From contig JAHEZM010000004.1 of NCBI GenBank assembly GCA_023251075.1, positions 124,001-188,000 of the forward strand: a stretch of 64,000 nt of DNA. The letters are read 5' to 3'. Shown here piece by piece: positions 1-64,000 of the stretch. Within the stretch, counting starts at the first letter, position 1; each line of letters starts with the position of its first letter. Under the pieces are notes generated by a model that did no database searches, had not been told where the DNA came from, and saw only the letters and a list, made by a program, of their open reading frames with translations. Source of the DNA: Flavobacteriales bacterium (GTDB lineage: Bacteria; Bacteroidota; Bacteroidia; Flavobacteriales_C; GCA-002722245). The position numbers and the translations under genes were made by a program.

Positions 1-1
1 T

Positions 2-2161
2 AGTTTAGTGTGGCTCGATATTTCTGGTGCAAATGATTCTGTTTACACGGCAGATACTTTAATACAAACTACTTGGTTTAGAAGAAAAGTGACATCGATG
101 AATTTGAGTAAATATTCCAATGTGGTGAAGGTAGAAGTTCTGGATTCAATCGTTCCGGGAGAGATAGGCATAAATCAAAATATGTGTGCAGGTGAAAAAG
201 CAGACAGTATAGTGGGTTTACTTGCTTCATCAAATTTTTCATTTGCCTGGCTCGCTTCCACCGATAGTATAACGTATTCTTTGCTATCGGGTGAAAATAA
301 TTCTTTCTTATTGCCAGGTGTTGTACAACAAAATATGTATTACAAGAGGATCAGTATTTCACAAAGTTGTGGTGCCGATACCAGTGATCATGTATCGATT
401 TGGATCAATGAAAAAGATGAAGCAGGAATAGAAAATTCCGGACCATTCTGCTTGCTCGATCCATCTGTGGATTTAACATTAAGCAGCGGTTCTTCAACAG
501 GTGGAACATGGAGTGGAAATGGAATCACAAATGTAAATGCAGGTACTTTTGATCCCCAAACTGCTGGTACAGGAAAGCATACTGTTCAATACATCAGCGC
601 AGGCATTTGTAGAGATACTGCAGCATTGGATATCGATGTGGTAGATGCGATGCACGCTGAAATTTCAGATGATATAATTTCATTATGTGAAGATACCGCG
701 TCGTATGAAATATCTCTTGATGCATCAAGTACAACAGGGGGAACTTGGCTTTCTACACCAGATGCATTGATTAATGATGATGGTGTAATTAATCCCACTT
801 ATGGTGCTGCCGGTAATTCTTATTTCGTGTATTATGTGGTCAATGGTGGAAGTGCTGGGTGCGCAGCTTCTGATAGTGTGGAAATTTCTTTGATGACTCG
901 TGAGATTACTTCAGTCGATTCACCACATGATTCTGTTTGTTCTGGTGATGCACCTTTTAGTTTGCAGGTGAACAAAGAAGGAGGTATGTGGTTAGGTGAT
1001 TTCAATTCAACCTTATTTGATCCTTCTGTTTTTACGGCAGGAAAATCGTACAAAGCAATTTACACTCTGTTGGGTGAAAGTGGAAAATGTCCGGCATCTG
1101 ATTCTGTAGTCATTTTTATTCGCGAAAATAAACAGGTAGATCTTTCTTCTGATCAGGAAGTGTTGTGTGTAAACTCTTTTGCGATAACTCTGCATGCTAG
1201 TCCTGTTAACGGAATATTCAGTGGTTCGGGAATCAATGCACAAGGTGTGTTTGATCCCAAAATAGTAGGATTGGGGAAACATAAGGTGTATTATCAATTG
1301 CAAAATTCTTGTGGTGAAAGCGACTCTATAGAAATACAAGTGGATTCATTACCGATTTTGATTATTGTACCCGAAGAGTCGGTGGGTTGTTCGCCCTTAC
1401 AAGTTAATTTTTCACAGCATATTTCTTCTATTGTAAAAGAGATGACATGGAATTTTGATGATGGATCGGCTTTGTATCAATCGCACCAAAATGAAGAAGT
1501 ATCACATGTTTATGGAATTTCCAACGGAAAATATTTTGAAAGCAAAATTTTTGTCGATTATGAAAATGGTTGTAAAGATACCACTAGCGTAAAAGTAAGT
1601 TTGGAAAATCAACCGGTATCCGATTTTAGTTTTGATGAAGAAGTGAATGTACTTAATCCGTGGATGGCATTTCAAAATTTATCGCAAGGTGCGCAAAATT
1701 ATCAATGGTATTTTGATTCTTCGGCGAACCCTTCTTCATCATTAAATGAAAACGAATATGTGTATTTCAACACAAGTGTTGCCGATACTATTCCGGTAAT
1801 GTTGATTAGCAGCAATCAATATTGTTCTGATACACTCATCAAGAATATTATGATCCATAATGCTTTTAGTGTTTTTGTACCAAACGCTTTTACTCCTAAC
1901 GGCGACGGATTGAACGATGATTTTTTTCCCGATGGATTGAACCTCGATCTTTCGCCACAAAGAGATTATGAATTTTTGATCTTCGATCGTTGGGGAGAAT
2001 TGATCTTCAGCAGCACGCAGCCTTACCAAAGGTGGAATGGAAAAAGAAACAACAATATGCGCGATGCACAAATAGATGTATATGTATGGAAGTTAACTTA
2101 CGTCAATACTGTAAATAATAAAAGAGGAGAAAAGATGGGTCAGGTTTCATTAATAAGATAA
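2..2161 (+). CDS. C-terminal part of a large T9SS type B surface protein (5' end outside window)
   Basis: The frame is open to the left edge, so this is the 3' part of a longer gene of at least 720 codons. It holds repeated Ig-like units with the pattern GGTW...G.F.P...G...V.Y (around residues 155-440), then a PKD-like unit (around 450-540, with WNFDDGS). The last 90 residues form a CHU_C/type B sorting domain that begins VPNAFTPNGDGLND and continues FDRWGE. In this family that domain directs export by the type IX system and surface retention. The protein is probably a large adhesin or gliding-associated surface protein. The next gene starts 3 bases after the stop, which suggests co-transcription. 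Confidence 0.85.
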   Translation, partial: SLVWLDISGANDSVYTADTLIQTTWFRRKVTSMNLSKYSNVVKVEVLDSIVPGEIGINQNMCAGEKADSIVGLLASSNFSFAWLASTDSITYSLLSGENNSFLLPGVVQQNMYYKRISISQSCGADTSDHVSIWINEKDEAGIENSGPFCLLDPSVDLTLSSGSSTGGTWSGNGITNVNAGTFDPQTAGTGKHTVQYISAGICRDTAALDIDVVDAMHAEISDDIISLCEDTASYEISLDASSTTGGTWLSTPDALINDDGVINPTYGAAGNSYFVYYVVNGGSAGCAASDSVEISLMTREITSVDSPHDSVCSGDAPFSLQVNKEGGMWLGDFNSTLFDPSVFTAGKSYKAIYTLLGESGKCPASDSVVIFIRENKQVDLSSDQEVLCVNSFAITLHASPVNGIFSGSGINAQGVFDPKIVGLGKHKVYYQLQNSCGESDSIEIQVDSLPILIIVPEESVGCSPLQVNFSQHISSIVKEMTWNFDDGSALYQSHQNEEVSHVYGISNGKYFESKIFVDYENGCKDTTSVKVSLENQPVSDFSFDEEVNVLNPWMAFQNLSQGAQNYQWYFDSSANPSSSLNENEYVYFNTSVADTIPVMLISSNQYCSDTLIKNIMIHNAFSVFVPNAFTPNGDGLNDDFFPDGLNLDLSPQRDYEFLIFDRWGELIFSSTQPYQRWNGKRNNNMRDAQIDVYVWKLTYVNTVNNKRGEKMGQVSLIR

Positions 2162-2164
2162 AGT

Positions 2165-3361
2165 ATGTACGCTAAATTTTTTGTATTTATTTTTCTTTTT
2201 CTCAGTATGCTTGCCGAAGCAAAAACGGCATCGGCAGCACTTACATACAGCAGTCAATCTAATTTGGTAATTGATGATCTTTCTTTCACAAATGGCAGCA
2301 ATGGCGCGGCTATCACCTTAACGAATTGTAGTAATGTACTCATCAGTAATTGCAATTTTATGATCAACAGTTCTGTCGTTGGTGTTAAACTTAACAACTG
2401 TTCCAATATAGAAATCACCAACAACTATTTTGAAAATTTTTCTTCGGGTATTTATGCAGTCAACTGTACCGGAGGGATCAATATACATTGCAACAGTTTT
2501 AAAAATATTGCAGGTGCAAAACCGCGCGGACAAATGGTTCAATTCAATACCTGCAGCGGATCGGGAAATAAAGTGAATTATAATATTCTGGAGCATGAAT
2601 ACGGATCTGGTAATCCTGAGGATATTATTAATATGTATGCTTCCAGCGGAGCAGGTGGTGATCCTATCCAAATAATTGGCAATCATTTGCGAGGCGGCGG
2701 ACCCAGTACTTCTGGTGGCGGAATCATGGTGGGCGATAATGGCAGTCATGATATTTTGGTGGATGGGAATGTGTTGGTGGATGTTGGACAATACGGGATC
2801 TCTGCACCTTCAGGATACAACATTACCATTTCGAATAATCAGATTTATGGGGCCATGCAAACCTGGACCAATGTAGGAATTTATGTGGGCTTGCAGGCAG
2901 AGATCAATGCGGGATTTGCATGCAGTGGAAGTACAATTTCGGTAACGAACAACCTGGTGAATTTCACTAATAAAAATAATGTGCAGAATGGATGGTACAA
3001 TTGTTCCTGCTGCTCGGGAGTAATCACATCGGGTAATAATTTTAAAGCATCGTCTATCATTTCATCTATATTACCCGACAGTCTGGTGTTGGATGGCGCC
3101 AATTGTGCTTCGCTAGCAACAGCTTTGAACATAAAAATCACGAAGAATAAGAAAAATATTTTTCCCAATCCTGCACATGAATTTATTCAACTAAATGAAT
3201 TTAATCAGGGGGGAATCTGCAGAATTTTTGATCAGCTGGGTATTCTTCAACTTGAAGTGCGCATCGATATTTCTTTACAAAGGATAGATATTAGTACCCT
3301 TTCTTCAGGAGTATATTTTTTACAGCACAATGGTGAAATTTTTAAACTAATTAAATGGTAA
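2165..3361 (+). CDS. Secreted parallel beta-helix protein with T9SS type A sorting domain
   Basis: A signal peptide (hydrophobic residues 5-24, ending AKTASAA) is followed by short Asn-rich coils such as NCSNVLISNCNF and NCSNIEITNNYF. These are typical of right-handed parallel beta-helix (NosD/pectate-lyase-like) folds and run to about residue 300. The C-terminal 70 residues (NPAHEFIQL to FKLIKW) look like a type A sorting domain. No catalytic residues could be assigned, so it may bind or cleave polysaccharide. It follows the adhesin gene by 3 bases and overlaps the longest reading of the next gene by 7 bases. Confidence 0.8.
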   Translation: MYAKFFVFIFLFLSMLAEAKTASAALTYSSQSNLVIDDLSFTNGSNGAAITLTNCSNVLISNCNFMINSSVVGVKLNNCSNIEITNNYFENFSSGIYAVNCTGGINIHCNSFKNIAGAKPRGQMVQFNTCSGSGNKVNYNILEHEYGSGNPEDIINMYASSGAGGDPIQIIGNHLRGGGPSTSGGGIMVGDNGSHDILVDGNVLVDVGQYGISAPSGYNITISNNQIYGAMQTWTNVGIYVGLQAEINAGFACSGSTISVTNNLVNFTNKNNVQNGWYNCSCCSGVITSGNNFKASSIISSILPDSLVLDGANCASLATALNIKITKNKKNIFPNPAHEFIQLNEFNQGGICRIFDQLGILQLEVRIDISLQRIDISTLSSGVYFLQHNGEIFKLIKW

Positions 3362-3378
3362 TAGCATTCAGGATTTTT

Positions 3379-3969
3379 ATGGAAACAGCAATCAAAGATG
3401 GAGTAAGCAATATTAATAAAGTTTTAGGTGGAAAATTCAGGTATTTAAAGAAGTTCTTTGTGCCCTCTGAAAACATACCCCAGGTAGAAAACAAAGTAGA
3501 TTTTGAACTTGAAAATTTAAAAGAGGAATTAAAAAAGAAGGACCTGGAACTTTCCTACCTGATTCTTAATCATACCCAGAAAAAACAACTCATCGACACT
3601 ACTTGTATACGCTTGAAGCAATTGTTGATTCATGCAGAGGATTCAAGTTATTTGTATGTTGAGTTAAGAGGCCTGATCGTTTCATTGGTTCATAGCGAAA
3701 AATATGAAGATGTTAAATTGCAGCAATTTAAAATTCGCTTTAGTGACAGCCACAATGATTTTATTTCTAAAGTAATGCATCTTGATCCTAAAATGAAAGA
3801 ATCATGTTTGCTGATGTGTACTTACATAAAGATGGGAAAAACCAATAAAGAAATAAGTGAGCTCTTAAATATTACTCTCAATACCCTTGATAAGCGCAAA
3901 TCGCGCCTGAGAGCTAAGTTTAAAGTACCTGTAGAGCTTACGTTGAATGATTTTATTATGGCTTTATAA
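3379..3969 (+). CDS. Small LuxR/GerE-type helix-turn-helix protein with coiled coil
   Basis: The N-terminal half is rich in Glu, Lys and Leu (ENLKEELKKKDLELSYL) and is probably a coiled coil. Residues about 145-185 contain a GerE-like helix-turn-helix (MGKTNKEISELLNITLNTLDKRKSRLRAKF). In Bacteroidota such C-terminal regions usually follow long sensor domains or TPRs. Here there is no receiver or sensor domain, so it may act as a stand-alone regulator, possibly of the secreted-protein genes upstream. An earlier in-frame ATG at 3355 would overlap the previous gene by 7 bases. I prefer 3379 because an AGGA stretch lies a few bases before it. Confidence 0.65.
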   Translation: METAIKDGVSNINKVLGGKFRYLKKFFVPSENIPQVENKVDFELENLKEELKKKDLELSYLILNHTQKKQLIDTTCIRLKQLLIHAEDSSYLYVELRGLIVSLVHSEKYEDVKLQQFKIRFSDSHNDFISKVMHLDPKMKESCLLMCTYIKMGKTNKEISELLNITLNTLDKRKSRLRAKFKVPVELTLNDFIMAL

Positions 3970-4106
3970 AGGCTTGGTCAAATAATCTTCGTTTCAATAC
4001 AATTAATTGGATTAAGCTTACGCTTAATAAATGCTTTAATTCTTTTTGATAGTGATTACTATTTTTATTGAACAGAAAAGGATTGATCCATTTAACGAAG
4101 TAAATA

Positions 4107-4784
4107 ATGAATAAACTTAGAGTTTTAGGAAGGTATAACATTACGTTGTTGTTAGTTTGTATGTCGGTGTTTTGTGTTGGACTATCTATTGCCAGGTGTT
4201 CGATCAGCGGTACCAAGCTTTTTGTTTTTCTGAATTGGAATTTATTTCTGGCAATTATTCCATGGATTATTAGTACGATTTTAATTGTGAAAAATTCTAA
4301 TAAAATATTAGCTCTCCTTTTCCTCATTGTTACCTGGCTCTTGTTCTTTCCTAATTCCCCTTATATTTTAACCGATTTATTTCATCTTAAAGCACGACAT
4401 TCGGCTCCTATTTGGTTTGATTTTATATTGATTTTTTCTTTTGCGTGGACCGGTTTAATTTTTGGATTCGTGAGTTTGATGGATATTATTACTTTGATGA
4501 AAAAACATTTCAGTCCTTTGGTGTTAAATATCATCACTGTTTTATTTTTATTTATTTCCAGTTTCGGTATTTATTTAGGGCGATATCTGAGATGGAATAG
4601 TTGGGATATAATAAATAATCCTTCTGCTTTGATAGATGATGTTGCCGATCGCTTGATTGATCCTTTTTCGCATCCACATACTTGGGGAATGACTATTTTA
4701 ATGGGGATTTTACTCAATATGATGTTTTTCTCTATTAAGTTTTTAAATGAAAAAAAAGACAGCAGATTTATTGATTACTCGTAA
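4107..4784 (+). CDS. DUF1361 family integral membrane protein
   Basis: The 225-residue protein has about six hydrophobic membrane segments. It also has the family signature FPNSPYILTDLFHL, followed by a Trp-Phe-Asp stretch and the segment LGRYLRWNSWDI. The DUF1361 family has no established function. The gene stands alone after a 137-base gap. Its last 38 bases overlap a small ORF in another frame. Confidence 0.85.
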   Translation: MNKLRVLGRYNITLLLVCMSVFCVGLSIARCSISGTKLFVFLNWNLFLAIIPWIISTILIVKNSNKILALLFLIVTWLLFFPNSPYILTDLFHLKARHSAPIWFDFILIFSFAWTGLIFGFVSLMDIITLMKKHFSPLVLNIITVLFLFISSFGIYLGRYLRWNSWDIINNPSALIDDVADRLIDPFSHPHTWGMTILMGILLNMMFFSIKFLNEKKDSRFIDYS

Positions 4785-4932
4785 TTTCATCACTGTTTTT
4801 CACCATAGAGAGCACAGTAAAGTGTTTTGGGAATATGAAAAAAAATCAAAAGAAATTCAGAAAGAAATTTTGGGAGAGAAATTGTATTTTATCATGGAAA
4901 AGTTCGACAATCATGTGCCACTTTGGTTTTAA
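4747..4932 (+). CDS. Possible small protein (61 aa), unrecognised
   Basis: The ORF begins inside the end of the DUF1361 gene (38-base overlap). It encodes a charged peptide with two Lys/Glu-rich stretches and ends NHVPLWF. I do not recognise it. Its composition resembles the local coding style, but nothing else supports translation. It could be a real short gene, a fragment of a decayed gene, or chance. Confidence 0.25.
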   Translation: MKKKTADLLITRNFITVFHHREHSKVFWEYEKKSKEIQKEILGEKLYFIMEKFDNHVPLWF

Positions 4933-4935
4933 TTA

Positions 4936-5113
4936 TTTTATTCCCGCTTTAAAATCTCCTCAGCAATTTGTTTGTAAAAATTAGAAATCGTTAAGTATTT
5001 TAAATTGTCATCTTTCAATCCTGAAATAGTTTTTGTCTCTTTTTCTTTTTTTGATGTGTCGAATAGATCAGGAATTTTTTCGCTGTGTTTTATATAAGCA
5101 TATTTCCTATGTG
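4936..5113 (-). pseudogene. Possible remnant of a decayed reading frame
   Basis: On the minus strand an open stretch of about 58 codons ends in TAA at 4936. It reads like ordinary protein (for example SGLKDDNLKYLTISNFYKQI) and ends IAEEILKRE. It has no ATG and a TAG lies immediately upstream, so it looks like the C-terminal relic of a gene. The rest of the 4933-5341 gap is AT-rich and shows nothing else I can name. Confidence 0.25.
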
Positions 5114-5341
5114 TTAACTAATAGATTAGTACATAAATTCCGTTTTATAGATCAGTTTTTTACGTAGAGTGAAATGGACATTTATTAGACAAAATCAACG
5201 GGGTTAAATGTCTTGTTTGTTTTTACAAAATGTGAATTCATTCTTTTATAAGCAGTGTATATTTAACGATATATACCCTAATTATTAATCAGCAACTAAA
5301 CACATTTTATTTTTCATGTGCGTTGCCTTAACCCATCAGCT

Positions 5342-7066
5342 ATGAATAAATTAATTCTTTTCATTTTAAGTTCATTGTTCACGATGAATATTTATGCAGG
5401 TAAAAGCAGTGGAGATCCTTTTTTAATGGGATCTGCAGCACAGGTTCGTGCTGGATTGATACAGCATAACGGACAACTGCAGATAGGCCTTTCCCAATCA
5501 TTTACTATGAATATTACTTTGCAATCGGAAACTAAAATTAGTGGAACATTGGCGGGTTATCCTGATTCGAAATTTTTTATTCATACTACTGATCAGTTTA
5601 CTGAAGGGTATGTTATAGTATCTAAAGAAAATGATATTGCTTATAAGTATATCACGAATGAAAATAATGAAGTATATCTTCAGCCTACTTCTATTAATGA
5701 TATTATTTGTGTGGATTATAGAAAGGTTAATAACACAAGTATAGTGGAGAAACAGGTTAATTCACAAAAAGAAATTCCCAAAATAGCCAACGGTCCTGTT
5801 CCGGTATTAAACAGCGACGTAAACGCAACCAATGTGCTTTATCTTGATTTTGATGGATATTCTTTACCGGCAGGAACAGTATGGAGCGATGTGGCTGTAG
5901 ATGCGAAACCAGCAGGTTATAGCAACGCACAGATTTTCATGGCCTGGAGCATTATAGCTGAGGATTATTCTCCTTTTAATGTAAATGTAACAACTAGTGA
6001 AACAGTGTTTAACAATACGCCAACGAATAAAAAGATGCGCTTGGTATATACTCCTACCGATTGGTATCCAAATGCAGGAGGTGTTTGTTATGTAGGTGTT
6101 TTTGATAACGGCGATAATTCAGATCCGGGTTATAAGGTGGCTTGGACATTTGTATTTGGAACAAGTAATGCTGATGTGGACGATGCAACGGAATCTGGTA
6201 CTCACGAACTAGGTCATAGTTTAGGTTTAGACCATGATGGAAGAGCATCGGCAGGTGAAGAATATTATGGCGGACACAGTGCATGGGCTCCGATCATGGG
6301 CGTTGCATACGGACAAGCTATTTCGCAATTTAGTAAAGGTGAATACGCTGATGCAAATAATACACAAGATGATTTAAGTATTATTGCGGGTTATCTTTCT
6401 TGGCGTAATGATGATCATGGAAATACACAGCTTACGGCAAGCAATATTCCTTTTACGATGCAGAATACTGTAGGTGTTGTTGATTCTGTATTCGGCACAA
6501 TTCATAATAGCGCAGATATAGATGTTTTCCAGTTTTATACCGGGGGAGGATTGGTTGATCTTACATTTAAACCTTCATATAGTGTGAAAAATGATCTCGA
6601 TATGCAGGTAACTCTGTATAATGAACAATGGCAAAGTCAAACAGTATTAACTACTCCTCATAATGCAAATATTGTTAAAGGAGTTGCATTAAAACAAACC
6701 CTACCCGCCGGAAATTATTATGTAGCCATTGATGGAATAGGCACTGGAACTCCTACCAACGGGTATAGTGATTATGCCTCTATAGGTACTTATTATATTA
6801 AAGGCACTATACCTGATCCACAGCAAACCACAGGATTGTATGATTTAGAAAAACAAAATTTCATTTCCATCTATCCTAATCCGATTGGAGAAAATAATCA
6901 ATTGAATTTCTCTTCTTCAGTAGAACAGGTAAAAGTATATGATGTAACCAGAAAGTTTTTGTTTTCTGCCCGAAATGTGAATCAGATTAGTATAGAAGAT
7001 CAGGGAGTATTTTTTGTGGAGATAACAAAAAATGAAAAAGTTATTGTTGCAAAAATAATAAGATAG
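5342..7066 (+). CDS. Secreted metzincin zinc metalloprotease with T9SS type A sorting domain
   Basis: The start is the ATG at 5342, which begins a clear signal peptide (MNKLILFILSSLF...IYA); an upstream in-frame ATG at 5318 would mask it. After a propeptide-like region of about 130 residues comes a metzincin catalytic domain. It has HELGHSLGLDHD (zinc ligands His288, His292 and His298, general base Glu289) and a later Met-turn in APIMG. A beta-sandwich of the bacterial pre-peptidase C-terminal type follows (DIDVFQFYTGGG), then a type A sorting domain from NPIGENNQLNF to the end. A longer relative with the same order lies at 10203-12704. The likely role is extracellular protein digestion. Confidence 0.88.
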   Translation: MNKLILFILSSLFTMNIYAGKSSGDPFLMGSAAQVRAGLIQHNGQLQIGLSQSFTMNITLQSETKISGTLAGYPDSKFFIHTTDQFTEGYVIVSKENDIAYKYITNENNEVYLQPTSINDIICVDYRKVNNTSIVEKQVNSQKEIPKIANGPVPVLNSDVNATNVLYLDFDGYSLPAGTVWSDVAVDAKPAGYSNAQIFMAWSIIAEDYSPFNVNVTTSETVFNNTPTNKKMRLVYTPTDWYPNAGGVCYVGVFDNGDNSDPGYKVAWTFVFGTSNADVDDATESGTHELGHSLGLDHDGRASAGEEYYGGHSAWAPIMGVAYGQAISQFSKGEYADANNTQDDLSIIAGYLSWRNDDHGNTQLTASNIPFTMQNTVGVVDSVFGTIHNSADIDVFQFYTGGGLVDLTFKPSYSVKNDLDMQVTLYNEQWQSQTVLTTPHNANIVKGVALKQTLPAGNYYVAIDGIGTGTPTNGYSDYASIGTYYIKGTIPDPQQTTGLYDLEKQNFISIYPNPIGENNQLNFSSSVEQVKVYDVTRKFLFSARNVNQISIEDQGVFFVEITKNEKVIVAKIIR

Positions 7067-7085
7067 GTTGCAGTGGATTTGGTTT

Positions 7086-7119
7086 AAAAAAGTGAGTTCG
7101 GAAGAACTCACTTTTTTTA
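7086..7119. terminator. Bidirectional rho-independent terminator
   Basis: Perfect 9-bp arms AGTGAGTTC and GAACTCACT enclose a 4-base loop, with an A-tract before and a T-tract after. It lies between the convergent metalloprotease and DoxX-like genes and can serve both strands. Confidence 0.85.
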
Positions 7120-7124
7120 TTTTA

Positions 7125-7529
7125 TCAGCGTGAAAACCATTGTTTTGGTTTTTTAGGAAATCCTTGTATAAAAAGTAAAGCAAGTGGAGCTGCCCAGTTG
7201 GCACTTCTTTCCACAAACTCAATAAACGATTCTCCGGCAATGGGTCGGGTTATTGCTGTTGCAAAAGCCCAAAAGGCTGCCCACATAATTACAATACGAA
7301 GGGGATAAAGTAAAACAATTAGCGCAACAACTACATCAATAACACCAATGATGGGCATTAATTTACAAGCTGTTTCTACCGAAAAACCATACACAGTAAG
7401 AAGTGGAATCCATTTTGGATTGACCATAAGAGCAAGGAGTCCGTGGCCAAAAAAAGTGCCGCAAACTCCCACTCTTAAAATCCTTTCGTACGTGAAGTGT
7501 TTTCTTTTGAATAAAAGATCTTCACTCAT
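7125..7529 (-). CDS. DoxX-like small integral membrane protein
   Basis: The 134-residue protein has four hydrophobic segments: RVGVCGTFFGHGLLAL, a second near residue 60, a third through VVVALIVLLYP, and a last one near the C-terminus. The layout matches the DoxX/DoxD superfamily. The family sits in the inner membrane, and no activity can be inferred here. It lies 8 bases after the metallophosphatase gene on the same strand, so the two are probably co-transcribed. The terminator at 7086-7119 closes the unit. Confidence 0.7.
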   Translation of the reverse strand: MSEDLLFKRKHFTYERILRVGVCGTFFGHGLLALMVNPKWIPLLTVYGFSVETACKLMPIIGVIDVVVALIVLLYPLRIVIMWAAFWAFATAITRPIAGESFIEFVERSANWAAPLALLFIQGFPKKPKQWFSR

Positions 7530-7537
7530 ATTATTGG

Positions 7538-8992
7538 TTATTTAATGATCATTAGCGTACGATCGCATTGGTTGTCGATTTGTATTTCTACATAATACAT
7601 TCCCGCAGCTAAACCAGTAGCATCAAATTTATTTTCAAAAAGTTGTTGTGCTTTCATCACATTTTCTGTCTTCAATATTTTCCCATTCATATCAACAATT
7701 TTTAATGTCCCTTTTCCTGTTTCCAGAGATTGATATTTCAATGTAAAGTTGGTTTCTACAGGGTTGGGGTATATACTGATTGGGTTAAACTTTTGGTTGT
7801 TGTTTTTTACATCAACAGTAGTTGGTTTAGTAATGGTGAAATTATCTATTACAGCATCTGTTTCGTCGTGTGCGATTCCCTCCAGTGAATTTCCATTTAC
7901 ACAAAATTCAAGATAATTAAATGATGAACTGTATTTTTCAATGAACCAAACATTAGAGTTTCCTGTGTATAAGGGAGCTCCTGCACCTCCACACACTATC
8001 TGGCATCTTCCTTCTCCAACTCCGCTCCCATAGGTGCTTACAGGTGTTGAAGTACTTGTTTTTCTGTTGATGGGTTTTGTGCGTTCGTACATATGGTCAT
8101 GACCGTTAACGATAAGATCTATTCCATAATCATCAAAAGTTTTCCACCAGGTATTAAAGTAGGGGTCCATTTCACCGGCATGACTACCTATAGTGTAAAA
8201 TGGTTTGTGATTAAAAACAACTCTCCATGTAATATCTGGGTCGTTTTGATAGCTCGCTAAAGTGTTTTTTAACCATGTGTATTGTGTAGTACTAGATTCG
8301 GCTTCAGAGTTTAAACATATAAATAAGCCATTACCGTATTTAAATGAATAATAAAGATTACTACCGTTGGTTTTAGGTAAATCGAAAGTGTTTTGAAATT
8401 GAGGGGCATCATTAGCATCATGATTGCCTAATGAGTGATAAACCAAATTACTTTGCAAGAAAGTCGCTGCGGAGTCAAACCAGGCACTCCAGTCATCAGG
8501 ATAATCAATTCCATTATAAATAAGATCGCCTGTAAATAAAGAAAAATTGGCGTTTTTCGCTTTAGCAAGGTTTGAAATTTGTCCCCATGTGGTAAAATCA
8601 TCTCTGCTATCTCCTAGACCTAGAAAGCAATAACTACTTGTGTTTGCAGGTGGAGCTGTGTTGAACAACATTTCCGAACCCCATGTTTTTGCTTTAGAGT
8701 CGTATAGTTTGTAATGAATGGTAGCATTGGGGGTGACATTGTTAAAGGCATAACTGCAAAAGAATTCTAAGGTGTTAGCAGCATTTGTTCTTTTTAAGGC
8801 GATTTTAGAGCCTTGTTCCAGTGAGGCGCTATAGCCCCATTTGATTGAGTCGTTAGCTCCTGTGTTCGTCCATGTGATAGTTAATCCGCTTAAAGGATCC
8901 CCGCTACTGCCCCAGCGAATAGACTTGATAGCAGCGCTAACGTTAATACTACACAATAGAATAGCCATTGAGAAAAGTACACCTTTTTTCAT
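7538..8992 (-). CDS. Secreted purple-acid-phosphatase-like metallophosphoesterase, T9SS type A
   Basis: A signal peptide (residues 1-20) is followed by a fibronectin-like N-terminal domain (about 22-112). The calcineurin-like domain then shows all the usual metal motifs: GDSR (Asp128), GD (Asp156), GNHD (Asn190, His191), NH (His262) and GHDH (His298, His300). This order is that of purple acid phosphatase-type enzymes. Residues about 400-484 form a T9SS sorting domain (SIYPNPVETNFTL to TLMIIK). The likely job is extracellular hydrolysis of phosphate esters. It precedes the DoxX-like gene by 8 bases. Confidence 0.87.
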   Translation of the reverse strand: MKKGVLFSMAILLCSINVSAAIKSIRWGSSGDPLSGLTITWTNTGANDSIKWGYSASLEQGSKIALKRTNAANTLEFFCSYAFNNVTPNATIHYKLYDSKAKTWGSEMLFNTAPPANTSSYCFLGLGDSRDDFTTWGQISNLAKAKNANFSLFTGDLIYNGIDYPDDWSAWFDSAATFLQSNLVYHSLGNHDANDAPQFQNTFDLPKTNGSNLYYSFKYGNGLFICLNSEAESSTTQYTWLKNTLASYQNDPDITWRVVFNHKPFYTIGSHAGEMDPYFNTWWKTFDDYGIDLIVNGHDHMYERTKPINRKTSTSTPVSTYGSGVGEGRCQIVCGGAGAPLYTGNSNVWFIEKYSSSFNYLEFCVNGNSLEGIAHDETDAVIDNFTITKPTTVDVKNNNQKFNPISIYPNPVETNFTLKYQSLETGKGTLKIVDMNGKILKTENVMKAQQLFENKFDATGLAAGMYYVEIQIDNQCDRTLMIIK

Positions 8993-9339
8993 ATTTTAAA
9001 ATTTAAGGGTTGAAAAATGTTGTTGGAAGTAAAAGTGTAGTGATGAGAGGCAGTAGTAATTTAGTTCTTTTTTTTTAAAAAGCAATATATCTGAGTAAAT
9101 AATTTGGTTCTATTTGATTATGAGATCAAATTTCTTCACATACCGATGAAAAATAGAATTACAACTTCAATAAAAAATCAAAATAATAATGAAGCAATAG
9201 TCCTTATTTTGTTGGTATATGCCTAAAATACTGATCATTCAGAGTGTTTTGGTCTTCTGATTAATAATCTGAATTTATTGCGTACAGTGGCATTGTTATT
9301 GCCACCGAAACAATGTATCTTCAACTAATAATTTATTTT

Positions 9340-10194
9340 ATGCTTAAAAATTATTTTTCTTGTGTTATAGCCATTATGATGGGTCATTTCACATTCGCTC
9401 AAGTAAATTTTTCTATTATGGCAGGCGGTGGTTTACCTCAAAAAACGTTAAGAGAATTGGGGTATCCAAAGTCGGGTGGAGGATTGGGAATGTCGTTGAG
9501 TTACAATACTTCTAAAGCTTCTTTAATAGGTTTAGAGTTCGGCTGGCAAACATATTATAGTTCCTTAGGCTCTAAAACTTACACTTTTGGTGCAGATAAA
9601 GATGAATTGTATCATCAGGCATGGATGAATAATGCTACTTCAAGATTGGTTTTTAAACTAGGTGTTATTAATCCGTATGTGGGGTATGGTGCTGGATTTC
9701 TTTCTACTTCGGTTAAAGAATCGGTGAGTAATGATTGTGCCGATTGCGGAGCGGTGAATCATACTCTTAGAAATGTACTTACCTATAATCAGAATTTTTC
9801 AGGTGGTTTATTAATTCGACTGGCACCCGGTGTAAATCTTGATTTGTCTACGAATTATTTACTGGGGGGAAAAACAAAATTTATTGATTTCAGTAAAGTA
9901 AATCAAACAGCGGATTATATATATTTTGATTACAAAGAATCGAAAGTATTTGATTACTTAACCTTTAATATCGGTGTGTCGATGACTTTTGATGAAATGA
10001 AATCTTCTGGTGGTGCTAATTCCACTCAATCTCCCACTACAGAATCTTCTGGTTCAGATTCTAATGATCAAAACAATACAGGAGTATCTCCCTATAAGAA
10101 AGAAGAAAAATGTACCCCCGAGAAAAAACCAAAAAGTCATGTGAGGGAAGGAACACCAACTACCACTCCTACCAGAGAATCAAAAACAGAGTAG
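9340..10194 (+). CDS. Outer-membrane beta-barrel protein with polar C-terminal tail
   Basis: I chose the ATG at 9340 because it starts a signal peptide (MLKNYFSC...GHFTFAQ). The body has alternating hydrophobic/polar beta strands, such as YVGYGAGFLSTSV and LTFNIGVSMTF, as in OmpA-like barrels of Bacteroidota. The last 60 residues or so are rich in Ser, Thr, Asn, Lys and Glu and cannot be a membrane strand. This is odd because barrels normally end with an aromatic strand. The function is unknown. The 347-base gap upstream is shared with the divergent phosphatase gene and is AT-rich, with a short GTGGCA/TGCCAC hairpin near 9290. Confidence 0.7.
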   Translation: MLKNYFSCVIAIMMGHFTFAQVNFSIMAGGGLPQKTLRELGYPKSGGGLGMSLSYNTSKASLIGLEFGWQTYYSSLGSKTYTFGADKDELYHQAWMNNATSRLVFKLGVINPYVGYGAGFLSTSVKESVSNDCADCGAVNHTLRNVLTYNQNFSGGLLIRLAPGVNLDLSTNYLLGGKTKFIDFSKVNQTADYIYFDYKESKVFDYLTFNIGVSMTFDEMKSSGGANSTQSPTTESSGSDSNDQNNTGVSPYKKEEKCTPEKKPKSHVREGTPTTTPTRESKTE

Positions 10195-10202
10195 TTTAAC
10201 AA

Positions 10203-12704
10203 TTACATCTTAACGATTTTGAAGTTGCTTTTTAATGTTTTGTTCTCTGTGGCAATAAAATAAATACCCTGATTTAGATTAGAAAAATCAATAGCGTTTG
10301 CATTGTTGTATTGTTCAATAAATTTACCATTCAAATCATATAATGTAATTTTTTCAATGGTTTGCGAAAAGCTCAATTGATTACTTACAGGATTTGGGTA
10401 GTATTGTAATTCAGTTGAAGTGCTAAGCATTTGTATTGAAGTTGAAATCAAACAGAAATTGTCATTGTAGGGAGAGGTGTAATCAAGTACTGTTTTATTC
10501 AGCAGTTCTGTTTGCTGATCCTCGTCGTTTATTGCAAAATAATCAGTGGGAGCTAGGTAAGGGCAAGCCCCTAAATCATTATAATACTGAGGAAATCCAA
10601 TAGGATTGGCATTCCATATTTGAGATTTAACCGAGTACAATCGACCATTGTATGAAAATTGATCACCTATTTTATATATGGTTGCGCCATTCCACGGAGT
10701 ATACTGAGAACATGATATTTTGAAAGCATTACTTATAGAAAAATCGTAACATTTATCGGCTTGCAAACAAAATTCTTGTACAGAGAACCCTCCTTCAGAT
10801 TTAGCTGCTGTAAGATTGCTGCTTACAATAATGTTGTTGTTTTCTTGAATGGTCCATGCCATTGATGCTGTATTCAAAGAGGCTTCGGAGATTTTAAATG
10901 AGATCAGGCTTCCAAAGTTTTTAGAAAAAGGAAAGTTCAGTAAATCATTTAAATTTTCTTCATCAGCAACCCCATTCGGATTACTTACTCTTGCTGATAC
11001 TATATTATTCCCCTGATTGATCAAGGTAATGTTGTTTGCGTAAATAGTTGCTTTGCCACCGGTAAGCAACAAGGTATTGTAATTGATGGTTTCCACTACA
11101 ACGTTATCGAATAAAATCTCGAGAGTAACCTGTTGGATGGTTTCTATACCTACGTTTGCAATTTCGATTACGGGATCAATACTATTACCACATCCCACGT
11201 TACTTATTCCGCTAATTTTACTTACAGCCATATCGTATTGTTTGGGCTGCATTCCTTCTACGGTACCCGAAATAGTGTAGGGTCCCATTGAATTGTAATC
11301 ACTCCAGCCTGTTAATGGATCTCCCGTACCTACACCATCTATTTTAAGATAATAGGTTTCTCCTCCATTGATAGAAGTAGTGAAAGTAACACCGTTGATA
11401 ATATTAACGTGTCCGGTACCTTTGGTGCTTACTAAATTGTTCTGACTGTCGTATAATTTTATCTCCACATCTAAATTTGTTTTTGATGTACCTGCGCTTG
11501 GTTTAATAGTTAAGTTTAAATTCCCTCCAGCCATACTTTGTATTTTGAATACATCAATATCGTTGCGGTTTCCAATGAGTCCGAAATTTGAGGCGGCATC
11601 AATAATGCCCACACCGGCATTGATGCTGTAATTAAGTGCTGATGCCAATGTATTGTTATCGGCATGATCATCATTTTTATAGGGAACAAAAGTGGAGATG
11701 ATTTGTAAATCGTCTTCCGTATTGGTAGCAGTAGCGTATTCTCCCATGCTAAACTGACTTACATTTCTTCCGTAGCCTGTTCCCATAATAGGGCCCCAGT
11801 CGTTGTGCCCGCTGTAATATGCATTGCCCGCGTTGCCATCGTGCGATAAACCTACGGTGTGCCCTAATTCATGTGAGCCTGCTTCCGCCATGTCGAAAGA
11901 ATATCCAAAGCGATCCACAAAAACCCAGCATGGTGTTTCATTGCCAAAAGAAAAACTAGTTACAAAGGCCACTCCACCTGCGTTGGGATACCAGGAGGAA
12001 GTAACGGTGAATACCACTCTCATTTTCTGACCTAGTGGAGCTGATAAAAACGCCGATTCATCGGTGGTTACATTTACGGTATAAGGCGCATAATCTTCAG
12101 CAATTATATTCCATATTTCAGCGATTTGTTGATTGCTCAATCCAGAGGATTGTGCAGTGAGAGAATTCCCTCCATTCCATCCGGTGCCAGAGGGTAGGTT
12201 GTATCCGTCGAAATCTAAATACATTACGTAGTTGGAACCTGGTAAACTGTTTAAAATAGGAGGGATTTCCTGAGATCCTCCTAATACAATTTTTTCATTT
12301 TTATTAAAGCTTGCTCCTTTGTGTCCGTTGTAATTGGTACATAATAATTTATCAACAGAAATTTTATTGAGAACAACTTCATTTTTTTCATTGGTACTGT
12401 ATTGGTAAGCCTCATTGTTAGCGACAGATAAAATAATAAATCCTTCAATTTTATTGTCTTGTTTACATATAAAATACTGTGAATCCTTATAGCCCTCAAT
12501 AGTTCCTGAACTCTTGTTGTTGTCGTTGTAATTTTCAATTGTTTTATAAGTAGTAAGATCATTTATTTGAATACTTTTTATTCCCGATAAAAAAGATTGT
12601 TGTACGCTAACAACCGTTCCAACTTTAAATTCATTTCCCACCGATACTCCTGCGTGTAAAGATGCTCCGCCAACTAATAATAGAAATAGTAGTTTAATTT
12701 TCAT
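10203..12704 (-). CDS. Large secreted metzincin protease with CARDB and chitin-binding-like modules, T9SS type A
   Basis: The start at 12704 gives a signal peptide (MKIKLLFLLLVGGASLHA); an in-frame ATG 41 codons upstream gives a non-signal leader. The order is propeptide, then a catalytic domain with HELGHTVGLSHD (His278, Glu279, His282, His288) and Met-turn GPIMG, then a pre-peptidase C-terminal-like domain (NDIDVFKIQS). A CARDB-like domain follows (MAVSKISGISNVG onward, about residues 500-620). Next is a CBM5/12-like module with WNGATIYKIGDQFSYNGRLY, and finally a sorting domain (YYPNPVSNQLSF to NFKIVKM). It is a longer relative of the protease at 5342-7066. The sugar-binding module suggests action at chitin or another insoluble glycan. 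Confidence 0.86.
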   Translation of the reverse strand: MKIKLLFLLLVGGASLHAGVSVGNEFKVGTVVSVQQSFLSGIKSIQINDLTTYKTIENYNDNNKSSGTIEGYKDSQYFICKQDNKIEGFIILSVANNEAYQYSTNEKNEVVLNKISVDKLLCTNYNGHKGASFNKNEKIVLGGSQEIPPILNSLPGSNYVMYLDFDGYNLPSGTGWNGGNSLTAQSSGLSNQQIAEIWNIIAEDYAPYTVNVTTDESAFLSAPLGQKMRVVFTVTSSWYPNAGGVAFVTSFSFGNETPCWVFVDRFGYSFDMAEAGSHELGHTVGLSHDGNAGNAYYSGHNDWGPIMGTGYGRNVSQFSMGEYATATNTEDDLQIISTFVPYKNDDHADNNTLASALNYSINAGVGIIDAASNFGLIGNRNDIDVFKIQSMAGGNLNLTIKPSAGTSKTNLDVEIKLYDSQNNLVSTKGTGHVNIINGVTFTTSINGGETYYLKIDGVGTGDPLTGWSDYNSMGPYTISGTVEGMQPKQYDMAVSKISGISNVGCGNSIDPVIEIANVGIETIQQVTLEILFDNVVVETINYNTLLLTGGKATIYANNITLINQGNNIVSARVSNPNGVADEENLNDLLNFPFSKNFGSLISFKISEASLNTASMAWTIQENNNIIVSSNLTAAKSEGGFSVQEFCLQADKCYDFSISNAFKISCSQYTPWNGATIYKIGDQFSYNGRLYSVKSQIWNANPIGFPQYYNDLGACPYLAPTDYFAINDEDQQTELLNKTVLDYTSPYNDNFCLISTSIQMLSTSTELQYYPNPVSNQLSFSQTIEKITLYDLNGKFIEQYNNANAIDFSNLNQGIYFIATENKTLKSNFKIVKM

Positions 12705-12943
12705 AAAGGAAAGATTAAGTGGTTTCGCTAAACATAGGGTATTAAACCTTTCTTTTAAAAACAAAAAAATGAAATAATCATCAAGTGGTTTAAGTGATTT
12801 TTTTATGCTTCTTTTTTTGCCATTCATAGTTCATAATTGTGCTTGAGATTTTGGTGATTTGAAAAACCACATAGAAAGAATAGCACAAATTGATCATAGA
12901 AATTTTGCTGCTGTTCACCTAACATTGAAAATGAAAAAATGAA

Positions 12944-12979
12944 ATTGCTTCATCCGTGGGGGTATACGGATGAAGCAAT
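12944..12979. repeat. REP-like palindrome
   Basis: Perfect 14-bp arms (ATTGCTTCATCCGT and its complement) enclose an 8-base loop. The arms share the ATGAAGCAAT end with the repeats at 24565-24598 and 40892-41035. It lies in the 365-base gap 12705-13069, where I see no gene. Confidence 0.75.
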
Positions 12980-13069
12980 GATGTGTACTGGGGTTGAGTT
13001 TATGCTGTTTTGGACAGTATTAAAAATTAATTCGCTATAGTCAGTGTCTCTCAAAACTTAAAACAGACT

Positions 13070-14386
13070 CTAGTCTTTTACAAAACTTTTTATACTTGTT
13101 CCTTCCTGGCTGAGGATTTTAATATAGTAAGTTCCTTTTGCAAAAGAAGCTGTTTCAACAGATATGTTGTTTGATTGGTTATTGCCATTAATATTAATGA
13201 TTTCTCTTCCCATTACATCAATCACTTGACAAGATATGATTTTAGATGAGCCTGAAACATATAACTTATCTGTAGCGGGGTTAGGGAAAAGTGTAAAACT
13301 TAGCGAAGGATTATTTTTTTCAATGGCAGTAATAATGGCACCAATATTTATTTTTCTAACAATATAGTTTGTAGCATCAACAACAAATAAGTTATCCAGG
13401 CTATCTAATCCAATAAATGAGGGAGAAGTGAATGTTGCGGTTTGTTCATTACCATCAGCTTTTCCTTGGGTTGCGCTTCCTGCTAGTGTACTAACTTTGT
13501 TATCAGAAGATATGTATCGAATGCTTGCTCCAAAAGTTCCTCCTTCAGAAACAAATAACCCTGTGTTTTTTCTTACGATACTTTGTGGGTACTGAAATCT
13601 GGCATCGCTTAGGTTTCCGTCCACATAGTTCCAGTCCATTAGATTGCCGGCATACACATTATCTATATTGTTTGATATTTTATGTATGAAGGGTTGGTCT
13701 TGATCTGAGTAATAAATATCACCATTGTTGTCAGCAACAATTTTAGAAGACCATCCACAATATGGCGCACCGCCCATATTTCCGGAATTGTTGGTGATAT
13801 TTTGTATTGTTGTTACTGTTCCGTCACTAATCTTAATTTTTCGAATTTTGTAACTATTAGTAACATATAAATATTGAGAGTTTTGGTCTCTGGTAATCGA
13901 ATTAAATGAGTCAAAGCTTGCGTTTGTACCTTGCCCATCTGTAGTACCAGAAACTCCATTGCCTGCAAAAGTTGTTACAACACCTGCAGGAGTAATTTTT
14001 CTTATTAAGTAGTTGCCTTCATCAGCAACATAAATGTTACCAGTCATATCAATCGCTAAATCCTGGGGATTATTAAATCTTGCATTTGTTCCTGTGGCGT
14101 TGGTACTTCCACTTTGGTATGAGCCCGCAAAAGTAGTAACGACTCCATTTTTAGTGATTTTTCGTATACAATTACTATCCACCACATAAATATTATCTCC
14201 AAGAGGTTCGGCAACAATACCTCCAAGTTTAGAGAAACTTGCGTTTGCTCCCGATCCATTCGCTGTACCCTTTGTTCCACTACCGGCTAAAGTGGTAACA
14301 GTAGCATTGAACACATAATTAATTTGTGTAAAAGCATTGATGGAAACAATTAAACCTCCGGCAATTAATAATAATCTTTTTTTCAT
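13070..14386 (-). CDS. Secreted NHL-repeat beta-propeller protein, T9SS type A
   Basis: The start at 14386 begins a signal peptide (MKKRLLLIAGGLIVSINAFTQ); a longer reading would add 58 low-complexity residues. The body has about six repeats of the type VTTFAGN...G..G.N.A.F..P..I..D..GN.YVAD...IRKI, which are NHL repeats forming a beta-propeller. Each repeat contains the phrase TLAGS or TFAGN. A type A sorting domain ends the protein (LFPNPATDKLYVSG to KSFVKD). The role is unknown; such proteins bind ligands or other proteins at the surface. Confidence 0.83.
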   Translation of the reverse strand: MKKRLLLIAGGLIVSINAFTQINYVFNATVTTLAGSGTKGTANGSGANASFSKLGGIVAEPLGDNIYVVDSNCIRKITKNGVVTTFAGSYQSGSTNATGTNARFNNPQDLAIDMTGNIYVADEGNYLIRKITPAGVVTTFAGNGVSGTTDGQGTNASFDSFNSITRDQNSQYLYVTNSYKIRKIKISDGTVTTIQNITNNSGNMGGAPYCGWSSKIVADNNGDIYYSDQDQPFIHKISNNIDNVYAGNLMDWNYVDGNLSDARFQYPQSIVRKNTGLFVSEGGTFGASIRYISSDNKVSTLAGSATQGKADGNEQTATFTSPSFIGLDSLDNLFVVDATNYIVRKINIGAIITAIEKNNPSLSFTLFPNPATDKLYVSGSSKIISCQVIDVMGREIININGNNQSNNISVETASFAKGTYYIKILSQEGTSIKSFVKD

Positions 14387-14598
14387 AATTTTTTTTATAA
14401 GTATATCGCAAGTTATTTTCGTTTTATGCGAAAGAAAAAATAAAAAGACTGGATTATCACTAAGTGACGATACAAGAAAAATCGCCTTGTTTTTGCTAGG
14501 GAAAAATGAAGTCTTTGCTTTTTTGAAAAGAAAGAAAAAGGCAAAAAATTGTAGGGGCAAGAAAATCCACGATCGAGTCGTGCGTTATTTAGTAGGTG

Positions 14599-16014
14599 TT
14601 AAATAAGCTCTAATTTAACCACTGATTCCGTATGGTGCGTGTGAGGAAAGAGATCGACCGTTTGAACTCTTGTTACTCTATATTTACTGCTCATTAACTG
14701 TAAATCTCGTGCTTGAGTTGCAGCGTTACAACTCACATATACCACTACTTTGGGTTCGGCTTCTAGGATGCGGTTAATTACATCTTCGTGCATACCTGCG
14801 CGAGGTGGGTCAGTGATAATAATATCGGGTTTGCCATGTTCGGTAATGAAAGAAGAAGTGAGTACATCTTTCATATCACCTGCAAAGAAAATAGTATTTT
14901 CAATTCCGTTGATTTGAGAATTTACTACGGCATCTTCAATGGCTTCAGGAACATATTCTACGCCCACTACTTTTTTGGCTTGATGCGCTATAAAGTTGGC
15001 GATGGTTCCTGTTCCGGTGTATAAATCGTAAACGATGTCGTCTTTTTTTATAGCTGCAAAATCGCGTGTAATTTTATATAATTCCAATGCTTGTTCGCTA
15101 TTGGTTTGAAAGAAAGATTTGGGGCCGATTTTAAATTTTATTCCTTCAAAAATTTCTATGATGTGATCTTTTCCGCTGTAGCAAACTATTTCCTGATCGG
15201 CAATAGTGTCGTTGTTTTTTTCGTTGATCACATACAATAACGAAGTGATTTCAGGAAAAGAAATTTTTAGGTGTTCCATCAACGCATTTATTTTTTCAAT
15301 ATCAGGTTCAAAAAAAGTGAGTATCACCATTAATTCTCCTTGCATCGTATTGCGAATAATTAAGGTGCGCAATAAACCTACATGCTCACGAATATTGAAA
15401 AAAGAATAGTTGTTTTTGTAAGCGAAATCTCGAATACTATTTCTTATGGCATTCGATGGTTCGGGCTGTAACCAACATTTTTCTACATCTACTACTTTAT
15501 CGAATCTTCCGGGAACGTGAAATCCTAATCCCCGCAAATCACTGTTTTGTTCACCATCCATTTCGCCAGGGTATAGCCAACGCAAATGACTAAATGTAAA
15601 TTCTAATTTATTGCGGTAAAAATCAGTTTTTTCGGAAGCCAATATTCTGGGGGCTTCAGGCAATTCAATTTTTCCTATTCGCGTGAGTTGATCACTAACT
15701 TGTTGTTGTTTGAAATTTAGTTGATGCTCATATCCCATGTGTTGCCATTTGCAACCACCACATACACCAAAATATTTACAAAAAGATTCGGTGCGTTTAT
15801 CAGAGAAAGAATGTGTTTTTACAATTCTTCCTTCCATGAAAGATTTTTTCTTTTTGGTTACTTGTACATCCACCACGTCGCCCGGAACCCCACCTGTAAT
15901 AAATACTGCCAGTTCATTGAACTTTGCGAAAGTATTGCCCTTATCGGCAATATCTAATATTGTAATGTTTTCCAAAAGCGGATAGTTGTTCTTGAATTTG
16001 TGTTTATGAGCCAT
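14599..16014 (-). CDS. rlmD: 23S rRNA (uracil-5-)-methyltransferase, RlmD/RumA family
   Basis: The 471-residue protein has a TRAM-like N-terminal domain (about 10-75). Next come four iron-sulfur cysteines, in CKYFGVCGGCKW and an earlier or later Cys. The C-terminal SAM-dependent methyltransferase domain has YDLYTGTGTIANF, DPPRAG and the catalytic-cysteine motif YVSCNAATQARDL. This family makes 5-methyluridine in 23S rRNA or tRNA, and the exact target cannot be read from sequence. It is divergent from the acylphosphatase gene. Confidence 0.9.
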   Translation of the reverse strand: MAHKHKFKNNYPLLENITILDIADKGNTFAKFNELAVFITGGVPGDVVDVQVTKKKKSFMEGRIVKTHSFSDKRTESFCKYFGVCGGCKWQHMGYEHQLNFKQQQVSDQLTRIGKIELPEAPRILASEKTDFYRNKLEFTFSHLRWLYPGEMDGEQNSDLRGLGFHVPGRFDKVVDVEKCWLQPEPSNAIRNSIRDFAYKNNYSFFNIREHVGLLRTLIIRNTMQGELMVILTFFEPDIEKINALMEHLKISFPEITSLLYVINEKNNDTIADQEIVCYSGKDHIIEIFEGIKFKIGPKSFFQTNSEQALELYKITRDFAAIKKDDIVYDLYTGTGTIANFIAHQAKKVVGVEYVPEAIEDAVVNSQINGIENTIFFAGDMKDVLTSSFITEHGKPDIIITDPPRAGMHEDVINRILEAEPKVVVYVSCNAATQARDLQLMSSKYRVTRVQTVDLFPHTHHTESVVKLELI

Positions 16015-16140
16015 GGGGCAAAAATAAGTTTAAAAGTTCAATTGTTGTGGTTAAAAAAATCTATATTCTTAATATTCTCCTCCTTGTTTGTTGTACAGCA
16101 AATTTCCTTAACTTCAAACCCGAAACAGGAAACTATCAAC

Positions 16141-16416
16141 ATGAATATTAATGTAACAGTATCGGTACAAGGAAAAGTACAGGGGGTGGGCTATCGCAAT
16201 TTTGTGTTGATGGCTGCTAACATATGTGGAGTGAGAGGTTGGGTGCGCAATGAATTGGATGGAACCGTTACGGCTGAATTGGAAGGTACCCAGGCTTTGG
16301 TAGATGAAATGATTGAGAAATGTTATCAGGGACCAATGTTCTCCAAGGTGACTAAAATAGATGTTCGACAAGGAGAAATAAAGAACTTTAAACATTTTGA
16401 AGTGATTCGTTTATGA
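16141..16416 (+). CDS. Acylphosphatase
   Basis: The 91-residue protein has the family signature GKVQGVGYRNFV, with the catalytic Arg in GYR, and GWVRNELDGTV with the conserved Asn. Acylphosphatases hydrolyse carboxyl-phosphate bonds such as that of acetyl phosphate. I set the start at the ATG at 16141, which gives the usual family length. A reading from 16000 would add 47 residues unlike the family. The stop overlaps the CutA start by 4 bases. Confidence 0.93.
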   Translation: MNINVTVSVQGKVQGVGYRNFVLMAANICGVRGWVRNELDGTVTAELEGTQALVDEMIEKCYQGPMFSKVTKIDVRQGEIKNFKHFEVIRL

Positions 16417-16730
16417 GCGAATTTCAAATGGTATATATTGTATGTTCTGCAGAAAGCGAAGCAATATTAATTGCAGAAAATTTAGTGAAAGAAAGATTAG
16501 TTGCCTGTGCTAATATTTTTCCGTCTATTCAATCTTTTTATTGGTGGGAAGGCAAAGTGCAAAAGGGAAAAGAAGTAGCTCTTTTTCTGAAATCAAAATC
16601 AAATCATTTCGAAGCCATACAAAAAAGAGTAAAAGAATTGCATAGTTATGAAGTGCCTTGTATCGTTGCTTTACCTATTCAAAATGGTGAAAAAAATTAT
16701 TTAAGTTGGATTGAAAAGGAAAGTCTATGA
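16413..16730 (+). CDS. cutA: CutA divalent-cation tolerance family protein
   Basis: The 105 residues match the CutA1 fold throughout: a short N-terminal strand MVYIVCSAESEA, then LVKERLVACANIFPSIQSFYWWEGKV, and the conserved YEVPCIVALPI near the end. The family forms trimers related to PII proteins and is linked to copper tolerance in E. coli. Its molecular role in Bacteroidota is unclear. It overlaps both neighbours by 4 bases, so the three genes are almost certainly one translationally coupled operon. Confidence 0.93.
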   Translation: MSEFQMVYIVCSAESEAILIAENLVKERLVACANIFPSIQSFYWWEGKVQKGKEVALFLKSKSNHFEAIQKRVKELHSYEVPCIVALPIQNGEKNYLSWIEKESL

Positions 16731-18112
16731 GTTCAATGTTTAACTTTTTCAAACTGCTTTTTATTCTTTTTCCTCTTTCCCTTTTTTCTCAGGATAGTAT
16801 TTTTTTTAAACACAAAATTACAGAAGGTGTTACTCCTAAATCTATTGTGCATAGCGGTGATGGTTTGTTTGCTGCGCAAAATATGATGTACAAACACACC
16901 GTTACTTTTTACGACAGAAATTACCGCAATATTTCAACGGTTCATGACGATGTGGATTTATCGAAATACGATACTTCTAAAATTTCTATGATGAACTGGG
17001 GAGCTCCGGTGGAAGGAACTTTTAGTGACAAAGGAAAATATTATTGGATTACCAATTACCAAATGAATGGTGGAAATTATAACAAACCTGGTTGTGATTT
17101 GTGTTCGGGAAAAAATTACGATAAAAGTTATGTGTACAAAATAAATACCTGGACTTATAAAGTAGAAAAAGCGGTGGAAGTAGGATCGGTACCTAAGTTC
17201 ATTGCGGCCAATGATTTGTTGAAAATTGTAGTAGTATCTAATTGGACCAGTGGTGATGTTACGCTCATCGATTCTTATACCAATAAAGTATTGAAACAAG
17301 TGAGTGTGGGTAAATTCCCTAGAGGTATTGCTGTTTCTCCAACGAAAAAAAAGATTTATGTTTCACTCATGGGAGAACGAAGAATTGCTGTTATAGATGT
17401 ATTGACTTATCAGGTAACGTACATTGAAAATGTGGGAACGGCCTTACGCCATCTTTGCCTCGATGAAGCCAAAGGATTGTTGTACGTATCGATTCAAGAT
17501 GAAAAAAAAGTGGCTAAAATTAATTTGGTTGATAATTCAGTTACTTATGTTGAAGTGGGAAAGGCTCCTCGATCGATGACTCTTACAGCAGATGGTAAGT
17601 TTTTGTATGTGGTGAATTATGGTGAAAATACTTTTTCGAAAATTAAAACCGACAGCTTGAAAGTAACGAACAAAATTAAAACCGCAGCCAATCCTATTGG
17701 TATAGCTGTAGATGAAAAAAAAGGAGAAATTTGGGTAGCTTGCTATGTGGGTGAAATCGATATTTTTCAGGATGCTTCTATAGCAAAAGGTAGAGCATAT
17801 CAAAAGTACGTTTCTGATGTATTGGCAGAGCAAAAAAAAATGATAAAAATAGAAAAGAAGAAAAAAATTAAAGAGGAAAATCAAAATATTGGTGGTGAAT
17901 TGTGGTATGCTGTAGCGGGTGTTTTTAAAGATAAAAATAACGCCATTCGTTTGCGTGATGAATTAATTTCTAAAGGATATTCGGCTGAAATTGTGAATGG
18001 AAAAAATGGAATGAATCAGGTGATTTATGGAAAAGGAACGATGGATCAGGTGATGAATTTAATGGAACAAATCAGAAAAAAAGGTGGTGAGGTTTGGATG
18101 AAGAGGAGGTAG
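16727..18112 (+). CDS. YVTN beta-propeller protein with C-terminal SPOR domain
   Basis: A signal peptide (to about residue 22) is followed by a seven-bladed-type YVTN propeller (about 30-355) with repeats such as VSVGKFPRGIAVSPTKKKIYVS and EVGKAPRSMTLTADGKFLYV. A Lys-rich linker (KKMIKIEKKKKIKEEN) leads to a C-terminal SPOR domain of about 70 residues (WYAVAGVFKDKNNA to GGEVWMKRR). SPOR domains bind peptidoglycan lacking stem peptides. The protein is probably periplasmic and may dock a propeller to the cell wall. It is the last gene of the acylphosphatase-cutA operon. Confidence 0.82.
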   Translation: MSSMFNFFKLLFILFPLSLFSQDSIFFKHKITEGVTPKSIVHSGDGLFAAQNMMYKHTVTFYDRNYRNISTVHDDVDLSKYDTSKISMMNWGAPVEGTFSDKGKYYWITNYQMNGGNYNKPGCDLCSGKNYDKSYVYKINTWTYKVEKAVEVGSVPKFIAANDLLKIVVVSNWTSGDVTLIDSYTNKVLKQVSVGKFPRGIAVSPTKKKIYVSLMGERRIAVIDVLTYQVTYIENVGTALRHLCLDEAKGLLYVSIQDEKKVAKINLVDNSVTYVEVGKAPRSMTLTADGKFLYVVNYGENTFSKIKTDSLKVTNKIKTAANPIGIAVDEKKGEIWVACYVGEIDIFQDASIAKGRAYQKYVSDVLAEQKKMIKIEKKKKIKEENQNIGGELWYAVAGVFKDKNNAIRLRDELISKGYSAEIVNGKNGMNQVIYGKGTMDQVMNLMEQIRKKGGEVWMKRR

Positions 18113-18114
18113 AT

Positions 18115-18705
18115 TTACACCTTATACAATCCACTCTCCATCATCTTATTCAAAATCTCTCTACAAATCCATGCATCAGTTGCGGCATACAAAACCTGTG
18201 GGTGGGTGAGTGGATCTTGTTCCCAATTAGAAGTTTGTTGTGATTTGCTAATTCTACAACCTAGAAAAATACCACTTAAATTTTTGGCTCCTATGTTTTG
18301 AAATCCCAATGAAGCGCATAGATTATTGAGATCAATCATCGACCTTTCTTTAAAAGGAGAGAATTTTCTAAAGTCGGTAAGATCTTGAGAAAGAGCGATA
18401 CCCACCTTTATGATTTTTTTGTTTTCTAATAAATCTACCAATCCTTTTGGAAATCCGGTTTTTTGAGGCTTTACCAAGTAAACTGCATGGGCCGTTGCCA
18501 ATTGAATCAATGCGGTGTAATTGTATTGTCCCTTTTTAAAGCAAGGTTTTGTTTCACTATCAATTCCAACGATAGGTTCCTGAGAAATCTCCTCGAAAGC
18601 TTTTTCTAAATCACTTTTATTATCCAATACCACAACTTTACCACCATAGCTAAACAATGGTAAATTGGTAATTTCTTCCTTGGTAATACTTTTAGCGAAG
18701 TTCAA
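18115..18705 (-). CDS. RNase D-like 3'-5' exonuclease domain protein
   Basis: The 196-residue protein is a single DEDDy exonuclease domain. It has DSE (Asp49, Glu51) in motif I, LSQDLTDF in motif II and YAATDAW (Tyr and Asp) in motif III. There is no HRDC domain, so it is shorter than RNase D and resembles the WRN-exo-like proteins common in Bacteroidota. It may trim RNA or DNA 3' ends. It begins 4 bases after the barrel gene at 18710 on the same strand. Confidence 0.85.
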   Translation of the reverse strand: MNFAKSITKEEITNLPLFSYGGKVVVLDNKSDLEKAFEEISQEPIVGIDSETKPCFKKGQYNYTALIQLATAHAVYLVKPQKTGFPKGLVDLLENKKIIKVGIALSQDLTDFRKFSPFKERSMIDLNNLCASLGFQNIGAKNLSGIFLGCRISKSQQTSNWEQDPLTHPQVLYAATDAWICREILNKMMESGLYKV

Positions 18706-18709
18706 AATT

Positions 18710-19282
18710 TTATTCTTTTCGGGTTCTTTTCTTCAAGCTATAAATGTTGGTTAATCTTGATAAGGCAGGTATATCGAAATAATAAGATACTCCTGCGTTT
18801 AACCATAAATTAGCATTGTTACTGGTGATTTTTTCGGTAATGTAGTACGACCAACGATCTTTTCTGTAGCTCATTCCAAACCCAAGATTGATTCCCTGAA
18901 AGGCTTTGTTGTTATTGATTACAGGTTGTACATCACCAAATCTCCAGGTTGCACCAATCAAACCAAAGAAGGCTACTTTCGATACAGGAACAATATTTCG
19001 GGTAACATTAAATTCAAAAAAGTATTCGTTTTTCGTTTGTCCGTTAGGCATAAAATAACTGAATTCCGGACCAATAAAAAGTTTATTGTTGAGGTGGAAA
19101 TAGAATCGGCTATTTACACCATACTTGTTAATCATGTTATTGTAAGTGCCACCTACGCCTCCTTGAAACATGTAATAAGGAGCTTCGAAATCATCTTCAT
19201 CTAAATCGGCTGTGGCTTTGGATTGTGCAGTCGCAGTAATGGTCATTAAGGCGAAAATTGTCAAAAAAAATGTAGTTTTCAT
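18710..19282 (-). CDS. Small outer-membrane beta-barrel protein, unrecognised
   Basis: A signal peptide (residues 1-19, ending TATAQ) is followed by alternating strands such as FYFHLNNKLFIGPEFSYF and INLGFGMSYRKDRWSYYI. The final strand contains NAGVSYYFDI and is followed by a short basic tail. This is the usual pattern of an eight-stranded OmpW/OmpX-type barrel. The function cannot be assigned. It lies upstream of, and is probably co-transcribed with, the exonuclease gene. Confidence 0.65.
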   Translation of the reverse strand: MKTTFFLTIFALMTITATAQSKATADLDEDDFEAPYYMFQGGVGGTYNNMINKYGVNSRFYFHLNNKLFIGPEFSYFMPNGQTKNEYFFEFNVTRNIVPVSKVAFFGLIGATWRFGDVQPVINNNKAFQGINLGFGMSYRKDRWSYYITEKITSNNANLWLNAGVSYYFDIPALSRLTNIYSLKKRTRKE

Positions 19283-19333
19283 CGCATTGTTTTTTTCATT
19301 TTTACTATGTAGACAATCCCCTTAAAAAAAGTA

Positions 19334-19430
19334 GGGTAAGCTACTTGCGTCGCACCGCTCAACCGCCTGCCCTTGCTTCCTTCCAGACCTGGGGGAGTTC
19401 AGCAGGAGCTGGTCGCACAAGACTTACCCC
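19334..19430 (-). ncRNA. ffs: Signal recognition particle RNA, small bacterial type
   Basis: The minus strand carries the hallmark domain IV of SRP RNA: CCAGGTCTGGAAGGAAGCA followed by GGGCAGGCGG, with the paired strand CAGCTCCTGCTGAACTCCCC before it. The ends close as GGGTAAG with CTTACCC. The RNA pairs with Ffh for co-translational membrane targeting. No tRNA lies nearby. Confidence 0.92.
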
Positions 19431-19528
19431 GCGCAAAAATAGGAAAAAACTTGAAAGTTTATCGAAGTTATTTTAAGTATTGTTCATTTGCTTGAAAATA
19501 AACGCCAAAGTTTTATTATTTTCGCGAT

Positions 19529-20032
19529 ATGCCGCATGTTGTTAGATATTCATTGAACTTTGGACTCATTTGGGGATTGGTTTTTACCTTTTCAGATTTG
19601 ATTTTCTATTTCCTTCCTGTTTCTCAGGATACCGGCAATTTGTTGAAATTCGCTATTATCTTACTTTGTATGTTTTATTTTTTGAAGTATTATAAAAACA
19701 AAGTGAATGGAGGCTTTTTAAGTATGTTGGAGTCGTTTAGAATTGGTGTTAATACTGGTTTTTTAGCAGGATTGGTGACTGTGTTTTTAAATTTCATTAT
19801 CGTGAAATTCGCCTCTCACGAGTTTATCGATAAATTGATGCATGATCTTTACAGTGGTGAAAAACTAAGTGTTGAAAAACAGGAAGAAGCTATCGATTTG
19901 ATGTTGCAGCACCCTTTCACCGTTTTAATATTTATGAGTACATCTATTGCAATTATTGGATTTGTTTCTGCGTTAACATTTGGTTTTCTACTTAAAAAAG
20001 AAAAAACTACTTTTAAAAATAAAGTGAAGTAA
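19529..20032 (+). CDS. DUF4199 family membrane protein
   Basis: The 167-residue protein has four hydrophobic segments, with LESFRIGVNTGFLAGLVTVFLNFI in the middle and FMSTSIAIIGFVSALTFGF near the end, typical of DUF4199. The family is common in Bacteroidota just before a glycosyltransferase, as here. The stop overlaps the next start by one base (TAATG). The function is unknown, perhaps accessory to lipid-linked sugar transfer. Confidence 0.8.
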   Translation: MPHVVRYSLNFGLIWGLVFTFSDLIFYFLPVSQDTGNLLKFAIILLCMFYFLKYYKNKVNGGFLSMLESFRIGVNTGFLAGLVTVFLNFIIVKFASHEFIDKLMHDLYSGEKLSVEKQEEAIDLMLQHPFTVLIFMSTSIAIIGFVSALTFGFLLKKEKTTFKNKVK

Positions 20033-20967
20033 TGCAAGATGTTTCTGTTATAATACCCTTACTGAACGAGGAGGAATCGTTGAAAGAACTGCATGCCTGG
20101 ATTGTGAAGGTGATGCGAGAAAATCAATTGACTTACGAAGTGATTTTTGTAGATGACGGGAGTAAAGATAAATCGTGGCAAGTGATTGAGGAGATTTGTG
20201 CTGCCGATTCCAGCGTTAGAGGAATAAAATTCAGAAGAAATTATGGAAAATCGGCTGCCTTACATACCGGTTTTGAGAAGTGTGCGGGTAAAGTGGTTAT
20301 CACTATGGATGCCGACTTGCAAGATAGTCCGGATGAAATTCCTGAGCTTAGAAAAATGATTGTAGAACAAGGTTTTGATTTGGTTTCGGGCTGGAAGAAG
20401 AAGAGATATGATCCTGTTACCAAAACGCTTCCCACTAAATTATTCAATTGGGCTACCCGCAAAATGAGTGGTATTTATTTACACGATTTCAATTGTGGTT
20501 TAAAGGCATACAACTGCGATGTAGTGAAGAGTATTGAAGTTTACGGAGAAATGCATCGCTATATTCCGGTAATTGCAAAATGGAATGGCTTCACTAAAAT
20601 CACAGAAAAAGAAGTGCTTCACCGCGAAAGAAAATATGGCTACACTAAATTTGGAATTGAGCGATTTTTGTTCGGATTTCTGGATTTATTGTCGATTATG
20701 TTTGTGTCGAAATTTGGTAAACGTCCTATGCATTTATTTGGTGCTCTGGGTACTTTAATGTTTGCTTTAGGGTTTGGATTTACCTTTTATGCATGGATCT
20801 CAAAAATGTTTTTCGATTATGTTATTCTCACTGATCGCCCTTCTTTTTACATGGGCTTAGTGGCAATGATTCTTGGAGTTCAATTTTTTCTGGCTGGCTT
20901 TGTGGCCGAGCTTCTTTCACGCAATTCCCCTACAAGAAATTCATACGAGTTAGAGAAAGTTCTGTAA
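20032..20967 (+). CDS. Family 2 glycosyltransferase, DPM1/GtrB-like, with C-terminal membrane segments
   Basis: The N-terminal GT-A domain begins VSVIIPLLNEEESLKELH, continues VDDGSKD, and has the metal/nucleotide site MDADLQDSPDEIP. Two hydrophobic segments near residues 240-265 and 280-305 anchor it in the inner membrane. Relatives transfer a sugar from a nucleotide donor to polyprenyl phosphate. It is translationally coupled to the DUF4199 gene. Confidence 0.88.
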   Translation: MQDVSVIIPLLNEEESLKELHAWIVKVMRENQLTYEVIFVDDGSKDKSWQVIEEICAADSSVRGIKFRRNYGKSAALHTGFEKCAGKVVITMDADLQDSPDEIPELRKMIVEQGFDLVSGWKKKRYDPVTKTLPTKLFNWATRKMSGIYLHDFNCGLKAYNCDVVKSIEVYGEMHRYIPVIAKWNGFTKITEKEVLHRERKYGYTKFGIERFLFGFLDLLSIMFVSKFGKRPMHLFGALGTLMFALGFGFTFYAWISKMFFDYVILTDRPSFYMGLVAMILGVQFFLAGFVAELLSRNSPTRNSYELEKVL

Positions 20968-21056
20968 CGAATTTACAATCGTGCGTTAATAAAATTAGAA
21001 ACCGAATGATACATTTCGGTTCGAAATTTGTCTATTTTCAACGAAAATTATAGCAC

Positions 21057-22211
21057 ATGAGAAATTTGCTTTTCACTTTATTGGTTTTGTTTTCTGTTAA
21101 TTCTTTTGCTCAAGTAGCGGTAGATACTTCTGCAACACAAAAATTACCTACCCTGAATCAGGTAGATGAAAAAGGAAAAAAACACGGACCGTGGATAGAA
21201 AAATACAAAGGTGCCGGAAAAAAATATGAGGGGCAATTCAATCACGGTGTTCCTTATGGCGAATTCAAAAGATATTACAAAGAAAATGGTAAAATTGAGG
21301 CTCAGCTAAACTACTATCCCGATGGTAAAAAAATAGCCGCATACCTTTATCATGCCAATGGTAAAGTAATGGCACAAGGAATCTATTCTGCTAAAATGGA
21401 GAAAGATAGTTTGTGGAAGTATTATGGCAGAGATGGTGCTTTGGTAACAGAAGAGTTTTATAGAAAAGGGGTGAAACATGGCGATTGGAAAACTTATTTC
21501 AGGAACGGACAAGTTTCGAATTTGGAAACTTACAAGGATGGAAAAAAAGATGGTCCGGTAAAAGAATGGTTTGAAAACGGACAAATTAAACGTGATGGAA
21601 TGTATGTGAATGATAAGCCAGAAGGAAAATTTACTACTTATAATGGCGATGCCACAATTGCTGCGGTAGGTAATTTTAAGGCCGGTGTAAAAGATGGGGA
21701 ATGGAATTATAACCCCGGTGCAGTAACGGGAAAAGGAACTCAGGATGGCAAAAGCAAAGAGGTATATGAAAAAGGAAATATGGTGTATACCAGTATTCCA
21801 CGAATCTCTTATTGGGATACCAATTCAACCATTGTAAGAAGTAAAGAAACCTATAATGCTGATTACACAACCAACTATTCGCATTTTTATCCGTCTGGTA
21901 CAAAACAACGTGAAGGTTCTTTCCTAAGAGATAAAAAAGTGGGGCTATGGAATTATTACAATGAAGGTGGTGCTTTAGACTCTACTGTGAATTATACCAA
22001 AGGCTATAAAGAAGGAGCTTTTAAATGGTATGATCAGGGTAAGATAAGTGTTGGAGGTGCATATCATGTGAACAAATTTCATGGAAAATACGTTGAGTAT
22101 TATTCAGATGGAAAAGTAAAGTTAGAAGGCGAATACTATAATGGTCATAAAAAAGGAATATGGAAATCGTACAATCAAGAAGGACAAGTTATAAAAGAAG
22201 AAAAATTCTAG
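21057..22211 (+). CDS. Secreted MORN-repeat protein
   Basis: A signal peptide (MRNLLFTLLVLFSVNSFAQ) is followed by at least ten MORN-type units such as KHGDWKTYFRNGQVSNLETY and VKLEGEYYNGHKKGIWKSY. These units are often auto-annotated as a YwqK antitoxin, but no toxin is seen here. The repeats form an extended beta-sheet, probably in the periplasm or on the outer membrane. The role is unknown. It is the first gene of a run with a lipoprotein and a subtilase. Confidence 0.85.
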   Translation: MRNLLFTLLVLFSVNSFAQVAVDTSATQKLPTLNQVDEKGKKHGPWIEKYKGAGKKYEGQFNHGVPYGEFKRYYKENGKIEAQLNYYPDGKKIAAYLYHANGKVMAQGIYSAKMEKDSLWKYYGRDGALVTEEFYRKGVKHGDWKTYFRNGQVSNLETYKDGKKDGPVKEWFENGQIKRDGMYVNDKPEGKFTTYNGDATIAAVGNFKAGVKDGEWNYNPGAVTGKGTQDGKSKEVYEKGNMVYTSIPRISYWDTNSTIVRSKETYNADYTTNYSHFYPSGTKQREGSFLRDKKVGLWNYYNEGGALDSTVNYTKGYKEGAFKWYDQGKISVGGAYHVNKFHGKYVEYYSDGKVKLEGEYYNGHKKGIWKSYNQEGQVIKEEKF

Positions 22212-22906
22212 TTTTAGTTTTTGCTGTTGCTTTTATCTGGTCGTGCAAAAAAGATGCACAAACTTTCTCTGATCCTTATTATAATTATACTCCCGTAGGT
22301 ACAGGTAAATACATTATTTACGATGTTGATTCTATTCATTTCGATGATTTCACCAAAACTTCAGATACTTTCCACTTTCAACTGAAAGAATTGATGTCGG
22401 ATCCTTTTGTTGATTTAGAAGGAAATGACTCTTATCAATTGAAAAGATACGTTCGTGATACTTCTTATGCAGACATGGATGATAAAGCAGGCTGGACGAT
22501 TAAAAATGTTTGGTATGTTACCCGAACCCAAAAAAATTACCAAAGAGTGGAAGAAAGCTTTAGATATACCAATTTTATTTTCCCCCCAATTGAAGGTGTA
22601 ACATGGAAAGGTAATTCTTATAACACTAATCCTGAGTGGGATTTCAGATGTAAAAATGTGCATAAAAAAGCAACGATTAATTCTTATGCATTTGATTCTA
22701 CAGTAACTGTTGTACAGAGAAATGATTCCAATGCTATTGATAAAACCAAGTATTCTGAAGTTTATGCAGCAAATATTGGATTGGTATATAGATGTTATAT
22801 TGATTTACATGTTGATCAAAAGAATACCAATAATGTTCCCTTCGATCAGAAAATAGGTAAAGGTGATATTTATGTTTGGCGCTATGTGGCCCATGGCAAT
22901 AACTAA
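22160..22906 (+). CDS. Lipoprotein of unknown function
   Basis: The protein has a basic N-region (KRRK), a hydrophobic stretch and the lipobox IWSC with Cys at residue 29. A beta-rich domain of about 220 residues follows, with no motif I recognise. The ATG at 22160 lies 52 bases inside the MORN gene. No later ATG, GTG or TTG precedes the signal sequence in this frame, so this long overlap appears genuine. The next gene overlaps its end by 14 bases, so the three genes are tightly coupled. Confidence 0.72.
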   Translation: MEIVQSRRTSYKRRKILVLVFAVAFIWSCKKDAQTFSDPYYNYTPVGTGKYIIYDVDSIHFDDFTKTSDTFHFQLKELMSDPFVDLEGNDSYQLKRYVRDTSYADMDDKAGWTIKNVWYVTRTQKNYQRVEESFRYTNFIFPPIEGVTWKGNSYNTNPEWDFRCKNVHKKATINSYAFDSTVTVVQRNDSNAIDKTKYSEVYAANIGLVYRCYIDLHVDQKNTNNVPFDQKIGKGDIYVWRYVAHGNN

Positions 22907-24524
22907 AAAAATAATATTCCTATTTCTTATTGTGCATGCCTTTGCACAGGCTCAAACCGATTTTTATTTCGAAATAAAATTTACTGATAAAGGGAATCTC
23001 TATTCTACTCAAGCTCCCGAAATTTATTTAAGTGAATCATCTATTCAAAAAAAGAATAAGCGTGGTATTCCCGTTGATGTAAGTGATTTCCCCATTGATA
23101 GTAATTACATAAAAGATGTAAAAAATTTAGGAGGCAATGTGGTGAAATCATCGAAATGGAGAAATTCTGTTTTGATTAAAACTGATGATACCTCTAACAT
23201 TACTAACCTAAGAGCTTTGCCGGTGGTAGCCTCTGCAACATATTTCACTCTATTGCCACAAGGAGTATTAAAAACTAATGCTGCTAATAAATTGGAAAGA
23301 GAAGTAGATTGGTACCAACAAAATTACCTGGAAGGTATTACTCAAATAGCGATGATGAATGGTCATTTTCTTCATGAAAGAGGATTTAAAGGAGAAGGAA
23401 TGGATATTGCAGTTTTTGATGCGGGCTTTCCTGATGTGCTTCCTGTTATTAATGAGTTGAAATTATCGAATCAAATAAAATCAACCTATGATTTTGTGGA
23501 CGGAGATGAATATGTGTATGAAAAATTTCAGCATGGAACCATGGTTTTGTCGGTGTTAGGAGCTCATGATACTTATTTTTCAGGTGTTGCACCCAACGCC
23601 AATTATCACTTATTTATAACAGAAGACACTCAATCGGAATCCTTATTGGAGGAATACAATTGGTTGATGGCAGCTGAAAGAGCAGATAGCATCGGGGTAG
23701 ATGTGGTAAACTCGTCTTTAGGTTATACCACTTTTGATGATATAGCTACTAATCACACCTACTTTGATATGGATGGAAAAACTACTCTGGTTACTCAGGC
23801 AGCGAATATGCTGGCTCGTAAAGGTGTTTTTGTGGTGAGTAGTGCCGGTAATGATGGAGCAAATTTGTGGCATTACATTGCTGCGCCAGCTGACGGAGAT
23901 AGTGTTTTAGCTGTAGGAGCGGTGAATAAAGATAGAGTTTATGCATCGTTTAGTTCCACAGGGCCGAGTGCCGATGGCGATGTTAAACCCAATGTAACGG
24001 CAATGGGTGATGGTGCTGTGATTGGCTATAATAGTATGTACTTAAAATCGGGTGGCACTTCTTTTTCTGGTCCTATGGTGGCAGGATTGGTAGCTTGTTA
24101 TTGGCAAAGTTCGCCCTCTATCAGCAATCTTCAATTGAAAAGTAAAATTGAGTTGAATGCCAGTCAGGCAGCACAGCCCGATTCATTATTAGGATATGGA
24201 ATTCCCGATTTTATGAAAATGTTTATGAAGGAAAAATCGAGTGATGAATACGTTTACGGACAATCGTATTTAATGTCGCTGCGCAACAGCATTTTCACAG
24301 ATTATGTGGGTATTGAGTTGTATTCTGCCACTCAACAAAAGGTGCGTTTTCAATTGCTGGATATGAATGGAAGATTGGTAGGAGATCAAACTAAAGAAGT
24401 GCAGGAAAATCAATACTTGATTTTTGGTTTTGAGGATTTGCAAAATCTCAGTTCGGGTATGTACGTGTTAATGGTATTTGGCGAAAATGGTGAGTGGGAC
24501 AGGTATAAAGTGGTAAAGAGATAG
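22893..24524 (+). CDS. Secreted subtilisin-like serine protease (S8), T9SS type A
   Basis: The start at 22893 begins a signal peptide (MAITKKIIFLFLIVHAFAQ). After a propeptide come the catalytic triad Asp176 (AVFDAGFP), His214 (QHGTMV) and Ser390 (GGTSFSGPM), with the oxyanion Asn320 in SSAGNDG. The last 75 residues or so resemble a degenerate T9SS type A sorting domain (GRLVGDQTKEV to YKVVKR). The enzyme is probably exported and surface-bound or released. It overlaps the lipoprotein gene by 14 bases. Confidence 0.88.
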   Translation: MAITKKIIFLFLIVHAFAQAQTDFYFEIKFTDKGNLYSTQAPEIYLSESSIQKKNKRGIPVDVSDFPIDSNYIKDVKNLGGNVVKSSKWRNSVLIKTDDTSNITNLRALPVVASATYFTLLPQGVLKTNAANKLEREVDWYQQNYLEGITQIAMMNGHFLHERGFKGEGMDIAVFDAGFPDVLPVINELKLSNQIKSTYDFVDGDEYVYEKFQHGTMVLSVLGAHDTYFSGVAPNANYHLFITEDTQSESLLEEYNWLMAAERADSIGVDVVNSSLGYTTFDDIATNHTYFDMDGKTTLVTQAANMLARKGVFVVSSAGNDGANLWHYIAAPADGDSVLAVGAVNKDRVYASFSSTGPSADGDVKPNVTAMGDGAVIGYNSMYLKSGGTSFSGPMVAGLVACYWQSSPSISNLQLKSKIELNASQAAQPDSLLGYGIPDFMKMFMKEKSSDEYVYGQSYLMSLRNSIFTDYVGIELYSATQQKVRFQLLDMNGRLVGDQTKEVQENQYLIFGFEDLQNLSSGMYVLMVFGENGEWDRYKVVKR

Positions 24525-24560
24525 TGGGTTAAACTATTGTTCGAAATCTTACATCCAATT

Positions 24561-24772
24561 CGTCATTGCGAGATCCGTCAGCCGACGGATGAAGCAATCT
24601 TATAATGTTTTTAATTTCAATTGCCGTCGGTTTTAACCGACGGATTTGATTGTTTTGTTAATTAGGCTTTAGCCGAAATAATATTTTTTGGCTAAAGCCC
24701 TGTATGTATTCTTTTTCCCGTCGGTTAAAACCGTCGGCAATTTACAGGAAGTTTTGATGAAGCAATGGGGTG
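24561..24772. repeat. Nested palindromic repeat block
   Basis: The block begins with the REP-like hairpin 24565-24598 (ATTGC...ATCCGTC / GACGGAT...GCAAT). It continues with 25-bp inverted arms at 24619-24643 and 24718-24742 (one mismatch), each itself palindromic around GGTTTTAACC. Between them lies an inner hairpin GGCTTTAGCC/GGCTAAAGCC. It fills the gap between the subtilase and ndk genes, and no ORF is visible in it. Confidence 0.8.
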
Positions 24773-24789
24773 TTACGGTATTTATCGAA

Positions 24790-25212
24790 TTATGAAATAA
24801 TTTCTTTCGAACTAAAATGAAAGTTGATTTCAATCAGTGCGTTTTCATCAGAATCACTTCCGTGAACAGCATTTTTCGATTTCGATTCAGCAAAACGTTT
24901 ACGTATAGTACCTTCGTTGGCTTCGTTCGGATCAGTAGAACCAATTAAAGCACGGAAATCATTTACCGCATTGTCTTTCTCTAAAGCTATCGATATAATA
25001 GGTCCTGAGCTCATATATTGAGTGAGTTCATCAAAAAAAGGTTTTCCTTTATGAATCCCGTAAAATTCCTGAGCTTGAGTGAGCGATAATTGAACGTATT
25101 TCATGGCAATAATTTTAAAGCCACCAACGATAAACTGATCAATTATTTTTCCGGTGTATCCCTTAGCGACTGCCTCAGGCTTAATCATTGTAAAGGTTTT
25201 GTTTCCGTTCAT
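24790..25212 (-). CDS. ndk: Nucleoside diphosphate kinase
   Basis: The 140 residues match NDK end to end: TFTMIKPEAVAKGYTGKI, the Kpn-loop region near residue 95, and the phosphohistidine motif NAVHGSDSDENA. The enzyme transfers the gamma phosphate between nucleoside tri- and diphosphates through that His. The gene stands alone and diverges from nrnA. Confidence 0.96.
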   Translation of the reverse strand: MNGNKTFTMIKPEAVAKGYTGKIIDQFIVGGFKIIAMKYVQLSLTQAQEFYGIHKGKPFFDELTQYMSSGPIISIALEKDNAVNDFRALIGSTDPNEANEGTIRKRFAESKSKNAVHGSDSDENALIEINFHFSSKEIIS

Positions 25213-25321
25213 TTAAGAAAAGGTTATATTACAAACATAAGTTATTCAACGCTCAATATCAATAGAAGATACGTTTTACAAGTCTTTATTTTATCTTAGT
25301 GCAGAAAAATACTGTAATCAC

Positions 25322-26335
25322 TTGAACAATACTGACATTAAGCAATTGGCCAGCTTGCTGGAGAAGAAAAAGAAGATTTTCGTAGTAACGCATAAAAATC
25401 CCGATGGGGATGCTATTGGATCGGCTATAGGTTGGGGAAGATTTTTAAAAAATATGGGGCATGAAGTTACAGTGTCTGCACCCAATGAGTTTCCCAATTT
25501 TTTAGCGTGGATAGAAGGTTCAGAGAATATTGTGTTGTACTCTAAAGAGGCTGATAAAGTAAAACAAAGTATCGATCAGGCTGAGGTTATTTTTTGTTTG
25601 GATTTTAATGCTTTACAACGTATTGATGAAACAGGTGATTTGATTGCCAAAGCCAAAGCTAAAAAAGTATTAATCGATCATCATCAGCAACCGGAGGCTT
25701 TTCCTGATATTACTTTTTCCGATACCAGTGCTTGCTCTACCTCCCAAATGGTGTTTGAAATCATTGAAGCTCTGGGTAAAAAAGAATTGATGGATGCTGG
25801 TGCCGCAGCTGCTTTGTACACAGGAATAATGACCGATACCGGTTCATTTAAATTTCCATGCACTACCGCCGAAACACATCGCGTAATCAGTGAGTTAATA
25901 AAGGCAGGCGCTAACAATTCCGAAATCCATTTGGCTATTTACGATAATCAAAGCATTGATCGTTTGGCTTTGGTAGGTCATTGCCTCAACACGATGGAAG
26001 TGATGCCTCAATACAGAATGGCTATTATTAAGGTAAATAAAAAAGATCATCAGACTTATAATATTCAAAAAGGAGATACGGAGGGAATTGTAAATTATCC
26101 GCTATCTGTGAAAGATATCGTGTTTTCAGCCTTTTTCAGAGAAGATAAAGATTTGGTGAAAATTTCCTTTCGCTCAAAAGGTAGTTTTGATGTAAATGCC
26201 TTGGCAAGAAAATATTTCAATGGTGGTGGGCATATTAATGCTGCCGGTGGCATTTCTTCAGATGGTTTGGAAAAAGCAATTGTGAAACTTAAATCTGTTT
26301 TGCCTGAATATGAAAAAGAACTTAATAAGAAGTAG
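25322..26335 (+). CDS. nrnA: DHH-family oligoribonuclease / pAp phosphatase
   Basis: The 337-residue protein has the DHH phosphoesterase motifs: HKNPDGDAIGSAIG, CLDFNALQRI, LIDHHQQP and TDTGSFKF. The DHHA1 domain ends with GGGHINAAGG. NrnA degrades 2-5 nt RNAs and dephosphorylates pAp. The start is a TTG at 25322; no ATG or GTG lies closer to the conserved region. It is the first gene of a run with three FKBP lipoproteins. Confidence 0.9.
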   Translation: MNNTDIKQLASLLEKKKKIFVVTHKNPDGDAIGSAIGWGRFLKNMGHEVTVSAPNEFPNFLAWIEGSENIVLYSKEADKVKQSIDQAEVIFCLDFNALQRIDETGDLIAKAKAKKVLIDHHQQPEAFPDITFSDTSACSTSQMVFEIIEALGKKELMDAGAAAALYTGIMTDTGSFKFPCTTAETHRVISELIKAGANNSEIHLAIYDNQSIDRLALVGHCLNTMEVMPQYRMAIIKVNKKDHQTYNIQKGDTEGIVNYPLSVKDIVFSAFFREDKDLVKISFRSKGSFDVNALARKYFNGGGHINAAGGISSDGLEKAIVKLKSVLPEYEKELNKK

Positions 26336-26876
26336 TTCAATGTTTAAGGTTCAATGTTCAATGTTAGCTATTGCTTTATTCTTTCTGGTTTCTTGCGGAG
26401 AAGAAGAGAAACCCAAAGAGGAATATACCAACGACCAATTGAAAAAGATTTTAGAGAATAGCAATAAAGTAAAGAATCAAAGGGAAGAAGAGGATATTCT
26501 TAATTTCTTTAAACGTCGTGAAATGAAGCCTGAAAAAACAGGTACCGGCGTATATTATTATGTGTACAAAAAGGGCGACGAAAAGCAGAAGATTATTCAA
26601 AGCGGAAATTATGTGAAAGTGGTTTTTAATGTTTCACTGATCGATGGCAAATTATGTTATTCCACTAATGAAACCGGTCCACTCGAAATTATGGTAGAAA
26701 AAGCTGAAGTGGAAAGCGGTTTACACGATGTCTTGGTTCATTTGCGTAAAGGCGATAAGGCCATTGTTTTAATTCCATCGCATCGCGCTCATGGCTTGTT
26801 GGGCGATTTAGAAAAAATTCCGGCCATATCTACAGTAGTGTATGATATTGAAATTTTAGACGTGAATTTGAAATGA
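26310..26876 (+). CDS. gldI: FKBP-type peptidyl-prolyl isomerase lipoprotein, GldI-like
   Basis: The lipobox LVSC places the lipid Cys at residue 29. A Lys/Glu-rich helix follows, then an FKBP domain (about 75-188) with GNYVKVVFNVSLIDGKL and VLIPSHRAHGL. This matches GldI, a lipoprotein associated with gliding and T9SS. I chose the ATG at 26310 (MKKNLIRSSS, a typical basic N-region), which overlaps nrnA by 26 bases; an ATG at 26340 is also possible. It overlaps the next gene by 4 bases. The gldI name is inferred from domain layout. Confidence 0.75.
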   Translation: MKKNLIRSSSMFKVQCSMLAIALFFLVSCGEEEKPKEEYTNDQLKKILENSNKVKNQREEEDILNFFKRREMKPEKTGTGVYYYVYKKGDEKQKIIQSGNYVKVVFNVSLIDGKLCYSTNETGPLEIMVEKAEVESGLHDVLVHLRKGDKAIVLIPSHRAHGLLGDLEKIPAISTVVYDIEILDVNLK

Positions 26877-27742
26877 GAATTGTAGTTGTCATTTTATTAG
26901 CGATTTCTTTTTTTTATTCCTGCAGCGACGTGCCTGATGGTTACGCGCAAACACAATCCGGATTAACCTATAAATTTCTAACGATAGGTGATGGTGATCT
27001 TCCTGAAGAAGATGATTATACTCGGTTTGCATACACCATCAAAACAGAGAATGATTCGGTAATTTTTTCTTCCCGTATGTTGGTGCATTTGATAAAAGCG
27101 CTTAAAAATGGCGAATTAGAAGAAGGTTTGTTTATGATGAATGAAGGCGCCAAAGTGGAATATATTCTTTCTCCTAAAGAATTTTATGCGGTATATATGC
27201 ACGAAAAAGTACCCTCCATTCTTCGAAATTCTAAAGCGAAAGTAGAAATTGAAATGATCGATATTCAATCGGATTTAGAGTATCAAAAAAAGAAAAATGA
27301 ATTTTTAAATAAAATCAAAAATGCCCAGATGGATACTTCTGCGGCTACTGAAATTGCTAGGATCAGCGCTTTTATTAATGAAAATCAAATGCCGGTTAAA
27401 GTAAGTAAATCAGGCTTGGCTTATTTCTTTTTGAAGGATGTAAACAATGATAAAAAAGTAGCGTACGGTAAAACGTTGTATCTTCACTACCGCGGAAAAT
27501 TTTTCGATGGGAGAGAATTTAATTCTACTTTCTTAAAAGAGGCTCCTCAGGATTTGGTGTACGGACAAGAAATGCAGGTTTTGCAAGGAATTGAAGAAGC
27601 TTTACTGATGATGAATGAAGGCGATAAAATGGGCCTGGTTATTCCTTCTCATCTGGCTTTCGGCGAAAAAGGATCGAGCACAGGCCTTGTTCCTCCTAAT
27701 ACACCAGTGTATTACGAAATTGAATTAGTAACAGTAAATTGA
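26873..27742 (+). CDS. FKBP-type peptidyl-prolyl isomerase lipoprotein with two FKBP-like domains
   Basis: The signal ends in the lipobox FYSC (Cys17). The first domain (about 25-130) is degenerate. The second (about 180-289) has the FKBP pattern LYLHYRGKFFDGREFNST and LVIPSHLAFGEKGSS. The protein is a periplasmic or outer-membrane-anchored proline isomerase or chaperone. It sits between two other FKBP genes, overlapping the first by 4 bases and 7 bases ahead of the next. Confidence 0.85.
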   Translation: MRIVVVILLAISFFYSCSDVPDGYAQTQSGLTYKFLTIGDGDLPEEDDYTRFAYTIKTENDSVIFSSRMLVHLIKALKNGELEEGLFMMNEGAKVEYILSPKEFYAVYMHEKVPSILRNSKAKVEIEMIDIQSDLEYQKKKNEFLNKIKNAQMDTSAATEIARISAFINENQMPVKVSKSGLAYFFLKDVNNDKKVAYGKTLYLHYRGKFFDGREFNSTFLKEAPQDLVYGQEMQVLQGIEEALLMMNEGDKMGLVIPSHLAFGEKGSSTGLVPPNTPVYYEIELVTVN

Positions 27743-27749
27743 AATAAAA

Positions 27750-28922
27750 ATGAAGATGAGAATTATCACCTTATTGTCGTTGATGAGTTTGAGCATTATT
27801 GCATGCGAACCTTCAAAAAAACAAGCATTTACTACCACTGCTTCCGGAATTGAGTATCAAATTGTAAAGAAAACGGATGGAGCTGCTCCGGCTTCCGGAC
27901 AAATGGTGACTTTTTCATGGAAGGGAATGTATTCCGACAAAAAAGTTTTTCATAAACCAGTTAAAAATGAAACAACATCTTTCGTTCTGGGTTCTACTTT
28001 TGCCAGTGCTGGAATGGTGGAAGCTCTTCAATTATTGAAAGTAGGGGAGAAGGGAATTTTTAAAATGAAGAAAAGTTTGGCTTTTACTTCTTCCGATAAA
28101 TACAGTCATGCTCCGGCCGATTCATTAATCATTTTTGAAATTGAATTGAAAAAAGTGAGCGCTTGTCCAGCCCTAAAAGCTCCCTTGGAAGTAAAACATC
28201 TGAAAGATACTTTGAAAGGTCCGGGTGGTTTGTTGGTTATCATTGCAGGAAAAGGTAAAGGACAAAAAGTTGAAAAAGGAGGATCTGTATTTATTCATTA
28301 TTCGGGCTATTTAACCGATATGACTCCCTTTGATGCTTCAGTAACGCGGAACATGCCTTTTAAAACAGCGATTGGAAAAGGAATGGTAATTCAAGGTTGG
28401 GATGAAGGAATAAGTTTATTGCACGTGGGTGATACAGCACGTTTGATTATTCCTGCCAGTATGGGGTATGGAGCAAGATCTACAGGAAAAATTCCTGCGA
28501 ATTCCACCTTGATTTTTGATGTAACTGTTTTAGATTATAAAGCACCTATTAAGGCTACTCCTTTTGTTTTTGATGCTAAGAATATTCAAAAAACCGCTAG
28601 TGGATTACAATACGTTGTGATTGAAAAAGGAAGTGGTGAAGCTCCTAAAAAAGGAGGAATGGTAAAAGTACATTACACCGGTTATTTAGAAGATGGAAGC
28701 GTGTTTGATTCTTCGGTAGAGCGTGATGAGCCCTTTACTTTTAATGTGGGAATTGGTAGAGTTATTCAAGGTTGGGATGAAGGTATTATGATGATGAATA
28801 GCGGTGCAAAATATCGTTTTATAATTCCTTCCGATCTGGCTTATGGTGATCAGGGTTATCCTCCTGTAATTCCGCAAAAAGCAACATTGATTTTCGATGT
28901 GGAGATGTTGAAAGCAAATTAA
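27750..28922 (+). CDS. FKBP-type peptidyl-prolyl isomerase lipoprotein with three tandem FKBP domains
   Basis: The lipobox SIIAC (Cys19) is followed by three FKBP modules. The first is divergent (about 30-135). The second (about 150-265) has VFIHYSGYLTDMTPFDAS. The third (about 280-390) has VKVHYTGYLEDGSVFDSS and the active-site-like VIQGWDEGI also present in the second. Three such modules in one lipoprotein suggest a chaperone for exported or outer-membrane clients. The last base of its stop is the first base of the next gene's ATG. Confidence 0.87.
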   Translation: MKMRIITLLSLMSLSIIACEPSKKQAFTTTASGIEYQIVKKTDGAAPASGQMVTFSWKGMYSDKKVFHKPVKNETTSFVLGSTFASAGMVEALQLLKVGEKGIFKMKKSLAFTSSDKYSHAPADSLIIFEIELKKVSACPALKAPLEVKHLKDTLKGPGGLLVIIAGKGKGQKVEKGGSVFIHYSGYLTDMTPFDASVTRNMPFKTAIGKGMVIQGWDEGISLLHVGDTARLIIPASMGYGARSTGKIPANSTLIFDVTVLDYKAPIKATPFVFDAKNIQKTASGLQYVVIEKGSGEAPKKGGMVKVHYTGYLEDGSVFDSSVERDEPFTFNVGIGRVIQGWDEGIMMMNSGAKYRFIIPSDLAYGDQGYPPVIPQKATLIFDVEMLKAN

Positions 28923-29371
28923 TGGAATTAAAAGAAAAACTGCACAAAGCTTGTGAAGAGTATGTTTTAGGGAAAATAAAATCCTTGAAACATACTTTTG
29001 ATGAGTTGAAATCTTCTTCTGAATCTGAATCGAAAAGTACTGCTGGCGACAAACATGAAACCGGTCGGGCGATGCTTCAACTTGAACAAGAAAAAAATGC
29101 CGAGCAAATGAAACAGGCAGAAGATTTGTTGAGTGCCTTACAGAAAATACATTTCAACACAACGCATTCTAAAATAGCTTCGGGTAGTTTGGTAGAAACC
29201 AATCGTGGGGCATTTTATATATCAGTGAGTGCAGGTAAAATAGAGGTGGAAGGGAAAGTATATTTTGCAGTTTCGGCACAGGCACCTATAGCTTTGAAAC
29301 TACTAGGGCTTCAAGAAAAAGCTATTGCAAAATTCAATGGTGTGGAATATCAAATTCAAAAGGTGTTGTAA
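28922..29371 (+). CDS. GreA/GreB-like protein
   Basis: The 149-residue protein has an N-terminal coiled coil (about 1-75) with the phrase STAGDKHETGRAMLQLEQEKN. A C-terminal beta domain resembles the Gre factor C-terminal fold (SLVETNRGAFYISVSAGKI, VYFAVSAQAPIALKLLG). The N-terminal phrase recurs in Bacteroidota homologues often mis-annotated as 3-oxoacyl-ACP synthase. It may bind the RNA polymerase secondary channel, but I see no proof that it relieves pausing. It is the last gene of the FKBP operon. Confidence 0.65.
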   Translation: MELKEKLHKACEEYVLGKIKSLKHTFDELKSSSESESKSTAGDKHETGRAMLQLEQEKNAEQMKQAEDLLSALQKIHFNTTHSKIASGSLVETNRGAFYISVSAGKIEVEGKVYFAVSAQAPIALKLLGLQEKAIAKFNGVEYQIQKVL

Positions 29372-29490
29372 GTCTGTTTTTCGAATCCTCTCCCAAATCC
29401 TACGGATAATAAATTAGAACAAACAGCTACTCAAATCCCTGTACACAATTCCTTCTTTTATCTCAACTTTGGTTCATCAAATTATTCAAT

Positions 29491-30228
29491 ATGAACGCAA
29501 AATATTTTTTAATCGCTTTAATCGCCACCACAGCTTGTAATTCTTCTGACGAAGAAAATACTGATTTAGAGATGCACGGATGCACGGTGCCTAAAGTGGA
29601 AGCTCCCCTCACTTTAAAAGAAAATGAAGTGATCATGGAAGATAAAGTGGTGGTGCTTCCTGTTGAAAATGAAGAAACTTCAGCGAATACTTTTTCTTCC
29701 GACGGGAAATTGAAAGTCGATAAAAAATCAGGAAAGATATTTTTGGGTAAAAAAGAAATCAAAAACAATATCGATTTAAGTTCTACCGTAGTGAATTTTC
29801 AATTGGTGAATTCAGGAGATCAACCAGAATATTTGATTTTAACAGATCAATCTTTTACAGGAGATAGAGAAGAAGTGTTAAACTACACCCGTGCTTACCA
29901 CTGTAAATTGGTGGATACTACTTTGGAATTAATTCCTATGCAGGCGATGGTGAGTGAAGAAATAGGGAAATATGATACTTGTGAGGTGTATTCGGTTTGT
30001 TCAATTAAAAACTTTTGGGAGAATGATAATGAATTGTTGAGTGAGGAAGAAGATGTAACGAGTCATTATTTGAATTATAATCCACAAGAAAAAACTTTTA
30101 CTTATAAAGAAACCAATCGTGAGTTTTTAGAAGAAAACAATGAAGAAACTTTTTACGAAGCAATCGGGAAATTTGAATATAGAAATGGGGTCTTCTATCA
30201 GGTTAAAGAAGAAGTGAAAAAGATATGA
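29491..30228 (+). CDS. Lipoprotein of unknown function
   Basis: The lipobox TTAC gives Cys16. A 230-residue acidic, beta-rich domain with no recognisable motif follows. Acidic runs (EENDE, EEDV) and the stretch LILTDQSFTGDREEVLNYTRAYHCK are visible. It precedes two small membrane-protein genes with a 4-base overlap to the first, so the three are probably one unit. Confidence 0.6.
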   Translation: MNAKYFLIALIATTACNSSDEENTDLEMHGCTVPKVEAPLTLKENEVIMEDKVVVLPVENEETSANTFSSDGKLKVDKKSGKIFLGKKEIKNNIDLSSTVVNFQLVNSGDQPEYLILTDQSFTGDREEVLNYTRAYHCKLVDTTLELIPMQAMVSEEIGKYDTCEVYSVCSIKNFWENDNELLSEEEDVTSHYLNYNPQEKTFTYKETNREFLEENNEETFYEAIGKFEYRNGVFYQVKEEVKKI

Positions 30229-30494
30229 GTTGGAAAATTAAATGGCGGTATCCGTCGGCGTTATTGCTAATTTCGATGGTATATTTATCTATTCTAATGG
30301 TGAATTATAAATTAAGATTGTTAGATACCGGAATTAGTTTGAAGTATGAAAGTTTAAGGGAAACTGAACTGATGTTGATGGAGAAGCAAATCGAAAATTC
30401 ATTTTTTTATACTGCTGTTGCTTTCAATATTTCTTTAGTGATGTTCCTGATGATACTGATCTATAAATGGTTCATTCAAAAAGAGGAAGATTAA
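30225..30494 (+). CDS. Small two-segment membrane protein, unrecognised
   Basis: The 89-residue protein has two hydrophobic helices (about 8-28 and 58-82) and a short Glu-rich tail. It overlaps the lipoprotein gene by 4 bases and shares one base with the next start. I do not recognise a family. Confidence 0.55.
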   Translation: MSWKIKWRYPSALLLISMVYLSILMVNYKLRLLDTGISLKYESLRETELMLMEKQIENSFFYTAVAFNISLVMFLMILIYKWFIQKEED

Positions 30495-30781
30495 TGAGAT
30501 TGGTAAAGACAAGCTTAGTATTTCTGATCTCTATTCCTTTAGGGGTAATAGCTATGTGGATTTTTAATTTTGGAATTATAGATAGCATATTCATGGATCC
30601 CTGTTACTATCATATTCATGAACCCAATCCATTCATATTGATCTTTTACGGTTATTCTGCAGCAGAAGGATATCATCTTTCTCCCAACCTGTTCAACCTT
30701 ATTTTAACAATAGTATTAGGAGTTGGAGTAGGCCTTTGGATGGGGAAATATTTTTTAAAAAGGTATGGGGTGATTGCATGA
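30494..30781 (+). CDS. Small membrane protein, unrecognised
   Basis: Reading from the ATG at 30494 gives 95 residues with two hydrophobic helices around a loop rich in Tyr, His and Pro (DPCYYHIHEPNPF). The TAATG overlap with the previous gene suggests coupled translation and decides the start; an earlier ATG at 30467 lies inside the upstream gene. No family is recognised. Confidence 0.55.
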   Translation: MRLVKTSLVFLISIPLGVIAMWIFNFGIIDSIFMDPCYYHIHEPNPFILIFYGYSAAEGYHLSPNLFNLILTIVLGVGVGLWMGKYFLKRYGVIA

Positions 30782-30787
30782 GTAAGG

Positions 30788-30895
30788 GGACACTAGTTCC
30801 TTCGGAGTACTTCAGGAGACAATCAGAGCCTGAAGAGTAAGTCGCATTCACGGAAATATTTGTCATCCTGAGGTACTCCGAAGGAACTAGTGTCC
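30788..30895. repeat. Long inverted repeat
   Basis: Two 30-bp arms (30788-30817 and 30866-30895) are complementary with one mismatch. Each contains CTAGTTCCTTCGGAGTAC. The 48-base spacer shows no gene. It lies 6 bases after the small membrane-protein gene and just before a terminator. Confidence 0.8.
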
Positions 30896-30903
30896 TATAC
30901 TTT

Positions 30904-30943
30904 AAACAAAAAACCTCCGGTTTTTACCGAAGGTTTTTTGTTT
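30904..30943. terminator. Bidirectional rho-independent terminator
   Basis: Stem AACAAAAAACCTCCGGT pairs with ACCGAAGGTTTTTTGTT with one mismatch around a short T-rich loop. It separates the convergent small membrane-protein genes from fba. Confidence 0.85.
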
Positions 30944-30957
30944 TATTTTTTCTCTTC

Positions 30958-32034
30958 TTAAAGAGTATTGATATTATTCAAATCCTGGAAAGATTGTTTC
31001 AATCTTGCGCTGAAAGACTCTTCTGCTTTGCGCATCCAAACACGTGGATCGTAATATTTTTTGTTAGGAGAATCTTCACCTTCAGGATTTCCAATTTGTC
31101 CTTGTAAGTATCCTTTTTTACTTTCATAGAAACCACGAATTCCATCCCAAAAAGCCCATTGTAAATCGGTATCGATATTCATTTTAATAGCACCGTAAGA
31201 AATAGCCTCACGAATTTCTTCTACTGTAGAGCCTGATCCACCGTGGAATACGAAATCAACTGGATTATGACCAGTGTTGTATTTCTTTTGGATATATTGT
31301 TGTGAGTTATCTAAAATTTTTGGAGTTAATTTTACATTCCCTGGTTTGTAAACACCATGAACGTTACCAAAAGCGGCAGCGATAGTAAATTTATCGCTCA
31401 CTTTTTTCAACTCTTCGTAAGCATAAGCTACTTCTTCAGGTTGAGTATATAACTTAGAACTATCAACACCAGAATTGTCAACACCATCTTCTTCACCACC
31501 GGTTACACCTAGCTCAATTTCCAAAGTCATTCCCATTTTGCTCATTCTTTCCAAATATGTTTTGCATATTTCAATGTTTTCATGAAGAGGTTCTTCAGAA
31601 AGATCGATCATATGAGAAGAGAAAAGAGGTACACCGTTGGTTTTGTAGAATTTTTCACCGGCAGTTAACATGCCATCCATCCAAGGCAATAATTTTTTAG
31701 CACAGTGGTCGGTATGTAAAATTACTCTTGCACCATATAGTTCAGCCATTTCCCAAACATGGTGAGCACCTGATACAGCACCCGCAATAGCAGCACGCTG
31801 ACCATCGTTATTCAATCCTTTACCCGCATTGAAAATAGCTCCACCATTAGAAAATTGAATGATTACGGGAGCATTCACCGCCACAGCAGTTTCCATTACC
31901 GCATTGATGGTGTTGGTGCCTGTAACGTTTACAGCAGGAAGAGCGAATTTTTTCGCTTTCGCCAATTGAAATATTTGTTGAACCCCGTCACCAGTAATTA
32001 CGCCTGGTTTAATTTGTGTAGCAGTAGCAGTCAT
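30958..32034 (-). CDS. fbaA: Class II fructose-1,6-bisphosphate aldolase
   Basis: The 358-residue length and content match the E. coli FbaA-type class II enzymes. The zinc-ligand motif is HTDHCAKKLLP, followed by ALEIELGVTGGEEDGVD-like text (here starting TLEIELG), FHGGSGST, and MNIDTDLQWAFW. It cleaves fructose 1,6-bisphosphate in glycolysis and makes it in gluconeogenesis. It lies downstream of accD by 11 bases on the same strand. Confidence 0.96.
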   Translation of the reverse strand: MTATATQIKPGVITGDGVQQIFQLAKAKKFALPAVNVTGTNTINAVMETAVAVNAPVIIQFSNGGAIFNAGKGLNNDGQRAAIAGAVSGAHHVWEMAELYGARVILHTDHCAKKLLPWMDGMLTAGEKFYKTNGVPLFSSHMIDLSEEPLHENIEICKTYLERMSKMGMTLEIELGVTGGEEDGVDNSGVDSSKLYTQPEEVAYAYEELKKVSDKFTIAAAFGNVHGVYKPGNVKLTPKILDNSQQYIQKKYNTGHNPVDFVFHGGSGSTVEEIREAISYGAIKMNIDTDLQWAFWDGIRGFYESKKGYLQGQIGNPEGEDSPNKKYYDPRVWMRKAEESFSARLKQSFQDLNNINTL

Positions 32035-32045
32035 TGTTTATTGTT

Positions 32046-32891
32046 TTAGTTTTGAAATAGTTTTATAGTTTGAGCAATTTTAGCTTTCAAGTCTTTTCTT
32101 TCCACGATGAAATCCAAGAATCCTTGATCTAAAACGAATTCAGCAGTTTGAAATCCTTTGGGTAAATCTTTTTTAATAGTTTCTTTTACTACTCTCGGAC
32201 CAGCGAAACCAATTAAAGCACCTGGTTCAGCAATATTCACATCACCCAGCATAGCGAAAGAAGCAGTAACACCACCTGTGGTAGGATCGGTCATTAAAGA
32301 GATATAAGGTAATTTTGCTTTTGCTAAAAGTGTGAGTTTTGCTGATGTTTTGGCCATTTGCATTAATGAAAATGCGGCTTCCATCATACGGGCACCACCC
32401 GATTTAGAAATGATGATCAGTGGCTTTTTGTATTTCAGACAATGATCAATAGCGCGAGAAATTTTTTCTCCTACTACTGAACCCATTGAACCGCCAATAA
32501 AATTGAAATTCATGGCTACTACCACAGCATCTAAACCATCTATTTTACCATGAGCTGCAGAAGCAGCATCATTTTCACCGGTTTTTTTAATAGAATCAGC
32601 AACTCTATCAATGTATTTTTTGGTGTCGGTAAATTTTAACGGATCGCCAGAGGTCATGTTAGGCGCAATTTCAATGTATTTATTGTCGTCGAAAAGAATG
32701 TGGAAATATTCCTTTGAGTTGATTCTTTCGTGATAGCCGCAACCTGAGCAAACCCAGTGGGTGCTTTTGTGCTCCTCAGAGGTTACTACTTTGGCACATT
32801 TACCACATTGGTACCACAGACCTTCGGGCGTTTCCTTCTTTTCTTCGGTGGGAGTGTTAATTCCTTCTTTAACTCTTTTAAACCAAACCAT
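32046..32891 (-). CDS. accD: Acetyl-CoA carboxylase carboxyltransferase subunit beta
   Basis: The N-terminal zinc ribbon has four cysteines (YQCGKC and WVCSGC). The carboxyltransferase domain includes [36 protein letters not shown] and GFAGPRV. It pairs with AccA to carboxylate acetyl-CoA for fatty acid synthesis. I chose the ATG at 32891 ([10 protein letters not shown]), the usual start of the family; one 7 codons upstream at 32912 is also open. Confidence 0.95.
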
Positions 32892-32996
32892 AGTTTCAGA
32901 TTCTTCTGTCATAATTTGAGGGGCAAATGTAAGGAATTTAGTTTAAGGATTAAAGTATGAGGGATAAAGTGTTGTTTGTGCTTGTTTTAGGGCAAT

Positions 32997-35366
32997 TTAG
33001 AAAGGATATCCTATACCAATATTGAATTCGCCTTCATTGAGTTTGAACTGATAAACTTCATTCAAATACGGCTTCTTAATAGGCCAGCCCACATCTACTC
33101 GTGCGATGAGGAAAGTGAAATCGAAGCGTAAACCTACTCCTGCTGCCACAGCCAATTCTTTATAAGCTCTATTGAAATGAAAAACTGCTTTATCGTCGTT
33201 GTCCTGCAATCTCCATATATTTCCGGCATCGGTGAACAGGGCACCTTTAATCATGGAGTTAATTCTAAAACGGTATTCCGCATTCAATTCCAATTTGATT
33301 TCTCCTAATTTATCTATCGCTGAAGAATCAAGGGAAGAGCCGGGTCCCAATGTTCTGATTTTCCAGCCTCTGATACCATTGGCACCACCGGTAAAAAATA
33401 ACTTGTCGAAAGGTACGGCAATATCACCTTTTCCAAAGGGGATGGCAAAACCAGCATAACTTCTAAAAATTAATTGTCGTTCTTTTCCATACTGGTAATA
33501 TTTTTTGAAATCGGCGTCTATTTTCACAAATTTAGAATAACGAATTCCGCCAATCATTTGGGCTCCGGAGTTGTCTTTCTGAAAAATTCCTGTGTAATTG
33601 AGGAGTGAGCCTAAAACTCCCGTGAAGTTACCATTTACATGAAGTGTTCTGGGGTTGGTAACTCCTTTTTTTAATGCTTCATTGTAAAGAAAAGAATACT
33701 TTAAACCTGCATTAAAATAATCTTGAAATGAATGTGCCAAACGTGGATCTTTAATTTCTAGCTGAGTTAAAATAATAGAGTTTTTATTTAAGTAAGATAA
33801 GCTGACATCAGGAATAGAGAGTTTATGAGATTTGTATTGTGTTTCACTCATTTCATAAGTATTGCTGAAACCAAAAACCCAGCGTTCATATTCCTTTCTG
33901 TTTTGGTAGTTGAAATAGGAGGAAATAGTGGTTTTAGGATAAGCATCTCTAATGAGTTGTTTGGATAAAGTGGGGAAAAATAAAAGTGAAGGAATACGCA
34001 TAGAGAGTTGCGGCCCAATATCGGTACCAATGATTGTATTGCCTGTTGCTGTGTTTTTAATGTTTTCCGCAAATACTTTTACCCTAAATTCTAACTGTTC
34101 CAATCCTCTAAAAGGGTTTTTGGTTTTATACACCACAATTCCGCCACCACCAAACCCTTCTCTAAACGTAAACTGACCTTCAGCTGAAAGTGAATGCCTG
34201 TTTTTGGAATTCATTTTTATGATTACATCTAATTTGGGGTTGGTATCGGTTTCTATTTTGTTGTAATCTATTTTTATATAATTGAAGATACCCAGGTTGT
34301 TAAGCTGATGGTAGGTATCTTGGTATTGTTGTAAGCGATAGTGTTTATTTTGTTTGAAATAAATAGCCTTCGCAATAGGTGTGGTTTTGTATTTAAGAGT
34401 ATCACGGTAAATAAAGGTAATCATGGTGGTGTCGAGTGTCCATTTACGCTTGTTTCTGGAAACATCTCCAATAATAGTAAGTGAATCGGTAGGTAATAAA
34501 TGTGGTAATGCGGGATTGAAATCAGTTTGAACATAAATATTTCTAATGCGGTATCTTTTATGATGGCTCACAGTGGTCGAATCACTGTTTGAATTTCTAT
34601 AAACAGGATTGTCGATAATCACATTTACATTCACTTTGTGGTTTCCTAAGGTAGAATCAACTTGATATCTTATGAAATATTCATTGAAATCAAAGTATCC
34701 TTTATTTTGATACAAATTGGAGAGGTGTAGTCGTTCATTATTCAATTCATTAATATCGAAAAGCGCATTCTTTTTTAGAGGCAGATTAAGTGAATCTTCA
34801 TTGAAAAAACGATGCATGTTTTTATCGGTAGAAACCAATTTAATATTTGCAACAGTGTAAGGAATACCAAGATCTACAGTGTAGATTACGTTCGCTTTCT
34901 TTTTACCTATATATTTAATCTTGTAGTTGATTTTACTTTCGTAATAACCTTTATTGCGTAAATATGTTTTTAGTTGAAGGACTGAGCCGGGTAATTTTAT
35001 GCTGTCTAAAACCACAGGTTCTTCCCCTAAGGCTTCAATCGATTTCAATCGCAAGCGAGTAAAGAATCCATGTTTTTTATTTATGAAATCTTCGGTGTCA
35101 TCTTTTCTTTTATGTAATACATTGTATAGGGTAAGATAAATTCTCCATTGTCCTAAAACCATTGCTTTATTGGGTTTTTGCTTTAGGTATGAAGCTAATT
35201 CTTCAGCATCAATAGTGTTTTGTTTTTGTGTGAATTTCAGTTCGTTTTTGTACAATAAAAATTTATCGTCGGGAACAAAATGAGTCGATTTGCATCCGTT
35301 TAGTAAAATACTTAGGATAAGGAGTAAGAAAGATATTTGTGCTATACTTTTCGACAAGAGATTCAT
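32997..35366 (-). CDS. tamL: BamA/TamA-family outer-membrane assembly lipoprotein
   Basis: A signal sequence with lipobox ILLNGC (Cys25 from this start) is followed by POTRA-like repeats (about 35-400), with phrases such as LKTYLRNKGYYESKI and LSNLYQNKGYFDF. A C-terminal Omp85 barrel (about 400-789) contains the fold hallmark GGANGIRGW and FDFTFLIARVDVGWPI. A lipidated Omp85 of this kind is TamL, which works with TamB in Bacteroidota outer-membrane assembly. The start could be a TTG 12 bases upstream; I prefer the ATG. Confidence 0.87.
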   Translation of the reverse strand: MNLLSKSIAQISFLLLILSILLNGCKSTHFVPDDKFLLYKNELKFTQKQNTIDAEELASYLKQKPNKAMVLGQWRIYLTLYNVLHKRKDDTEDFINKKHGFFTRLRLKSIEALGEEPVVLDSIKLPGSVLQLKTYLRNKGYYESKINYKIKYIGKKKANVIYTVDLGIPYTVANIKLVSTDKNMHRFFNEDSLNLPLKKNALFDINELNNERLHLSNLYQNKGYFDFNEYFIRYQVDSTLGNHKVNVNVIIDNPVYRNSNSDSTTVSHHKRYRIRNIYVQTDFNPALPHLLPTDSLTIIGDVSRNKRKWTLDTTMITFIYRDTLKYKTTPIAKAIYFKQNKHYRLQQYQDTYHQLNNLGIFNYIKIDYNKIETDTNPKLDVIIKMNSKNRHSLSAEGQFTFREGFGGGGIVVYKTKNPFRGLEQLEFRVKVFAENIKNTATGNTIIGTDIGPQLSMRIPSLLFFPTLSKQLIRDAYPKTTISSYFNYQNRKEYERWVFGFSNTYEMSETQYKSHKLSIPDVSLSYLNKNSIILTQLEIKDPRLAHSFQDYFNAGLKYSFLYNEALKKGVTNPRTLHVNGNFTGVLGSLLNYTGIFQKDNSGAQMIGGIRYSKFVKIDADFKKYYQYGKERQLIFRSYAGFAIPFGKGDIAVPFDKLFFTGGANGIRGWKIRTLGPGSSLDSSAIDKLGEIKLELNAEYRFRINSMIKGALFTDAGNIWRLQDNDDKAVFHFNRAYKELAVAAGVGLRFDFTFLIARVDVGWPIKKPYLNEVYQFKLNEGEFNIGIGYPF

Positions 35367-35401
35367 TTTCTTTGTCAAAATAAGCTAATTTTACTGTGAT
35401 A

Positions 35402-36154
35402 ATGCAAACCCTATCTAAGAATAAAATTTCACACATTGCTTCTTTGCAACAAAAGAAGTTGCGAATAGAGCATCAACAATTTGTAGTAGAGGGTGGAAAA
35501 GGAGTGCAAGAATTTTTAGATGCGGGATTGAATTTGGAAATATTAGTGGTGCTGAATGAAGAAAATGCTAGTGATTTTAAAGTAGGTGCAGAAAAAATAT
35601 TTCAGGTAGAAACAAAAGACGCTAAAAAAATCAGTTCGCTATCAACCTTTCCCGAAGTGCTGGCAGTTTTTAAAATACCAGAGATTAAAATAGATAATAG
35701 TTGGAAAAATAAATTTTCTTTAGTTCTCGATGGTGTTCGTGATCCTGGAAATATGGGTACTATTATTCGAACTGCCGACTGGTTTGGTATTCAACATGTT
35801 TTTTGTTCCAGTGATTCAGTTGATATTTATAACTCTAAGGTAGTACAAGCTACTATGGGGTCGTTGGCGAGAGTAAAAGTTTATTCTGTAAATATGGTTG
35901 AACTTTTGAATGAAGCCAAAAAAGAACTTAATTTTTCTGTTTTGGGTGCCTTTATGGAAGGAGAAGATGTTCGAGAATTAAAATCAGTAGATAAAGGTTT
36001 TTTGATAATGGGTAATGAGTCGCAAGGCATCAGAAGTGAGGCTATTTCTTTCATTACTAAAAAAGTTTCTATAAAAAGAGGGGGGACATCGGCGGCTGAA
36101 TCCTTGAATGTTTCTATAGCTACCGCGGTTTTGTGTCATTCTTTAACAAGGTGA
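35402..36154 (+). CDS. SpoU/TrmH-family RNA 2'-O-methyltransferase
   Basis: The N-terminal substrate-binding domain (about 10-95) is followed by the SPOUT knot with its three motifs: LVLDGVRDPGNMGTIIRTADW (motif 1), IMGNESQGI (motif 2) and SAAESLNVSIATAVLCHSL (motif 3). It methylates a ribose in rRNA or tRNA, with the target unknown. A GTG two codons upstream is possible. It diverges from tamL. Confidence 0.9.
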   Translation: MQTLSKNKISHIASLQQKKLRIEHQQFVVEGGKGVQEFLDAGLNLEILVVLNEENASDFKVGAEKIFQVETKDAKKISSLSTFPEVLAVFKIPEIKIDNSWKNKFSLVLDGVRDPGNMGTIIRTADWFGIQHVFCSSDSVDIYNSKVVQATMGSLARVKVYSVNMVELLNEAKKELNFSVLGAFMEGEDVRELKSVDKGFLIMGNESQGIRSEAISFITKKVSIKRGGTSAAESLNVSIATAVLCHSLTR

Positions 36155-36169
36155 TGTTTATTAAATAAC

Positions 36170-36200
36170 TTGACAAATTCGGTCGCACTTACTATTTTAG
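36170..36200 (+). promoter_or_regulatory. Candidate Bacteroidota sigma-A promoter
   Basis: TTG at 36170 and TATTTTAG at 36193 are 20 bases apart. They resemble the Bacteroidota consensus TTTG and TAnnTTTG, with one mismatch in the second box. It would serve the small gene at 36218. Confidence 0.4.
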
Positions 36201-36217
36201 TCCAAACAGTACATTGA

Positions 36218-36427
36218 ATGGAAATTAATTCAACTTTTGAATACTTAAAAGCGCTAGATACTATCGCTGAAATTATTGAGGCTCCTTTGATTACTCCGGA
36301 TGCTAAAGTTCGTTTGAAAAAGATGATGGCGGCTGTGCGTGCGTTTGAAAAACATGCTTTAACAGTTGAAACGGCTCAGGAAAGATTGGTTGACCTGTTT
36401 GTTAGTCAGCCTTTTCTCATGAATTAA
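36218..36427 (+). CDS. Small conserved-looking protein (69 aa), unrecognised
   Basis: The peptide is mostly helical and amphipathic (LKALDTIAEIIEAPLITPDAKVRLKKMMAAVRAFEK) with no motif I can name. A candidate promoter lies 18 bases upstream. The following gene begins 94 bases later after an AT-rich gap. The composition and clear start suggest it is real. Confidence 0.5.
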   Translation: MEINSTFEYLKALDTIAEIIEAPLITPDAKVRLKKMMAAVRAFEKHALTVETAQERLVDLFVSQPFLMN

Positions 36428-36521
36428 AATCAGTTATTAACATTTTTGAATAACTTCCTTTCATTAAGGGAGTAGTTTTTTCACTAACTTAACTTAAATT
36501 TAGCCCAACTGATAGTTTTTA

Positions 36522-37682
36522 ATGAATAAAAAACTGCTTATAATCGTTTTCCTTTCTGTATTTGCCGTGGTGTTTGCGCTATGGTTTTTGGTGTTTCCAA
36601 CCTTTTTAGATTTGGTTAAAGATCAACCGGATCAAAGCAAAGTGTTTGAAGTAAAATCAAAAATCAATGGAATCGATTATTATGTGAAGTATCACGACAG
36701 TACTCAGCTTGATATAAAAAAGGGCATAGATAGTATTTTTAATGCTGTTGATGCATGCGTAAATCTTACTAATAAAAATTCTGTTTTGTATCGTTTCAAT
36801 CATGCCCCCCTAGATTCATGTGTGGATATAGATGGTGCTTTTCTTGATTTGTTTTTTAATGCTGATGAGGTGTATGAATGTACCGATAGTGCTTTTGATC
36901 CCTCTGTTTATACCTTGTCGCGTGTTTGGGGATTTGGACCAGAAGGCACCAGTGAAATAGATAACTTATATCTTACTATTTCAGATCAGGCGATTCGCGA
37001 TTCAATGATTTTGAATTATGTTGATTCTGTTTCTATGGAGCTGGAAGGTCACACCGGCTTCAATAAAATCACTATTGGCGGTGATGTGTTGAATACAGGA
37101 AAAATAGATGGTTTGGAGCAAGTAAATTGGGCTTGTAAAACAGATACTCTTCTGCAGGTTGATTTTAGCGCAGTGGTAAAAGGATATATTGCCGACAAAA
37201 TTTATGATTACCTATTCTATAAAAAGAAAATCAGAAATTTTATGATTAGTGTGGGCGGGCAAATTGTTACCGAAGGCGGAAAACCAGACGGAAGTCCGTG
37301 GGTGGTTGAAGTAGCCAATCTATTCAACAAAAAAGGAAATACAACTTTTCAATTGAAAGATGAATTCTCCACCATGGCTATTCGCGATAACTATTCAAGC
37401 ACCAGAAAAATTGGAAAAGAAATTATCTCTCAAACTTTTGACCCACGTAAGTATTTACCTGTTGATAATGGTATGAGAACAGTAATTGTTTTCGGACAAG
37501 AAGGCACAAAAGCAGAGGCTTTTGCTACCGCATTGATGGTGATGGGCCCTGATGAAGCCCGAGATTTTGTGGAAGTAAATCCTATGGAAACCATAGAAGC
37601 TTATTTCCTTTATGAAGACGATAAGGGTAAAATCGTGAGTTATGTTTCTCCAGGTTTGGCCGACATCATGAATAAAAAATAA
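36522..37682 (+). CDS. ApbE-like FAD:protein FMN transferase
   Basis: The N-terminal hydrophobic segment (about 4-24) is a signal anchor. The ApbE fold has FDPSVYTLSRVWGFGPEG, FSAVVKGYIADKI and ISVGGQIVTEGGKPDG, with AEAFATALMVMG near the end. The family transfers FMN from FAD onto membrane or periplasmic flavoproteins such as Rnf or Nqr subunits. The active-site Mg ligands appear to be kept. It is 21 bases ahead of mazG and may be co-transcribed with it. Confidence 0.85.
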   Translation: MNKKLLIIVFLSVFAVVFALWFLVFPTFLDLVKDQPDQSKVFEVKSKINGIDYYVKYHDSTQLDIKKGIDSIFNAVDACVNLTNKNSVLYRFNHAPLDSCVDIDGAFLDLFFNADEVYECTDSAFDPSVYTLSRVWGFGPEGTSEIDNLYLTISDQAIRDSMILNYVDSVSMELEGHTGFNKITIGGDVLNTGKIDGLEQVNWACKTDTLLQVDFSAVVKGYIADKIYDYLFYKKKIRNFMISVGGQIVTEGGKPDGSPWVVEVANLFNKKGNTTFQLKDEFSTMAIRDNYSSTRKIGKEIISQTFDPRKYLPVDNGMRTVIVFGQEGTKAEAFATALMVMGPDEARDFVEVNPMETIEAYFLYEDDKGKIVSYVSPGLADIMNKK

Positions 37683-37703
37683 TTTCCCTGAATTTCTTTC
37701 CCT

Positions 37704-38471
37704 ATGAATGAAAAATTAAAAGCTTTTGATCGTCTATTAAACATAATGGATGAGTTGAGAGCCGAATGTCCGTGGGACAAAAAACAAACTTTCGATTCAT
37801 TACGTCACCTAACGATTGAAGAAACTTATGAGTTGTGCGATGCCATTTTAGAAAAGGATATGGATCAAATCAAAGGAGAATTGGGTGATTTGTTTTTGCA
37901 TTTGGTTTTCTATTCTAAAATAGCTGCTGAAACCAAGGTTTTTGATGTGGCCGATGTGTTGAATGCTGTGTGTGAAAAATTGATTTACCGTCATCCTCAT
38001 ATTTATGGTGATGTGAAAGTTGAAAATGAAGAAGATGTAAAACGCAATTGGGAACAATTGAAATTAAAGGAAGGAAAGAAAACTGTTTTACAAGGTGTTC
38101 CAAAATCTTTACCGGCTTTGGTTAAAGCCACCAGAATTCAAGATAAAGCAAGAGGCGTGGGATTTGATTGGGACAATAAAAACCAGGTGTGGGAAAAAGT
38201 TCAGGAAGAAATAGCAGAATTTCAAGCAGAGGAAAAAATAGGTGATCAGGAAAAGATGGAACAAGAATTTGGTGATGTTCTTTTCTCCTTGGTAAATTAT
38301 GCGCGCTTTGTAGGTATTAATCCAGAAGATGCCTTGGAAAGAACCAATAAAAAATTCATTACTCGTTTTAATTTTTTGGAAGCCGAAGTAAATAAACAAG
38401 GCAAAAATTTGCATGATATGACGCTTCCCGAAATGGAGGTGATTTGGAATAAGGCCAAGGAAATAAAATAA
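37704..38471 (+). CDS. mazG: Nucleoside triphosphate pyrophosphohydrolase MazG
   Basis: The 255 residues carry two MazG domains. The first has CPWDKKQTFDSLRHLTIEETYE and ELGDLFLHLVFY. The second has EEIAEFQAE and EFGDVLFSLVNYAR. Full-length MazG hydrolyses NTPs to NMP and PPi, as a housecleaning activity and in modulating ppGpp. It is followed by a histidine kinase gene 23 bases later. Confidence 0.95.
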   Translation: MNEKLKAFDRLLNIMDELRAECPWDKKQTFDSLRHLTIEETYELCDAILEKDMDQIKGELGDLFLHLVFYSKIAAETKVFDVADVLNAVCEKLIYRHPHIYGDVKVENEEDVKRNWEQLKLKEGKKTVLQGVPKSLPALVKATRIQDKARGVGFDWDNKNQVWEKVQEEIAEFQAEEKIGDQEKMEQEFGDVLFSLVNYARFVGINPEDALERTNKKFITRFNFLEAEVNKQGKNLHDMTLPEMEVIWNKAKEIK

Positions 38472-38494
38472 AAATATTCTTTAATTTTTTTTGA

Positions 38495-40243
38495 ATGTTT
38501 AAAAAATTCAGAATAGTTCATCGCTTAACACTGGCTTTTTTATCCTTAGGATTATTGGTGTTGATAGTAGTTTCTGTAGTTTTTTATTTTCAGTTTAAAG
38601 AAGCTTTGATCGACAGAACCATTGAGCAATTAAGTTCGGTGAATATGTTGAAGAAAACCGGCGTTGAAAATACACTCCAACAAAAATTATTAAGCGTAGA
38701 AAAGTTATCGAAAAGCGGAAAAAAAGAGTGGTGGTTAGATTTGCCTTCTGAGCTAGGCATGCACTATTTACCTAGTAATATGCTTTATGTCGATTGCCAG
38801 GAAGCTATTCCCCCCGCAATATTTAATCAACATTACAAGCACATTACTTTCATTGATCTCAGTCATGAGCTTAAATCAAAAAACTTATTGCTTGCTCTCG
38901 TTGTGCCAACCAAAGAAGGAAATTTGTTCTACATGCAGTATCCTGCAGAGATACAAGAATTATTGCACGAACGCACAGGTTTGGGTTTAACGGGTGAATC
39001 GTATTTGGTTGGTTCTGATTACAAAATGCGAAGTTCATCGAGGTTTTTTCCTGATACAGATCCTCTTTCTATAGAAGTGAAATCTGAAGGAGTATTGAAT
39101 GCATTCGATAAAAATGAGGGACAAGGAATAATAAAAGATTATAGAGGAGAGAATGTTTTGAGTGTTTACCGTAAGCTTAATTGGGGTACTATTCACTGGG
39201 TGATTTTATCGGAGATAGATGAGCAGGAAGCTTTGTTACCAGTAAATATTATGCGCAATCGATTAATGGTTATTTCTGCAATATTTTTATTGATTATTAT
39301 TGCTGTTTCGGTTTACATTTCCAGAAGAATTGCGATTCCGATCAGGGCTATTGAAAATGTAGTGTTGGAATTGGCTGAAGGTAAATTTCCGAAAGAAATT
39401 CCTGAGCCCGGTGGTGATGAGATTGGTAAAATGGCCGAAGCTATTGAGAAATTGGTAAGTGGATTGAAAAAAAGTATTGTTTTTGCAGATAAAATCGGAC
39501 AAGGAGATTTTACTTCCGAACATCAGTTGTTGAGTGATGAAGATGCTTTGGGAAAAGCTTTAGAGCACATGAAAAAAAGATTAAACGATTTGGTAAAGCG
39601 AAATGATGAGTTGGCCTTACAAAGCAAGTTTGCATTGGTGCAAGGTCAGGAAGATGAACGAGCCCGTTTGTCGAAAGATATTCACGATGGAGTAGGGCCT
39701 ATACTTACTTCTATTAAATTGAATTTGGCTCAATTACCATTATCCGATGGAGAAAAAAATAATCTGAAGGACTTGATTGATGAGGCTATTACTGAATTAA
39801 GAAGAGTTTCCTATAATTTAATGCCACCTGTTTTATTGGATTTTGGTGCTGGAGCAGCCATCAAAAATTTGATTGAAACAGTAAGCAAATCTACTTCATG
39901 TAAAATATTTTTTATCGACGACTCTAAAAAAGAATCCAGTAAATTGAATAATGAAATTAATGTGACTTTATATCGCATTGCTCAGGAGTCATTAAACAAT
40001 GCGCTTAAATATGCAAAAGCCAATGAAATTAAGGTGTCGTTAACCGAGTTTGAAGATCATGTTAGTTTTTATATTTCCGATAATGGAGAAGGTATTCATT
40101 ATAAAGAATCAAAATCCGATTTTTCAGGAAAAGGACTCATCAATATTAAGGAGCGTGTTGCTCTGTTAAATGGTGATTTTTACTTAACTTCGGAAGGAAG
40201 AGGCACCACAATAGAAGTAGAAATACCCTTATGGAAAAAATAA
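38495..40243 (+). CDS. Sensor histidine kinase, NarX/HisKA_3 type with HAMP
   Basis: A transmembrane helix (about 10-32) leads to a periplasmic sensor region (about 33-245). A second helix (about 255-272) and a HAMP domain follow. The dimerisation/phosphoacceptor helix has [17 protein letters not shown] with His397. The ATPase domain has [15 protein letters not shown] (N box) and SDNGEGI, with [11 protein letters not shown] near the end. The periplasmic part resembles a dCache-like fold. It overlaps the response-regulator gene by 13 bases. Confidence 0.9.
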
Positions 40244-40863
40244 AAGTAGTTATTGCCGACGATCATCAATTGTTTAGAAATGGAATCATTTCTATTTTAC
40301 AAAATGATCGTGATTTTGAGGTAACTGGCGATGCAGGAAATGGAATAGAATTACTTCAATTGCTAAAAGATAAACTAACTGATGTGGTGCTGGTGGATTT
40401 GGCGATGCCAGGAATGGGCGGACAAGAAGTAATTACTCTCGCGAAGCAAGCTCATCCTCATCTCAAATTCATTGTGCTTACCATGCATGATGAAGGTCAA
40501 TATGTGGTTAAAAGTGTTAGAAATGGTGCGCACGGTTATTTGCTTAAGAATGTGGATGAAAATGAATTGAAGCTTGCCATTAAAGAGGTTTATGCGAATA
40601 AGAAATATTTTAATCGCCATATCACCGAGTTGATGATCAATAATATGGGGGTTCCCGAAAATGATGTGGAAAATGAATTGACCCCTCGTGAATTAGAAGT
40701 ATTGAAATTAGTGTCTGATGGAAAAATCACCAAGGAAATAGCCGATCAATTAAGTGTTAGCACCCGAACAATCGAAACGCATAGAGTGAATATGATGAAG
40801 AAACTAGGGGTACAAAATTCTGCAGAATTAATTAAGAAAGCAGCTAAAATGAATTTGATATAA
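40231..40863 (+). CDS. NarL/LuxR-family response regulator
   Basis: The receiver domain has the acidic pair ADDH (Asp10, Asp11) and the phosphoacceptor Asp56 in [13 protein letters not shown]. The C-terminal GerE helix-turn-helix (about 145-205) reads [25 protein letters not shown]. The 13-base overlap with the kinase gene marks it as the cognate partner. Its target genes are not evident. Confidence 0.94.
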
Positions 40864-40891
40864 GAAACTAAGTTTCCTACTTCTCTACATT

Positions 40892-41035
40892 CAGTCCGTC
40901 ATTGCGAGATTTTTGTACCCAAAAATGAAGCAATCTTATGACGCATATGCTAATTATTTATCTAAGTGTTTTAAGTTGTAATTAATGATAAGATTGCTTC
41001 ATTTTTGGGTACAAAAATCTCGCAATGATGAACTG
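40892..41035. repeat. Inverted-repeat element, REP-like family
   Basis: Two 48-bp arms (40892-40939, 40988-41035) are complementary with two mismatches around a 48-base spacer. Each arm is itself a hairpin: ATTGCGAGAT, TTTTTG, TACC, CAAAAA, TGAAGCAAT. The ends match the repeats at 24565-24598. Confidence 0.85.
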
Positions 41036-41055
41036 GTAGTATTATCTTCTATAAT

Positions 41056-41094
41056 AAAAAGGCCGCTCATCCCCACCAATCAAGCGACCTTTTT
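41056..41094. terminator. Probable bidirectional terminator
   Basis: AAAAAGGCCGCT pairs with AGCGACCTTTTT (one mismatch) around a 15-base loop. It sits between the response-regulator gene and the convergent gene at 41111. Confidence 0.7.
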
Positions 41095-41110
41095 GGGCAA
41101 GTGCCGTGGG

Positions 41111-41404
41111 TTAAGCGGCGTAAAAATAAGATACTCCTTCTCGGAAAGATGCGTATTTAGAAAGTGTTTCAGGCTTACTAATATCATCGGCTTTTATCTT
41201 TTCCGTTACCACATAAACACCTTCCACCATATCTACCTTTTTAGGGTCATCCTCCCATAATTTTGCTTTAAATTTATCGTACCATTCGTGAAATTTCTCC
41301 ATGCTGGAAAAATAACGTACCTCATGAATGATCTCTTCAGTTCGCTGACGCTTAATGCCATCTGCGCTTAAGATATACCTTTCTTTTAATGTTGCTTTAA
41401 TCAT
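41111..41404 (-). CDS. Small protein (97 aa), unrecognised
   Basis: The protein is charged and probably mixed alpha/beta. It has EIIHEVRYFSSMEKFHEWYDKF in the centre and no recognised motif, no signal peptide and no membrane segment, so it is cytoplasmic if expressed. It is flanked by a terminator on one side and the SiaC genes on the other. Confidence 0.55.
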   Translation of the reverse strand: MIKATLKERYILSADGIKRQRTEEIIHEVRYFSSMEKFHEWYDKFKAKLWEDDPKKVDMVEGVYVVTEKIKADDISKPETLSKYASFREGVSYFYAA

Positions 41405-41526
41405 ATACTTTAGATTAATTGGTTACTTCAAAATTATAATAACAGCTGTTCGATTGCTCTATCAATAATTATGGATTTTTTTTAGATAAACTACAGATAT
41501 TATTTTGCGTAAAATACTGAGGAAAC

Positions 41527-41946
41527 TTACTCTTCAACTTCTATAAAATTGAAAGGAACTTTTAATACTGTTTCAAAATCCCTGGCTATTTCTAACATAC
41601 TGTCATCAGATTCATCATATAACCAGTTAATTTCTATTTCATAACCTTCATTTACTACCGATTTCATTGCTATCAATAGCTTGATGAAATACTTTGAAGA
41701 TCCTGTATTGATGTATTCCATGTATATATTCATTAGTGTTTTCTTTTGTGGTTTTTTTACATATTCTTCTATGATCTCAATGAGTGGGGCAAAGAAGGAA
41801 TGATAATCTTCAGGATGTGATCTGCCCGACATTTGAAAAAGTCCTTGATCGGCATCAAAAAGGATATGAGGAGAGGTTTCTGTGCCTTCCATCACGTAAA
41901 TATTAAACTTACTAGAATGAGTGTTTTTTGAATTTTTCATTGGCAT
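41527..41946 (-). CDS. SiaC-family regulatory phosphoprotein (DUF1987)
   Basis: The 139 residues match the SiaC/DUF1987 fold: YVMEGTETSPHILFDADQGLFQMSGRSHPED, FFAPLIEIIEEYV and MEYINTGSSKYF. In Pseudomonas, SiaC is phosphorylated on Thr in the corresponding region and, when unphosphorylated, activates a diguanylate cyclase. The Thr of INTGSSK is the likely site here. A paralogue lies 131 bases upstream. No SiaA, SiaB or SiaD gene is in the window. Confidence 0.82.
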   Translation of the reverse strand: MPMKNSKNTHSSKFNIYVMEGTETSPHILFDADQGLFQMSGRSHPEDYHSFFAPLIEIIEEYVKKPQKKTLMNIYMEYINTGSSKYFIKLLIAMKSVVNEGYEIEINWLYDESDDSMLEIARDFETVLKVPFNFIEVEE

Positions 41947-42014
41947 TGGTTTAATGCAAGCAAGGTACCCACATGACCTCTAAGCTGAAATGCCAGATAA
42001 TCGGTATTTTGTAT

Positions 42015-42043
42015 AAAAAAAATTGCACCTTTTTGAGGTGCAA
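42015..42043 (-). terminator. Rho-independent terminator after the 42078 SiaC gene
   Basis: On the minus strand TTGCACCT and AGGTGCAA form an 8-bp hairpin followed by a run of eight Ts. It ends the transcript of the SiaC gene just upstream and shows that the two SiaC genes are probably separate units. Confidence 0.82.
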
Positions 42044-42077
42044 ATACTGATTCTTTAAATGATTAAAATACCTAGAG

Positions 42078-42458
42078 CTATTCCTCTATTTCAATCATAT
42101 TAAATGGAACCTTAATAATGGTTTGGTAATCAATACCTACTTCACGCATATCTTCATCATCTTCTTCGTAGTACCAATTGATTACAATTTCTTTTTCCAA
42201 CTTAACAATTTGTTCCAATTGCTTGAAAATATCAAGAATACATTTAGAAGAACTGGTGTTGAAATATTCTAAATGAACATTAACTATGGTTTTGGGTTGT
42301 GGCTGTTTTGAATAGTGTGTGATTGTTTCAATTAAAGGGGTGTAAAAATCAATCGAATCTTCGGGAATTGATCGCCCTTTTAATTCTAATAAACCTTCTT
42401 CTGCGCTAAATATTACTGTTGGAGATTTAGCTGTACCTTCTATTTTAATGTTTCCCAT
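42078..42458 (-). CDS. SiaC-family regulatory phosphoprotein (DUF1987), second copy
   Basis: The 126-residue paralogue of the downstream gene shares its layout: EGTAKSPTVIFSAEEGLLELKGRSIPED, FYTPLIETITHY, LEYFNTSSSKC and VPFNMIEIEE at the end. The FNTSSSK motif keeps the likely phospho-Thr. It has its own terminator at 42015-42043. Presence without SiaA, B or D is noted in the findings. Confidence 0.82.
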   Translation of the reverse strand: MGNIKIEGTAKSPTVIFSAEEGLLELKGRSIPEDSIDFYTPLIETITHYSKQPQPKTIVNVHLEYFNTSSSKCILDIFKQLEQIVKLEKEIVINWYYEEDDEDMREVGIDYQTIIKVPFNMIEIEE

Positions 42459-42615
42459 AAGTTCAATTTCTTCTTTGAATTGATAGCACTAATATACAAT
42501 CTTACTTTGAAAATACTAATAGTGCTGCTAAAAATACACTGACTTATACTTTTAAAAACTATAAATGTTCTGTTTATATTTACCTGGTAATGAAAAATCA
42601 TTTTTAATTTGCATT

Positions 42616-42969
42616 ATGGAACGTTTTGAGCACAAATCGAAAAAGGTGATTTCTGTAAAATCCTTTATTCGCCGACAATTTCAATTTGTAATCTATGCCG
42701 TGTTAATTATTGTATTTTCATTGGTTTTGGGGATGGTGGGATACCATTATCTGGGAAATTTAGGATGGATTGATTCTTTGCTGAATGCTTCTATGATTTT
42801 AACCGGAATGGGACCGGTGAACCTACTCAGTTCTAATGCGGCTAAAATATTTGCATCTGCTTATTCCTTGTATAGTGGAATTGTGTTTTTAACTACAACA
42901 GCAATGCTTTTAGCACCGGCTGTTCACCGCTTAATGCATATTTTACACTTGGAAACAGAAAAAGACTAA
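42616..42969 (+). CDS. Small membrane protein resembling one half of a K+ channel pore module
   Basis: I place the start at the ATG at 42616 (MERFEHKSKK). Two hydrophobic helices (about 22-45 and 80-108) flank a loop NASMILTGMGPVNLLSSNA. The loop's TGMGP recalls a degenerate pore loop of two-helix potassium channels, but the canonical TxGYG filter is absent. Homologues in Bacteroidota are often left as hypothetical. The stop overlaps that of the convergent HAD gene by 4 bases. Confidence 0.55.
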   Translation: MERFEHKSKKVISVKSFIRRQFQFVIYAVLIIVFSLVLGMVGYHYLGNLGWIDSLLNASMILTGMGPVNLLSSNAAKIFASAYSLYSGIVFLTTTAMLLAPAVHRLMHILHLETEKD

Positions 42970-43601
42970 AGATGATTTAAAATTTCCAGCGCCTCATCGA
43001 TCACTACCAAAGCCCCCGCATCCTGCAATTCGTTTTTTTCTGCATAACCATAACTTACTCCAATACAAGGAAGTTGGTGGTGCTTTGCCCCTAAAACATC
43101 GTGTTTCCTGTCGCCAATCATCATTACACTGTGTTTTTTCGGATCATAATTGAGTTGAAGTAATACTTCTGCGATAATCTCTGATTTTTCTCCCCTCGAT
43201 CCATCCATGTTGCTTCCCACTACTGCCGAAAAAAAATGGTCGATTTTAAAGTATTTCAAAATTATTTCTGAGTAATAGGTGGGCTTTCCTGTGGCTAAAC
43301 CTATCGTATAGTTTTTTGCTTGCAATTCTTTTAATACCTCCACAATTCCAGGATACAATTGGTTTTCGTAAATCCCTTTGCTTGCATAATATTCGCGATA
43401 AATACGCACTGCATTCTGATAATCGGCAATACCATAGTTAACACCGAAGGTATGTTGCAGAGGTGGGCCAATAAATTGCTGTATTTTTTCTCGCGGTTCT
43501 TCCGGAAAACCTAACTTTTTTAAGGCATATTGAATGGAATTCACAATCCCTTGAGAGGAATCGGTAATGGTACCATCTAAATCGAACAATACAATTTTCA
43601 C
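42966..43601 (-). CDS. HAD-superfamily phosphatase, phosphoglycolate phosphatase-like
   Basis: The GTG at 43601 gives the usual N-terminus VKIVLFDLDGTITDSS (motif I). Motif II is in TGKPTYYSEIIL and motifs III-IV in MMIGDRKHDVLGAKHHQ. With 211 residues it has the length of Gph/PgmB-like enzymes, and the cap is the alpha-helical type. A reading extended back to 43811 would add 70 residues that run antisense through the TerB/DnaJ gene and look unlike the family. The substrate is not certain. Confidence 0.85.
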   Translation of the reverse strand: MKIVLFDLDGTITDSSQGIVNSIQYALKKLGFPEEPREKIQQFIGPPLQHTFGVNYGIADYQNAVRIYREYYASKGIYENQLYPGIVEVLKELQAKNYTIGLATGKPTYYSEIILKYFKIDHFFSAVVGSNMDGSRGEKSEIIAEVLLQLNYDPKKHSVMMIGDRKHDVLGAKHHQLPCIGVSYGYAEKNELQDAGALVVIDEALEILNHL

Positions 43602-43668
43602 AAGATTTAATTTTCCAGCACAATAATATGTATAAATTTGGGCAGGTTTAAATTTCAAAGTAAAATTA

Positions 43669-44457
43669 ATGTTCGGAAAAATTTTTGGTGCAGCAATAGG
43701 TTGGGCCTTATCAGGTGGAAATTGGGTGGGAGCTTTGGCAGGCTTATTTATAGGCGCCATATTCGATCGCTCAACAGTGAAGGTGAAAGTAGGGGGTGGA
43801 CAAACTACCATTGGTGATTTTAGTACCAGTCTTTTAATTCTATCGGCTGCAGTGATGAAAGCCGATGGTAAAATTATGAGATCGGAACTCGATTTTGTTA
43901 AAAGATTTTTTAGTGAACAATTCGGAGCGGATCACGCTCAACAACAAATTTTAGAATTAAGAGAGTTACTCAAACAAGATATTGCTATTAAGGAAGTGTG
44001 TACCGAAATTCGTGATCACATGGATTATCATTTGCGTTTGCAACTACTCCATTGTCTTTTTGGTTTAGCCAATGCCGATGATCAAATGGGCAAGCAAGAG
44101 CAAGATATGATTTACGATATTGCGATGCACATGGGAATTAATTTTAAAGATTATGAGTCTTTAAAAGCCATGTTTATGTTTGGTGGGTATGGCGGACAAC
44201 AACAGTACAGCAATGCGGGTGGACAACAACGTTCCAGAAGCAATCAAATGAACACTTCGTCTGCCTACAAAATTCTTGAAATTGAAGAAAATGTTGAAGA
44301 TGATTCGGTGAAAAAAGCTTATCGCAAAATGGCTATTAAATATCATCCCGATAAAGTAGCCAGCTTAGGAGAATCTCATGTTAAAGCAGCTACAGAGAAG
44401 TTTCAAAAAGTACAGGAAGCTTACGATTTGATTTGTAATGTGAGAGGGATGAAGTAA
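43669..44457 (+). CDS. DjlA-like protein with TerB and J domains
   Basis: A Gly-rich hydrophobic N-terminus (FGAAIGWALSGGNWVGALAGLFIGAIF) is followed by a TerB-like helical domain (about 45-165, with AAVMKADGKIMRSELDFVKRFF). A Gln/Gly/Asn-rich linker leads to a C-terminal J domain (about 198-262) with KYHPDK, whose HPD contacts DnaK. This order is that of DjlA co-chaperones. The gene starts 67 bases from the divergent HAD gene. Confidence 0.88.
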   Translation: MFGKIFGAAIGWALSGGNWVGALAGLFIGAIFDRSTVKVKVGGGQTTIGDFSTSLLILSAAVMKADGKIMRSELDFVKRFFSEQFGADHAQQQILELRELLKQDIAIKEVCTEIRDHMDYHLRLQLLHCLFGLANADDQMGKQEQDMIYDIAMHMGINFKDYESLKAMFMFGGYGGQQQYSNAGGQQRSRSNQMNTSSAYKILEIEENVEDDSVKKAYRKMAIKYHPDKVASLGESHVKAATEKFQKVQEAYDLICNVRGMK

Positions 44458-44464
44458 ATATTTA

Positions 44465-44887
44465 CTATTTCGGTTTCACCAACACCGCCATTGTTAGCCT
44501 GCTAATACAAACCAATTTTTCTTGCTCGTTCACAATTTTAATTTCCCATATATGTGTTTTCGCACCAATGTGAATGGCAGTGGCTATTCCGTAAACCCAG
44601 CCTTTACTAGCAGGACGAATATGATTGGCGTTTACTTCCAAGCCAACACAAATGTATTTTTCCTGATCGATCACTAAAACAGAAGCAATGCTACCTAATG
44701 ATTCTGCCAAAACTACCGATGATCCACCGTGTAGTATTCCCGCTGGCTGTATCGTTCTATGGTCAACTGGCATCTTTCCCGAAATTGAATTTTCAGTCAA
44801 TTCGGTGATTTCTATGCCAATATGTTCTAAAATAGTATTTGGGATAAATTTTTGCAGATCAGAAAGAGTATAGTTTTTAAACCACAT
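44465..44887 (-). CDS. Hotdog-fold thioesterase, PaaI type
   Basis: The 140 residues show the 4HBT pattern: ITELTENSISGKMPVDHRTIQPAGILHGGSSVVLAES with the HGG motif, then GLEVNANHIRPASKG. Enzymes of this group hydrolyse acyl-CoAs such as 1,4-dihydroxy-2-naphthoyl-CoA or phenylacetyl-CoA. The exact substrate cannot be told. It converges with the DjlA-like gene with only 7 bases between the stops. Confidence 0.88.
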   Translation of the reverse strand: MWFKNYTLSDLQKFIPNTILEHIGIEITELTENSISGKMPVDHRTIQPAGILHGGSSVVLAESLGSIASVLVIDQEKYICVGLEVNANHIRPASKGWVYGIATAIHIGAKTHIWEIKIVNEQEKLVCISRLTMAVLVKPK

Positions 44888-44936
44888 GTGCGCAGAGTTT
44901 ATTTATTTCAAGTTTAAAGTTAATTAAATTGATCGT

Positions 44937-45653
44937 ATGTCGATTGCACTGAAAGAATTAAGGGTAAAAGTATTGGAGAGTATTCGCTTTCCATTACTTT
45001 TTTTGGCAGTGTGCTGGTTGGTTTTTTTTACAGCAGTGTTTTTCGATTTGGATTTTCATAAATACGGGGTGAGTCCGAGAGAATGGAAAGGACTCCTTGG
45101 AATTTTATTGATGCCTTTTTTACATGGTGATTTAGAGCATATTCTCAATAATTCATTTGGTATTCTTACCCTTACTACTTTGCTTTTTTTCTTTTATAAA
45201 TCCATAGCGTACAAAGTTTTTTGGTTGTGTTTTTTTATTTCAGGGTTTTGGACTTGGAGTATTGCTTATGGCGGATATCATATTGGTGCCAGTGCTATTA
45301 TTTATGCTTTGTTTGGATTCCTGGTGCCAAGTGGAATGATTCGCAGAGACACTCATCTTTTGGCCATTACCTTTCTGGTTATTTTTGCTCATTCAGGTAT
45401 CGTGTGGGGAATTTTCCCAACTAAACCGGGTATCTCTTGGGAAGGTCATTTAGCAGGATTTTTAGCCGGAATTGTTTTAGCTATTTATTATAGAAAAGAA
45501 GGTCCGCAAAAAAAGAAAATCATCATTAACGACGATGATACTTTCAATGAAATGCGTTTTGGAAAATACTATTGGGATGAAGAAAAACGAAAAGAAGAAT
45601 TAGAAAAAGAGTATTTCAAAATTATTTACAATTATAAAAAAGAGGGGGATTAA
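44937..45653 (+). CDS. Rhomboid intramembrane serine protease
   Basis: Six membrane segments carry the catalytic dyad Ser119 (GASAIIYALFGF) and His171 (EGHLAGFLAG). The L1 region has GDLEHILNNSFG. A charged C-terminal tail of about 45 residues extends into the cytoplasm. The substrate is unknown. Its stop overlaps that of the convergent gene by 4 bases. Confidence 0.92.
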   Translation: MSIALKELRVKVLESIRFPLLFLAVCWLVFFTAVFFDLDFHKYGVSPREWKGLLGILLMPFLHGDLEHILNNSFGILTLTTLLFFFYKSIAYKVFWLCFFISGFWTWSIAYGGYHIGASAIIYALFGFLVPSGMIRRDTHLLAITFLVIFAHSGIVWGIFPTKPGISWEGHLAGFLAGIVLAIYYRKEGPQKKKIIINDDDTFNEMRFGKYYWDEEKRKEELEKEYFKIIYNYKKEGD

Positions 45654-46150
45654 AACCTGCCTACTGCTTGATATCTTTTTCGAATTCTATAAAAAGGAAA
45701 TTCTTTCTTTTTATAAACTCTGTATTTTCCTAGGGTCATCAGTGGTCCGCTATTTTTTCTTCTCGTATTTGAAGCACTAACAGTGGTAGTAGTTGCTGTT
45801 TGATCGTTATTAGAGATATCATTGCAGTGAGTGTTACTGTTTTTAGTATCTCTTTGTTCAGTTTTAACGGAATCAATATTTTGTGCTTTAACATCAGCTG
45901 TATTCAATAAAAATAGAGTAGAGGCAATAGCAAATGATTTCGAAAGAAAATTAAACTCTATAGGTTTAGTTTGATTGGTTTGACTAATATCAAAAATCCC
46001 ACACAACTCCGGATTTTCTTTTTTCAATTCATGTATTTCCAATAAGCTATAATTTCTAAAATCAATAATTTCGCGTTCACACTCGCCGCAATATCTGCCA
46101 TTAGTAGTTGCGGGCATTTCACTCCATTCCTGGTCACAAACGAAAGTCAT
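45650..46150 (-). CDS. Zinc-ribbon-like hypothetical protein
   Basis: The start at 46150 gives MTFVCDQEWSEMP. The sequence TNGRYCGECEREIIDFRN contains a CxxC, and ELCGIFD contains another Cys; this pattern is frequent in short Bacteroidota proteins. A hydrophobic segment (SKSFAIASTLFLLNTADVKA) follows, then a basic C-terminal half. It may be a membrane-tethered protein. An earlier ATG at 46180 is open. No function can be given. Confidence 0.6.
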   Translation of the reverse strand: MTFVCDQEWSEMPATTNGRYCGECEREIIDFRNYSLLEIHELKKENPELCGIFDISQTNQTKPIEFNFLSKSFAIASTLFLLNTADVKAQNIDSVKTEQRDTKNSNTHCNDISNNDQTATTTTVSASNTRRKNSGPLMTLGKYRVYKKKEFPFYRIRKRYQAVGRF

Positions 46151-46201
46151 TTTTATTTTAGTAGAGTGTCTCATCAGCAATTTTGTGATTGCAATTTATA
46201 A

Positions 46202-46966
46202 TTAAATCTCTTCAAAATCAATATGGAAATGATCGTCGTGTAAATCATTAATCAAAGGGGTTAAAGCCTTTACTACATATATTCCTTTTGCTTTTAATTT
46301 TTTTCCGTGAGGAGTGGAGTAGAGTTCATCTTTCAACTCAATTTTTATAATCACTTTACTTACTTTCAAATGATTTTTTCGAGCTTGTTCATCAAGTATT
46401 AATATTTGTTTGGCCACTAAATCAAAATCAATGGAAACCGTGCTGTCGGCAGAATATCTTCCTCTATCGTCGAAGTCTAATAAATAATGAGCTCGTCCTC
46501 TGTCATCCAATTTGTAATATGCCGAATCACTTTGTTTTAGCGGCATCATAAAATCAACGCTTAAGCCATTTTGATGGGTATGGTGTGGCCATATTTTACC
46601 TCCTTTTTCATTGGAGCATTCCATTAATTTAAATTGTCGACCAGGATATTTTTTGCCTAAAGAAGCATAAGTTGCCAAAACTGTTTTCATTACTTTTTCG
46701 TGGGTGTAAGCTCTTCCGGCCAAATAACTTTCTGCACTGAAATAAGAAAAATTTTCCCCTTCATTGGGCATTAGTTTTCCATTTTCCAGAGTTCCCTTGG
46801 ATACTGTTCCTAATGATTTGCTGGGTAAGGAATCTCCTTTGTTGTTTTTGTAATAGAGATCACTCAGGCTATTAATCTTGTTGTGTTTTTTAGAAGTGGT
46901 GGTGTCTTGAGCATTGCATCCAAAAGCAATGGTGCACACGAAGGTGATCAAATAAGTTCTTCCCAT
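46202..46966 (-). CDS. Penicillin-insensitive murein endopeptidase-like (MepA/LAS) protein
   Basis: A short signal or lipoprotein sequence (IAFGCNAQ) precedes a LAS-type metallopeptidase domain. It has GKIWPHHTHQNGLSVDFMMP (His and Asp zinc ligands) and DDHFHIDF (HxH ligand) at the C-terminus. E. coli MepA cuts D-Ala-mDAP crosslinks. The similarity is distant, but the metal-site spacing agrees. The protein is probably periplasmic, with a role in wall remodelling. Confidence 0.75.
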   Translation of the reverse strand: MGRTYLITFVCTIAFGCNAQDTTTSKKHNKINSLSDLYYKNNKGDSLPSKSLGTVSKGTLENGKLMPNEGENFSYFSAESYLAGRAYTHEKVMKTVLATYASLGKKYPGRQFKLMECSNEKGGKIWPHHTHQNGLSVDFMMPLKQSDSAYYKLDDRGRAHYLLDFDDRGRYSADSTVSIDFDLVAKQILILDEQARKNHLKVSKVIIKIELKDELYSTPHGKKLKAKGIYVVKALTPLINDLHDDHFHIDFEEI

Positions 46967-47046
46967 AAGTTAAGTGTTTGTTTTTATGGGAACGAAAGAA
47001 AAGAAAAAGTGATATAGGGAAATATTTTTTTAACCTTTTACAACAT

Positions 47047-50000
47047 TTATCTAACGATAGTAACTATTCCTACTTCGCTATGTTTTTCACCAAAAACATC
47101 GGTTAAATAAGCTTTGTAAACATAAGTATCTATTTGAACCTGACGACCATCTAGCTCACCATTCCAACCGTGGTTAATGTCGTAAGAAGCAAAAATTTGT
47201 TCTCCCCAACGATTGAAAATGTACAATTTGAAATCGATGATATTGTATCCATACACATAGAATATATCATTAGTTCCATCGCCATTAGGAGAAAAAGCAT
47301 TAGGAATGTAATACGACCAAACCGGTTTTATTTTTAGTGGTTTAGTAATAGAGTCGATACAGTTGTACTGGTTGTTGACTATTAATGTAATGTTGTAATC
47401 TCCGGAAACAGCATACTTGTTTTTCGGATTTTCAGCAGTAGAGGTATTGTTGTCGCCAAATCTCCATGTCCATTGATTTTCATTTCTCGACTCGTTAAGG
47501 AAATCAACATTGGTATTGTTTTCATCTAATTCTGTTGGACTAAAACTAAAATCGGCATGAGTGATGGGATCAGCCGTAATCATATTTTTGATGGTGGTGT
47601 CGTGCACACAACCCTTATCAGAAACAGCATGCAAGCTAATGTCAAAATTTAAAGGCGTTGAACCAGTGTTTGCAAAACAATGTTTAGGATTGGTAGCCGT
47701 TGAAGTTCCTCCATCATCAAAATTCCAGGTATAGGAGCTTATGCTTCCCGATGAAATAGTAGTGGCATTAGTGAAATCAACACACCAGGTAGCACAACCT
47801 TCGGGTGTACTAGAGGTGAAGTTAGGTTGAGGATTAGGATTGATTACAATATTTTTTATAATAGAGTCGATACATTGATTAGCAGAAATTGCTTTTAATT
47901 TCATGGTGTAAGTTCCGGGAGCATTAAAAGTATGCACTGGAACTGTTCCGTTGTAGCTATTGCCGTCGCCAAAATTCCAATCTAAACTTTGAATGGTGTT
48001 TGGATTAGAGCCTGAAGTAGGAATACTACTTAGATTTTCAAAGGTGGTGGAAGCACTCAAGCAAACTTCGTTCGATGAAAAATCGGGTAGAGGCAGAGGC
48101 CAAGTTACTATAGTTTTATCGGCAGTGTCTTTACAGTTTTTATCACTCGTTACAATCAATTTAGCCAATTGATTGCCGTGAGTACCAAATTTTCGTTTTG
48201 GATTTTGTTGAGTTACGGAAGTACCATTGTTAAACCGCCAATCGTAACTTACTATTGATCCACCATTAATGGAGCAATTAGCGGTGAAGCTAGAACTATC
48301 ACTCATACAAACGTTTGGTGAAGTGAAATCAGCTACAGGCAGTGGATTTACAGTAATTGTTTTTTGTGCCGTATCGATACATCCCTGAGCGGTGGTAACA
48401 ATTAGATTAATAACATTAGTTCCGGCTGTATTGTATTTATGTGATACATTGTTAGAAGTATATTCAGTAGTATAATCTCCATTTATATCCCATTTGTAAG
48501 ATTGAATAGTGGAAGTTGCAACAGTAGAAGAGTTGGTTAAAGTAGCTTTGCTTTGTGCACAAAGATCGGCATACGTGAAATTGGCTACAGGTTTTTCAAA
48601 ATAAATTACGGGTTTAGTAATACTATCTACACATCCGCTATCTGATCTTACAAATAATTTGATATTGTAATTGCCAGGATTCGTAAATATTTTCGATGGC
48701 GAATTGATATTACTGGTATCGTTATTTCCCTGGAAAGTCCATTTGATATAATTTATATTTCCAGGACTTACGGTAGAGCTATTTACAAATAGCATTGGTG
48801 ATGGAGAACATATATTGGTGCTGGTGAATCCGGCAACGGGAAGTGGGTTTACTTTGGTGGGATGAGTGATGGAATCTACACAACCTTTATCGGAAGTAAC
48901 TTTCAGTTTAGCAGTGTAAGCACCCGCTGCTGCATAAGTATAAGTAGGATTTTGTGTGCTCAAATCAATCGATCCATTATTGTCTACATCCCATTTCCAT
49001 GAATTTATTGTTCCGGTAGATTTATCGGTGAAAATATTAGCTTTTCCTTTGCAGGCATTTTTAGAATTAAATTCTGCTTTAGGAAGTGGGTAAACGATTA
49101 CGCTTTTAGAAACCGTATCCCAACAGGTTTCATTGGTGGTACCTTTTAATAGAATTCTAAAAGTTCCGGCGGAAGGAAAAAGATGAGAGGCATTTTGAGT
49201 GGTGTACTCATTCGATCCATCATTCATAATATCCCACTGCCATCCTGTAAAGGTAGTTGGAGTAGTAATAGTAGATGTATTGGTTAACGTTACATTCAAT
49301 TTATCACAAACATTAGGCGCAGTGAAATTGATAGTAGGTTTCTCTAAAATTTTTACTGTTTTGGTAATACTATCTAAACAACCTTTATCAGAAGTTACTT
49401 TTAGTTTTACATTGTAAGTTCCAAATTGAGAGTACAAATAACTGGGGTGTTGAATGGTACTTGTAGCATTAGCTACACCAAAGTTCCATGCATTTTGAGC
49501 AATGGTGCCCGCACTAACAGAGGAGGTGTTATTAAAAGCCATAGCACTGGGAAAGCATACATTTGTTTGCGTAAAACCGGCAATAGGTAATGGATTAAAT
49601 AGCACAGGGTGGGTAATAGAGTCGGAACAACCTAACGATGAGGTTACCTTTAATTTAGCGGTTACCCCATTTTGATTGGTATACAAAAATTTGGGATTTA
49701 TAAGGGTAGAGGTTTTCGTATTGTCGTTGTAGAAATCCCATTTATAATTGCTAATACTACCTGTTGAGGTGTTGGTAAAAACAGTAGAGTCTTTCGTACA
49801 AACTAAAGAAGATGTAAAATCAGCAGTGGCTTTGGGCGCAACAGTAACAGGTATAATGGTATCATGCACACATCCTTTGTTGGTGGTGATTTCAAATTTT
49901 GCGGAGAAATTTCCGCTGGTAGCATAAGTATAGCTTGGACTTTGAATCGTACTGTTCGTAGTACCATTATTTAAAAAATCCCATTTGTAAGTAGCAACAG

Positions 50001-51426
50001 GATCTGCCGAAACGGCCTGGTAATTAAACTGTGTTGGATTCCCCAAACATACCAGGTTGGTGGAGAAGTCGGCTTTTGGCATTTTGTATAAGGAAATATT
50101 TACGGTGTCATAAGCGTAACATCCGCCACCCGCAGTACCTTCCATTCGTAAGTAATAGGTGCCTGGTGTAGTGGTAGTGATGGCACGGGTAGTGGCTCCG
50201 TTCGACCATAAATAATTTTTTGCTCCATCAGGGGCAGTAAGTGTAACCGGATGCCCCTTGCAGGTTGCGGTATCACTCAATTGTATAGGTTGATCGCAAC
50301 TAGCATCAATGTAAGCATAAGCATAATGACCACCTTTTGTACAATCTCCAACAGTGAACTCAATAGACACAGTTTGCCCCAAGTAACCTTGTAAGGGGAT
50401 AAAAGCCGATTGCCAGTCCATGTAATTAATCTCATTAACACCTAAAACTCTCCAGTCTGCATCACCATTCCCTGCAAAAACGCTAAATGTAGCACAGGGA
50501 ATTAAATCATTGTTTTGGTCGTACATTCGAATAGTGAAATAAGGCATTTCATTAGGTACGTGTGGGTTTGAAGCTGGATTTTGTAAAACCACAGCATAGC
50601 TATAGAAGAAATTATAATTTGCGGGAGTAACAGTAATACTCTTTCTTAATTTGGCAGCCCTACCTCCGGTTCCGGTTCCATCTCCTATGAGAGCTGATGC
50701 ACTTCGTCCTGGTCTGATCATTTGAATAGGCACCCCACTTGGATCTAAACCAGCAACTGTTATAATATTATGTTCCAAACCTGAATTGAAGGTAGCACCA
50801 AAAGTACCAGAGACAGCATTATTGATATAAGTGAAAGGGGATCCGGTTTTAGGGTCTACATCTCCTTCGAATATTTGCCAGTTGTCAAAATTGGTTTTCG
50901 AAAAATCAATATTTTCGCAACCTGCGGGAACTGGTGGTGTGGGTGAAGTAGGTATTTCAGCAATGTGTAGGTTTTCGGTTTTTGTTGGATTTTGGTAATA
51001 ATATTCCAGCAAATCATTCAAGTTTTTGTTGAGTGCTATAACAAATGAATCTTTTTGATGGGGTAAAATTCCATGTTGTTTAATACAAAACTCACCGAAT
51101 TCACTCTGTAATCTCAGTTGTTTTGACATCAGTTTTTGTCGTACAGCTTCGTATTCTAAAGGATCTCCTTTCCAGGAAGATTTAAGATTTTCAAAATGTT
51201 TTGGGGTGTAGAAGTTTGCGGAATAAAATTCCTCTAATGCTTCTAAAAGTTGATGTTCATCATCTTTTGAATAAGTATTCGCATTCACCGCTAGCGAGCT
51301 CTGACTAAGAACAGAAAAGGAAAAAGTAAATAATAATACTCCCGTTGCAAATAATGTCCGAAATGATAATGTCCTGAAGTCTCGTACCCGTGCGGTGAGC
51401 AGAAAAATAATTTTCGTACCCGCCAT
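47047..51426 (-). CDS. Giant PKD-repeat surface protein, T9SS type B
   Basis: A signal peptide (hydrophobic around 25-42) is followed by a region of about 110 residues and a MAM- or lectin-like domain (about 170-370). Eleven PKD-type repeats then run from about 450 to 1370, most starting with a phrase like ADFTSxNVC and containing KWDF or WNFGD. The end is a type B sorting domain (YYIPNAFSPNGDGTNDIF, FNRWGEQIF, to the C-terminus). Such proteins are surface adhesins or matrix components. The repeats are related but not near-identical in DNA. Confidence 0.87.
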   Translation of the reverse strand: MAGTKIIFLLTARVRDFRTLSFRTLFATGVLLFTFSFSVLSQSSLAVNANTYSKDDEHQLLEALEEFYSANFYTPKHFENLKSSWKGDPLEYEAVRQKLMSKQLRLQSEFGEFCIKQHGILPHQKDSFVIALNKNLNDLLEYYYQNPTKTENLHIAEIPTSPTPPVPAGCENIDFSKTNFDNWQIFEGDVDPKTGSPFTYINNAVSGTFGATFNSGLEHNIITVAGLDPSGVPIQMIRPGRSASALIGDGTGTGGRAAKLRKSITVTPANYNFFYSYAVVLQNPASNPHVPNEMPYFTIRMYDQNNDLIPCATFSVFAGNGDADWRVLGVNEINYMDWQSAFIPLQGYLGQTVSIEFTVGDCTKGGHYAYAYIDASCDQPIQLSDTATCKGHPVTLTAPDGAKNYLWSNGATTRAITTTTPGTYYLRMEGTAGGGCYAYDTVNISLYKMPKADFSTNLVCLGNPTQFNYQAVSADPVATYKWDFLNNGTTNSTIQSPSYTYATSGNFSAKFEITTNKGCVHDTIIPVTVAPKATADFTSSLVCTKDSTVFTNTSTGSISNYKWDFYNDNTKTSTLINPKFLYTNQNGVTAKLKVTSSLGCSDSITHPVLFNPLPIAGFTQTNVCFPSAMAFNNTSSVSAGTIAQNAWNFGVANATSTIQHPSYLYSQFGTYNVKLKVTSDKGCLDSITKTVKILEKPTINFTAPNVCDKLNVTLTNTSTITTPTTFTGWQWDIMNDGSNEYTTQNASHLFPSAGTFRILLKGTTNETCWDTVSKSVIVYPLPKAEFNSKNACKGKANIFTDKSTGTINSWKWDVDNNGSIDLSTQNPTYTYAAAGAYTAKLKVTSDKGCVDSITHPTKVNPLPVAGFTSTNICSPSPMLFVNSSTVSPGNINYIKWTFQGNNDTSNINSPSKIFTNPGNYNIKLFVRSDSGCVDSITKPVIYFEKPVANFTYADLCAQSKATLTNSSTVATSTIQSYKWDINGDYTTEYTSNNVSHKYNTAGTNVINLIVTTAQGCIDTAQKTITVNPLPVADFTSPNVCMSDSSSFTANCSINGGSIVSYDWRFNNGTSVTQQNPKRKFGTHGNQLAKLIVTSDKNCKDTADKTIVTWPLPLPDFSSNEVCLSASTTFENLSSIPTSGSNPNTIQSLDWNFGDGNSYNGTVPVHTFNAPGTYTMKLKAISANQCIDSIIKNIVINPNPQPNFTSSTPEGCATWCVDFTNATTISSGSISSYTWNFDDGGTSTATNPKHCFANTGSTPLNFDISLHAVSDKGCVHDTTIKNMITADPITHADFSFSPTELDENNTNVDFLNESRNENQWTWRFGDNNTSTAENPKNKYAVSGDYNITLIVNNQYNCIDSITKPLKIKPVWSYYIPNAFSPNGDGTNDIFYVYGYNIIDFKLYIFNRWGEQIFASYDINHGWNGELDGRQVQIDTYVYKAYLTDVFGEKHSEVGIVTIVR

Positions 51427-51654
51427 GAACCCAATGTAACGATTAATAAGGTTGCAAGCAAGCCATGGGTCAAGATTGCGTTAAAAAATAAATAATTAGG
51501 TGTTAACACTTATAAATTGATTTGTATGGCTACGCAAACAATCCTATTTAATTACTTGATTTTTAGCGTATAAGACTCATCGGTAGATCCTTCTTTTTTT
51601 CGTTCTTTTTTCCCAATAATTAATCTTATTTTCGTTACCCTAAAAATATTTATC

Positions 51655-54192
51655 ATGCTAGAATTTTTTCAAAAGAAATTGATGATTCATGTCATCTTGG
51701 TAGTGGTTGGATTGATATTGAGTTTTATGCTTTTCTTCAAACCGGTTACTCAAGGTAAAACACTTAAAGGAGACGATAGTATTGCCGGTCTAGGGATGAC
51801 CAAAGAAATTAATGATTTTGAGGAGGAGACAGGAGAGAAATCGATGTGGACCAATGCCATGTTTGGAGGTATGCCTACCTTCATGATCAGAGGAGATCAA
51901 AGCAGTAATATTTTTCACTACTTAACAGTTGCGCTTAGATTGGGTTTACCTTATACAACAGTGGCCATTATCTTTAGCTATTTTCTTTTTTTGTATTTGT
52001 TTTTGTTGGTACTAAAGGTCAAGCCTCTGGAAGCATTTTTTGGTGCTTTAATGTTCGCTTTGAGTTCCTATAATGTGGTAATTATTTCTGCCGGTCACGT
52101 CACTAAAGCTTATGCGATTGCTTATATTCCTTTGATTTTGTCGGGATTGGTTTTGTGTTTCCGTTCTAAATATGCCTGGGGAGCTTTAATTACTTGTATA
52201 GGTTTTGGGGTTCAAATTTGTTCTAATCACTTACAAATTACTTATTACACCGTGGTTTTAATGGGTGTTTTTATTTTGTCGTGGTTGATTTATGCTATCG
52301 TTAAAAAAGAATTGTCATCGTGGTTCAAAGCAACCGTAGTTACTGCATTAGCTTGTGTATTTGGAGTGTTGCCTAATCTTTCGCATTTGTGGACTACCTA
52401 CGAGTACCAAAAAGAAACCATGCGTGGAGGAAGTGAATTGACTTCTCCCGATAAAAAAGCAACAGTGAGCAACGGTTTGGAAAGAGATTATGCTTTTAGT
52501 TGGAGTGAAGGAAAATCGGAAACTTTTACCTTGCTCATTCCTCATTTTATGGGAGGTGCCAGTTATGAAAAGGTGGATAAAAATTCAGAGGTGTATAAGC
52601 TGTTGGATGAGAAATTAACAGAAAAAGGCGCACCGGCTGAATATCTGGATAACTTAACGCAAAATGTTCCTACCTATAGAGGTGATCAAAGCAGCACTGC
52701 CGGTCCGATTTACTTTGGTTGTGTTTTAGTTTTTTTAGCCTTCTTTGGTTTTCTTATTATTCAAGGTCCAATTCGCTGGTGGTTAATTGCAGGTACTGTT
52801 GTTTCGGTATTATTATCATGGGGACAAAATTTTCCATCGCTTAATTATTTCCTTTTTGATCATGTTCCTTTCTACAATAAATTTCGTTCGGTTTCCATGT
52901 GGTTGTCGATAGCAAGTTTAACAGCCGCTATCTCTGCTGTTTTGGCTTTGCATGAATTCTTTAATGCGGAAAGTGAAGCGGCAAAAGCGAAGATGAAGAA
53001 AATGCTGTTCATTGCTTTTGGTGTGGTAGGTGGAATTTGTTTGTATTTCGGTGTAGTGGGCGTGAACGATTATTCTACGGAATCGGATATTGCTAATTTG
53101 CAAAAAGTATATCCGCAAGAGTTAATCAAACAATTGGATGTGTCTTATGAAGATCTTCAACAAAGTTTGGTTATCGATAGAAAAGCAATGTTGAAAGGAG
53201 ATGCAATGATGTCGTTCTTCTTTATCGCATTGGCATTTGGTGCTTTGTTTTTCTATTTAACCAAGAAAATAAAAGCCGAATTTATTGTGATTGGCATTTG
53301 CGTTATTTCTCTTTTCGATATTTATAAAGTAGATAAAGTTTTCTTTCCGGAAGAGAAATTTGAAAAAGCTAAACGTAAGGAAATGACTTTTGATCCTAGT
53401 CCGGTGGATCAGCAAATTTTACAAGATAAATCTTTAGACTATCGTGTGTTAAACATGGCAGCCAATACTTTTAATGATGCAATGACTTCTTATTTCCATA
53501 AATCGGTAGGTGGTTACCACGCTGCTAAATTGAGGAGATATCAGGATTTGATTGAAAGAAATATTTATCCCGAAATGCAAAGTGTTTTTGCCGGAAATCC
53601 TGATAGTGCTTTAAAGAAAACGCAAGTGTTGAATATGTTGAATACAAAATATTTGATTATTCCTTTGCAAAAAGATCAGCAAATGAAATTGGATAATCCA
53701 AATGCTTTGGGTAATGCTTGGTTTATTCAGGATTTTAAAGTGGTGAAAACTGCCGATGAAGAAATTAATGCTTTAGGTAAAGATTTTAATGCCGCTAAAA
53801 TTGCTGTGATTTCTCAGGATTTTTACAATAAAATTTCACTTAAAAAGCCGGGAGTAAATGATGGTAAAATTAAATTGACCTCTTATAAACCCAATGAATT
53901 AAAATATTCCAGTACTTCTGCAAAAGCAGGATTTGCAGTATTTTCTGAAATTTATTATCCCGGAGGATGGAAGGTTTCTGTTGATGGAAATGAAGCTGAA
54001 TTATTGCGCGTGAATTATGTTTTGCGTGGTTTGGTAATTCCTGCCGGAAATCATGAAATTACTTTTGTTTTTGCTCCTGATTCTTTTGAAGTGGGAACTA
54101 AAGTAAGTGGAATAGCTTCTATCATTTTATTGATTGCAATAATTGGTTTGTTAGCATACAGCTATTATTCAAACAAAAAACAAGCGGTGTAA
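51655..54192 (+). CDS. YfhO-family multi-spanning membrane protein
   Basis: The 845 residues contain about 12 hydrophobic segments in the first two thirds. A large extracytoplasmic insert follows (about 560-800), with a last helix near residue 820. The phrase MWTNAMFGGMPTFMI near the N-terminus and YYPGGWKVSVDGNEAELLRVNYVLRGLVIPAGNHEI near the end match YfhO. YfhO is linked to glycosylation of lipoteichoic acid in Firmicutes, as a GT-C fold. Its role in Bacteroidota is probably glycosyl transfer to a surface polymer. A GT4 gene and an FkbM gene follow. Confidence 0.87.
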   Translation: MLEFFQKKLMIHVILVVVGLILSFMLFFKPVTQGKTLKGDDSIAGLGMTKEINDFEEETGEKSMWTNAMFGGMPTFMIRGDQSSNIFHYLTVALRLGLPYTTVAIIFSYFLFLYLFLLVLKVKPLEAFFGALMFALSSYNVVIISAGHVTKAYAIAYIPLILSGLVLCFRSKYAWGALITCIGFGVQICSNHLQITYYTVVLMGVFILSWLIYAIVKKELSSWFKATVVTALACVFGVLPNLSHLWTTYEYQKETMRGGSELTSPDKKATVSNGLERDYAFSWSEGKSETFTLLIPHFMGGASYEKVDKNSEVYKLLDEKLTEKGAPAEYLDNLTQNVPTYRGDQSSTAGPIYFGCVLVFLAFFGFLIIQGPIRWWLIAGTVVSVLLSWGQNFPSLNYFLFDHVPFYNKFRSVSMWLSIASLTAAISAVLALHEFFNAESEAAKAKMKKMLFIAFGVVGGICLYFGVVGVNDYSTESDIANLQKVYPQELIKQLDVSYEDLQQSLVIDRKAMLKGDAMMSFFFIALAFGALFFYLTKKIKAEFIVIGICVISLFDIYKVDKVFFPEEKFEKAKRKEMTFDPSPVDQQILQDKSLDYRVLNMAANTFNDAMTSYFHKSVGGYHAAKLRRYQDLIERNIYPEMQSVFAGNPDSALKKTQVLNMLNTKYLIIPLQKDQQMKLDNPNALGNAWFIQDFKVVKTADEEINALGKDFNAAKIAVISQDFYNKISLKKPGVNDGKIKLTSYKPNELKYSSTSAKAGFAVFSEIYYPGGWKVSVDGNEAELLRVNYVLRGLVIPAGNHEITFVFAPDSFEVGTKVSGIASIILLIAIIGLLAYSYYSNKKQAV

Positions 54193-54193
54193 A

Positions 54194-55402
54194 TTAAATG
54201 GAATTTTTATAGTCCTCAATTCTTTTGAGGGCTATACTTTTCCAGGAAAGATTTTCCTGTACATATTGAAAGGCTTTGTTTCCTACTTCTTTTCTTTTTT
54301 CTTCGTTTTTAAATGATTCTAATTGAAGAGCTAAATCATCTGCATTCCCACTTTGGAAAAAAGCACCCAGTATTTTATTTTTTCCTTCCTGATGTCCGTT
54401 CACTGTATCGTAGGCATAAACATTATTGGCCACCACAACTGGTTTTGCGCAAGCTGCCGCATCCAACATACTCGTGGTTATAGAGTTAGGCCAAACTGCA
54501 ATATCGGCCATTTTGTAGTAGTGATGTAATTCGCTGCTGGGTACAAAATTTAAAACTTTACTGTTGGGATATTGTGCTAGTTTTTGAATTAAATCTTCTT
54601 TTCCCGCGCCAATAAAAAGTGCTTTAAATGCATATCCTTTTTTATTTAAAATCTCCACAGCTTCACTCAATAAATGAGGTTGTTTTTCTTCATTCATTTT
54701 TCCGGTAAAAATGCAAACGATTTCATTTTTAGGATAGCCTAGTTCTTCTCTTTTTCTAAGTGTTTCTTCTGTGATTTCATTGTTGTATAAATTCATGTCT
54801 ACACCTAAGGTTTGTGTTTTTATTTTTGAATAAGGAACACCAAACATCTTGTGTGCAATCATACTGGCATCACGTGTTACAGCGTAACAGGTCACGTAGT
54901 TTCTAATTAAAATTCTACTGGGCCAATAAAAAAATAGCGACCAAAATAATTTTTGTTTTACACTTAGTTTTTTCCAGTTTAATAACACTCTGTAAGTGAT
55001 TAAAATGGTGTGCATTCCGGTAAATAATTTATACTTGAAAAATGGTTTTATCAGCGATACTAAAATGGTAGAGGGTTCGTGCCCATCAAAGGTTTGAATA
55101 ATATCAGGTTTTATCTCCCTTAGTTTTCCAATAACACCCGTGAGTATGATTCTGTTTTTTATTCGGATAGATTTTACTCGATGAACTTGTATTCCTTTAT
55201 AGGTGGAGGTGCCGGTGGGGAGTATAGGCGGACCTAAAAACTTGCCGTAGATTTCATCGTAGTTGGGAATGTTAAAGTAAGATTGGTATTTGGAGGTGAT
55301 GATGTGCATTTCATGTCCCTGCCTGGCAAACTCTTCTGCCAAACAGTTGTTCATGTAGCCCATCTTATCGGAATGCCATCTCGTTACAAAAACAATTTTC
55401 AT
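54194..55402 (-). CDS. Family 4 glycosyltransferase
   Basis: The 402-residue protein has a GT-B fold. The N-terminal Rossmann part has FVTRWHSDKMGYMNNCLAEEFARQGHE. The C-terminal part starts near IVCIFTGKMNEEKQPHLLSEAVEIL and has DIAVWPNSITTSMLDAAACAKPVVVANN. It probably adds a sugar to a surface glycan or lipid. It converges on the YfhO gene with stops one base apart. Confidence 0.88.
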   Translation of the reverse strand: MKIVFVTRWHSDKMGYMNNCLAEEFARQGHEMHIITSKYQSYFNIPNYDEIYGKFLGPPILPTGTSTYKGIQVHRVKSIRIKNRIILTGVIGKLREIKPDIIQTFDGHEPSTILVSLIKPFFKYKLFTGMHTILITYRVLLNWKKLSVKQKLFWSLFFYWPSRILIRNYVTCYAVTRDASMIAHKMFGVPYSKIKTQTLGVDMNLYNNEITEETLRKREELGYPKNEIVCIFTGKMNEEKQPHLLSEAVEILNKKGYAFKALFIGAGKEDLIQKLAQYPNSKVLNFVPSSELHHYYKMADIAVWPNSITTSMLDAAACAKPVVVANNVYAYDTVNGHQEGKNKILGAFFQSGNADDLALQLESFKNEEKRKEVGNKAFQYVQENLSWKSIALKRIEDYKNSI

Positions 55403-55517
55403 TATTCGAAATACTAAAATCTTTCTTAAAAGTAGCTAAAATTTTGCTCGTTTGAAGTTTCTACTTTGGTGAGGAGAGAATATGTTTATCTTAGTGCGCC
55501 AAGATTAATTTATTGCA

Positions 55518-56327
55518 ATGAAAAGTTTCTTATATATCCTTTTGAATGAAGTTAAAAGATTCTTTACTATTAAAGAATATAGGGTTTTGTTGCTCTTGGG
55601 ATTGAAGTATGGCAGAAGCAAAAGATATCAGGCCAAACAAGTAAGCTTCTCGAGAAATAAATTCAATATCGCCGATTTTCAATCTTTCTTTTGGCAGTAC
55701 AAACAAATATATGTGGATCAGTGTTATGCTTTTAAAAGCACTTCTGTTTCTCCTGTTATTATTGATTGTGGTGCTAACGTAGGATTGAGTGCTTTGTATT
55801 TTTCCCGCAACTATACTAACGCTAAGGTAATTGCTTATGAAGCCGATACCAATGTTTTTAAATGTTTAACTGATAACATTTTGATCAGTAGAATGAGCAA
55901 TGTAGTGGGGATAAATAAAGCTGTTTGGATTAACAATGAGGGTGTTAGTTTTAGTGTTGAAGGAGCCGACGGTGGCGCTGTTTCTTCCAATAAGAATGCA
56001 AAAACCATTTCTGTTGAAAGTATATCGTTGGTTGATATTTTAGCCGCACATCAAAGTGTTGATTTATTGAAAATAGATATTGAAGGAGCAGAGGTAGAGG
56101 TGATTCGTTCGGCTAAAGAAGTGCTTAAAAAATGTAAAAATATTTTCGTTGAATACCATTCTTTTAAAGGACAACCACAATACCTACATGAAATACTTTC
56201 TATTTTAAGTGACAATGGTTTTAGGTATTATGTGAAAGAAGAAGTAGTGTTAGCTCAACCCTTCGTTACAAAGGGAAATAAAGGAGCAATGGATATGCAA
56301 ATCAATATTTTTGCCTATACTGTTTAA
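55518..56327 (+). CDS. FkbM-family methyltransferase
   Basis: The SAM-binding domain (about 70-215) contains VIIDCGANVGLSALYFSRN (motif I), VIAYEADTNVFKCL and DLLKIDIEGAEVEVI. FkbM-type enzymes O-methylate sugars or polyketides. Here the neighbours suggest a surface glycan. It is the last chromosomal protein gene before ssrA and the island. Confidence 0.88.
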   Translation: MKSFLYILLNEVKRFFTIKEYRVLLLLGLKYGRSKRYQAKQVSFSRNKFNIADFQSFFWQYKQIYVDQCYAFKSTSVSPVIIDCGANVGLSALYFSRNYTNAKVIAYEADTNVFKCLTDNILISRMSNVVGINKAVWINNEGVSFSVEGADGGAVSSNKNAKTISVESISLVDILAAHQSVDLLKIDIEGAEVEVIRSAKEVLKKCKNIFVEYHSFKGQPQYLHEILSILSDNGFRYYVKEEVVLAQPFVTKGNKGAMDMQINIFAYTV

Positions 56328-56407
56328 AGGGTAAATCTCAGTTTCTTTAAGATTACCTTTCATTTACTAAGTTTTCAGTGTATTTTTATATCAGTTCTTT
56401 ATTCTAT

Positions 56408-56803
56408 GGGGCTGACCGGTTTTGACAGGAAGTGCAATCGGTTGGTAAGCGTGTCGAGAGTTGAAACCCCTCTCGTAAATCAAGGATTTCAAATTTTAAT
56501 TGGCGAAAATAACTACGCTCTTGCTGCTTAATCTATCTCAGATAGTTTAACTTAATTCCTGCTCTAGGAGCAGGAACAAGATGTCTCTGAAAGAAGTGCA
56601 CCTGATACTTTTTTCTTTTGAGGCACAACCGAGTTTGGGTTAGTGTTCACAACGTTTCGGTGTGAATGCGAAAATTAAGAAACTAAGTTATAAATAGGGT
56701 GCTTGTATCCGGTTTATTTCCTACAATCAATTACAAGATACACATGTAGAAAGCCATCAGGTTCCTTTTTTGGACGAGGGTTCGACTCCCTCCGGCTCCA
56801 CCA
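56408..56803 (+). ncRNA. ssrA: tmRNA
   Basis: The gene begins GGGGCTGACCGGTTTTGACAGG and ends GGGTTCGACTCCCTCC with GGCTCCACCA. The acceptor stem GGGGCTG/CGGCTCC pairs over seven positions with a G-U. The tag ORF (56502-56531) reads GGC GAA AAT AAC TAC GCT CTT GCT GCT TAA, that is GENNYALAA, fitting Bacteroidota. tmRNA rescues stalled ribosomes with SmpB. Its 3' end is the apparent attachment site of the island that follows and is overlapped antisense by the recombinase stop. Confidence 0.97.
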
Positions 56804-58364
56804 GCGCGGCATACTTGATATTTAATTCAGGTATGCCTTTTTTATTTCCTTCTATTTCCTGCATTTGGCAAGCGATACGCGCTAACACAGGATTTAAACT
56901 GCTGGTTCGACACTGATTTGTCTTTTTATCATACAGCAATCCTTCGGAAGAGATCCAAAACTGTACTCTTTGTTTGGTGACATAATCGGCAGAACCCCAA
57001 TATTCACTAATGTTTTCAGCAGAGTTTAAAAGCACATTAACGCATTCTTCCAAGTTTGACATTTTCCTGCCGGATTTCATCAAAAGCTTCTCTATTTCGG
57101 CTTTTTCTGCGTTGAAACGGTCTTTGTATTTCCTGAACATTTCTGCGCTGATTTCTTCTAAAATGAACCGCTCTTCCAAGCGTTCCAGTTTTTTGTCAAT
57201 TTCCGCGAGTTGATTTTCGCATTTAACGGCTTCATCTTCTTTCACGGTTATTCTCTCTTCATATTCGGCAATCATTTCCCGAGCAATACCATCCTTCATC
57301 TCCTCATCGTTAATATTAAATCGTTCTAAAGCGGAGCTAAAATTTTTATGCAAATCATCTGCTCTCTTATTGTTTTTACAGCCCGGCGTGTTGCACTTGT
57401 AGTAGTACAGGTTCTTTTTCTTCACCACGTAACCACGCATAAATTTAGCGCAATCCTCACAGCGCATAAATCGTTTCAAAGGAAGTTCTTTTCTTTCTTC
57501 GTTGGTTTTATACCCATGATGATTGGTACTTAAAATGCCATTTACTTCAAGGAATATTTCTCTTGACACCAATTTCTCATGATGTCCTTCCACCAATTCT
57601 CCTTCCAAAGCATTATGCGAAAGGAGTCCGCAATAAAAAGGATTCTTGAACAAAGCTGAAATAAACTGGTGAGAAACCTTTAGTCCCATTGAAGCCAATC
57701 GTTTTTTAATTTCCTCATTCGATAGTCCTTTTTCGGTTTTCCATAGAAAAGCTTTGCGCAATAATTTTCCTTTGGCGTTCACCACTATTTTTCGCTTCCC
57801 ATTTTCTTTAATGGTATCATATCCCGTTGGCGGTTTATGACACCATTCGCCGCGGAGCAGAGCTTCTTTCACTCCGCTCATGCATTTTTCCCTGCGGAGC
57901 TGATTATCATATTCACTGAAAATGAACTGGATATTTTGCTGAAGGCTGCCACTTGGTGTAGTAGAATCAGTGGGTTGTGTTACCGAAATTACGTTTACTC
58001 CCTGCGTTTTCAATTGCTCGGTGATGTAAATCGCGTTGGCTCCCGACCGTGAAAAACGGTCAACACTGTAAACAATGATGTATGAAATTTTCTGCCGACT
58101 GTTTTTTACGAAAGAAAGCATATTGTTGAATTCCTTCCGTTCATCGGTCTTTGCACTTTCATACGTTCCACCAAAATTCCCCATGATGGCGAAATTATTT
58201 TTTACGGCGTATTGCTCACAAACTTTCCGCTGGGTAGCAAGACTCATGTTGTTATCTGCTTGCTCTTTGGTAGAAACCCTAGTGTAAATCACGCAATTGT
58301 TGCTGCGGATTTTGACAGATGTTTTTCCTTTGGCGAATTGATTAAATAAAACGGTACTATTCAT
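56757..58364 (-). CDS. Large serine recombinase (site-specific integrase)
   Basis: The N-terminal resolvase domain has the catalytic Ser in VIYTRVSTKEQADNN, with VYSVDRFSRSGANAIYI and the arginine-rich helix near REKCMSGVKEAL. The recombinase domain contains KPPTGYD and KAFLWKTEKGLSNEEIKKRL. A zinc ribbon (MRCEDCAKFM to CNTPGCKNN) and a coiled coil (about 360-430) follow, as in large serine integrases. I chose the ATG at 58364, which overlaps the upstream gene as ATGA; an ATG three codons earlier is possible. The last codons (EGVEPSSKKGT) are antisense to the ssrA 3' end, so the gene abuts its own attachment site. Confidence 0.93.
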   Translation of the reverse strand: MNSTVLFNQFAKGKTSVKIRSNNCVIYTRVSTKEQADNNMSLATQRKVCEQYAVKNNFAIMGNFGGTYESAKTDERKEFNNMLSFVKNSRQKISYIIVYSVDRFSRSGANAIYITEQLKTQGVNVISVTQPTDSTTPSGSLQQNIQFIFSEYDNQLRREKCMSGVKEALLRGEWCHKPPTGYDTIKENGKRKIVVNAKGKLLRKAFLWKTEKGLSNEEIKKRLASMGLKVSHQFISALFKNPFYCGLLSHNALEGELVEGHHEKLVSREIFLEVNGILSTNHHGYKTNEERKELPLKRFMRCEDCAKFMRGYVVKKKNLYYYKCNTPGCKNNKRADDLHKNFSSALERFNINDEEMKDGIAREMIAEYEERITVKEDEAVKCENQLAEIDKKLERLEERFILEEISAEMFRKYKDRFNAEKAEIEKLLMKSGRKMSNLEECVNVLLNSAENISEYWGSADYVTKQRVQFWISSEGLLYDKKTNQCRTSSLNPVLARIACQMQEIEGNKKGIPELNIKYAALVEPEGVEPSSKKGT

Positions 58365-58624
58365 GCGGCACAATTTAAATTTTCATTTTGTTTGAGTTCT
58401 TGTTTCGGTTTTACCACTGTGTGGTAATAGTCAAAAAAGATGATGGTAAATTGGCGAAGGCTATCTATTATTTCTTTCGCCTGTTCATCATTGATTCCTT
58501 GAAACATTTTCCACGATTTTACCTGATCAACAGTAAGTCGACCAGCTTTTCTCAATTTTTCTATTTTATTCTTCATGTCCATAAAATGTTGTTTTAAATT
58601 GGGCTCGCCAATATAACCGATCAT
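58361..58624 (-). CDS. Small protein (87 aa) preceding the serine recombinase
   Basis: The protein is a predicted helical bundle with Lys-rich stretches (MDMKNKIEKLRKAGRLTVDQVKSWKMF). It shares the ATGA overlap with the recombinase start, so the two are translationally coupled. It could be a recombination directionality or accessory factor, but that is an inference from position only. No known motif is present. Confidence 0.65.
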   Translation of the reverse strand: MIGYIGEPNLKQHFMDMKNKIEKLRKAGRLTVDQVKSWKMFQGINDEQAKEIIDSLRQFTIIFFDYYHTVVKPKQELKQNENLNCAA

Positions 58625-58721
58625 GGTTGAAAGGTCTAATATTTTCAGCTATATCTGCTGCAAAAACCCATCCATTATTGGGATGTAGCGGTTTTTTCGC
58701 CCCGATTAGTAGATTTTTGTA

Positions 58722-59039
58722 TTAAAGTCCGGCAAAGAAGGGAATTAATGGTTCTTTAAATTCCTTGATCAGTGATACCAGTACAGGTGATTTTCCATCA
58801 GCTTCCAACACCTTAATTCCAATATCAAAAAGCTTCTCTATCAATTTTTCATTCCACACTCTTTTCTGATTTTGTTCTTGTTGCAGTCTTTGAATTTCAC
58901 GCTGACTTTCTTCTTGCCATTTGGTTTTTTCCTTTTCAATTTCTTCTTTTAGTTTTTTATCGAATCGATTTTTAAAAAAAGCAGTAGAATTTTCTTCTAT
59001 CACTTCAAAATAGTTTGTCTGAATAATTTGTGTAGTCAT
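58722..59039 (-). CDS. Small coiled-coil protein (105 aa), unrecognised
   Basis: Residues about 20-65 are a Lys/Glu/Gln coiled coil (KKLKEEIEKEKTKWQEESQREIQRLQQEQNQ type). The C-terminal 40 residues are more hydrophobic (VLVSLIKEFKEPLIPFFAGL). It sits 2 bases downstream of the 339-residue gene on the same strand and is probably co-transcribed. No function is known. Confidence 0.6.
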   Translation of the reverse strand: MTTQIIQTNYFEVIEENSTAFFKNRFDKKLKEEIEKEKTKWQEESQREIQRLQQEQNQKRVWNEKLIEKLFDIGIKVLEADGKSPVLVSLIKEFKEPLIPFFAGL

Positions 59040-59041
59040 GA

Positions 59042-60061
59042 TTATTGATTTTTAGGTTGGTTTTGTTGCATTGCAGATTGCGAACTTTCTAAAGCGGTTT
59101 TGGTAACATCGGGATTTTCAGCAACACAAGCCAAAAGAGAAACGATATCTTCCATTTGTTGTTTGTTGCAATTTCCTACAGCTTCTTTTATTCCATCCAG
59201 TAGTACTTTGTCTTCTTCAGAAATGATATATTGTTTTTCTTTTTGTGGATCAGTGGATGGTTTTTGTTCTTCCGGATTTTCTTTTTTTCGGAAAGTAGCA
59301 TCTGCTTGTTCGGCGGGTGTTTTTTCCGCACCGCTTAAACCAAGAGTTTTATTTGCTTTATTTCCGCTAAAGATTCCCAAAGAAGAAAGTCCAGATAACA
59401 CTACCGATTCATCCTTTCCTTTCAGTACGTCTTCAAAAAGTTGTGCAAACAATTGTTTAGCAGAGGGAGATTCTTCTGCGCTATCCAATTGCTTTTTTAT
59501 TGCTTGAATTTGTTCTATCAAGCGATCATTTTTCTCATCCAATGCTTCATATTCTTTTCTTCCCTGCTCAAAATCTTTTTCGAGTTCGGAATACTTTTTC
59601 TGCAATTCTGTGTAATCCCAATCCCTGCGGTAGTTTTTAAGTTTTTCGTCAAAATCAATTTCTTTCGATGAATTAGAATTCTCCGTTTTTATTTTTCTGT
59701 CTTGTATTCCGGAAAGTTCTTCTCTGAGCTGTCGGATTTCACGAAGCTCTCTTGATTCTTTCGGTTCTTCTTTTTTGCCATTCAATTCCAACACATGACG
59801 CGTACTTCGCCGCGATTGACCTTCGTAAAAAATGAGAGTGACCGTTCGAGTATCTTCCGTTACGAATTCTTCGTAACCGTCAAATTCTTCAAGGCTACTG
59901 GTTCTGCCAACAACTTTTAAATCATCTACACGGATTTCATACTCGATTGGTCTTCCTTTGTTGATGGCGTTTTGCAAATACTGGTACAGCACCTGAATTT
60001 TTCCATTGCTGTAGGGGCTTTTGTTGATTATCATAGGCATTATTGGTTTACGGTTTAACAT
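59042..60061 (-). CDS. Coiled-coil protein of the island (339 aa), unrecognised
   Basis: A globular N-terminal part (about 10-100, with YEIRVDDLKVVGRTSSLEEFDGYEEFVTED) is followed by a long Glu/Lys/Arg coiled coil (about 100-190). A hydrophobic patch near 205-245 (QLFEDVLKGKDESVVLSGLSSLGIF) and a Gln/Lys/Pro-rich tail follow. Start codons at 60061, 60040 and 60034 are all possible. I do not recognise the family. The product of the next gene, the 105-residue protein, is also coiled-coil, so they may form a complex. Confidence 0.6.
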   Translation of the reverse strand: MLNRKPIMPMIINKSPYSNGKIQVLYQYLQNAINKGRPIEYEIRVDDLKVVGRTSSLEEFDGYEEFVTEDTRTVTLIFYEGQSRRSTRHVLELNGKKEEPKESRELREIRQLREELSGIQDRKIKTENSNSSKEIDFDEKLKNYRRDWDYTELQKKYSELEKDFEQGRKEYEALDEKNDRLIEQIQAIKKQLDSAEESPSAKQLFAQLFEDVLKGKDESVVLSGLSSLGIFSGNKANKTLGLSGAEKTPAEQADATFRKKENPEEQKPSTDPQKEKQYIISEEDKVLLDGIKEAVGNCNKQQMEDIVSLLACVAENPDVTKTALESSQSAMQQNQPKNQ

Positions 60062-60208
60062 TCATTGTACTTCTGCCAAAACTATGCGCGAAAAATGGCG
60101 CAATCACACACTGGAATAGTTAAGAACACTTCAGTACAGCTAAAGTCTAATTTGAACAACTTTAATCGTTTCTAAGCACGGCGTTTTGTCAAAGTTAAAT
60201 GGCAATTC

Positions 60209-60343
60209 TGACACACTTTCCGACTTTGGCACCATTTTGTAATTTCCTGCCGACTATTGCGGAATAAAGTGGTTTTCTGAGATTTTCTTAAATAACGATC
60301 GTAGTCATTTTTCAAAGAAAAGCAATGGGTTTGACACACTTTC
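60209..60343. repeat. Diverged direct repeat in divergent promoter region
   Basis: TGACACACTTTC occurs at 60209-60220 and 60332-60343. Similar downstream text follows both copies (a TGCGgAATAA-like stretch). The region lies between two divergent genes (60062-60444) and shows no ORF I trust. It may hold operators. Confidence 0.5.
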
Positions 60344-60444
60344 GCTTTTCTGTACTTTACTGCGCAATAAGGTTGATTAAGGAACGATTTAGCTATTTTC
60401 GTTGCCCTGTTTTATGTACTTTTATTTCAGAAAAAGTATCTGAT

Positions 60445-61026
60445 ATGAAACCCAAGAAAACGTTCCTGCTTCTGTTTTTACTAAGTTGTATGTGGAGTGT
60501 TTCTTTCACTCAAAATTTGTGGCAAAAGTATTCTGTTACTAGGGATTCTTTAATTAGAAAGCATCCGGATAGCCTTACCTATCGAATAGATTTTGAAGGA
60601 GATTCTGGATTTAGGGAAATGACTATTGTATACAAACAGAAAAAACATTGGGTAGGAATATATTTATCCGTCACACCAATCACACCAGTACTTGATCCGG
60701 AAGCAAAAATAATTATAGTGTCATTTCCTGCTGATAGCCTCGTGAAACAACTTCGAGGTTTAGGCATTGACAGCCTTAAACAAATCACGGAAACGCAATT
60801 ACAAGACTATTTAAACAAAGACATTCCTAAAAATGATTCCACGGCAATATTCTTACTTCCGGAGAGTTCACACGGACATTACCTTTCTATAAATGTTATG
60901 GGAAATAAGATAGCGTACAACGGAGCGCATTATACTAATAGCATTTTTCAAGAACTTAAACCTGTTAAAATATTTAATGACATTGTTGTTTGTATTAATA
61001 CAAATAGCAGGCGATACAATCGTTAG
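60445..61026 (+). CDS. Secreted hypothetical protein (193 aa)
   Basis: The ATG at 60445 begins a signal peptide (MKPKKTFLLLFLLSCMWSVSFTQ). A mixed alpha/beta domain follows, with phrases such as FREMTIVYKQKKHWVGIYLSV and SLVKQLRGLGIDSLKQI. No motif is recognised. A reading from 60325 would hide the signal peptide. Its place in the mobile island suggests an accessory exported protein. Confidence 0.6.
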   Translation: MKPKKTFLLLFLLSCMWSVSFTQNLWQKYSVTRDSLIRKHPDSLTYRIDFEGDSGFREMTIVYKQKKHWVGIYLSVTPITPVLDPEAKIIIVSFPADSLVKQLRGLGIDSLKQITETQLQDYLNKDIPKNDSTAIFLLPESSHGHYLSINVMGNKIAYNGAHYTNSIFQELKPVKIFNDIVVCINTNSRRYNR

Positions 61027-61063
61027 CGCAGCGTAAATGTACCTAGAAAAATGGCGTTTTTTC

Positions 61064-61128
61064 TATTTGTTCGCCGTTTGTTCTTTATCTGTTCTGCATT
61101 CGTCTCTATTTGTTCTGAGTTTGTTCAT
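61064..61128. promoter_or_regulatory. Phased 11-bp repeat array upstream of the PIN-GNAT gene
   Basis: The core TGTTC recurs at 61068, 61079, 61090, 61111 and 61122, with a degenerate copy near 61101. The unit is about 11 bases with a TTTGTTCt-type core. The helical spacing fits repeated protein binding on one DNA face. The rest of the gap 61027-61236 is AT-rich. Confidence 0.5.
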
Positions 61129-61236
61129 CATTTTTAAACTATTCGTTCTTGATAGATTTCTGATAATGATAGAAAGTGTAGGGTTGAAAATAATATCTTT
61201 AACAGCAATGAATAGAGTAACGTCGCATACACAAGA

Positions 61237-62733
61237 GTGAAAATATTAATAGACACCAATATTATTATCCAGTTAGAAGACAACAAAGTCATTGATAAGA
61301 ACTTTGCTGAATTTTATCAATTTGCCATTGCTAATAAATGCGAGGTTTATTATCATCCGGCGTGCGTTAAGGACATTAAACGGGATAAGGATACCAACAG
61401 ACAAGAAATCACTCTCTCCAAATTTAGTAAGTATGCTCAATTCCCTGATCCGGCAACACCAACAAAAGAGTTTATTGAAAAAGTAGGTCAGAAAAAAGAA
61501 AATGATGAAATAGATAATCTTCAACTTTTTCAAATTGTAAAAGAGTACGCCGATTTATTCATTACAGAAGATAATGGCATTATTGCGAAAGCCAATAGCT
61601 TGGAGTTGAATAAAAGTGTGCTAAAAATTGAAGAAGGACTTACGCGCTTAAAAGACCAATTTGATTTAATTGTTCCACAACACCCGTGTTTAACAGAGTG
61701 TTCCGTCAGGGAAATAGAAAGTGAATTAAATGATCCTTTTTTTGATTCTCTGCGAAGTAGTTATTCAGGATTTAACGATTGGTTTTTAACCTGCGCAAAG
61801 GAAAATCGAAAATGCTATCTTCTTAAAGTAAATAACAAAATAAGCGCTATACTGTTATATAATCAGGAAAAAGCAGAAAAACACAACCTTCCAAACATCC
61901 ATGAAGACGTACTGAAAATGTGTACGCTCAAGGTTGACGAAACGGTTTTCGGATATAGGCTCGGTGAATTATTTCTTCAAAAAGTTTTTGCTCTTTGTAT
62001 TGAGCGAAAATTAAACTACCTATATTTAACTGTATTCAAACATCACGTCCATCTCATTAAATTATTAGAAAGCTTCGGTTTTAAACAGGATGAATTCAAA
62101 AACAAAGATGGAGAGCAAGAGCTACGAATGATAAAAAGTTTAATAAAAGCGGAATATAAGTTGAATCCACAAGCAATTGCTTCACATCCCTTTTACAATG
62201 ACGCTGAAGTTGTAAATAAATTTGTAATTCCTATTCAACATCAATTTTACTCAACCTTATTTAAAGATGGGGCTTTTAGACAACCTTCCATTTTTGATGG
62301 TACAGAATTCGGGCTAAATGAAATTGAGGGCAATACTATTTCCAAAGCATACCTTTGTAAATCGAAACGAGTTTCAATGAAAGCAGGAGATTTATTGTTC
62401 TTTTATGCCTCCGGAAAATATAAAACGATTGAACCAGTTGGAATTCTTGATAAAGTGGTTTACACAAAAGACTTAGAAGAAATAACCCAATTAGTAAAAA
62501 GAAAAACGGTTTATTCAAATAAGCAATTAACAGATATGGTACTTGGCAAAAATCCCGTCACCGTTCTGATTTTTCGATTGCTCTATTATCTTAAAACGCC
62601 GATTAAATATGAGGGGATAATACAATTAGAAAGCCATTCCAATAAATTTCAAACAATAACAACGCTTTCGGAATCAGACTATATTAATCTAAAATCAAAA
62701 CAACATTTCGATGAACGTTATATTATCAATTAA
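61237..62733 (+). CDS. Three-domain PIN / GNAT / PUA-like protein
   Basis: The GTG at 61237 starts MKILIDTNIII, the classic PIN opening. The acidic residues Asp6, Asp46, Asp93 (or Asp90) and Asp112 (in FITEDNGI) fit the PIN nuclease site. Residues about 155-285 form a GNAT acetyltransferase fold with the acetyl-CoA-loop-like GYRLGE (229-234) and YLYLTVFKHHVHLIKLLESFGF. The C-terminal 170 residues (from about 330) with VSMKAGDLLFFYASGKYKTI and GILDKVV resemble EVE/ASCH PUA-like RNA-binding folds. An RNA-targeted nuclease and acetyltransferase role is inferred. The stop lies 23 bases inside the next gene. Confidence 0.72.
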   Translation: MKILIDTNIIIQLEDNKVIDKNFAEFYQFAIANKCEVYYHPACVKDIKRDKDTNRQEITLSKFSKYAQFPDPATPTKEFIEKVGQKKENDEIDNLQLFQIVKEYADLFITEDNGIIAKANSLELNKSVLKIEEGLTRLKDQFDLIVPQHPCLTECSVREIESELNDPFFDSLRSSYSGFNDWFLTCAKENRKCYLLKVNNKISAILLYNQEKAEKHNLPNIHEDVLKMCTLKVDETVFGYRLGELFLQKVFALCIERKLNYLYLTVFKHHVHLIKLLESFGFKQDEFKNKDGEQELRMIKSLIKAEYKLNPQAIASHPFYNDAEVVNKFVIPIQHQFYSTLFKDGAFRQPSIFDGTEFGLNEIEGNTISKAYLCKSKRVSMKAGDLLFFYASGKYKTIEPVGILDKVVYTKDLEEITQLVKRKTVYSNKQLTDMVLGKNPVTVLIFRLLYYLKTPIKYEGIIQLESHSNKFQTITTLSESDYINLKSKQHFDERYIIN

Positions 62734-63118
62734 ACCTCAGTACGCCAATGCAATTATTGCCGGCGAAAAGAAAGTTGAGTTTAGAAAACTTACTTTTAAA
62801 CGAGAAGTCAAAAAAGTATATATTTATTCCAGCGCACCGGAACAAAGAATAATTGGTTATTTTATTATTGAAGATATTATTTCCGATTCTCCAAAAGGGC
62901 TTTGGAAGAAATTTAAAAAAGTAGGTGTTATCAACGAAGGAGATTTCTTTGAATACTTCTCAAATAAAGAGATAGGCTATTCCATTAGAATTAAATCAGT
63001 AAAAAAATTCAGAAATCAACTTGATCCTAAGCAAATTTTCGCAGATTTTGTTCCCCCTCAGTCCTATATGTATTGTGGTGAAATTGAATCGCCAAGAATA
63101 GCGAAATCCTTTAAATAA
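62711..63118 (+). CDS. ASCH-domain (PUA-like) protein
   Basis: The 135-residue protein opens with ILSIKPQYANAIIAGEKKVEFRK, which contains the ASCH signature GxKxxExR. Strands such as KVYIYSSAPEQRIIGYFIIEDI follow. ASCH domains bind RNA or modified nucleotides. Its start lies 23 bases inside the PIN-GNAT gene, in another frame, so translation is probably coupled and the products may cooperate. Confidence 0.8.
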   Translation: MNVILSIKPQYANAIIAGEKKVEFRKLTFKREVKKVYIYSSAPEQRIIGYFIIEDIISDSPKGLWKKFKKVGVINEGDFFEYFSNKEIGYSIRIKSVKKFRNQLDPKQIFADFVPPQSYMYCGEIESPRIAKSFK

Positions 63119-63161
63119 AGAATCTATAAACTAACTTTTCGATGATCACGGCTTTTAATTG

Positions 63162-63250
63162 TGCCACAGCCTGTGGCATAAATATCGTAAGCACGAATTT
63201 CTCTCAACACCGTTGAGAGTTTTAAATTATCTTTTGAACCTGATGCTTAC
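63162..63250. other. Structured convergent intergenic segment (nested hairpins)
   Basis: An 8-bp palindrome TGCCACAG/CTGTGGCA (63162-63178) is followed by a perfect 8-bp hairpin CTCTCAAC/GTTGAGAG (63201-63219) nested in an outer stem GTAAGCA/TGCTTAC (63187-63193, 63244-63250). It lies between two convergent genes and could terminate both, although T-tracts are weak. Confidence 0.5.
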
Positions 63251-63263
63251 GCCGCCGATCAAA

Positions 63264-64000
63264 TTACAATAATTTTTTTCTCTCAAATCGCTCCCGTGCT
63301 TCAAGCAGAGCAATATGTAGTTTTTTCTCTAGTTCTTTTTTAGGAGGTAATTCTGTCCAATATTCAGCAACCATAATTCCGTCCTTGTGCATTTCCAATA
63401 ATTCTATTTGCTCTCGGCTGCTTTCAGCACAAAGTATCAATCCTATTGGAGTTTCTTCTCCTTCTTTTCTTTCGTTTTTATTCAGCCATTTTAAATACAA
63501 CTCCATTTGCCCTTTGTGTTTTGCCTGAAATTTGCCCAATTTTAATTCTATTGCAACCAATCTTTTTAAGCCACGATGATAAAACAACAGATCCAAAGAG
63601 AAATCTTCTCCATCTATTATCATTCTTTTTTGCCGCTCCACGAAAGCAAATCCTTTGCCTAATTCCAAAATAAAACTCTCTAATTCACGAAGTATAGCTT
63701 GTTCTACATCGGCTTCGAGATAAGTGTCTTTCAAACCCAAGAAATCCAGAAAATAGGGATCTTTAAAAATGCCGCTGCTATCCGTTGCTGCTTTTTGTAA
63801 TTGTAAATCAGCGATAGAAGTTCGTTCATAAGCTTTGCGTTCTATGTTTTTTCGTAGATCTCTAACGCCCCACGCTTCCATTGCTGCTTTTTCAGCGTAG
63901 AACAATTTTGCCTCCTGTTTTTTAACGGGTAACAAAGCCAAAAAATGCGACCAGCTCAATTGTCGTGACAGTGTCACGACTTTCTCCACAACAGTAAATT
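63264..64000 (-). CDS. YhcG/DUF1016-family PDDEXK nuclease domain protein (5' end beyond window)
   Basis: The frame stays open past a GTG at 63989 to the window edge, so the N-terminal part is missing. It starts in the DUF1016 N-terminal helical region (LSRQLSWSHFLALL) and runs into a PDDEXK nuclease-like fold. The visible catalytic elements are DGEDFSLDLLFYH and VAIELKLGKFQAKHKGQM, with the Asp and ExK motif kept. Full-length family members are about 340 residues. These proteins are common in defence islands and near restriction systems. Its partner genes lie beyond the edge. Confidence 0.85.
   Translation of the reverse strand, partial: FTVVEKVVTLSRQLSWSHFLALLPVKKQEAKLFYAEKAAMEAWGVRDLRKNIERKAYERTSIADLQLQKAATDSSGIFKDPYFLDFLGLKDTYLEADVEQAILRELESFILELGKGFAFVERQKRMIIDGEDFSLDLLFYHRGLKRLVAIELKLGKFQAKHKGQMELYLKWLNKNERKEGEETPIGLILCAESSREQIELLEMHKDGIMVAEYWTELPPKKELEKKLHIALLEARERFERKKLL

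Follow-up and report, generated by a model that had tools for sequence, protein, structure and literature searches.

How does a large serine recombinase (LSR) come to lie at the 3' end of an intact tmRNA gene, and what happens to that gene when such an enzyme inserts its element? This question is raised by a 64,000-nucleotide stretch of a Flavobacteriales genome (positions 124001-188000 of contig C44; genome of 3.28 Mb in 45 contigs), hereafter the window, for which a first-pass annotation had proposed a serine recombinase island next to ssrA. Comparing the locus with its relatives (genomes, loci and contigs carry our handles G, L and C), we read the region as the attL of a defence-cargo mobile island at the ssrA 3' end, inserted by an LSR of a tRNA/tmRNA-specialised group of Bacteroidota. 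We give this reading, with its whole mechanism, a probability of roughly 0.84. Four steps of the mechanism are supported by relatives. The integrase would recombine attP with the target gene at or next to tRNA positions 73-74 and leave the RNA body intact. The host terminator would be carried off to the element's far end, and one lying within the integrase 3' coding region would substitute for it. The T-loop word GTTCGA would be the main landmark common to target and attP. Finally, nearly the same integrase would use many tRNAs because the T-loop is so widely conserved.

The ssrA locus, its integrase and its cargo

A single tmRNA gene was detected in the window by ARAGORN, at 56408-56803 on the plus strand, complete over its whole length and with the tag GENNYALAA, which bears out the earlier description of ssrA as intact. 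The integrase gene is convergent with it, on the minus strand at 56757-58364, and encodes 535 aa when translated from the ATG at 58364; with the in-frame TTG at 58373 as start, the open reading frame would span 56757-58373 and the protein 538 aa. The LSR had been placed directly at the ssrA junction, and the contact is closer still: the two genes overlap rather than abut, and the LSR stop codon lies within ssrA. The final 47 nt of the reading frame (56757-56803, minus strand) are antisense ssrA, so that the window protein in its integrated state ends in the tail ...ALVEPEGVEPSSKKGT.

The protein displays the domain order of integrase-type LSRs, with a Resolvase domain (PF00239, E 2.8e-28), a Recombinase domain (PF07508, E 5.8e-10) and a zinc ribbon (PF13408) whose 23.1 bits fall slightly below the 25.3-bit Pfam cut-off but whose Cys pairs align. 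Among NCBIfam models, it matched LSR relatives, namely the SCC recombinases CcrB and CcrC and XisF, all with scores far below the cut-offs (65.2 vs 900, 39.8 vs 900 and 107.6 vs 375 bits, respectively); membership of the SCC (CcrB) family was rejected at 65.2 vs 900 bits. A PDB sequence search returned matches in the catalytic part only, e.g., to the TP901-1 integrase.

Three small ORFs of 87, 105 and 339 aa (58361-60061, minus strand) lie directly upstream of the integrase. One of them could encode a directionality factor, though they are poorly conserved: beside the integrases of 80 related loci, the 87-aa ORF was matched once, the 339-aa ORF three times and the 105-aa ORF never. With no neighbouring small ORF matched in more than three of those loci, the idea of a conserved helper gene adjoining the integrase was dropped. 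The cargo begins at 60325 and continues to the end of the window at 64000. It includes an ORF of unknown function, a PDC-M11A candidate defence protein (61237-62733), an ASCH ORF (62711-63118) and a DUF1016/PDC-S02 nuclease (63264-63998) that continues past the window end, and is followed on the same contig by type I restriction-modification genes and an AAA ATPase. A tyrosine integrase at the other end, with a matching ssrA fragment, had been named beforehand as a finding that would speak against a serine recombinase island. None was detected to the right of ssrA, either in 8 ORFs by Pfam or in 10 ORFs, some of them past the window, by NCBIfam and PADLOC; the element is incomplete on this contig.

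Search for a second copy of the ssrA 3' end

The first-pass annotation had further supposed that ssrA receives its 3' end back from the element and that a second copy of this end, GGGTTCGACTCCCTCC, marks the right boundary beyond position 64000. This part of the proposal did not hold up. The window holds one exact match and one match with 3 mismatches, and the whole genome holds the ssrA copy and 8 others with 1-2 mismatches, all 8 in tRNA genes; no duplicate was found on the contig or in the genome. Absence of the duplication was what the annotation itself had named as evidence against its proposal. The right end of the element is probably off contig C44, because the contig ends 8.4 kb past the window, and a copy might conceivably lie in an assembly gap. 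Such a duplication is, moreover, not expected, because the crossover in relatives is placed right at the gene's end, at positions 73-74 or next to them. The part replaced would be the terminator and not RNA.

The comparison with relatives lacking the island, which had also been suggested, yielded no empty ssrA in the same genus: ssrA is held by another LSR in three genomes (G006, G007, G008) and falls at a contig edge in a fourth (G009). Two genomes of a sister genus (G003, G004) carry an ssrA-like sequence without an adjoining LSR and are too distant for junction mapping.

Related integrases at many tRNA genes

A scan of bacterial genomes gave 222 relatives of the integrase, of which the best 80 (44-68% identity over the best segment) were analysed; nearly all that are named belong to Bacteroidota. 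Overlap of the integrase with an intact tRNA or tmRNA gene was seen in 53 of these 80: 46 have their stop codon within a tRNA and three within a tmRNA, and the reading frame of four more LSRs continues across a whole tRNA (L028, L040, L066, L083). Six others run off their contigs, and the remaining 21 include tRNA fragments, attP arms, non-tRNA sites and LSRs of another kind. The 49 genes that contain a stop codon are tRNA-Met (15), Phe (8), Ala (7), Arg (5), Glu (4), Val (4), tmRNA (3), Ser (2) and Thr (1). Since it recurs at many tRNA types, the arrangement in the window is not a one-off.

A separate draw pointed the same way. Matches at E 1e-40 or better occurred in 21 of 395 genomes (own genome included), a lower bound because few candidates were scored per genome. 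Of 29 loci from this draw (24-57% identity; 28 from other genomes plus a second LSR of the window genome), 23 sit at a tRNA and six at no tRNA visible to ARAGORN; the second LSR of the window genome sits at tRNA-Asn.

Closely similar integrases were found at different targets. One pair, at tRNA-Met and tRNA-Arg, shares 98.2% identity over 500 residues; a 95.0% identical pair sits at tRNA-Ala and tRNA-Phe, and a 94.4% identical pair at tmRNA and tRNA-Arg. At least 28 target changes were counted on a 53-tip integrase tree, which is a quick tree with SH-aLRT support only and several long branches. The viral contigs searched held no relative of the integrase, and in plasmid and phage records every match was below 60% identity, those listed being at 21-29%.

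Probable crossover at the end of the tRNA and exchange of terminators

The element side was fetched for 12 relatives over 16-80 kb. An attP arm was found in six of them (G010, G013, G014, G017, G019, G023) and, within that range, in none of the other six (G015, G016, G018, G022, G028, G030). The arm starts with GTTCGA (ATTCGA in G013), extends over 29 nt up to and including a CCA-like triplet, and is followed by a terminator. The core-to-core distances are 12.3 kb (G013), 18.8 kb (G014), 33.5 kb (G023), 44.7 kb (G010), 52.4 kb (G017) and 71.2 kb (G019). In all six relatives with both ends located, the crossover falls at or next to tRNA positions 73-74, and the tRNA body is untouched. The arm of G013 precedes the end of another LSR, that is, the elements stand in tandem. 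Direct repeats of at least 12 nt within 10 kb of the junction in the 80 loci amounted only to scattered, mostly low-complexity matches of 12-13 nt.

Target and arm share the dinucleotide at positions 73-74 in 6/6 cases (AC in five, TC at tRNA-Thr), an agreement that is partly by construction because the scans required AC, or C alone; a relaxed scan in which only C was required found all six arms, while stricter scans required AC. By analogy with these six cases and with an empty site in a relative, the crossover dinucleotide at the window locus is probably the AC at 56800-56801 (plus strand).

This empty site is present in Adhaeribacter terrigena (G017), where a second, unoccupied tRNA-Thr, ending in GGGGGCTC, lies 2.4 kb from the occupied one. 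The terminator that follows it is exactly the one that follows GGGGCTC at the attR of the element. Hence, attB consists of GGGGGCTC and this terminator, attR of GGGGCTC and the same terminator, and attL of GGGGGCTC and the integrase. The exchange of terminators is also visible elsewhere. A strong hairpin with a T run follows right after the RNA end, within the LSR gene, in 53 of 54 relatives examined, with a median of -21.3 kcal/mol at RNA ends vs -5.0 in control windows. In the window, the corresponding element-supplied terminator of ssrA lies within the LSR reading frame at 56808-56843 (plus strand; hairpin of -17.7 kcal/mol, then TTTTTT). In G010 and G019, the far-end arm is followed by a terminator, and in G010 a GIY-YIG ORF (Pfam E 7.3e-14) comes after the displaced terminator. 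For these two junctions, a spanning relative with an empty site was found neither among 59 genomes (G010) nor among 57 (G019).

These data also bear on the classical scheme for tRNA genes, in which the crossover would lie in the T-loop or T-arm, attP would carry the ssrA 3' half, and a duplicate would mark the right end. A T-loop crossover was first considered from six loci (L026, L033, L036, L044, L057, L095) that have a tRNA 3' fragment near GGTTCGA/GGTTCAA directly before the integrase. Past this fragment, however, an intact tRNA-Ala is followed in L044 and L057 by a small ORF that looks GIY-YIG-like by eye, and a comparable reading frame stands there in L095, so that later insertions into the same tRNA are probably the better explanation for at least these three fragments. 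In the 12 related elements, no tRNA or tmRNA 3' half was found on the element side over the 16-80 kb followed (best ungapped matches of 14-17 out of 23-26 letters, a search made without a shuffled control), just as no duplicate was found in the window genome. The far ends instead bear a motif spaced at 25 bp, which is no tRNA fragment, and the empty tRNA-Thr puts the crossover at GGGGCTC. The T-loop crossover was dropped because of the 12 relatives and this empty gene, and we consider the classical scheme improbable for the window.

A candidate right end of the window element

The arm pattern of this lineage has only one match in the window genome, on contig C29 (G000:C29:6735-6763). It is on the correct strand and near the contig start, with the dinucleotide AC and an in-frame tail, and it precedes the 3' remnant of a related LSR (77% identical over 142 bp). 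We infer that this arm may be the right end of the window element, with C29 joined to C44. If so, the element would measure 22 kb or more, include RND-type efflux genes that have heavy-metal-binding domains, and stand before an older LSR copy. Synteny between C29 and the surroundings of ssrA in the genus is uninformative, because the flanks lie on separate contigs.

The T-loop motif and its 5-bp offset

The distance from GTTCGA to the crossover is 20 bp in attB and 25 bp in attP of the relatives. In the window, the T-loop GTTCGA of the tmRNA occupies 56780-56785 (plus strand), 20 bp before the proposed crossover, as the putative zinc-ribbon (ZD) motif of the attB half-site. A GTTCGA or ATTCGA followed by AC and a strong terminator occurred outside RNA genes 16 times at spacing 25 and 0-7 times at each of the remaining spacings between 15 and 40, in a sequence set to which a few loci had been added on account of such an arm. 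Likewise, a motif internal to the integrase gene is separated from the next GTTCGA-type word by 125 bp in 55 of 68 loci and by 130 bp in exactly three, all of which border an attP arm; in the C29 remnant the distance is 131 bp, not 130.

In the structural model for the A118 integrase, the zinc-ribbon motif of LSRs lies 5 bp nearer the centre in attB than in attP (Rutherford et al. 2013, PMC3783163), and the same 5-bp offset is displayed by the relatives analysed here. This suggests that the T-loop GTTCGA is the zinc-ribbon motif and that the 5-bp shift distinguishes attP from attB. The window protein also shares with the A118/Listeria LSR the layout of Resolvase, recombinase, zinc-ribbon and coiled-coil (PMC3783163). 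In that model, both half-sites carry the motif (PMC3783163), whereas here it is seen in one half-site only, that of the T-loop.

More generally, LSR sites are normally two-sided. An exact inverted partner, TCGAAC, is absent between +3 and +124 from the T-loop motif in 49/49 loci, and the usual LSR pattern of a motif in both half-sites of each att site was thus not seen with this exact word. A degenerate partner is conceivable, and the missing inverted partner speaks against a fully conventional two-sided LSR site. Where they would be expected, both a tRNA and the motif are missing in three loci (L032, L039, L051).

GTTCGA words within integrase codons

The same word is written into the integrase gene itself. 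Among 78 aligned integrases, a conserved Arg codon is CGA in 69/69 cases, vs 13% CGA among Arg codons overall, and a conserved Ser-Asn pair is written with TCG in 69/74 and AAC in 74/74; both codon sites spell GTTCGA on the ssrA strand. These counts are alignment-based and supersede an earlier count in which 11 of 66 hits presumably came from a different motif. In the window, the first word, in codons of C-R-T, is a candidate accessory site at 56905-56910 (plus strand), exactly 125 bp from the T-loop motif, and the second is a degenerate GTTTGA (GTTCGA in most relatives) in S-N codons at 57054-57059 (plus strand), 274 bp from it.

The spacing of these words is rigid. The two internal motifs are 149 bp apart in 76/76 cases. 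Among 29 representatives below 70% identity, GTTCGA at +125 and +274 is the most conserved 6-mer of 1420 offsets (26/29 and 25/29), and in the separate draw it stands exactly 125 bp from the T-loop position in 20 of the 23 tRNA-located loci. The regularity bears on the idea that the integrase came to lie beside ssrA through some other event, as a fixed passenger without site specificity whose tRNA overlap is read-through of a decaying 3' end. The tails do vary by target, and some copies are decayed (the C29 remnant; matches with stops). Against this, the first internal motif lies exactly 125 bp from the T-loop in 46/48 loci, and one genome holds both an occupied and an empty tRNA-Thr, the latter with the attR terminator. 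We regard a fixed passenger as very improbable.

With site-specific insertion as the preferred reading, we propose that the internal motifs bind the integrase as accessory or regulatory sites. LSRs are not generally known to need accessory sites. The internal motif repeats the word found in the T-loop and in attP; CGA is kept in 38 of 43 clusters; and the LSRs without both internal motifs (L085, L086, L090, L098, L104) do not overlap tRNAs. All three observations count against the possibility that the mechanism operates as proposed while the internal motifs serve, for example, another regulator. Meanwhile, in LSRs of the family at 28-32% identity the internal motif forms a 49-bp inverted pair, which would suit an operator as well.

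A tail predicted to differ between circle and integrated state

The integrase reading frame spans the crossover, and the circle therefore encodes a different, recurrent tail (about SNFxxDLxxL), while the integrated-state tail ends in the antisense RNA gene, typically as ...GIEPxx. In all six reconstructed attP sites, the frame continues into the SN tail, e.g., ALVEGNGKMSNFLADLKSVLNFDLCC; the window integrase joined to the C29 arm also continues into another tail. The integrase thus appears, from the reconstructed sequences, to change its own protein tail at each insertion, and the circle's tail, which comes from the attP arm, may differ in function from the antisense ssrA tail of the integrated state.

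The integrase frame is open for 10-24 codons in 17/17 attP arms collected, and the other two frames are closed within 8 codons in 26/34 cases. Some of the arms were chosen for an open tail, and 15 of the 16 sites at spacing 25, picked before that filter, also pass. These open frames argue for a functional tail, to the extent that the set was not selected for them. In contrast, the tail change might be a by-product of where attP lies, with neither it nor the internal motifs having a function in recombination. The substitution test agrees with this, in that purifying selection on the attP tail was unsupported in three close pairs (synonymous/non-synonymous codons 2/6, 2/6 and 1/3). We put the chance that the mechanism stands and these two features are functionless a little below even. 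For L045, a relative whose frame enters an attP arm, AlphaFold2 modelled the tail as a helix, which is only a hint because of the low model confidence (pLDDT about 50-65, pTM 0.39).

A bolder possibility is that these integrases sense integration through their own sequence. In this case, attP would be a compound of three GTTCGA words (arm, +130 and +279), and the two within integrase codons would act as accessory sites, as in a resolvase res site. The arm would encode a functional C-terminal helix, and integration would swap in an antisense-tRNA peptide, turning the integrating form into a resident form. Any tRNA T-loop could then be a target. We hold this extension to be tentative and rather unlikely.

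Comparison with known systems

The closest precedent is provided by the ssrA islands of Dehalococcoides, whose serine integrase DsiB has ~540 aa (McMurdie et al. 2011, PMC3146451). In the account given there, these islands resemble the present one in having an LSR at ssrA whose 3' end overlaps attL and ssrA, and tandem islands are common to both groups (PMC3146451). The authors also offer the speculation that full dsiB function may be confined to the circularized form of the element (PMC3146451). The differences are several. Insertion by DsiB is placed in the T-loop, with a 20-bp ssrA direct repeat at the boundaries (PMC3146451), whereas for the present group it is placed at or next to positions 73-74, with no duplicated RNA fragment; no 20-bp repeat of this type was found at the far boundary in the window genome or in 12 relatives, and in one relative the crossover maps to GGGGCTC. 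DsiB islands are described as ssrA-specific (PMC3146451), and here many tRNAs are used. They also encode a second small recombinase, DsiA (PMC3146451), while Pfam detected no second resolvase domain in the seven ORFs neighbouring the window LSR. Finally, a swapped terminator and a circle-encoded tail were identified for the present group and do not belong to the DsiB account (PMC3146451).

Tyrosine-integrase islands use the same kind of target and likewise have an intact RNA gene after insertion (Islander, PMC4383910). Their enzyme is unrelated, and in them a tRNA fragment restores the gene (PMC4383910), whereas the present elements bring a terminator and no tRNA fragment was found in them. 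The Islander article states that serine integrases were not known to target tRNA genes, and restricted its integrases to tyrosine ones (PMC4383910). The main text of the A118/Listeria model paper does not contain the word tRNA (PMC3783163), and a review of integrative mobilizable elements, in the portion available to us, links tRNA targets with tyrosine enzymes only. The present arrangement is not described in the accessible parts of two recent island and integrase resources, and the open-licence literature, as far as its searchable text goes, describes no tRNA-wide LSRs, terminator swap or hidden motifs. The window island is one of a large and apparently undescribed group of mobile elements in bacteria.

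Implications

These findings break a working rule of island finders, which take tRNA genes to be the domain of tyrosine integrases (as set out in the Islander article, PMC4383910). At the far ends of the followed elements no tRNA fragment was found, and tools that seek such fragments could therefore miss elements of this kind. The GTTCGA word suggests that an LSR target can be set by a very widely conserved sequence, which could permit integration in many bacteria without an engineered landing site. Questions about LSR directionality would become testable through each of three features: the exchanged terminator, the switch of tails and the words within integrase codons.

The ssrA gene carries other large serine recombinases (LSRs) in four genomes of the family (G002, G006, G007 and G008; loci L117 to L120), with 28-32% identity to the LSR of the window. 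These integrases also keep the 125-bp spacing between the GTTCGA of the T-loop and the GTTCGA motif internal to the integrase codons, and the word forms a 49-bp inverted pair within them, one copy carrying a mismatch in G006. A second LSR of the own genome (G000:C24:9464-10993, L113) overlaps a tRNA-Asn gene and displayed 28% identity to the window LSR, over a match that holds one internal stop. Two relatives, L056 and L062, lie in non-tRNA sequence, with GTTCGG at the attB distance. The L056 flank holds several similar GGTTCGGCG words, which might represent an alternative target.

On contig C29 of the own genome, a proposed element-end half-site (attP arm) is followed by the 3′ remnant of another LSR of the window lineage (G000:C29:6735-6901, L022), and RND-type efflux genes with heavy-metal-binding domains lie upstream. 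Here the element of the window probably has its right end, placed before an older insertion. At L223 (G011:C2), two tandem attP arms occur within 150 bp, and a terminator stands after each of them; presumably, they are scars left by successive insertions.

Beside the window integrase, an 87-aa ORF (58361-58624, minus strand) overlaps the integrase start. Matched in just 1 of 80 relatives, it is a candidate directionality factor or regulator. Small GIY-YIG-like ORFs lie directly 3′ of tRNA genes at L044 (11599-11850) and L057 (11625-11957), both on the minus strand, and another directly 3′ of an orphan terminator in G010 (C44, near 75.4 kb), the assignment having Pfam support in G010 only. Possibly, these ORFs represent small elements of a separate type, for which tRNA 3′ ends likewise serve as the site.
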